This document shows, in pieces, positions 1 through 32,917 of a stretch of DNA of 32,917 nucleotides; positions within the stretch are counted from its first letter, which is position 1, and each line of letters begins with the position of its first letter. Origin of the DNA: Microcaldota archaeon (GTDB taxonomy: Archaea; Micrarchaeota; Micrarchaeia; Norongarragalinales; UBA97). The stretch covers positions 1-32,917 of the forward strand of contig JAJXUZ010000003.1 in NCBI GenBank assembly GCA_021782355.1, given 5' to 3'. Position numbers and translations under genes: made by a program. The notes under the pieces are model-generated. The model worked only from the letters and a program-made list of their open reading frames with translations, had not been told where the DNA came from and did no database searches.

Positions 1-437
1 GTATTCTTACTAAATACTTGAAAAGTAGAAACTTTTTTAGATTCTTCAATAATCTGCACACCAAGTAAACGCCTATCAATTAAATTGTTGAATTCGGTGA
101 GTTGTTTAGTATCGGTGTAATTTTCAACTTTGATTAGAGTATATCCTAAAATATACAAATTATAAAATTCAAAAGCGGCTGTTTGATAATTTCTTAGAAT
201 TATTCTTCCAATAGGTTGAATATTAGGAGTAATTTGAGGACTAATTGTTAAGTTCATTCCCCTTTGTCTCATTGAAAGATAACTTCCGGGTTTTGCATTA
301 ATTAGTGTAATCCAATTCTTAGGTAGAGAAACAACCAACGAGCTATTTCCAAGTTTTACAGCTTTTCGAATATAGGTTGGACCTTCAGGAGTAAGGGAGG
401 AGGAACTGAATGTCGGTTTCTTTTTTAGTAAGCTCAA
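1..437 (-). CDS. AbrB-like N-terminal domain protein of the archaeal PhoU-type regulator family (partial, C-terminus outside window)
   Basis: Reverse-strand translation from a TTG at 437: LSLLKKKPTFSSSSLTPEGPTYIRKAVKLGNSSLVVSLPKNWITLINAKPGSYLSMRQRGMNLTISPQ...; the 'RKAVKLGNSSLVVSLPKNW' stretch resembles the SpoVT/AbrB fold of archaeal PhoU-family regulators. Not in the supplied ORF track; open to the window edge. Confidence 0.6.
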   Translation of the reverse strand, partial: MSLLKKKPTFSSSSLTPEGPTYIRKAVKLGNSSLVVSLPKNWITLINAKPGSYLSMRQRGMNLTISPQITPNIQPIGRIILRNYQTAAFEFYNLYILGYTLIKVENYTDTKQLTEFNNLIDRRLLGVQIIEESKKVSTFQVFSKN

Positions 438-589
438 GTAAATCTAAACTCCATATTGATTGAATATATAGAAAGTATATATTATATATACGAAATATAA
501 ATCATTGGGGCAATGCAATAGATAGTCAAGGGAATCATAGGAGGCAACCAAGATTCACTAAGCCATACTGTTAAGAGGGGAAAGGAAAA

Positions 590-805
590 ATGAAGAAAAA
601 ACATCTTTCATCTACTTCAATAAATGAACCTGAATTTGGCAAAAATACTGCTATTTTATTTGCAGCATTGGCAGCATATTTAGTAGTTGCAAGCAATCAG
701 TGGGCAGGATACTTGCTTATGTTTGCAGCAGCTATCTTGTGGTTAATTGGAAATGAAGAAGAAAAACCACAAATAATAAACAGACATAATGTTGCAAGAA
801 GTTAA
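590..805 (+). CDS. small membrane protein, hypothetical (1-2 TM)
   Basis: 71-aa ORF with hydrophobic TAILFAALAAYLVVASNQWAGYLLMFAAAILWLIG; purine-rich AGAGGGGAAAGGA just upstream. Confidence 0.55.
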   Translation: MKKKHLSSTSINEPEFGKNTAILFAALAAYLVVASNQWAGYLLMFAAAILWLIGNEEEKPQIINRHNVARS

Positions 806-886
806 GTTTTAGACTCTCAACTTTTTTATCGGCAATCCGGTTAATGAAAGGTTTATAACCGGATTTTCCTGAGTTTAAACTATAAG

Positions 887-1543
887 ATGCAACAATTTGA
901 ATTTAACCCCAAAATTATTATAGACGACAGAGAAGACCGCAGAGTAGTAAGTCTAATTTCAAAATATCCAACCATAATTGAAAATGAAAGATTAATTTGC
1001 GCAGATTATGTGTTAAGTGATAGAGTTGCAATTGAAAGAAAAACCGATAGTGACTTTCAATCAAGTTTAATGGATGGTAGATTGTTTACTCAGGCAAGTG
1101 AAATTGGAAAAAAATACCAGTGTGCAATTATTGCTATAATTGGAAAGAATTTTGATAAAAAATTAATTAAAGCAATTAACGGAGCAATAATTTCATTGTC
1201 AGTGGACTTTCACCTGCCCATAATGTTTTTTGATAATGATGAAAAGTTCGCTTTATTTTTATTTGAAGTTGCTAAAAGAGAACAGTTTCATCATAAAAGA
1301 AATGTGGCGGTAAACTCTCAGAGAAAGCCCACAGATATTCAAAAAGAGATACAGTTTATAGTAGAAAGTTTACCTGGAATTGGACCGGTTACTGCTCAAC
1401 AGCTATTGGCTAAATTTCAAACAATTGAAAATTTAATGACGGCAAACGAAGAACAATTAAAAGAAGTAGCCGGAATCGGTCCTTTTGGGGCAAGAAAAAT
1501 CAGGTTGGCAGTTAGCACTAAATTTGAATTAAAATTAAATTAA
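887..1543 (+). CDS. XPF/ERCC4-type (Hef/Mus81-like) nuclease with C-terminal helix-hairpin-helix
   Basis: ERCC4 nuclease signature DDREDR...ADYVLSDRVAIERKTDSDF; C-terminal (HhH)2-like LPGIGPVTAQQLLAKF...VAGIGPFGARKI. Confidence 0.85.
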   Translation: MQQFEFNPKIIIDDREDRRVVSLISKYPTIIENERLICADYVLSDRVAIERKTDSDFQSSLMDGRLFTQASEIGKKYQCAIIAIIGKNFDKKLIKAINGAIISLSVDFHLPIMFFDNDEKFALFLFEVAKREQFHHKRNVAVNSQRKPTDIQKEIQFIVESLPGIGPVTAQQLLAKFQTIENLMTANEEQLKEVAGIGPFGARKIRLAVSTKFELKLN

Positions 1544-1570
1544 AGTACTTAGAACTTAAAAAAAGGAAGG

Positions 1571-1595
1571 GGGTTTGATAAGAAAAATCAAACCC
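1571..1595. terminator. perfect 9-bp inverted repeat between convergent genes (possible bidirectional terminator/processing hairpin)
   Basis: GGGTTTGAT (1571-1579), loop AAGAAAA, ATCAAACCC (1587-1595). Confidence 0.45.
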
Positions 1596-1612
1596 AGAAA
1601 AATATAGGGAAT

Positions 1613-2299
1613 TTAACTCAAAAGTTTTTCGATGTGTTTCTCTTTCTTCTTTCCAACATCCCTTACTACATCTTTAAGGCCCAAGCCCAATGCGATTGCA
1701 GAACCTAAACCAACTGCAACTGCGAATGCTCCGACCATCAAAATGAAGAAGTCTCTAAGAATTGAAACATCTGCTCCCGGTAAAATTAATGGCAATGCAA
1801 TTACAACTGCAGTGTATGCAACAAATACTTTTAACAAAATTGCCATTAAGTTTGCAAATGGAACTTCTTTAGATTTTCTGAATCTGTCTGAAACATAATC
1901 AACTGCAAGTAATGCAACTACGATGATTATAGTTCCTTCAACTAATGATGGAATATAACTGAATATCCACAAGATTAATGTGTTAATTAAAGGTAAGTCT
2001 GTCACATTGGCAGCTACACCTAAAAAGATAGTAAAGGTTGCAAGTCTAACAAATACTGAAATTATTTCAGTAACAGTAATTGTTCCTAATGCGTCGTGAA
2101 CTCCTTTTTGCTCAAGTTTTTTCTCAAGCCTCATTTCTTTTAATCCGCGTTCTACAATTTGTGCAAAGAATTTAGCAACTAAATAACCAATTCCAAGGAA
2201 CACAATCACTACTATTAGTGAAGCAAGTCCTGAAACGTAGTTATTCAGAATATTTGACAGAGCCATATTGAGATTTGTTGAAAAGTCTACCAACGTCAT
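1613..2299 (-). CDS. membrane protein, MscS-like conserved TM helix family
   Basis: Multiple TM segments; 'FLGIGYLVAKFFAQIVERGLKEMRLEKKLEQKG' typical of mechanosensitive-channel-like TM-helix proteins. Confidence 0.55.
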   Translation of the reverse strand: MTLVDFSTNLNMALSNILNNYVSGLASLIVVIVFLGIGYLVAKFFAQIVERGLKEMRLEKKLEQKGVHDALGTITVTEIISVFVRLATFTIFLGVAANVTDLPLINTLILWIFSYIPSLVEGTIIIVVALLAVDYVSDRFRKSKEVPFANLMAILLKVFVAYTAVVIALPLILPGADVSILRDFFILMVGAFAVAVGLGSAIALGLGLKDVVRDVGKKKEKHIEKLLS

Positions 2300-2347
2300 T
2301 TTTTAAGGTCACCGAAAATTTAACGAATTTGTTGCTTTTAAACCTAA

Positions 2348-3940
2348 CTAGTTCCCTGATTTTTGAATATAATACACTGCAGAACCGGAATCGTATATTT
2401 TTGAAACTGATTCGTTAGAAGAATTCTCTAAGTAATTCACATCGGAATTGTGTTGTTGTGAGGTTGCAAAAATGTATTTTACATTACTCAAAAATAGTTG
2501 ATTAAGAGAAGAAAATGACTGTTCGGACAAACCATAGAATAGTAAATTCGTTAATTGAATTCTTCCAATTGCATTATTTGAAAATTCAAAATATCCGTCT
2601 ACATAAACTGGTCTTGCTGAAAGGTAAGTTAAAAGATGACCTTGGTCCCACGTAGATGCAACCAAACCGGCTGGGCCACTAATTGAATTTGATAAATAAA
2701 ATGCAGAAGAAAAATCTGAATTGGAACTTTGTTGAAAAATCGTAGAGGAATAGGATAAAAGAATGACGGCAAAAAAAAGTGAAATTGAAATTAACATCAA
2801 TTCTTTTGTAATAGTCAACTTACTAATTAGCAAACCTATTGATAAACCACATAAAATACACAGAGAAGGAGCTAGAAATACGATGTTTCTTTGTCCGACA
2901 ATTAAAAGTGCAACCGAAATAGAAAACCAAAATAAAATTACACTTATTTTTGAGTAGAAGTTTTCTTTAAATGCAAAATAAATGAAAATAAAAACAAAAA
3001 CTAAAGGAGCAATAGTGTAAAAGAAAATAAATTGCCAAGAAAAAATTGAAAGTTCTGAACTTGAAAATATTGCCGGGGAAAGATAGTTCAAGACATTAAA
3101 TTGTAAATAATAAATTGAACTTAGAATTAAACCAAAAAAACCATAAAGTAATGGAGCTGAATCGGTTTTTGCTTTAACTAAATAACTGCTTATTTGAATT
3201 GCCACTAAGGTTGCAAAAAGAACTAAAGCTGAAGGAAGATGGATTAGAGTAAGTAAAAAGAAAAGCAAAAATAAATTGAAATTTTCTTTATTTAGATAAC
3301 TAAGAAGGATTAATGGGGCAAAACATAAAACAAATGCATCTGGTCGGCCAAAAACCATTGAACGACTAAGTGCGGCCGGACTTATTGCAATTAAAAGACT
3401 GGCAAGATAGGGGGAATAATTCTTGAAAAAGTCGTATTCTTTTAAGTTACTTTGAATAGTCAAATCTACTATTTTTTTAGTTAATGAATAGGTTGCTAAT
3501 ATTGCAACTAATGTTGCTAAAAGAGAAAGGATGGAAAACGAGGCAAAGTTTCCAATTCCCCATAATGAAAAAAGGTTAAAGCCCATTAAGTGAAATAATG
3601 GATAATAAGTATAGGGTCTTCCTCCAAAAGAAAGTGGGTCATATGAAATTAACTTTCCAAAACTATCAATTGCAGTAATTAATCGAAGATGATAGTAAGA
3701 ATCGGGGTCAATAAAACCAGTTAAGAAAAGCGGAGAAAGACGGGCAAAAATACCGATAATAAGAATGGATAAAAGTTTCCAATCAACTCTAAAATTCATA
3801 AATTCAAGCATCCGCAAAGGCTTATTAATCAGCTTGATACACCATAAATATGTAAAAATTAGGCAGGTTTTCAGTAAAAGGTTGTTTTCTATAATCCTTT
3901 TGTAACTTTGCCATTTTCTATTAATTATTTGACCAAACAA
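2348..3940 (-). CDS. AglB/STT3-like oligosaccharyltransferase or related membrane glycosyltransferase (divergent)
   Basis: 530 aa, polytopic; first-loop motif 'FIDPDSYYHLRLI'; C-terminal 'ASTWDQGHLLTYLSARPVYVDGYFEF' at the position of the WWDxG motif region. Start may be internal (MLEFMNFRVDW). Confidence 0.6.
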   Translation of the reverse strand: MFGQIINRKWQSYKRIIENNLLLKTCLIFTYLWCIKLINKPLRMLEFMNFRVDWKLLSILIIGIFARLSPLFLTGFIDPDSYYHLRLITAIDSFGKLISYDPLSFGGRPYTYYPLFHLMGFNLFSLWGIGNFASFSILSLLATLVAILATYSLTKKIVDLTIQSNLKEYDFFKNYSPYLASLLIAISPAALSRSMVFGRPDAFVLCFAPLILLSYLNKENFNLFLLFFLLTLIHLPSALVLFATLVAIQISSYLVKAKTDSAPLLYGFFGLILSSIYYLQFNVLNYLSPAIFSSSELSIFSWQFIFFYTIAPLVFVFIFIYFAFKENFYSKISVILFWFSISVALLIVGQRNIVFLAPSLCILCGLSIGLLISKLTITKELMLISISLFFAVILLSYSSTIFQQSSNSDFSSAFYLSNSISGPAGLVASTWDQGHLLTYLSARPVYVDGYFEFSNNAIGRIQLTNLLFYGLSEQSFSSLNQLFLSNVKYIFATSQQHNSDVNYLENSSNESVSKIYDSGSAVYYIQKSGN

Positions 3941-3982
3941 TTAATTTTAATCATTTGAGCAGAAAGAGGTAGTATACTTAAA

Positions 3983-4390
3983 ATGGTTCAATATCATAAA
4001 AACCCTAAAACCAAAGCAAGCGGTACTGGTGGAAAGAAAAGAAGTACTCGCGACAAAGTAAAAGCACACTATGGCGGATTCTTCCATCGCGCAAGAATTG
4101 ATAAAAAAGAAAAAGAAGCAGCTTACACTCCACGCTCAACTAAAGGTGGAAACACTAAGATTGCAGTAAAGATTGTTGGTTTTGCCAATGTTTCAACAAA
4201 AGGAAGCGCTAAGGTTGTTAAAACTAAAGTTTTATCCGTTGTTGAATCACCAAATAATCGCCATTATACCAGAGAAGGTTTAGTTACCAAGGGCGCAGTT
4301 ATTGAAACTGAACTAGGTAAATGCAAAGTTACCAGCAGACCAACTCAAGATGGTACAGTAAATGCAGTTTTGATGCAAAGCAAACAGTAA
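3983..4390 (+). CDS. rps8e: 30S ribosomal protein S8e
   Basis: 135 aa with S8e-type 'NTKIAVKIVGFANVSTKGSAKVVKTKVLSVVESPNNRHYTREGLVTKGAVIETELGKCKVTSRPTQDGTVNAVLM'. Confidence 0.9.
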   Translation: MVQYHKNPKTKASGTGGKKRSTRDKVKAHYGGFFHRARIDKKEKEAAYTPRSTKGGNTKIAVKIVGFANVSTKGSAKVVKTKVLSVVESPNNRHYTREGLVTKGAVIETELGKCKVTSRPTQDGTVNAVLMQSKQ

Positions 4391-4470
4391 TTGTTTTGCG
4401 TCATTCTTTATTTTTTTCTGACTAATTCTTTTCTTCTTCTTTTTAAACTTATATTGCTAATTTAATTTTA

Positions 4471-5433
4471 ATGAAAACCGTCAACACCACCCATATCGTA
4501 GGGGGGGTATTACTTAGACAATTAAAAAACGGAATAGTTCAAGTTTACTTAGTTCAACGCTCAAACGAAAACAATGCACTTAGAGAGCATTGGACTTTGC
4601 CCGGAGGAAAAATACAATCTCGGAATATTGATAAGGCAAGTGAACTTGAGAATAAACTTGAGGCAAAAATTGGTTATCGTCCTCGTTTTCCAGAATTTAT
4701 TCACGAAATTAAAACTATTGATGAAGATAATGAATTTATCAGACATCACTTTTCTTATTTGGTTCCGTTAAACATTAGCACTCATCTTACTACCGAATAC
4801 TTAAGAGGAAGTTGGAAGAAAATTGAGGCATTTAGAAATCCTAGATTAAAGTTGATGCCCGGGGTAAGAGAGGCAGTAATAGAAGCAGCGCAAAGATTGG
4901 AAAAACACAATCAATACTTAGATGAATTATTTGATTTGGCGCTATTGTCAAAAACCCGCGAAGGTCATCATCCATTCTATACCGCAGCAAGTTTAGTGAG
5001 TCCGGATGGAAAAACCATAATTAAGGCATTTAAAGGAGAAACGATTCCTACAATTAGTACTAAGGAAACGTTAGAACATCACGCAGAAGAAATTTTACTA
5101 AAGAAATTTAATACGAGATTGGCAAAAGGAAATCTTCCACTAAAAGGTTGGACTCTTTACACTTTAATGGAACCTTGCAGTTCACGAGATACTCCGGGTC
5201 ACACTCCTTGTTCGGTATTAATTGCAAAAACTCCTCAAATTAGTAAAGTGGTCGTGGCTGGTTTAGACCACAATCCAAAAATAAAAAATATTGGAATTCA
5301 AAATATCATAAATAGCGGAAAAACAATTATTCTTCATCCCGATAATACTCAACAGTTCAAAAAAGCAACCACATTGAACATTCGTCACGCAGAAGAACAA
5401 ATAAAACGACTTGTATCAAGAAAAACATATTAG
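4471..5433 (+). CDS. fusion of NUDIX-fold domain (degenerate Nudix box) and cytidine/RibD-like deaminase domain
   Basis: N-terminus 'IVGGVLLRQ...LREHWTLPGGKIQ...' is NUDIX-like; C-terminus carries deaminase HAE ('LEHHAEEILL') and PC...PC ('EPCSSRDTPGHTPC') motifs. Confidence 0.65.
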   Translation: MKTVNTTHIVGGVLLRQLKNGIVQVYLVQRSNENNALREHWTLPGGKIQSRNIDKASELENKLEAKIGYRPRFPEFIHEIKTIDEDNEFIRHHFSYLVPLNISTHLTTEYLRGSWKKIEAFRNPRLKLMPGVREAVIEAAQRLEKHNQYLDELFDLALLSKTREGHHPFYTAASLVSPDGKTIIKAFKGETIPTISTKETLEHHAEEILLKKFNTRLAKGNLPLKGWTLYTLMEPCSSRDTPGHTPCSVLIAKTPQISKVVVAGLDHNPKIKNIGIQNIINSGKTIILHPDNTQQFKKATTLNIRHAEEQIKRLVSRKTY

Positions 5434-5446
5434 AAAAGGTAACTGA

Positions 5447-6058
5447 ATGAAGATTTTAGGAGTAGTTCACGACGACACTCACCACGGCTTAATACAACTA
5501 AGTAAATACATAAGAAAGAATGTTAAGGAAGGGCAGGTTGTAGGTCTAGAAGTGCCCGATAGATTTGAATTATCTAAAAGATACTTTAACGGAAGTTCGA
5601 AACGAATTATTAAAAATTATACTGAATCAGAAGGAAATAAATTTTTTGCAAAAGTAATTGAAGAAATACATAGGAAAAAAGCAATTGCAGTTCCAGTAGA
5701 ATCTTTGGAATTAAGTAAAAAAGAAAATGAATTAAGAGAACTTGTAGAATATTCGGACGAATATGAGCCCGAAGTTAAAAGAAGTCAGCAATATCAAATT
5801 TACAGAATGGGAATTGAAAGAGCAGTTAGAATGCTTGAAGATACTAAAAAACACCAAGGAAATGTGTTAATTGTAGGTGCGGCACACGCAGCAGAATTTG
5901 AACATTTAGCACCGAATAAAACCAAACCGCAATACTTCTTAAACCAAAATGAATTGAAACAGGTAAACAGTCACGTTAAAAGTTATATAGGAAGACTTAA
6001 TGAAAACGAAATGAAAGATTATGCTAGAAGAATAGAATTTGCATTAAAAGAGAGATGA
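5447..6058 (+). CDS. conserved hypothetical, possibly TraB/TIKI/ChaN-like fold
   Basis: N-terminal 'LGVVHDDTHHGL', 'VGLEVP' and C-terminal 'VLIVGAAHAAEF' resemble the GxxH/E/GxxH arrangement of that superfamily; weak. Confidence 0.35.
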   Translation: MKILGVVHDDTHHGLIQLSKYIRKNVKEGQVVGLEVPDRFELSKRYFNGSSKRIIKNYTESEGNKFFAKVIEEIHRKKAIAVPVESLELSKKENELRELVEYSDEYEPEVKRSQQYQIYRMGIERAVRMLEDTKKHQGNVLIVGAAHAAEFEHLAPNKTKPQYFLNQNELKQVNSHVKSYIGRLNENEMKDYARRIEFALKER

Positions 6059-6064
6059 TTTTTT

Positions 6065-6643
6065 ATGAATCAAGGAAAAGAAGTTTTTTTTGTAACTGGC
6101 AATAATTCTAAGTTCGAGGAGGCTAACAATATCCTTTCTGAATTTGGAATCAAAGTTAAACAATTAAAATTAGATTTAGAAGAAATTCAACACGAAGATT
6201 TGGGAAAGATTGCTGAAAACAAAGCAAGACAGGCATTTGAAAAAACTGGAAAAAATAAAATGGTGTTTGTAGATGACACGGGTCTTTTTATTAAAAGTTT
6301 AAAGGGGTTTCCTGGTTCAAATAGCAAACTAGTTGCAAAAACTCTTGGTGCAGATAGATTAGTTAAATTAATTAAAGGTGGAGCGAACAAAGCTGCGTTT
6401 AAATCGGTAATTGCAGTGATGGGACCAGGTATGAGTTCTCCTGAAGTATTTGAAGGAAAGTGTCATGGCAAATATCTCATTAAAGCTAGAGGAAAGTCTG
6501 CTGATTTTGTGCCTTATGATAGGTTTTTTGTTCCATTAGGAGAAACTAAAACTTTTGCTCAGATGAATTTAGAGCAGAAGAATAAGTATTCAAGCAGAGC
6601 GGTTTCGATTAGAAATTTGGGAAAATGGTTAAGTAGAAGATAA
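6065..6643 (+). CDS. XTP/dITP diphosphatase (RdgB/HAM1 family)
   Basis: 'FFVTGNNSKFEEANNIL', 'DLEEIQ', 'FVDDTGLFIKSLKGFPGSNSKLVAKTLG' are canonical HAM1 motifs. Confidence 0.92.
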   Translation: MNQGKEVFFVTGNNSKFEEANNILSEFGIKVKQLKLDLEEIQHEDLGKIAENKARQAFEKTGKNKMVFVDDTGLFIKSLKGFPGSNSKLVAKTLGADRLVKLIKGGANKAAFKSVIAVMGPGMSSPEVFEGKCHGKYLIKARGKSADFVPYDRFFVPLGETKTFAQMNLEQKNKYSSRAVSIRNLGKWLSRR

Positions 6644-6661
6644 GGTTAAGTTGAGATTAAT

Positions 6662-7630
6662 TTAGACTTTGAAGTGAAAGCGAGATTTTAGTGAGTTTAA
6701 CCATTCTTTCGGATGAATTCCATAAGACCATTCACCTAATGCTACTCGTAATGGTGAACGGTGAATTTCTCCTTCAAGAACTTTCTTTGCGGTACCTAGT
6801 TTTTGTTCAAAAGACTTCTTATATTCTTTATTGATTTTTTCAAAGTCTTTCATCTGATTTTTAAATTCTTGATTAATTAATTTGTCCAATTCAACAAAAA
6901 AACCAATTTTTTGCAACTCCTCTATCATATTCTTATTTGCTTCATAATTGGAGGGTTTGAGACCATAAGTTACTTTAAGGTCCCGGGAGATAAGTCTTTC
7001 AGTAGGAGACCGGGTTAAATCCTCAAAACTTAGAACTTGAAAACGATTAAAATAAAAAGTATATCTAGATTCTGATGGGTTTTTGGAGATAACATCAATG
7101 CAGTCCATGGTGTTTGAATTTCTATTAATATTAAATTCATTTAATTTTTCTGATTTCTTCAAATTGTTTAGTATATTGTCCCATTTATCACCATAATTAC
7201 GATACGTTGAAGGACTAAAAATCTTGTTTAATTCTTCAATTTTATTTATATTACCATAAGTTTCATAAAAAGATTCGATGATAGTTTTAGTGTTATTAGA
7301 AATTACCAGTTTGTTTGAAGTCGATATTTCTTTCCACTTTGAAGGCGGAAAAATAAAAATATTAGATTTTGAAACTTTTTCGTTAAAATCAACTTTATTC
7401 GGATTATGTTGAGGAAAATTTATCTCAAAATCCTCTGAAATCTTCGTCTCTATTTCTGAAATATTATTCAAAAGAGGCCCATAAACTTCGTCTAACATTT
7501 TTTTATGACGATCATAAACATAACCAAAGTATGCAGTTAATATCGAGACAATAATTGCAATAGAGAATTGATTTGTAATAAGTTGAATTAGAAAAGTTAG
7601 AAAAGATAGTATATCCATAACGCACACCAA
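6662..7630 (-). CDS. hypothetical protein, N-terminal TM with long helical cytosolic domain
   Basis: 322-aa ORF, N-terminal hydrophobic 'FSIAIIVSILTAYFGYVYD' then charged helical segments. Confidence 0.5.
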   Translation of the reverse strand: MVCVMDILSFLTFLIQLITNQFSIAIIVSILTAYFGYVYDRHKKMLDEVYGPLLNNISEIETKISEDFEINFPQHNPNKVDFNEKVSKSNIFIFPPSKWKEISTSNKLVISNNTKTIIESFYETYGNINKIEELNKIFSPSTYRNYGDKWDNILNNLKKSEKLNEFNINRNSNTMDCIDVISKNPSESRYTFYFNRFQVLSFEDLTRSPTERLISRDLKVTYGLKPSNYEANKNMIEELQKIGFFVELDKLINQEFKNQMKDFEKINKEYKKSFEQKLGTAKKVLEGEIHRSPLRVALGEWSYGIHPKEWLNSLKSRFHFKV

Positions 7631-7795
7631 ACGGAATATTTGCTCTTAAAAGTTTTCTTTTATATATCGAGTTTTATTTTATTCTCCAGGGTCTTTTACA
7701 GAATTAATTGATTGGTTTGTTTATTGATTAATTTTGATTGTAAGTTGTTTAATGGTTGTTTATTGTTTATTATTTGAAATTGTTTTTTGATTTTG

Positions 7796-8170
7796 TTACT
7801 TGAATTTAACCGTAGTTGTTTTGTTTTCTTTAATTCTATCTTTTAGTAAACCTTTAATCAAAGTAACTGGAATGGGTTCGTCCAAAGGAAACTGAATTGC
7901 TGATTTTGAAGTTTTGAATTTAAGTAATTTTTTATGATTTAATGCGATTATGGGGGGTCGAATGTATAGGCCTAGATGAGTTTTCATAAGAGCAAACCAG
8001 CATAAATTGCCCTTATCGTAAGCAGGCATACGATAACTAATACTCTCGGTAGAATTTGGAGAAACATCTTTGATTATCTTTCGAATTTCAATTAGTTTCC
8101 CTTGATGTTCTTTTGGAGCATTTGAAATGTAATCGTCTACTTCGTTTGTAGATTTGGGTGGTTTTTTCAT
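7796..8170 (-). CDS. DUF1801 (YdhG-like) domain protein
   Basis: 'VDDYISNAPKEHQGKLIEIRKIIKDVSPNSTESISYRMPAYDKGNLCWFALMKTHLGLYIRP' matches the DUF1801 pattern. Confidence 0.8.
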   Translation of the reverse strand: MKKPPKSTNEVDDYISNAPKEHQGKLIEIRKIIKDVSPNSTESISYRMPAYDKGNLCWFALMKTHLGLYIRPPIIALNHKKLLKFKTSKSAIQFPLDEPIPVTLIKGLLKDRIKENKTTTVKFK

Positions 8171-8198
8171 TTAAATTGGTCGATTAATTTAATTTATT

Positions 8199-9692
8199 CT
8201 AACAAATTATTGTGAAAAGCCAAGCAGGTAAGAAAACTATCCCGTCTTGATGAGCTAGTTTTTTACCACAAACAACTGTGCCGACATGATTGTTTCTACA
8301 AAATGCCTTTAGTGCCGGAACATCAATAATTCCGGGTTCATCTTCTTTTTTAACTTCAACTGGCATTAGCTTTCCATTAATTCTCAACACTATATCTACT
8401 TCCTTGTGCGATCGATTGTCTCGCCAGTAAGTAAGTGAAGCATTCGGAAGAACCTTAAATTGAAGCCGATATAAGTGATCGTAAATTAAAGTTTCCAGCG
8501 TTTTACCATATTCTTTTTGGTCATCAAGTAGGAGTTTATTTAGTCTGCCAATGAGTAGGTTGCGTAATGCTACGTCTGAAAGATAGATTTTGAATATATC
8601 ACTGGTCTTGTTGGACCTTAAAAATAACATAGATTGAGTTGCAAGTTGACTGCTCTTTAAATGATACAAGTATCGCTTGATAGTATCACTGTTTGCACCC
8701 GGTAAACTGTTTTTTTGTAATGAAGACAGATTAGCAGTTGTAGATGAAATCGAAGCTATGTACGAAGTCAAATTAAATAATCCGTCAGGATCACCCACTC
8801 CCTTTGCATTTATAGCATCTTCTCTGAAACCCAACCAAAAAGTATCTTTCAAGATTGCGGATACTTTTACTAAATCAGGTTCGTTCAACAAAGCAGGATA
8901 TCCACCCTTTATCATATATTCTTGAAAACATTTCTCAATTTCAAATTGCCAGAATTTCAAGTCAGAATATAATTTCACAAATAGTTCATAAACTTCTTTA
9001 GAGTCATTTTCTCTATAAGCATCGAGAATTTTTGAACGGAAAGAATTAATGTTATTTAGAATGCAGACTAGTTTAGAATCATCTCTGAATCTAAGTCTTA
9101 GTACATCAGAAAACTTCATTGGCATCATAGTATATAATTGAATTCGTCTAGCGGCCTTGGCAGCTTCATCAAGCATCCCAGAACTAGAAGAACCACTTAT
9201 GAAAAACTTAATTGGATATTTCAAATTTTGAATACCGGTAATCTGCTCCCCCCAAGATTCAACATTCTGAATTTCATCCAAAAAAACATAGATTTTAGTT
9301 TGAAGAGCAGATATATCTTCCCCTAGAACAAACTTACAGTAAGAAGATAGGAGTTCCAAAATAGACCATTTCTTCAACATTGGTTCGTCGAATATTAAAT
9401 AGATTATTCGTTTTCCATCTAGACCTTCTTCTTTGAAAGTAAACGTTTTTGGATTTGAAGGGGGGACCTCTGGAAGACCCAGAAGATTTCGCATTATCTC
9501 AAATAAAACAGTTGACTTTCCAACTCCTCGCGGTCCAATTATCAGGGTTGCTTCTTCACTATCGACAGATTTCCTAAGATAATAGTAATCTCTGCGTTTG
9601 AAAGTATGAATTTTATTAAAAGGAAATTCAGATTTTTTATACCACCAACGATTTTGTATAGATAAAAAATCAATTACAGTTTTTTCATTCAT
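8199..9692 (-). CDS. AAA ATPase with DUF4143-type C-terminal nuclease-like domain
   Basis: Walker A 'IIGPRGVGKST', Walker B-like 'YVFLDEIQNVESW', C-terminal 'TLIYDHLYRLQFKVLPNASLTYWRDNRSHKEVDIVLRINGKLMPVEVK' (D...E.K-like). Confidence 0.85.
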   Translation of the reverse strand: MNEKTVIDFLSIQNRWWYKKSEFPFNKIHTFKRRDYYYLRKSVDSEEATLIIGPRGVGKSTVLFEIMRNLLGLPEVPPSNPKTFTFKEEGLDGKRIIYLIFDEPMLKKWSILELLSSYCKFVLGEDISALQTKIYVFLDEIQNVESWGEQITGIQNLKYPIKFFISGSSSSGMLDEAAKAARRIQLYTMMPMKFSDVLRLRFRDDSKLVCILNNINSFRSKILDAYRENDSKEVYELFVKLYSDLKFWQFEIEKCFQEYMIKGGYPALLNEPDLVKVSAILKDTFWLGFREDAINAKGVGDPDGLFNLTSYIASISSTTANLSSLQKNSLPGANSDTIKRYLYHLKSSQLATQSMLFLRSNKTSDIFKIYLSDVALRNLLIGRLNKLLLDDQKEYGKTLETLIYDHLYRLQFKVLPNASLTYWRDNRSHKEVDIVLRINGKLMPVEVKKEDEPGIIDVPALKAFCRNNHVGTVVCGKKLAHQDGIVFLPAWLFTIIC

Positions 9693-10045
9693 AGATAAAT
9701 TTAGGGTTAAAGAGTATATAAAGGTTACTAATCTAAATTATCACACCTATATAAAGCTCAATAATGGTAAATTTTATTTAGAGATGATAAAAATTGTTTA
9801 TCTCCTAATAAAACGCTTGAGTGATGAATTAGACCTAATATAATTAACTACGAAGTTGTAGGGTAAATTAGTGACATATTATACTAATCATAAAATCCTA
9901 AGTACAACATAGAAAAACTGTTCTAGTGAACAAAACCCATTCAAGGAAAAGGTTTAAGAACCATTACATACATAATTTATATACCTATCTTCTATATTTC
10001 AAACGGTTTTTAGAAGTTTATCCTTAACTTTGCCCATCGGCGAAC

Positions 10046-10297
10046 TTGGATATGGTGAATAGAATGGGAGCAAATTTTTTTTCTTTGATTAAAGCTACAA
10101 CGAATTCGTGTTTCCTTTTTGAAAGCACCCAGCCAGTTGCCATAAGCAAACCAACTCAATTATTCTTTAATGGAAAGAAAGTTGCAATAATTAAGTCCAC
10201 AATTGGACGAGTGAATGAACCAATTTACATTGGAACAATTGATTCAAAAATAGATGCCAAAACATTGGTAGACAAAAAACTTACTACTCAAAAATAA
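10046..10297 (+). CDS. gar1: H/ACA snoRNP protein Gar1-like
   Basis: 'FNGKKVAIIKSTIGRVNEPIYIGTID' Gar1-like core; directly upstream of TFB, a common archaeal neighbourhood. TTG start or ATG at 10052. Confidence 0.65.
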   Translation: MDMVNRMGANFFSLIKATTNSCFLFESTQPVAISKPTQLFFNGKKVAIIKSTIGRVNEPIYIGTIDSKIDAKTLVDKKLTTQK

Positions 10298-10310
10298 AGG
10301 TGAAGTAAAG

Positions 10311-11216
10311 ATGTTGTATGAATGCCCTGATTGCAAAAGCAAAAATCTTAAACGAGACAATGAACGCGGCGAAATTGTTTGTAAGAACTGCGGATTAGTA
10401 GTAGAAGAGGACATGATTCAAGAAGGTCCAGAATGGAGAGCCTTTGATACTGAACAAAGAAATTCAAGAGCAAGAACCGGAGCTCCACTCAAATATATGT
10501 CTCCAAACAAAGGATTGGTAACTGAAATTGACCAATACAACAGAGATATTCGAGGAGGAAAAATTGCTCCAAGTCAACAAGCTCAATTATACAGAATGAG
10601 AAAGTGGCATAAGCGTGCAAGCATTTCAAACTCAATTGAAAGAAACTTGGCAATTGCATTAACTGAGTTGAACAGAGTAGCCTCACACTTAGGGTTGCCA
10701 GATAGCATTCGTGAGTCAGGAGCACTTTTGTACAGAAGATGCGTTGAAAAAGGATTAATCCGAGGAAGACAAATCGAAAGTGTAGTTTCTGCTGTTCTTT
10801 ATGCTATTTGCAGAATGTACGGAATTCCAAGAACCTTGGACGAAATTGCAGTAGTTGCAGAAACTCCAAAGAAAGAAATCGGAAGAACTTACAGATTGAT
10901 TACAAGAGAATTAAATCTTAAAGTTCCTTTGACCAACCCAAGATTTTACATCAACCGATTTATCACCAGCCTTAAGTTAAGCGGAGACACTCAAGAAAAA
11001 GCAGTGGAACTCTTAGACCAGGCAATTGATAAGGGATTGATTTCGGGAAGGGGTCCGATGGGAGTGGCTGCTGCAGCAGTTTACATCGCAAGCGTATTAA
11101 CTGGTGAGCGAAGAACTCAAAAGGAAGTTGCTGATGTTGCAGGAGTTACAGAAGTTACCATAAGAAACAGGTATCGGGAACTTAAGAAGGCTCTTTCGTT
11201 AAACGTAACGATCTAA
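10311..11216 (+). CDS. tfb: transcription initiation factor TFB
   Basis: Zn ribbon 'YECPDCKSKNLKRDNERGEIVCKNCGLVVEED', B-finger 'EWRAFD', two cyclin repeats 'GRQIESVVSAVLYAICRMYGIPRTLDEIA', 'GRGPMGVAAAAVYIASVLTGERRTQKEVADVAGVTEVTIRNRYREL'. Confidence 0.97.
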   Translation: MLYECPDCKSKNLKRDNERGEIVCKNCGLVVEEDMIQEGPEWRAFDTEQRNSRARTGAPLKYMSPNKGLVTEIDQYNRDIRGGKIAPSQQAQLYRMRKWHKRASISNSIERNLAIALTELNRVASHLGLPDSIRESGALLYRRCVEKGLIRGRQIESVVSAVLYAICRMYGIPRTLDEIAVVAETPKKEIGRTYRLITRELNLKVPLTNPRFYINRFITSLKLSGDTQEKAVELLDQAIDKGLISGRGPMGVAAAAVYIASVLTGERRTQKEVADVAGVTEVTIRNRYRELKKALSLNVTI

Positions 11217-11228
11217 AAAACAATTAAT

Positions 11229-11254
11229 TTGCCCCATTTATTTTTTAGGGGCAA
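11229..11254. terminator. hairpin between convergent TFB and downstream gene, followed by T-rich tract
   Basis: TTGCCCC (11229-11235), 12-nt loop, GGGGCAA (11248-11254), then GGTTTTTTCT. Confidence 0.45.
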
Positions 11255-11268
11255 GGTTTTTTCTAATT

Positions 11269-11580
11269 CTAATCTCGTTTAAAAATATAGTATCTTCGAT
11301 ATAGGTCGATAAAATTCATTACTCTTGAAAAGAATGAAATTATTCCGAACAGAATAAGAATTACAATTGAAACTACTACGGCCATAAATAGAGCATAAAT
11401 GGTAAGGTCGACAAAAGAATTGCCAGTTATTCTAAAATGGGTAAGGTCGGCGTGAGATAATAAAAAGGAAACCACTCCACTTACAGCTGCTGAAACTATG
11501 ATTAAAATTAAGTCGCTGTAATTTATTTTTAAGCGATTTTCTCTTTCTGCCTTCATCCAAAGAAGTCTAAATTTTCCCAT
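11269..11580 (-). CDS. hypothetical two-TM membrane protein
   Basis: 103-aa ORF with two hydrophobic segments: 'LILIIVSAAVSGVVSFLL' and 'LTIYALFMAVVVSIVILILFGIISFF'. Confidence 0.5.
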   Translation of the reverse strand: MGKFRLLWMKAERENRLKINYSDLILIIVSAAVSGVVSFLLSHADLTHFRITGNSFVDLTIYALFMAVVVSIVILILFGIISFFSRVMNFIDLYRRYYIFKRD

Positions 11581-11627
11581 AAAAATAGATTAATGCAAAG
11601 ACCTGTTTTTATTTTATTGTTTTTTTG

Positions 11628-12905
11628 CTAAAACCAATTAGATAGTCTTTTTTGACTTAGTATTCTGCTTTTGAAGAGATATTCATTGGGATTTCTTGAA
11701 AGTTTGCTTGATAGATGAGAAAACAAATCGGAAGAATTTGAAAATTTAATTGGTTTTGAATTTAATGCTTGGGCAACATTCTCTCGGACTTGTGCAACAC
11801 CTAAGGATACGAGATAGTCTGAATTAATTTCTCTAATTATTGTAACTTTTGCCTGCTTGTTAATTCTTAGTAAATGTTTAAGACAACTTAATCTTCCGGC
11901 ATAATAACCGCCACCTTCGCTAGTTGAATATTTTGTTCTGCCAGTAAACCCTTCATAGTCGTATTCGATTGGAACGGATTTTTCATTACCCCACGGAGTA
12001 TTTTTATCCCAAGCTTCAAATTGCTCGAACTCAAATGAACCGGGAGTTAGAATGATTTGAAAATTGTTGCCAAATGCGTAATTCGAATATAAATAAAACT
12101 CATTGAACTCGTCTAAAAGTCTGACTTGTTTTAAGAGAAGCTTGCCGACAATATCGTCAGATGCGGTTATGCTCCATTTGGTTGGAACCATTTTTGGACT
12201 TTTGCCAAGCATTCCCACACTTAAAAGTTTTTGAATGTAATAGACGTCGTGTCCTTTTTCAAGCATCAAAGATACTGCTTGATTGGTAAGAAGTTTATCT
12301 TCTTTTAATTCATCGACAATGCGCGGAATAGATGGATTGCTTGAAATTCTAAATTCATTTAGCGTTCCGCTTGGTCCGTTCGGCAATGCAACACTTGAAA
12401 AATAAATAGAAAACTTGGGTGCTTTTAAAAAATCAATTTCCAAGTCTACTGGTTTAACTGATGCTGCGGATTCTTGAATTTGCTCGGTGAATTTTCCGGG
12501 GTTTTTTACATTTACAGAATACTTACCACGAACTAGGTTGCTTCTTGATTCTATTATTTTCCAATAAGTTTGCTCGTTTTGGTTGTTTGACGAAAACCAA
12601 TTGCTTGGTTCGTTTAAAGAGGGATTGGTGTCTTGACTGACATCTACCATCGGACCAGCTAAAACATTAGGATAACCGTATTCTCCGACAAATGCACTTG
12701 GAGGAGTTGGACCAAAAATGGAATTGGAAAGTTTGTGTTCGATTTGTAAACGTGAAAGTACTTTGGCAAGTATGGGGTTAAATTCATTGATTTTAAATTG
12801 TTCATTTTTTGTTTTAATTACAAAACCATCTGATGATTTTTCAACAGTAATGTCTTTGAAAATTGAAGTAGTTGGAAAACGTAGTGAGGAATTTAACGAG
12901 GTCAT
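11628..12905 (-). CDS. nreA: NreA-family DNA repair protein with C-terminal PIP box
   Basis: 'SIFGPTPPSAFVGEYGYPNVLAGPMV' matches the Nre family core; C-terminus 'SQKRLSNWF' fits the QxxLxxFF/WF PCNA-interaction motif. Confidence 0.8.
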   Translation of the reverse strand: MTSLNSSLRFPTTSIFKDITVEKSSDGFVIKTKNEQFKINEFNPILAKVLSRLQIEHKLSNSIFGPTPPSAFVGEYGYPNVLAGPMVDVSQDTNPSLNEPSNWFSSNNQNEQTYWKIIESRSNLVRGKYSVNVKNPGKFTEQIQESAASVKPVDLEIDFLKAPKFSIYFSSVALPNGPSGTLNEFRISSNPSIPRIVDELKEDKLLTNQAVSLMLEKGHDVYYIQKLLSVGMLGKSPKMVPTKWSITASDDIVGKLLLKQVRLLDEFNEFYLYSNYAFGNNFQIILTPGSFEFEQFEAWDKNTPWGNEKSVPIEYDYEGFTGRTKYSTSEGGGYYAGRLSCLKHLLRINKQAKVTIIREINSDYLVSLGVAQVRENVAQALNSKPIKFSNSSDLFSHLSSKLSRNPNEYLFKSRILSQKRLSNWF

Positions 12906-13010
12906 TGTTACTAATATAATTTAGATTGGTTTAATTTAATGAGTTTTGAATATAAAATTCAAAAAATTCGATAATTTAAATTAAATTTGGTTGATGTTAA
13001 AATAAAATTT

Positions 13011-13067
13011 GACACCCCAGACTTCCGTTATTCATAGAGGGAGAAACGAATAACGGAACAGGGGGTC
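13011..13067 (+). ncRNA. candidate structured RNA element / leader hairpin upstream of histone gene
   Basis: Perfect 11-bp stem TTCCGTTATTC (13023-13033)/GAATAACGGAA (13048-13058), outer stem GAC-A-CCCC (13011-13018)/GGGG-GTC (13061-13067); TATA-like TTTAAATTAAA ~12975-12985. No family recognised; strand uncertain. Confidence 0.35.
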
Positions 13068-13105
13068 GTTAGTGGAAGAACAAGCAATTTATATGATGTT
13101 TTTGA

Positions 13106-13161
13106 TTTACTGTATTTCAAAAGAAATTTGAAATAGTAAACTAATGGGGATTGGTTTACTA
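13106..13161. repeat. two overlapping inverted repeats with mutually exclusive pairing
   Basis: Hairpin A: TTTAC(tg)TATTTCAAA (13106-13121) / TTTGAAATAGTAAA (13127-13140). Hairpin B: TAGTAAACTAAT (13134-13145) GGGG ATTGGTTTACTA (13150-13161). GTAAA 13136-13140 is shared. Confidence 0.6.
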
Positions 13162-13252
13162 AAGTTGTTTTAATTTTCTTTTGAGTTTTGTGTGTGAGTA
13201 TTGGTTTGTTTAGACCAATGAAATTTTTGTTTAGCGTATAGCATAACTGTTA

Positions 13253-13507
13253 ATGGGGAGGGATGTAAATTTGAAAAAGGGGGTCTTTTCACTTTTCGAT
13301 ATGGATGATTTGATTCGCGATGCTGGAGCACAAAGAGTAAGTGAATGCGCAAGCGCGAAGCTGGGAGAAATTCTAGAGGACCAGGGAGAACTTTTGGTTT
13401 TTCAAGCAAAAATTATCGCTCGTCACGCTGGAAGAAACTCAATAAATGGAAGTGATGTTCGCTTGGCAGCAAGTTTTCTAAGAGAAACAAAAACTCAAAC
13501 TAGTTGA
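13253..13507 (+). CDS. archaeal histone
   Basis: Histone fold 'MDDLIRDAGAQRVSECASAKLGEILEDQGELLVFQAKIIARHAGRNSINGSDVRLAASFL'; start could also be TTG at 13271 or ATG at 13301. Confidence 0.9.
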   Translation: MGRDVNLKKGVFSLFDMDDLIRDAGAQRVSECASAKLGEILEDQGELLVFQAKIIARHAGRNSINGSDVRLAASFLRETKTQTS

Positions 13508-13510
13508 AAA

Positions 13511-15013
13511 TTATTTAGTTGATGATTGTTTTTCGATTATTGAAGCTAAAGACTTAAGAAATTCGTTTTGGGTGCCTTGGGCAATTGTAGCACCTGCTGC
13601 AACCTTATGCCCTCCACCCACTCCACCTACTAATTTTGAAGACTCTCTCATTGCAAAATCTAAATTGATTCCCAGTTCTAAGAGAGTTTTGTTTGCACGG
13701 CTGGAAACTTTAATCATACCTGCTGAATCTTCGGATAATCCGATAATGGGTTTGATTAATGGCAGGGTTTTTGAAGCAATGATTGCGCCGATTACTGAAC
13801 CAATTGAATAGTCTGCTATGCTTCCTCGTGCATCAACTAAGTAAAAAGCACCGTAATCATCACAATGATGGCGTGCGAAATTAATTGACTCAAAAATTGT
13901 TTGATAGTATTCAGAAAGAATTTGTTTTGCTTTAATCAATGCAGATTGGTCATTTTTACATAATGATAATGCAATGTCGGGTTGGTTTGTTCTTCCGCAG
14001 GCATTTAATAGTAAGGAAAGTTCGCCAACATCATCAATGGTGGAAAACGAAGAAGAGTTAATAATCCGATAATTTGGACCAATTAATTGTTTAACTGACT
14101 CTTCTTCCATTCCGTTTTCAAGGCAATAGTTGATTAATCCAATTGAAAATTGTTCTCTTGCCGAATCAGATAGTGAAAGGTAAGTGAACTGATGTGGGTT
14201 TTCTTCTAATTGACAATTAAGAAGCTGGCAAGCAAGGTTTGCACTGGCAGTCAAGTCGGAGAAGATGTTGATTATGGGTGGTTGTTGACAATAGGCCAAA
14301 AATCTTACAATGTCCTGGGATTTTCCTGCAATTCTTAAATCGTTGGTAAGTTTAATTTTATTTGAATTTATTGCAAGTTCTAATACCTTAAGGTTGATGT
14401 CTTTAAACGAACCGCTTAAATCCTGCATGTCTCCAACCGCACCGGCTAAAGCTATTGGGATTAAGTCGATGTTGGTGGAAATTAATGATGAATCTTCTGA
14501 CATTGAATTAAATGCGCAGAAGCAGGTGGTGGCGGCACTTGCGCTTATTCCTCCATCAAAGCCATTTAAACAGCAATTTGTTTGAGAAAATAGTTTTGAG
14601 TCTATTTCAAATTGCTTTTGACTTGGAACGTGGTGATCTAAAATTGCCACCTTTAAACCAGCATCAATTAATTCTGATTTTACAAATTCAATTTGTCCGC
14701 TTCCAAAATCAGTTAGAATAATCTCTCTTGGTTGGTTTTCGCTAAGAGCCAAGTTTTTTAAATCGGTGCAGGCATTTAAGTCAAATTTACTTTTCATTAT
14801 CGTAGTGTGGACAATATTGTTCCTGCTCAATGCAATTGAAACAATGGAACCGGCAGCTATGCCGTCAGCATCATAATGATGGGCGACAATGGGCCATTTA
14901 AAGTTTTGAAGAATCCAACTGCCCGTTTTATTTGCAGATTTAAAAAAATCATCAATAAAATTGTTAGTTTTTGTAGATGACTTGGAATTGAGTTTTTTCA
15001 AAATATTCGCCAA
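13511..15013 (-). CDS. DHH/DHHA1 phosphoesterase (archaeal RecJ-like/GAN-type nuclease)
   Basis: 'HHYDADGIAAGSIV', 'ILTDFGSG', 'AILDHHVPS', 'GAVGDMQD', C-terminal 'GGVGGGHKVAAGATI'. TTG start. Confidence 0.9.
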   Translation of the reverse strand: MANILKKLNSKSSTKTNNFIDDFFKSANKTGSWILQNFKWPIVAHHYDADGIAAGSIVSIALSRNNIVHTTIMKSKFDLNACTDLKNLALSENQPREIILTDFGSGQIEFVKSELIDAGLKVAILDHHVPSQKQFEIDSKLFSQTNCCLNGFDGGISASAATTCFCAFNSMSEDSSLISTNIDLIPIALAGAVGDMQDLSGSFKDINLKVLELAINSNKIKLTNDLRIAGKSQDIVRFLAYCQQPPIINIFSDLTASANLACQLLNCQLEENPHQFTYLSLSDSAREQFSIGLINYCLENGMEEESVKQLIGPNYRIINSSSFSTIDDVGELSLLLNACGRTNQPDIALSLCKNDQSALIKAKQILSEYYQTIFESINFARHHCDDYGAFYLVDARGSIADYSIGSVIGAIIASKTLPLIKPIIGLSEDSAGMIKVSSRANKTLLELGINLDFAMRESSKLVGGVGGGHKVAAGATIAQGTQNEFLKSLASIIEKQSSTK

Positions 15014-15153
15014 TTTTGTAGTTTTTTTTAAATTTTTACTAAAGCAGTAGTGATTGCAAACAAATTAAAACCATTACAATACTCAATAATATCTAATAAA
15101 ATTCCTTATCGACAGATTTTAATTGATAATTTAGACTCTGTGGTGAAAAACTT

Positions 15154-15366
15154 ATGACTAAAAAAGAAAGCGATAACACTTCAGTTTCAAATAAATTTGA
15201 AAAAGCAAGGATTATTGGAGCTAGAGCTTTACAATTGGCAATGGGCGCACCACCACTAGTAAACGACGTTGGCACCATTAATGCTGTAGTTCTTGCAAAT
15301 ATTGAATACGAAAAACTAGTAATTCCATTAAAAGTAGTCAGAAGCGCAAAAGTACTAGCAGGATAA
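15154..15366 (+). CDS. rpoK: DNA-directed RNA polymerase subunit K (Rpb6/omega homologue)
   Basis: 'NKFEKARIIGARALQLAMGAPPLV...YEKLVIPLKVVRSAK' is the RpoK signature. Confidence 0.93.
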   Translation: MTKKESDNTSVSNKFEKARIIGARALQLAMGAPPLVNDVGTINAVVLANIEYEKLVIPLKVVRSAKVLAG

Positions 15367-15429
15367 TCTTGCTTTAGAATGTTTGCAAATCAGATTATAT
15401 GGTGTGGAAATGTTTGGGCGCTATTATAA

Positions 15430-16638
15430 GTGAACGAAACTGCCACTCAAACAAACCCACATCAACAAATGGGAAATTTAGACTATTTTTACTTACTTAA
15501 TGAACTTAATGAAAATTTAAGCGAAGGTTGGCTTAATCAAGTATATGACTCTACAGAGGGATTCAGATTTAAATTTAGAAAGCAGGTTGAAAAAAACTTT
15601 GTAGTGCAGATGGGAATAAGGGCGCATTTAGTTAACAGTTTTTCAAGTGCTCCTGCATTGCAAACTTCTTTTACTAAATATCTTAGGGAAATGATGCAAA
15701 ATACAAAATTACAATCTATTGAGCAGGTGGAATTTGACAGAATTATTCAATTTAATTTTTCCACCAATAAACAGGGCAAAAAAATAGTAATTGAACAGTT
15801 TTCGCAAGGAAACATCATAGTGCTTGATGAAGAAAATAAAATTTTAAGACCGATGAGGGCAAAAGACTATTCTTCTCGTTCGTTACATCACGACTTAAAA
15901 TATCAACCGCCGGTTTCTACAAAAATCCACCCAAATAATTTTACTTATGAAAGTCTACAAAAAGACAAAATTAAGGAAGGCTCCCCGATTACCTCAGTAA
16001 TTACTCATTTGGTAAATATTCCGCCTTTTTATGCGCAGGAAGCAATCCAAAGAAGTGGATTGGATCAAAAAACACCATCCGAACAATTAAGCGAAAATCA
16101 ATGGAAAACCGTTTGCGAAAATGTCAGGTCATTAACTAGTTTTAAATTGTCCGCAAGAATTTATTATAAAAACGAAGAAAGTGAAAGTAACCCGACTCCA
16201 ATTGCGTTTTCTCCTTTTGAATTAAAGAAATTCGAGGGATTGCCGGGAATTACGTTTAAAGAATTTGAAACATTCAGTCAAGCATTAGAAGAATACTACT
16301 TACCCATTTGGAAAGATAAGATTGAAAGTCAGAATAATCAGTCGTCCACCAATGCATTAAGTAAACTTAATTTTACACTAAACGAGCAAATAAAAGCTAA
16401 AGATAAGTTCTCTGCACAAATAGAAGAAGGAAATTTAAGTGGTAAGTGGATAATGGAAAACTCATACATAGTCCAAGAAATAATCTCAAAGGCTTTGGAA
16501 CTTAGAAAAAGCGGATTGAAAAAAGCAGAAATGGAAACCGAACTTAATAAATTTGCTAAAAGTCAGGGACAGGAATTTTCGATTTTAGTTAATTCTAATC
16601 GATTAAGCGTAATTATTGATTTTAAGAAAAAAGAATAA
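15430..16638 (+). CDS. rqcH: RqcH/NEMF (NFACT-N)-like protein, short form
   Basis: GTG start; 'GNLDYFYLLNELNENLSEGWLNQVYDSTEGFRFKFR', 'QVEFDRIIQFNF', 'EQFSQGNIIVLDEENKIL', 'FSQALEEYYLP'. Ends after the helical segment with no NFACT-R domain. Confidence 0.8.
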   Translation: MNETATQTNPHQQMGNLDYFYLLNELNENLSEGWLNQVYDSTEGFRFKFRKQVEKNFVVQMGIRAHLVNSFSSAPALQTSFTKYLREMMQNTKLQSIEQVEFDRIIQFNFSTNKQGKKIVIEQFSQGNIIVLDEENKILRPMRAKDYSSRSLHHDLKYQPPVSTKIHPNNFTYESLQKDKIKEGSPITSVITHLVNIPPFYAQEAIQRSGLDQKTPSEQLSENQWKTVCENVRSLTSFKLSARIYYKNEESESNPTPIAFSPFELKKFEGLPGITFKEFETFSQALEEYYLPIWKDKIESQNNQSSTNALSKLNFTLNEQIKAKDKFSAQIEEGNLSGKWIMENSYIVQEIISKALELRKSGLKKAEMETELNKFAKSQGQEFSILVNSNRLSVIIDFKKKE

Positions 16639-16641
16639 GAA

Positions 16642-16669
16642 AGAGTCAAAGGGTTTAAGCTTTGACTCT
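16642..16669. terminator. perfect 10-bp hairpin between convergent rqcH and PRC-barrel gene
   Basis: AGAGTCAAAG (16642-16651), loop GGTTTAAG, CTTTGACTCT (16660-16669). Confidence 0.5.
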
Positions 16670-16679
16670 AAAAATGAAT

Positions 16680-16937
16680 TTAACCTATTTCTCTTCTGTC
16701 TACTACCATAACATCTTTAACATCTAAAACTGAAGAGTATGGCAATTGTATAAGTCCTGCGCCTTCTTTTTCAGCTTTAACTGCTAATGACGAATCTGGG
16801 TTTGGTTCGACTAATACTCTTTCAATCTTACCAGTTAATTCATTTATGTAAAAGTCTACAATTCTACCGAGTTCTTCTCCATCAGTAGTAATTATTCTTT
16901 TACCTGCCAATTGTTTGGCAATAGCGTATTTTACCAT
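16680..16937 (-). CDS. PRC-barrel domain protein
   Basis: 'AKQLAGKRIITTDGEELGRIVDFYINELTGKIERVLVEPNP...IQLPYSSVLDVKDVMVVD'. Confidence 0.9.
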   Translation of the reverse strand: MVKYAIAKQLAGKRIITTDGEELGRIVDFYINELTGKIERVLVEPNPDSSLAVKAEKEGAGLIQLPYSSVLDVKDVMVVDRREIG

Positions 16938-17132
16938 AACTTATCACCTAAGCGTTTCTTGTTAAGCATTTACAACTTTGAATGTTTTCCTTGATAAAAT
17001 GAAAGTCAGCTTGTTTAAATATATATATGCTTTGCAGATTTTTTGGTTTTTTTTTACTTAGAATGGCTTTTTATTCAAAAACGTTTTAATTAATAAATCA
17101 TCTTGAATAATTATTTAAGAGGTAAGGTAAAT

Positions 17133-17393
17133 ATGGCAATGAAAGTTAAAGACGAAGTAATGAAAGTTATTGATGCATTAAAAGCAAGCGGGTTTAATCC
17201 AGTAGATGCAGTTTTTGAAGGTGCAATGGGCGTAAAGGAAGATACTACTTTAAGTTTTGTTGATAAACTTAATGATGCTCAAATGGTTTCTGGAGTTATT
17301 AGAGTCATTTATACTGTTGGAGAAGAACAAGTTAGATTTGTAGAAATTCCAGTAGGAAATCCACAAGACCAACAAGGTGGACAAGAAAAGTAG
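17133..17393 (+). CDS. conserved-looking hypothetical small soluble protein
   Basis: ATG at 17133 preceded by GAGGTAAGG; 'MAMKVKDEVMKVIDALKASGFNPVDAVFEGAMG...'. Confidence 0.5.
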   Translation: MAMKVKDEVMKVIDALKASGFNPVDAVFEGAMGVKEDTTLSFVDKLNDAQMVSGVIRVIYTVGEEQVRFVEIPVGNPQDQQGGQEK

Positions 17394-17428
17394 AATTTAA
17401 AGAAATTTAAAAAAGGATTGAAGACATA

Positions 17429-17821
17429 TTGGCTAAAAATAAAACCAAAGTAAAAGCACAGGAAAACGAATCGATTAGTCCACTTATTGGCTCTTGGGCT
17501 TTTATGTTTGGAATGTTATTGGCAATTCTTGCGGGTTTGGGTTTTGCTGAAAAAGGTTGGGCATACCTCACTCTTGGAATTTTGGGCTTAATTGTCGGAT
17601 ATCTAAACATTAATGAACACGAAAGTGTTCCGTTCCTAGTTGCTGCAATTGCACTTGTAACAGCAGGAACCGGTTTGGGTTCGATTTTAACTGTAATCCC
17701 CGGCGGAGTGGGAGAACAATTTTTGGCAATATTGCATTACATTGTGTCTTTTGTTGCTCCTGCTGCCGGAATTGTAGCATTAAAAACATTATATGAAATT
17801 GGAAGAAGTCCGTCTGTTTAG
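17429..17821 (+). CDS. hypothetical membrane protein (about 4 TM)
   Basis: TTG start; several hydrophobic segments including 'FMFGMLLAILAGLGFAEKGWAYLTLGILGLIVGYL'. Confidence 0.55.
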   Translation: MAKNKTKVKAQENESISPLIGSWAFMFGMLLAILAGLGFAEKGWAYLTLGILGLIVGYLNINEHESVPFLVAAIALVTAGTGLGSILTVIPGGVGEQFLAILHYIVSFVAPAAGIVALKTLYEIGRSPSV

Positions 17822-17892
17822 TTCTTTTCAATTGGTTTAATGACATTTAGAAAAGGTAAAAGTATAGAAAAAAAATTGAAAGTTTAGGGCTA

Positions 17893-18387
17893 TTATCTAA
17901 CATAGCCAGGAATTCTTGTTTTTGAATTGTCCTTATCTTTTGATTTGGGCTTAATTTGAGAAACAGAATATGCTATTTTTTCTCCAATTGCACTTGCTCT
18001 TGCTAAATCTACTTCGCTTAAGGGACTAAAACGCCCAAAAATTTTTAAAATTCCGTTTAACTTAATGGTTAGTAAGTTTAATACGGTTAAACCGCGTTTT
18101 TGAGTTAACTTTTCAATCAGTTGCCATTCAAGAATTTTTGAATTTTTTGAAACGTAAATAACCGATATTGTGTTGGCTTTTAAATTTGGCAAATTTAAGA
18201 ATAGTTCAACTTGATTAACATCATTAACTACAAATGCAAGCGAGTTTGAAAAAGTAAGATGAAGGTCCGAAGAGTATTCGTTTAATGAGGTTTTGCAGTT
18301 TCTAGATTCTGCACCTTGTTTAATTTGATTAGCCAGTTGGTGACAATACAAATCGTTTGAATATATTACATTAAGACAATTATCCAT
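17893..18387 (-). CDS. hypothetical protein
   Basis: 164-aa ORF filling the gap between convergent/divergent genes; no family recognised. Confidence 0.45.
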   Translation of the reverse strand: MDNCLNVIYSNDLYCHQLANQIKQGAESRNCKTSLNEYSSDLHLTFSNSLAFVVNDVNQVELFLNLPNLKANTISVIYVSKNSKILEWQLIEKLTQKRGLTVLNLLTIKLNGILKIFGRFSPLSEVDLARASAIGEKIAYSVSQIKPKSKDKDNSKTRIPGYVR

Positions 18388-18475
18388 AAACTAGGTTTTG
18401 AAGAAACAGGTTTAAAAGGTAACTATGGTTTAAGTTATTCAATTGGTTTTAAAATTTTTGGGAATTTTGATAAAA

Positions 18476-19069
18476 ATGGTAAACAATAATTATAAGCAAA
18501 CTGGAAAAAAACTTTACAATGTTTCATTTTTAGTATCGATTATAGTCTTAGTAGCATTGGCAAGTTCACTTTACTTACTTTATAGTGCCTATCAAACTCA
18601 AACCAATTTGATTAATCAAATCAATTTCGATAATACCAATCAACTGGCTCAAATGAATATGATTAATGCACTTAACAGCAAAATTGGAGTATTACAGACA
18701 CAATTGAATCAGAGTAATTTTAATTTAAATCAAATCAGTGCAAATTACACTGCTACAAACAACGAACTTTTAAAGTTTAAAAATACTACAAACCAACAAT
18801 TAACTGGAATTCTAAACGAGGTTAATTCAACTAGTTATTGGCAGGCTTATTCGGCAGTTCAAGCAAATTACAATCAATCTGAAAACTATGGATGCAGTTA
18901 CTATTTTGGCGGTTCGTTTTCAACCACTATCTATGTTCCATTAGGATGCTCGCTTACTATGGGTAATTTGTTAGATTCACTTAACACTTTGTACAATATG
19001 TCAAATTCAACTGGCCCACAATATGCAGCAGGATTAATTTCAAGTTATATTGCAAATAATAGCAACTAA
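18476..19069 (+). CDS. secreted/membrane-anchored protein with one N-terminal TM and Asn/Gln-rich coiled coil
   Basis: 'VSFLVSIIVLVALASSLYLLYSAY' TM, then N/Q-rich helical region and many N-x-S/T sequons. Confidence 0.5.
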   Translation: MVNNNYKQTGKKLYNVSFLVSIIVLVALASSLYLLYSAYQTQTNLINQINFDNTNQLAQMNMINALNSKIGVLQTQLNQSNFNLNQISANYTATNNELLKFKNTTNQQLTGILNEVNSTSYWQAYSAVQANYNQSENYGCSYYFGGSFSTTIYVPLGCSLTMGNLLDSLNTLYNMSNSTGPQYAAGLISSYIANNSN

Positions 19070-19085
19070 GCTTAAATTTAGATTT

Positions 19086-20177
19086 TCAGTCTAAAACCAG
19101 AATGTCAAATGAAGCTTGGTTTGTTTTGGCAGAATAGGCTCCACAATACCTGCTTGAAATTACTTTGAGGTTTCTTTTATTTTTAAGTCCGATTTTTACA
19201 ATTTCATTTGAAGTTTTAACTAGTCCGCTTTCATCGTGGCCATCAATTACAGCATATGCGTGTATGATTGAGTTTTTTTTGCATACATTTAATGCTACTG
19301 GAATAAAATCAAGTGATTGATGAAGTAGGGGCATAATCACCCGGTCTGCCCATTTGAAGTATTTCTTGTCTTTTAAGAAAATGTTTGCATCTACAGAGTG
19401 AACTTGTACGAATTCTTCTACTTTGTTAGCTTTAATGTTCTTTAGCAAATAATTACAAGCATCTGGATTCCATTCAATAGCTAAAACTTGACATCTTTGT
19501 TTTAATGATTTTAAGTGTTTTGCAATTTCAATAGCAAACGGGCCTACACCGGCAAAAATCACCATTACATTTTCATCATTTTTAACAAGCTGACAAATTC
19601 GATTTCTTTCAAAACTAAGCCTGCTTGAAAAGTATACTTTGTTTAAATCCAAATAGAATACGCATCCGTTTTCTTTGTGAATGGCGGTGGTGCGGTTTTC
19701 TCCTGCCAAAACCTTTATTCCTCGAATACGAAATTGTCCTTCAAACTTGCTTTTTTGGACAACCACTTTAACTCTTGAATTGCTTTTAATGAGGGAATTT
19801 GCAATTGTTTTGGATTTTGATTTTAATTTTGGCGGGATGCTTACAATTGCAATATCTCCGATTAAATCATACGAAGAATGAAGAAGAGAAAGATTTTGAG
19901 GACTAAATTTTTTTGAAAGTAAATTCTTTAGAGATTGGGCTTTTTGTTTGTCGGTTATTTGAAATGAGGTCGAAGTAATTTTATGCTCGAAGGGAATGTT
20001 TAATGAAATTGAATTAGAAACTAATGGTAGATAAAAAAAACCATTTTTAGCAAACTGTTCAAAGCCCGTTTGAAGTAGATTGTTTTCTTTTAAGAATAAT
20101 TTTGCGGTTTGTGCGAATTTAATTGGGACTTTAAGGGCATTTAATTTCTTTTTAGTCATATAATAATTTTTCCGCAT
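19086..20177 (-). CDS. trm5: tRNA (guanine37-N1)-methyltransferase Trm5 family
   Basis: 'VYFSSRLSFERNRICQLVKNDENVMVIFAGVGPFAIEIAKHL', 'AIEWNPDACNYLLKNIKANKV', 'GDIAIVSIPPKL'. Confidence 0.88.
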   Translation of the reverse strand: MRKNYYMTKKKLNALKVPIKFAQTAKLFLKENNLLQTGFEQFAKNGFFYLPLVSNSISLNIPFEHKITSTSFQITDKQKAQSLKNLLSKKFSPQNLSLLHSSYDLIGDIAIVSIPPKLKSKSKTIANSLIKSNSRVKVVVQKSKFEGQFRIRGIKVLAGENRTTAIHKENGCVFYLDLNKVYFSSRLSFERNRICQLVKNDENVMVIFAGVGPFAIEIAKHLKSLKQRCQVLAIEWNPDACNYLLKNIKANKVEEFVQVHSVDANIFLKDKKYFKWADRVIMPLLHQSLDFIPVALNVCKKNSIIHAYAVIDGHDESGLVKTSNEIVKIGLKNKRNLKVISSRYCGAYSAKTNQASFDILVLD

Positions 20178-20261
20178 CTAATATTATTTAGTATTTAAGA
20201 GATAAAGTGTAAATACTTAAATTAAATTGTTTGTGCAGATATTTGAAAATAATTTGTAGAC

Positions 20262-21122
20262 TTGAAGCAAATGAATATTATTGATGCGTTTAGTTCTTGG
20301 GTTAATTTGTATTTTTTTGACCCTTTAAGATATCCAAAAAGTTTTGCTCCGTATAATATTTACAATACTGCAACGTTTGCAATAATAGGTTTGGTTTGCG
20401 CATATTTGATTTATCGCTATTTTACATCAAATGGCATTATATTTAATGAAAAACTATACTGGGCAGTTATTCCTTTTGTTTTGTTAGGTTCGATAGTTAG
20501 AGTATTGGTTGATGCAAAAATTATTCCCAGAATGGTGATAGTTTTTGGTTGGACTTTTTTTCCCTTTGTCACTCCCCTAATTTACATTTTAATTTTCTTA
20601 GTAATGTTGTTATTTCTTTTAACTTTAAGGAATTTTTTTGCAAACAAATATTGCACAATAATGATGTATAGTGGATTGGTTTTGGATGCAGTATTTCTAA
20701 TTCCTCTTTTGTTGATTATTAAAAATCCAATTTCAACTTTGTATATTTTAATTATGGCAATTGTTGCCACAGCAATTGGAACATTTGTTTTAAGGTTATT
20801 GAGATTAAGAGCTACTAGTAGAATTGAGATTTTTACTATTTTTGCTCAGTGTTTAGATGGTTCTGCAACGTTTGTAGGAGTAAGTTTGTTTGGATATTTC
20901 GAACAGCACGTATTAGGAAATGCAATCTTCAATTTTTTTGGAACACCGTTCGCTTTCTATGCACTTAAAGCGTTGTTTGTAGTGCTTGCAATTAAAATTG
21001 CAAATGATGAATTGAAGGACTCAAAATACACTCAATTAAAAATATTTATTTTATTGATGATTGCAACTTTTGGAATTGGGCCGGGAATAAGAGATATGCT
21101 TAGATTGCTTTGCGGAGTTTAA
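20262..21122 (+). CDS. DUF63 family membrane protein
   Basis: 'YNIYNTATFAIIGLVCAYLIYRYF', polytopic, 'DGSATFVGVSLFGYFEQHVLGN', 'FGIGPGIRDMLRLLCGV'. TTG start. Confidence 0.85.
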   Translation: MKQMNIIDAFSSWVNLYFFDPLRYPKSFAPYNIYNTATFAIIGLVCAYLIYRYFTSNGIIFNEKLYWAVIPFVLLGSIVRVLVDAKIIPRMVIVFGWTFFPFVTPLIYILIFLVMLLFLLTLRNFFANKYCTIMMYSGLVLDAVFLIPLLLIIKNPISTLYILIMAIVATAIGTFVLRLLRLRATSRIEIFTIFAQCLDGSATFVGVSLFGYFEQHVLGNAIFNFFGTPFAFYALKALFVVLAIKIANDELKDSKYTQLKIFILLMIATFGIGPGIRDMLRLLCGV

Positions 21123-21153
21123 ACTAAATTAAAAATAAGGTAAAAAAATTGAT

Positions 21154-21462
21154 TTATTTTCTAGTGGACTTTTCTTGTTGTTTAATTAAATCCAATAAGC
21201 CATCAAGTCTTCTTTCAATATAAGAAGCATCTGCTTTATCGTTCATATCAATTGAAAGGGAATGAACGTCTTTTTTTAAATCACGCGCAATATCTTCGAT
21301 TTCATCAAGTCTGTCGTGAAGTTTTTTGGTATGTTCACGGGTTCTGCGGTGAATGGTGAGACTTAAACGAACCATCCAAGCAAATGCGAATACACTAATT
21401 ACTATAAACGAAAGGGACGCAAAGTCCAATTGAGTGGATAATAAAGTAATTATTGGATTCAT
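21154..21462 (-). CDS. hypothetical, one TM plus coiled coil
   Basis: 102 aa; start overlaps stop of upstream ORF (ATGA). Confidence 0.5.
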   Translation of the reverse strand: MNPIITLLSTQLDFASLSFIVISVFAFAWMVRLSLTIHRRTREHTKKLHDRLDEIEDIARDLKKDVHSLSIDMNDKADASYIERRLDGLLDLIKQQEKSTRK

Positions 21463-21791
21463 TTGGTTTTCCTATTAGTTATGGGTGAATTCTGAATTGA
21501 AGAATCACTAAATTCAGATACACTGAGCATTTCGGTTATTGCTCTTGAAATTTTTTCTTCTGCATCCTTTAATGATGACTTGCTTCTTAATGATTTTCTT
21601 GCAGACATTACGGCCAAACTTGCTTGCTCTAAGTGAGTTTGAATCTCATTTAATCTGCTTTGGGCTTGGTGAATTCTTCTTTTAGCTTGTTCGGTTTCGT
21701 GATAGACAAAAAGTAACATAACGAATGTGGCAGCCAGTGCCCCACCAAAAGAATAGACTAAGACGTCATTTAGCCCAAATAAAACTGACAT
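21459..21791 (-). CDS. hypothetical, one TM plus coiled coil
   Basis: 110 aa; same architecture as the coupled downstream gene. Confidence 0.5.
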   Translation of the reverse strand: MSVLFGLNDVLVYSFGGALAATFVMLLFVYHETEQAKRRIHQAQSRLNEIQTHLEQASLAVMSARKSLRSKSSLKDAEEKISRAITEMLSVSEFSDSSIQNSPITNRKTK

Positions 21792-21874
21792 AAGGACAAT
21801 AGAGCATCCTTATTTAAAAATTAGATTATTGAAAGCTAGAGATATACTAGTTATAAGTTAGGTGACCTTTGAGA

Positions 21875-23404
21875 TTATCCTATGCTTTTGCGTAAAATTG
21901 CAGATTCTTCAATTTTACTAGTAGTTGACTTTAATCCTTTTAACCCGCTTTTTAGAATGGAAGATGTTAGGTTTTGATGTTCTTGGGAGATTATATCAAC
22001 TGGGTCGCAATTGATTGCAAATTTTTCTTCAATTGATTCCACATCATTAATTATTGATTTGAATGCGCTTGCCCATTTTGATTTTGTTGAAAGATATTTA
22101 AGATTCCTGAAATTTACAAAAGGCATAACTGACTTCAAGCAGGGAATTAGACTTGGTGTTGAATCTTCCAAACAAGAATAAAGTCCTTCACTTTTTATTT
22201 GTGCTATTGTATTTGAAATTCCAATTATTTCAGGAGGAACGCCAATTGAATACAAAGATGCGGTAAAAGATATTGCTCGTGGAAGGGAAGATTTACCTAC
22301 TTTTCTAGAATAACCAAAAAGCCCAATGTGTTGTTTTCTTTCCCTTCTTGAAGGAACAAATTTTGAAATAATATTTACTAATTCGGTAATTTGCTCAAGA
22401 GTAAGTTGATAGTTATCACTTGAAATTTGAATTAATCTTAATTGTTCTTTTTTAGCGGAAGGTGAGAGGATGGATGATTTTTTAATTTTTTTAATGCGAA
22501 GTTTTTCAATAGATTTTTTAACTGATAGAGTAGGGTAATCGTAACGATAAGAAGATTGAACAGTAGGAGTTACCACTCCGGCATATTGCTTGAAGAACAC
22601 GTCAATAGAATATGGAGTAAAACCTCCCCTAAAAGGCAAACAACCTACACCTATTATCGGATATGTTGGAATAGAACTTTCTTGGGTGAATTTTTCACAT
22701 TCACTTAAACAAACACTTGCACTTAATGTTGCTGCAATAAAGCCAGAATTTAATGCGGGGTCTGAACGTGCAATAAATGGACGAAGATACTCTAATTTAG
22801 GAAAGTTTGCTTTTTTACATAAATTCATATATTTTAGAAAAATACTGCTTGACTCAGTCATAGCTTGAGTTGTTTCTACAAGAGGAATCCAATCCAAATC
22901 AGACGGACCGGAAATGTGATTGCTAGTAGGATGAAGCTCTGTTTTTGCAATGGCACTTGCTAATTGCCGATATTTTTTTCTCATCCAAAATAACTGCTCG
23001 GCATTTTGAGTCATTGGAAGAATTGCTTGATAAATTGGAGGAGTTTTTAATTCAAATTTACAGGCCAAATCGTTTGATGAAATAATATTTACAAATGCTC
23101 GGGCTAATTTGTAACCCCCTTCTTCCCAAGGATTGGGAACCCTAAAAGTTAGGTATTCTTGGTTGCCTAATTGATTTTTTAGAAAAAAATCTGAGTATTT
23201 TTCTAATAATCTTTCAGTAACGGATTCGTCAACGTGTTTTCCTTCCCAATCCCACATATATTCGGGAATTTTCAATTCGGAAAAACATCGATAAGCCTCT
23301 TCTATTTCGCTTCGAGTATCAATAAACGCAGAATGTTTGAGCCAGTATGGAGACTTTGCATTATCAGGGTGCTGAGTTGCCATACAAAAAGGAAATTTTT
23401 CCAT
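21875..23404 (-). CDS. ppcA: phosphoenolpyruvate carboxylase, archaeal type
   Basis: 'PFCMATQHPDNAKSPYW', 'LRPFIARSDPALNSGFIAATLSA', 'GVGCLPFRGGF', 'GLFGYSRKVGKSSLPRAISF'; ~509 aa as in archaeal PEPC. Confidence 0.92.
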   Translation of the reverse strand: MEKFPFCMATQHPDNAKSPYWLKHSAFIDTRSEIEEAYRCFSELKIPEYMWDWEGKHVDESVTERLLEKYSDFFLKNQLGNQEYLTFRVPNPWEEGGYKLARAFVNIISSNDLACKFELKTPPIYQAILPMTQNAEQLFWMRKKYRQLASAIAKTELHPTSNHISGPSDLDWIPLVETTQAMTESSSIFLKYMNLCKKANFPKLEYLRPFIARSDPALNSGFIAATLSASVCLSECEKFTQESSIPTYPIIGVGCLPFRGGFTPYSIDVFFKQYAGVVTPTVQSSYRYDYPTLSVKKSIEKLRIKKIKKSSILSPSAKKEQLRLIQISSDNYQLTLEQITELVNIISKFVPSRRERKQHIGLFGYSRKVGKSSLPRAISFTASLYSIGVPPEIIGISNTIAQIKSEGLYSCLEDSTPSLIPCLKSVMPFVNFRNLKYLSTKSKWASAFKSIINDVESIEEKFAINCDPVDIISQEHQNLTSSILKSGLKGLKSTTSKIEESAILRKSIG

Positions 23405-23493
23405 AAAATATTTTCAAATAATTATTCGATAGTTAATAATTTAATAATAAGACTTGAATTTTTTGAAAATGCTTTAGGCTAAGAAGTTAAAAA

Positions 23494-23612
23494 ATGGCAG
23501 CAGAAACCGGTTTTCCCGTCCAATAGGGCAGTACCAACCATGTCGCAAATGGGCTTAGCTTCCGAGTTCGAGAAGGGATCGGGCGTTTCCCCATTCCTAT
23601 GACCGCTGACCA
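23494..23612 (-). rRNA. rrf: 5S ribosomal RNA
   Basis: Reverse complement contains ...CAGCGGTCATAGGAATGGGGAAACGCCCGATCCCTTCTCGAACTCGGAAGCTAAGCCCATTTGCGACATGGTTGGTACTGCCC...; CAGCGG/CTGCTG terminal pairing; 3' T tract. Confidence 0.93.
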
Positions 23613-23839
23613 ATTATTATAAGTAAAGACATAGATTAAAAAACCTATTTAATGGGCTAATTTCCCAAAAAATGCTTTTTTCTATTTCGATTTCTTTTTT
23701 TTATGAACTTAGAATTCAATAATATTTAATTTGTTAAAAACAATAATAATAGAGAAAGATGGATAAAAAAATACAAACTTAAATTAAAATAATTAACAAA
23801 TGCAAAAATAATAAACAAAAGGAAGAATGAACTACGGAA

Positions 23840-24730
23840 ATGGAAGAAAACAAAAATGTTGGAAAATACCTTACAAGTTTAATGTTGCTTGTAGCATCGC
23901 TATTGTTAATTTATATTATCAATTATGGACTAAAATTCTTCATTAGTAATTATTTTCCTACGTATTCTTCGTTCATCGTAATTGCAAGTCAAATATCTAC
24001 TACAATAATTATTGCGGTTTTTTGTTATCTGTTTTATAAAATATTGTTGTCAATTTTTGTTCCTTATACAATTCAAACAAAAGGAAGGGAAGACGGAGAA
24101 ATTACAAAACTAGTTTTAAGAATTCTTCTTTTTAGTGCAATCATAATTGCAACACTTACGATATTTGGAATTAGTTTGTCTGGAGCTTTGGCAGGAGGAG
24201 CGGTTGGGGGAATAGTTTTGGGTCTTGCGGTTCAAAGCGTTGCCACCAGCATTCTTTCGGGATTCTTCTTATCTTCATCAAAAACTCTTCTTCCGGGAGA
24301 TGTTGTTGTACTTTATTCTTGGATGTTGGGAAACAGTTTACTTTGCAAAATTACTCGTGTAAATTTACTTTATACTGAAGTACTTACTCAAAACGGATAT
24401 TCGGTGCGCATTTCAAATAGTATTTTATCAAACTCAAGCACTTTTACGCACGTTCATTCAAAAACAAATGGACTGAGTTCGCAAACATTTCCGGTAACTA
24501 TCAATTCAGATGTACCGGTTGACAAATTACTTAGAAAAACCCAAGTTATTCTTAAAGGAGAGTTGGCAAAGAAAAACTTTAAACAACCTGAAATATATTT
24601 CAGCTCAAAAACAGGCGGAACAAATATTTTTACAGTTAAAATTTACTTTAATGAAATTGACCAAGTAAATGATATTCAAAATATTGTGAATAGTTGTTTT
24701 GACCAAGCTTATTGGGAAAGTAAAAAATAA
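23840..24730 (+). CDS. small-conductance mechanosensitive channel (MscS family)
   Basis: 'GISLSGALAGGAVGGIVLGLAVQSVATSILSGFFLSSSKTLLPGDVV' is the MscS pore helix/beta-domain junction. Confidence 0.85.
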   Translation: MEENKNVGKYLTSLMLLVASLLLIYIINYGLKFFISNYFPTYSSFIVIASQISTTIIIAVFCYLFYKILLSIFVPYTIQTKGREDGEITKLVLRILLFSAIIIATLTIFGISLSGALAGGAVGGIVLGLAVQSVATSILSGFFLSSSKTLLPGDVVVLYSWMLGNSLLCKITRVNLLYTEVLTQNGYSVRISNSILSNSSTFTHVHSKTNGLSSQTFPVTINSDVPVDKLLRKTQVILKGELAKKNFKQPEIYFSSKTGGTNIFTVKIYFNEIDQVNDIQNIVNSCFDQAYWESKK

Positions 24731-24750
24731 ACTTAAAAGAAAGTCGAAAT

Positions 24751-25836
24751 TTAAAGTAAATCTAATACGGATTCTAAACTTTCAAAAGAAATTTCGCCCA
24801 TATGACCAATCCTACAAACTGATTTACTAAATTCAGCCATCCCTAAACTAATTTCAAAACCAGAAGCTAAAAGTTTTTCTTTGATTTCAACTGCGTTTTC
24901 GGCTTTAAAGGTCGTAAGGGTGTTAGAGCGATAGTTTTCTTGAGCAAAGAGAGAGTAACCTTTTTCGGTTAATTTTGTTTGACATAGTTTAGCTGCCTTT
25001 GCGTGCTTTTCTATGTTTTTTTCAAGTCCAGTGTCAAAATAAATTTGAAGTGCTTGTTCTAATGCAAAATAAGCAGAAATATTTGGAGTGTAGGGTGTTT
25101 GACCGTCAGATAAAAATTTTTCATATTTTTTTAAGTCAAAATACATTGATGGGATTCTTTGGCGTTTGTTAATTTTTTGCCAAGCATCTTCTGAAACTGC
25201 TAAATATGAAACGCCAGGAGTGGAACCCACGCATTTTTGACTTGAACTTGCACAAATATCAATACCTAAAGAATCAAAATTAAGAGGACTGCCACCTAAA
25301 CCGGAAACAGAATCAACAATAATTAACGAATTGTTTTCGTTTGCAAGGGCGCAAATTTCTTTTAATGGGTTGCAAACACCCGTAGAAGTATCGTTGTGAA
25401 CAACTGAAATTATGGTAGGTTTAAAGTCTACTATTTCTTGATTGATTTGCTCTAAAGAAGGAGCTTTGCCCCAAGGAATGTTTAGCGTTTTTACATTATC
25501 GCAGTAATTTTGAGCACAAACGGTTAATCGAGCACCGAACCAACCGTTGTCGATACACAAAACTCTATCGTTTTTTTCCACTAAGTTTACAAATGCTGCT
25601 TCAACTGCTCCTGTTCCACTTGAACTTAAAGTAAATATTTTACTTTTAGCTTTTTCTGGATTAGTAAGATACAGTTTAGCTAAATTGGAAGAAATTGAAC
25701 TTATAATTCTTGAAAAATAGGGACCTCGGTGATTTACCATCTGTTTTGTCTGTTGTTGCAAAACTAATGAATTGACTTGAACTGGGCCGGGAATAAAGAG
25801 TTTAGGAAATATTAATTGACTAAGGTTGTCTTTCAT
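24751..25836 (-). CDS. class-V aminotransferase (alanine-glyoxylate/serine-pyruvate type)
   Basis: 'LFIPGPVQVNSLVLQQQTKQMVNHRGPYFSRII', 'SGTGAVEAAFVNLV', 'VDSVSGLGGSPLNFDSLGIDICASSSQKCVGSTPGVSYLAVS' (PLP Lys). Confidence 0.9.
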   Translation of the reverse strand: MKDNLSQLIFPKLFIPGPVQVNSLVLQQQTKQMVNHRGPYFSRIISSISSNLAKLYLTNPEKAKSKIFTLSSSGTGAVEAAFVNLVEKNDRVLCIDNGWFGARLTVCAQNYCDNVKTLNIPWGKAPSLEQINQEIVDFKPTIISVVHNDTSTGVCNPLKEICALANENNSLIIVDSVSGLGGSPLNFDSLGIDICASSSQKCVGSTPGVSYLAVSEDAWQKINKRQRIPSMYFDLKKYEKFLSDGQTPYTPNISAYFALEQALQIYFDTGLEKNIEKHAKAAKLCQTKLTEKGYSLFAQENYRSNTLTTFKAENAVEIKEKLLASGFEISLGMAEFSKSVCRIGHMGEISFESLESVLDLL

Positions 25837-27448
25837 TTTTAATTTTCTTATTTTTATATTCTTTAGCAGCATTGACAAATCCCAAATAAAGTGGTTCGGG
25901 ATTATCTAACCTAGAATCGAATTCTGGATGTGCTTGGGTGCCTACAAAAAACGGATGGCCATTTAATTCTCCGATTTTCATTATGGTTCTTACTGGGTCT
26001 TTACCAGAAAATATCCAACCGGACTTTGTGAATTCGGATACATATTCGGGATTTATTTCGTATCGATGTCTAAATCTCTTGAATATTTTTTCGGAATGAT
26101 ATAAAGAATGGGCAAGTGTATTGGGAGTAATTGCTACATCAAAACCACCCAATCGCATTGTTCCCCCTAAATTTCCAATAGATTTCTGCTCTGGCAGAAT
26201 ATCAATAACTGGATGAGTGGTGTTTTGGTCAATTTCAGTTGAATTGGCATCGAAATAATTCAAAAGATTGCGGGCGCTTTCGATAATTGCAATTTGTAAA
26301 CCGTAACAAATTCCCAAATATGGAACTTGGTTTTCTCTTGCATATTTAACTGATTGAATTTTACCTTCCACACCTCTTCCACCAAATCCACCGGGAACTA
26401 AAATTCCATCATAATCTTCCAAATTAGTTTTGCCTTTTTCTAAGGATTCGCTGTCAATTAAGTCAGCTACAAGTTTTACATTGCAGTTAATGGCGCAGTG
26501 TTCCAAAGATTCAAAAACACTCATATATGCGTCTTTGGAAGTGGCATATTTACCAATTACGGCAATCCTAACTTCTTGTTTTTCTTTTGAAAGTTGTTTT
26601 TGTTTTTCAATTAAAGGAGCCCATTTATCAGTTGAATTTTCAGATAATTCAAAATTCATTCTTTTTGATAATTTTGAGTGGACTTGTTGTTCAGCTAAAA
26701 CATAGGGAAGTTGATAGATCGAAAACACGGTGGGAGAATGAAGTACGTTTTCTTCACGAACATTGCAGAAAACGGCTATTTTTTCTTTTGCAGAATTTGT
26801 TAGTGGCTTATCGCATCGGGCTACTAAAAAGTCAGGAGTAATTCCTCTTGAAAGTAATGATTTTGTTGAATGTTGAATTGGTTTGGTTTTAACTTCCCCA
26901 GTTGTAATTGTGGGCACAAGAGCAAGGTGAAAAAAAGATACGTTTTCTGCTTCTTCTTCAAATTTCATTTGCCTTGCAGCCTCTAAAACAACATCAGACT
27001 CTATATCTCCAACTGTTCCGCCTATTTCTATAATTAAAATTTGGCAGTTTGTGGTTTTTGCTGCTTGTTTGATTCTTGATTTTATTTCGTTTGTAGCATG
27101 AGGAATTAGTTGAATTGTTTTTCCTAAATAGTCTCCGTGTCTTTCCTTTTCAATAATCGATTTGTAAACGCTTCCCATCATTAAATTTTGTTCTTTTTTG
27201 GCAAAAACATCAAGATAACGTTCGTAATTACCTATATCTAAATCGCATTCAAAACCATCTTGTGTGACAAATACTTCGCCGTGTTCAAATGGATTTAGTG
27301 TGCCTGCATCACAGTTCAAATAGGGGTCGATTTTCATTAAGGATACGTTTGAGCCATAAGATTTGAGGAGTTTTGCAAGTGAAGCGGAAAAAATTCCTTT
27401 TCCTAATGAACTAAGCACGCCACCAGTTACAAAGATATATTTAGCCAA
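25820..27448 (-). CDS. pyrG: CTP synthase
   Basis: 'KYIFVTGGVLSSLGKGIFSASLAKLLKSYG', 'KIDPYLNCDAGTLNPFEHGEVFVTQDGFECDLDIGNYERYLD', GATase 'VPYLGICYGLQIAIIE', 'THPEF'-like 'QAHPEFDSR'. Confidence 0.97.
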   Translation of the reverse strand: MAKYIFVTGGVLSSLGKGIFSASLAKLLKSYGSNVSLMKIDPYLNCDAGTLNPFEHGEVFVTQDGFECDLDIGNYERYLDVFAKKEQNLMMGSVYKSIIEKERHGDYLGKTIQLIPHATNEIKSRIKQAAKTTNCQILIIEIGGTVGDIESDVVLEAARQMKFEEEAENVSFFHLALVPTITTGEVKTKPIQHSTKSLLSRGITPDFLVARCDKPLTNSAKEKIAVFCNVREENVLHSPTVFSIYQLPYVLAEQQVHSKLSKRMNFELSENSTDKWAPLIEKQKQLSKEKQEVRIAVIGKYATSKDAYMSVFESLEHCAINCNVKLVADLIDSESLEKGKTNLEDYDGILVPGGFGGRGVEGKIQSVKYARENQVPYLGICYGLQIAIIESARNLLNYFDANSTEIDQNTTHPVIDILPEQKSIGNLGGTMRLGGFDVAITPNTLAHSLYHSEKIFKRFRHRYEINPEYVSEFTKSGWIFSGKDPVRTIMKIGELNGHPFFVGTQAHPEFDSRLDNPEPLYLGFVNAAKEYKNKKIKNERQP

Positions 27449-27565
27449 AGTATTTTTGCTCCTAAAAAATAAAATTAATCAAACTAAAACAAGAAATGGA
27501 AGTTAAGGTTTTTAATCTTTTTTACCCAAGAGGCAAAACTAACTAAAAATTACCCAATAGTAGAG

Positions 27566-28267
27566 TTATTTTGTAATAATTGGAGCTAAGATTGTTTTAC
27601 TGTTCCAATACTTGCAATTTTTTGGAGGATTTACATTACATATTTGATATTGATAATTTGAAAATCCTGCTTCTTGCAGTTTGTGTAAATGTTCTTTAGA
27701 AAACTCGCTTTTTTCATCAGAATAATAGGTAAGAATTCCGCCTTTGACTAATATTCTGTGGGCTTGTTTAAAAAAAGAAAAATGATTGCAGTGAATTTCT
27801 TTGGCGGATAGAGGATAGGTATCAAATAGAATTCCGTCAAAACTGTTTTGTTTTAATTTTGGAACAACATCTTGCCAAAAACCTAAATGAGTGAAAAGTT
27901 TTTTGTTTTTAATCTCATCTTGATGGAGAATCATACATTTTTCAAGTACCTGAGGATGGCATTCAATTACAGTGTGGGAGTCAATTTTTTTGTTAGATAA
28001 AATGAAGTTGGCAGAAATTCCCATGCCATAACCTACTTCGAGGATATTACCTCCCTTGCTGCAAGCAATATCCGAAAGAACTTTCATATATTTTCGTTCC
28101 CAATCTTCCATTACAGGATGACCGGCAATAGAAAGCGTAGATTTGGTGTAAATGGCAGGGGAACTTATCCAGTTTTGTTTTCCTAAAAAACCGATTTTAA
28201 GCCGACTTAGTTTGGTGGCAAGAATGGTGTTTCGCCTCTGTTTTTTTTGTGTAGTCGGTTTGTTCAA
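27566..28267 (-). CDS. SAM-dependent methyltransferase resembling guanidinoacetate N-methyltransferase / RMT2 clade
   Basis: 'GHPVMEDWERKYMKVLSDIACSKGGNILEVGYGMGISANF', 'IIEC/VIECHPQV', 'FDGILFDTYPLS', C-terminal 'NVNPPKNCKYWNSKTILAPIITK'. Confidence 0.75.
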   Translation of the reverse strand: MNKPTTQKKQRRNTILATKLSRLKIGFLGKQNWISSPAIYTKSTLSIAGHPVMEDWERKYMKVLSDIACSKGGNILEVGYGMGISANFILSNKKIDSHTVIECHPQVLEKCMILHQDEIKNKKLFTHLGFWQDVVPKLKQNSFDGILFDTYPLSAKEIHCNHFSFFKQAHRILVKGGILTYYSDEKSEFSKEHLHKLQEAGFSNYQYQICNVNPPKNCKYWNSKTILAPIITK

Positions 28268-28529
28268 ATCAATTAGCTCGGATAAAATCTAAACTCCCAA
28301 AATACTATTGAAATTAATATACCCAAAGTTGTAAAAATGAAAGGTAAATCGATTTTAAAAACATTAAAATTAGAAGAAGTAAATTTTGTTTTGCAAGCAG
28401 AGCAAACCAATAGTCAAATCACCAATTAAATGTTAAACAAATCTTTAACAAAAAGCTTACACATTTGAAATATTTAACTATTAAGTTAGAAGAATTTATA
28501 AAAAAAAGTAAAAAGAAGCGATAAGAAGA

Positions 28530-28616
28530 CTAGTCAAGCCAAGTGGGAAAAAGTTTGTTGCCTATGAAATAACTAAGCACTCCCACCGCCACCCCAAAAA
28601 CAAAATCTTCAATCAT
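28530..28616 (-). CDS. possible 28-aa single-TM microprotein
   Basis: MIEDFVFGVAVGVLSYFIGNKLFPTWLD*; AAAGGAG upstream; immediately downstream of, and same strand as, the small-membrane-protein operon. Below the ORF-track length cutoff. Confidence 0.35.
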   Translation of the reverse strand: MIEDFVFGVAVGVLSYFIGNKLFPTWLD

Positions 28617-28648
28617 TTTATTTTTTAGACTCCTTTAGACTAAAGTAA

Positions 28649-28954
28649 TTAATGGTTCCAGATTACCTTCCTACTTGACTCCATACGTTGAATTCTTTGT
28701 TCGCGTAATGCGTGATAATAAACTGCGCCGAACCCGCAAACTACTGAAATTACTGGTATGTATTGGATTACTAAGAAGTATATGCCAATGACTGCAAGAA
28801 TCATAGTGTAAAGTTCGAAGTGGGCGGCTTCTTTCCAGAGTGGAACGTAACCTTTTATGTAGTCCCACCTGGTGCTTCTTGACAAAAGTGGCTTTTGGTA
28901 TTCGGAAATTACCGTAGTTGATTGAATTTGTGGATCGTATATTGATTGTGCCAT
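28649..28954 (-). CDS. small two-TM membrane protein, family B member (B3)
   Basis: 'STRWDYIKGYVPLWKEA' motif, two TM, C-terminal 'SRKVIWNH'; AAGGAGATTAG upstream of ATG. Confidence 0.7.
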   Translation of the reverse strand: MAQSIYDPQIQSTTVISEYQKPLLSRSTRWDYIKGYVPLWKEAAHFELYTMILAVIGIYFLVIQYIPVISVVCGFGAVYYHALREQRIQRMESSRKVIWNH

Positions 28955-28969
28955 TTTTTTCTAATCTCC

Positions 28970-29407
28970 TTATGCAGCGTACATTAAGGTCTTACCCTTA
29001 AGCCAGCCGATACCCCAAGCGTTGTTCAACAAACGTTCACTGTAAAAGTATCCGGTTAAGTAGGCAAATACTCCAGCAACATAAACGCTTACGTACGCCC
29101 AAGTGACAAACATCAAAATAAAGCAAACTGCAGAGTATACCCAAGCAGAATATGCTCCACCGAAGTTTCCTCCGTGCATTGATGGGTCAAAGGCTTCCTC
29201 TAAAACATCCTTTCTGGTAATGATATCAGTAGTGTGAACTGGAACATTGGTGTCTCCTCTGCAGTTCATCGAGTCTCCTTTTGGTGAACCCATAGGAACG
29301 AACATTGGAACAAATGCCTTTTCTGATGAAGCGGAAGCTGATGCTGATGACTCCATAATGGAGGCGTTGGACTTTATGCTGTTTTTTGCTTGTGATAGTG
29401 TTCTCAT
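28970..29407 (-). CDS. small two-TM membrane protein, family A member (A2)
   Basis: 'FVPMFVPMG...', two TM, 'TGYFYSERLLNNAWGIGWLKGKTLM'. Confidence 0.7.
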   Translation of the reverse strand: MRTLSQAKNSIKSNASIMESSASASASSEKAFVPMFVPMGSPKGDSMNCRGDTNVPVHTTDIITRKDVLEEAFDPSMHGGNFGGAYSAWVYSAVCFILMFVTWAYVSVYVAGVFAYLTGYFYSERLLNNAWGIGWLKGKTLMYAA

Positions 29408-29409
29408 AA

Positions 29410-29691
29410 TTATTCCGCCAATATAATTTTACGTTGAGAGTTAAGGATGTAATCGGACAAACCTACTCTCGAATAGAAAATTGCAGCTGCTGCAAAGGCA
29501 ACTACACTTACTATAAAAATTCCTTTTAAGAGGAAAAGTAATCCGACAACGGCGCTGATTATAGCATAAGAATAGTTTCTTCTTCTGCTTAACCAGAATG
29601 GAAGATATCTCATCAAATAATCATACCTTACGGTCTCCCTTAATTGAGGGTGCTTTAAATCTGCCATTACCGTGGTTTCGCCGTATTGCAT
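29410..29691 (-). CDS. small two-TM membrane protein, family B member (B2)
   Basis: 'TVRYDYLMRYLPFWLSR' motif, two TM, C-terminal 'QRKIILAE'. Confidence 0.7.
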   Translation of the reverse strand: MQYGETTVMADLKHPQLRETVRYDYLMRYLPFWLSRRRNYSYAIISAVVGLLFLLKGIFIVSVVAFAAAAIFYSRVGLSDYILNSQRKIILAE

Positions 29692-29702
29692 ATTTAATCA
29701 TC

Positions 29703-29921
29703 CTAAATTATTTTTATTGAAATTGCATAATACAAAATACTTGCCAGAACTGCGGCATAAACAATCCAGTCTGGAACTGGAAAACCTAAACCGAAGCCGT
29801 TCATTGCTTGGTCAAAGGGAATGTGTGCGTTTTCTTTTTCAGCAATATCAGCAACTCCGAAATCTTCAAGGAGCATACCGATATGTTGGGAAATTGTTGG
29901 ATGTTTAATTGGGCTTGACAT
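29703..29921 (-). CDS. small single-TM protein of the cluster (C)
   Basis: 72 aa; AAAAGGAGGAACAAAAAATG start context; C-terminal TM 'WIVYAAVLASILYYAISIKII'. Confidence 0.65.
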   Translation of the reverse strand: MSSPIKHPTISQHIGMLLEDFGVADIAEKENAHIPFDQAMNGFGLGFPVPDWIVYAAVLASILYYAISIKII

Positions 29922-29936
29922 TTTTTGTTCCTCCTT

Positions 29937-30332
29937 TTAATCCACCAAAACAATGGTACGATTTTTTCCATATTGAAAAACGATGAAGTTATACCACCAG
30001 GCCAAATCTAACAATCTGCCGGCAACTATAAGGCAAAGAAATCCACCGATTGGAAAGGTTGAGAGCATCAATGCTCCAATTACCACTAAAATCAAACCCA
30101 TTGCCTTAGTAATTATTCCATACTTCCAAAAACCTACGAACTCTGACAAGTATTCCCATCTTGTCCACTGCCTCATATTTGGTGGCAAGTTTGGCTTTTG
30201 CTCAACTGGCATGAAGGTACTTTGCATATCGCTTTCTGCTTGAGATGGATTAGAGGGCATACTCACTAATTGTGATTGAGCAGATGCGTTATCTGCCAAT
30301 TGTGGAGCAATTGCGATATGTTCGTGTGCCAT
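29937..30332 (-). CDS. small two-TM membrane protein, family B member (B1)
   Basis: 'WTRWEYLSEFVGFWKYG' motif, two TM, C-terminal 'NRTIVLVD'. Confidence 0.7.
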   Translation of the reverse strand: MAHEHIAIAPQLADNASAQSQLVSMPSNPSQAESDMQSTFMPVEQKPNLPPNMRQWTRWEYLSEFVGFWKYGIITKAMGLILVVIGALMLSTFPIGGFLCLIVAGRLLDLAWWYNFIVFQYGKNRTIVLVD

Positions 30333-30348
30333 TTTTTATTCCTTTTTT

Positions 30349-30738
30349 TTAAGTTGATTCGAGAAGTCTGCGCCCCTTGAAAAGGTTGTTGATTGTAAAT
30401 CCCTTAACTACATATTCTCCGTAAGCATAACCTGCAAACAATCCGGCTGCAGCAGCCAAATATCCATTTACGAATAATAAAAATACAGCAGCAATTGCAG
30501 AAAGAATGGTTGCTACAAGCATTACACGCCACATTACCCAAGTTCCAATTCCTTGGTTCAAGAATGATTGACGAGTAGATACATTGGCAATGTTTCTTCC
30601 AAATGTTCGGGTGGGAAGGAACATAGGAATTGGTGCAAATTCTGGAGCCTTATTTTTAACTATGCCAGCTTTTGTTAAATCTTGGAGTTCGGCTAAACCC
30701 ACTTGTCTAATTTTTTTTAATTCTACGCGGTCTGCCAT
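30349..30738 (-). CDS. small two-TM membrane protein, family A member (A1)
   Basis: 'FAPIPMFLPTRTFG', two TM, 'AGYAYGEYVVKGFTINNLFKGRRLL'. Confidence 0.7.
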   Translation of the reverse strand: MADRVELKKIRQVGLAELQDLTKAGIVKNKAPEFAPIPMFLPTRTFGRNIANVSTRQSFLNQGIGTWVMWRVMLVATILSAIAAVFLLFVNGYLAAAAGLFAGYAYGEYVVKGFTINNLFKGRRLLEST

Positions 30739-30778
30739 TTTGTTATTTGCACCTATAAGAAGTATATGAGTTTAGTAA

Positions 30779-30787
30779 TATATAAAC
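30779..30787 (-). promoter_or_regulatory. candidate TATA box for the small-membrane-protein operon
   Basis: Reverse strand GTTTATATA about 45 nt upstream of the A1 start codon. Confidence 0.4.
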
Positions 30788-30918
30788 TGCTCGGTAGTAA
30801 CAAATAATTAGACGATTGACTTTAATTTGGACGTTAAACGAAAGGTAGTTTTTTTTGTTTTTTAGAGTGTTTTAATCAAAAGGCTTAAATGAATTGTTTG
30901 ATTGTTTAATATGTAAAA

Positions 30919-31344
30919 ATGGAACTACCAATTTCAATTATTGTTGTTTTATTCATTGCATTAATAGTAGGAGTGTTAGTGGTTACTTTCAGCCAACAAA
31001 CAATTGGACAGGCTGGAACAGATTTGAAAGGAGTTACAGGCGGATTTTCAAATAATAATGCAAATACTAATTCCCCTTTAATTGAAGTTTCATCTATTAG
31101 TCCTAGTCAAGTTGCAGGATTAATTGATAGTTGCTATTCTACCAGTTACGGACAATCGCTTGGAGATAGAAATTGTTACATTATTCACGGAACATCTTCT
31201 TTTGATTTGGGAGCAAATTCTCAAACTATTCTTTCAGACTTAACTCAAGCCAATGCAAGTGATGTGAATATTGTACCGGGTTCAAGTAATACTGTTTTGA
31301 TTAATTGGGTATTATCAAGCTCATCGGTCGAGGTGACCACTTAA
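30919..31344 (+). CDS. pilin-like/secreted protein with N-terminal TM
   Basis: 'MELPISIIVVLFIALIVGVLVVTFSQQ' then Ser/Asn-rich ectodomain; stop overlaps next start (TAATG). Confidence 0.6.
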   Translation: MELPISIIVVLFIALIVGVLVVTFSQQTIGQAGTDLKGVTGGFSNNNANTNSPLIEVSSISPSQVAGLIDSCYSTSYGQSLGDRNCYIIHGTSSFDLGANSQTILSDLTQANASDVNIVPGSSNTVLINWVLSSSSVEVTT

Positions 31345-32000
31345 TGAAGGAAAATAAAAATAAAATTTCTGCTTTCTTCGACTCTTTTAAAATGAAAAGA
31401 GGAGTGGAAATGGCCATTCAAATTTTCATTGTTCTTTTTGTCCTTCTTGCAGTTGCTATGTTGGTTCTTCAATTAGTCACCACACAGTTTTCAAAACAAC
31501 AGGCAAGTATTTCCAAACTTCAACAACAGCAACAATTGGCTCAACAAACAGCAAATGCACAAGCAGAATGTAACAATGCTTGCGTATGCGACACATTAAG
31601 TGATGAGGCATCTTACTGCACTAAACTTGTAAGTGGAGGATTAGATGCCCTAGGAGATGGAAACCTAAACCAATACACTGACAAGGCAATTATTGGAGTA
31701 GGAGCTTGTGAAAATAATATTTATTGTTCTCAAGTAAGTTCTTGCACCTGTGGCGGATTACAATTAACTATGAAGAATTGCATTAGCATCATTTGCCAGC
31801 AACTTTCGGCCGATGGGGTACCAGCAAACCTACAAACTCAAAAACTTCAAGAATTCATACACTTATTACCTACCGCCCCAGCAACTTGCGTAGACCCAAC
31901 AACCGGACAACAAGCTACTACCAATGAAAGCGGAAGTTGGTATATGTCACTTTATACTGACGCAAATGGAAATCCAATACCTCCAAGTTGCCCGGGTTAA
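31344..32000 (+). CDS. class III-signal-peptide-like, Cys-rich secreted protein
   Basis: 'MKRGVEMAIQIFIVLFVLLAVAMLVLQLV' followed by an ectodomain with about 12 Cys. Confidence 0.65.
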   Translation: MKENKNKISAFFDSFKMKRGVEMAIQIFIVLFVLLAVAMLVLQLVTTQFSKQQASISKLQQQQQLAQQTANAQAECNNACVCDTLSDEASYCTKLVSGGLDALGDGNLNQYTDKAIIGVGACENNIYCSQVSSCTCGGLQLTMKNCISIICQQLSADGVPANLQTQKLQEFIHLLPTAPATCVDPTTGQQATTNESGSWYMSLYTDANGNPIPPSCPG

Positions 32001-32011
32001 AGAGCATATAA

Positions 32012-32425
32012 ATGGATCAAGCGGTTTGGTTGTATGCAGGAGTGGTTTCAGTCCTAATTGGACTGGCCATAGTCGCCTCATTAGTTTACAATAGCTTTGG
32101 GGCGAACAATGCTACATTATTGCAAAATGCAGTATCCGATATTGCTGCAAAATGTGATTTTGTTTGTCAAACTGATATTGGAACACAATTGTCTACTAAT
32201 CCAACATTAGTTTCCAACTCGATTATTTATGCAAATAATTCTGCAGTATGTTATCAATATAATGGAAATTTCAATTGCGCTAGATGCGGATGTACTATTA
32301 ATCCTTATGTTTTAAATTTAACTGACCCGGCAATTGTTGAGGCTTATACCACTCATCAATTTACCTGCACAATTTCAAGAACTACCACCTCCAATGGAGA
32401 TGTTTCAATTGAATGCGCGGGGTGA
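32012..32425 (+). CDS. N-terminal TM, Cys-rich secreted protein
   Basis: 'VWLYAGVVSVLIGLAIVASLVYNSFG' then 8 Cys including CARCGC. Confidence 0.6.
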   Translation: MDQAVWLYAGVVSVLIGLAIVASLVYNSFGANNATLLQNAVSDIAAKCDFVCQTDIGTQLSTNPTLVSNSIIYANNSAVCYQYNGNFNCARCGCTINPYVLNLTDPAIVEAYTTHQFTCTISRTTTSNGDVSIECAG

Positions 32426-32792
32426 AATTACTTCTGAAGTAATGGTTTGGTTAGTAGTGGTTTTGGCTATTGGAATGGTATTGGTTTGGTATATTGGAAA
32501 TTTGTATTTATATCGTCAGCCGATTGAAAAGTCTGCAGCTGATGCAAGGAATATTGCAGACTTGGTAAATCAAGGATGTAATTTGGCTTATTTTAATGCA
32601 AGTTATAATCCAGTTACGGAAACCGGTAATTTATCAGTGGCAAATAGCACAATTTGTATTAATAATTTGGGAGCAAGTTCGTGTTATAAAACCGCTTGTA
32701 ATTTCAATTATTATAACACCACCATAGATTTAAGCACAGTTACTGAAATTTATGTGATAAATAATGGACAGATTCAGATTTATGGAAGTTAG
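32394..32792 (+). CDS. pilin-like protein with class III-like signal
   Basis: 'MEMFQLNARGEITSEVMVWLVVVLAIGMVLVWYIG'; start overlaps the preceding gene; ectodomain with 4 Cys. ATG at 32394 or 32400. Confidence 0.6.
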   Translation: MEMFQLNARGEITSEVMVWLVVVLAIGMVLVWYIGNLYLYRQPIEKSAADARNIADLVNQGCNLAYFNASYNPVTETGNLSVANSTICINNLGASSCYKTACNFNYYNTTIDLSTVTEIYVINNGQIQIYGS

Positions 32793-32917
32793 AGGACAAT
32801 ATGGTGTTTTAACTTCGTTTTTTTTAATAGTAGTTATAATTGGATTGATGATTTTTTTGGCATATTTTAACTCGTTAAGAATTGCTCAACCAAATTATAT
32901 TGTAAACGAATATTCCA
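32764..32917 (+). CDS. pilin-like protein, partial at window end
   Basis: 'MDRFRFMEVRGQYGVLTSFFLIVVIIGLMIFLAYFNSLRIAQPNYIVNEYS...'; RG|Q before the TM as in archaeal class III signals; start overlaps the preceding gene. Alternative ATG 32782. Confidence 0.55.
   Translation, partial: MDRFRFMEVRGQYGVLTSFFLIVVIIGLMIFLAYFNSLRIAQPNYIVNEYS

Follow-up and report, generated by a model that had tools for sequence, protein, structure and literature searches.

What do six small, closely packed genes of a Micrarchaeota genome encode, and do their products work together in the membrane? The genes lie in the window, by which we mean the whole 32,917-nucleotide stretch of DNA analysed here. The original prediction read them as two interleaved families of paralogues that form a hetero-oligomeric membrane complex, perhaps a surface or host-contact structure.

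The operon in the window

All six predicted ORFs are present and co-directional on the minus strand, running from 30738 to 28649 in the series A1-B1-C-B2-A2-B3 with intergenic gaps of 2-16 bp (Table 1); spacing in the operon is tight, mostly below 20 bp. The motif proposed for the B proteins occurs exactly as TRWEYLSEFVGFW, VRYDYLMRYLPFW, and TRWDYIKGYVPLW, and the PMF[LV]P motif is found as PMFLP and PMFVP in A1 and A2. The C-terminal motif proposed for the A proteins is also real, but A2 reads GWLKGKTL at this site, which changes the common pattern to [LW][FL]KG[RK]xL. Strong Shine-Dalgarno sequences (GGAG/GGAGG), once attributed to several genes, are confined to C and B3, while those of the other four genes are weaker. 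One promoter had been expected to serve the operon, and a single strong TATA-type promoter does lie upstream of A1. The C proteins carry a conserved LLED-G-L...F..AM...PD motif; six loci yielded no recognisable C, and B1 and A2 are separated there by 236-474 bp.

Table 1. Coordinates of the operon genes and promoter element in the window. Hairpins and membrane helices are predicted.
Feature	Position	Strand	Description
A1	30349..30738	-	129 aa, hairpin membrane protein, operon gene 1
B1	29937..30332	-	131 aa, hairpin membrane protein
C	29703..29921	-	72 aa, one predicted membrane helix
B2	29410..29691	-	93 aa, lineage-specific copy of B3 (tree position; 5 genomes only)
A2	28970..29407	-	145 aa, hairpin membrane protein, N-terminal tail longer
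B3	28649..28954	-	101 aa, hairpin membrane protein, closes operon
Promoter element TGTTACTACCGAGCAGTTTATATAT	30778..30802	-	10-mer and TATA box, 39 bp before A1 start codon

The prediction that these proteins belong to no known family agrees with every library consulted. Comparison of the window proteins with Pfam, PHROG, and NCBIfam, and of the family members with Pfam, returned chance matches only. Searching PDB sequences with three profiles gave only weak matches to receptor-BRIL fusions, which apparently fall at the fusion junction and were judged to be chance. Foldseek against PDB and BFVD produced no match below E 0.48, as is expected of a plain hairpin, a scan of IMG/VR found no relative of the operon, and literature searches found nothing on it. 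With no relative in any library searched, the products would represent a novel membrane complex of DPANN archaea, a poorly understood group; the novelty lies in the family and its organisation, and the role could prove to be of a known kind.

Distribution and inheritance

The core A1-B1-C-A2-B3 occurs in the same order in 28 of the 30 genomes of one Micrarchaeota order (8 families), and gene order is identical wherever the contig allows it to be read. Of 99 relatives, 27-28 are matched by B1 and by A2, none of them outside this order. A B3/B2 profile, run against 303 genomes of the phylum, has matches in 29 of the order's 30 genomes, among them every one of the 8 with completeness of at least 90%, and no credible match in the 273 genomes outside it. 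The one genome of the order without a B3/B2 match (G022) is 83% complete, and the sole profile match outside the order (G278) was discarded, its frame containing two stops. The genes are thus not scattered singly among relatives, and the operon is order-specific and vertically inherited. Since the complete set survives in unchanged order in about 30 species whose genomes are very small, and under its own promoter, it is probably important or essential to them.

A search of genome contigs with the B1 alignment found seven named loci, all from environmental MAGs, of which six are labelled Candidatus Micrarchaeota and one just 'archaeon'; genome contigs scanned with B3 alone gave no match. The operon copies of loci L073 (G004, contig C41) and L086 (G018, contig C32) score identically in every search, and these genomes belong to different families; the G004 contig is probably misbinned.

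Lineage-specific DPANN membrane families (Castelle et al. 2021, PMC8204110) offer a parallel, being likewise membrane-bound, restricted to one lineage, kept within it, and without functional prediction. As described, those are single families grouped in modules, whereas here the homologous subunits are encoded in a fixed operon that has its own promoter element and whose pair duplication can be traced.

A domesticated virus or mobile-element module is a further candidate. Small hydrophobic hairpin proteins form the capsids of spindle-shaped archaeal viruses, and the operon could in principle descend from such a module. A scan of IMG/VR found no relative, PHROG gave no match, BFVD offers no fold match below E 0.48, and the operon is inherited vertically at a locus that is mostly conserved and has CTP synthase downstream of it; we regard this origin as barely credible.

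Two branches of one hairpin superfamily

Within its own genome, a B1 query matches B3 and B2 only. Profile comparison reaches further, with hhalign E-values of 5e-21 for A1-A2, 6e-19 for B1-B3, 2e-15 for A1-B3, 4e-12 for A1-B1, 1e-8 for A2-B3, and 8e-7 for A2-B1, each profile being built from 26-32 proteins and each value being that of a single pair, helped by common hydrophobicity. The four core profiles therefore match one another across the A/B divide. A membrane-proximal T-R motif is aligned in every profile pair, and in a joint alignment of 115 A/B proteins its arginine is present in 112, while a basic residue occupies one near-C-terminal position in 111. A superfamily profile recovered all 119 A/B proteins from 2456 neighbourhood ORFs, most of these proteins having belonged to its training set, with nothing else below E 0.09. 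Because the profiles cross-match and the T-R arginine and C-terminal basic residue are common to both, the sequences place A and B in a single superfamily of two-helix membrane hairpins, as its two branches. The idea of two interleaved paralogous families is upheld and refined in this way. The T-R motif and C-terminal basic residue recur in every A/B subunit, as expected of pseudo-equivalent subunits.

The C proteins of family f7 have a second helix and a basic tail as well, suggestive of a truncated A/B hairpin; profile comparison gave no support for homology of C to A/B, and this candidate was set aside.

A tree of the A/B proteins separates A from B with support of 99, based on 112 columns and SH-aLRT support only. 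A2 and B1 each form a single group, A1 and B3 nearly do so, and B2 is nested within B3. Taken with the order A1-B1-C-A2-B3, the A/B split implies that A1-B1 and A2-B3 are probably the products of duplication of an A-B gene pair. B2 is a late duplicate of B3 by its place in the tree. It is present in just five genomes (G000, G001, G002, G004, and G006) and follows A2 in G004, which makes the six-gene arrangement of the window a local elaboration; the ancestral core is A-B-C-A-B. The predicted repeated duplication and fixed order therefore hold, with the core lacking B2. If the products do assemble, the operon would be a clean case of a hetero-oligomer growing through duplication of a gene pair.

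Beyond the 28 genomes with the core, a 29th (G009, family f6) carries a diverged, adjacent pair of hairpin ORFs at L104:1215-1751 and 746-1237, which a small search matched at E 1e-9 and 5e-4. This pair is possibly an unduplicated or reduced A-B version, and no copy of the promoter element described below was found in that genome at up to 2 mismatches.

The promoter element

A 25-bp element with the consensus TGTTACTACY-N4-AGTTTAWAWAT stands upstream of A1 in all 27 genomes in which the region is assembled, with 0-1 mismatches in 26 of them and 2 in G003. The window contains one match against 0.03 expected. When up to 1 mismatch is allowed, the order's 30 genomes hold only one further site (on contig C52 of G006), and the remaining 273 genomes of the phylum hold none. 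A motif sampler applied upstream of A1 scored 32.4 bits compared with 10.7 for shuffled sequence; upstream of pyrG the corresponding values were 17.4 and 15.0. Its TATA portion is unremarkable for a strong archaeal promoter. The 10-mer, at fixed spacing before it, looks like the site of a regulator serving the operon alone, and an element that occurs essentially once per genome offers direct access to a possible transcription factor with one target. Second half-sites near the element number 5 against 1.25 expected and are confined to 4 of 26 loci.

Hairpin anatomy and topology

The A and B proteins are predicted to be hairpins. AlphaFold2 models B3 as a helix at residues 29-64, amphipathic in its first half and membrane-embedded in its second, followed by a two-residue turn and a helix at 67-92, and A2 as helices at 82-105 and 108-137, the membrane helices of both models being well predicted and the tails poorly. 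Hydropathy mostly gives a single continuous hydrophobic span that is nearly free of charge, and neither charge analysis nor the joint alignment finds a conserved charged or polar residue inside the spans. The 25 residues before the span hold a mean of 4.2-4.6 K/R in A1, B1, B2, and B3, and the mean after the span is 2.6-4.9; A2, with only 2.5 before and 2.6 after, has a weak charge pattern. As positive charge flanks the hairpin on both sides, the positive-inside rule would place both tails of the A and B proteins in the cytoplasm. With a turn of a few residues, no outer domain seen, and nothing sizeable left outside, a host-contact role of the hairpin proteins themselves is unlikely, and the suggestion of a surface or host-contact structure loses its footing. 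In a few species the N-terminal tail before the hairpin is rich in histidine (A1 of L060; A2 of L082), and these tails are possibly metal-binding.

A likely membrane complex and its role

The genes are inherited together in a fixed order under one promoter, and their products share motifs, which together make an obligate hetero-oligomeric membrane complex likely; a hetero-oligomer had been predicted, and we hold this assembly with reasonable confidence. In the arrangement that we favour, an ancestral A-B gene pair would have duplicated into A1-B1 and A2-B3, which flank C, and a single dedicated strong promoter would ensure that all subunits are made together. The products would assemble as a pseudo-symmetric hetero-oligomer, whose simplest form is (A-B)2 plus C. 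Each hairpin would span the cytoplasmic membrane and turn straight back with almost nothing outside, while the cytoplasmic face would hold the N-terminal tails, the amphipathic helix with the T-R motif, and the basic C-terminal tail. Such a platform may shape or organise the membrane and recruit cytoplasmic partners. The absence of catalytic-looking polar residues in the membrane makes a structural role the most likely one, as read from the anatomy. The full statement, that of an order-specific, vertically inherited, pseudo-symmetric (A-B)2 plus C complex of helical hairpins with a scaffold role included, is put forward tentatively, at somewhat less than even chances. A broader one, that this is an undescribed machine, universal in the order and unique in the phylum, built of hairpins by A-B pair duplication and controlled by a regulator with this promoter as its sole genomic target, comes close to an even call.

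Reticulons and the MICOS subunit Mic10 would work in a similar manner, being oligomeric, tight membrane hairpins whose two ends both face the cytoplasmic or an equivalent side. The likeness is one of working only: the operon is archaeal and encodes four or five paralogues as a fixed set, and Pfam scans of the window proteins and family members gave no reticulon or Mic10 match.

A ring of paralogous hairpins is also a common channel design. The hairpins could accordingly line a pore, as a pseudo-symmetric hetero-tetrameric or hetero-pentameric channel or a transporter of small solutes or metal gated by the cytoplasmic tails, and the histidine-rich tails of some A1 and A2 proteins could then bind metal. 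These tails are limited to a few species, however, no transporter family is matched, and the hydrophobic spans lack conserved charged or polar residues. We consider a channel unlikely, though a serious contender. With no conserved polar residues in the membrane and no enzymatic motifs, the structural scaffold is favoured over a transporter, but only moderately.

The subunit of the ATP synthase c ring is likewise a two-helix hairpin, and a gene set found throughout the order but nowhere else would fit the replacement of a standard component that the order has lost, for example this ring or the division membrane anchor SepF. Yet SepF is found in 28 of the 30 genomes and ATP-synt_C in 24 of the 30, both away from the operon, and replacement of these two components, still present in most genomes of the order, is not supported. 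The c-subunit profile (PF00137) has no match, and no acidic residue is conserved within the membrane span of the hairpins, which have no conserved mid-membrane carboxylate. Replacement is very improbable.

Neighbouring genes

The neighbours of the operon vary by family. In family f4 (L063, L065-L067, L076, L080, L083, and L086), an S-layer gene with a Pfam S_layer_C match lies divergent from A1 at a distance of about 300-560 bp, so that the conserved promoter region lies between the two genes. In the window, a divergent run at 30919-32792 (+) encodes four small proteins with N-terminal hydrophobic segments that look pilin-like by eye (e.g. MELPISIIVV and ARGEITSEVMVWL), none of which matches a Pfam family above the cut-off. 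A prepilin peptidase gene is near the operon in L062 and L087.

Surface-gene neighbours of this kind, recurring in several lineages, would suit a component of an apparatus (cell envelope, pilus, or secretion) in contact with hosts or the outside, such as a base piece resembling VirB3/PrgI. These two-helix type IV secretion subunits are, like the operon products, small membrane proteins with basic cytoplasmic ends. The operon differs in having several mutually homologous subunits, and no VirB4-type secretion ATPase or VirB6-type gene is seen in it, the neighbourhood genes being variable. The Pfam PrgI profile has no match up to E 1 in the six window proteins and is absent among the 25 most-matched families up to E 0.1 for 32 B2/B3 and 28 A2 proteins. 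Pilin profiles have no match either; archaeal type IV pilins have one N-terminal hydrophobic helix together with a class III signal peptide, whereas the operon proteins have a hairpin near the C-terminal end. Moreover, the neighbours are not the same between families, S-layer genes span the whole class while the operon does not, and almost nothing of the hairpins would lie outside the cell. An envelope or secretion role is therefore improbable, and the scaffold remains our preferred reading.

In one genome, two ftsZ-like genes (by eye) lie immediately upstream of the operon (L082:5848-8198), and a Holliday-junction-resolvase-like gene (by eye) is near it in part of f7. CTP synthase (pyrG) lies on the same strand, 91 to 4899 bp downstream of the operon, in 13 loci and in the window (25820-27448, -), an adjacency most simply explained as old synteny.

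The window also encodes, at 17893-18387 (-), a degenerate flavodoxin-like protein whose C-terminal K-RI-GY tail is conserved. Like the operon it is nearly confined to the order, occurring in 27 of the 30 genomes, with weak matches in 4 genomes elsewhere; one relative passes as Pfam Flavodoxin_5, and the window copy has no match. Flavodoxin-like loci are L062, L069, L071, L078, L081, and L087. In three genomes the gene is 43-257 bp downstream of B3, and a functional link between the flavodoxin-like protein and the operon is possible.
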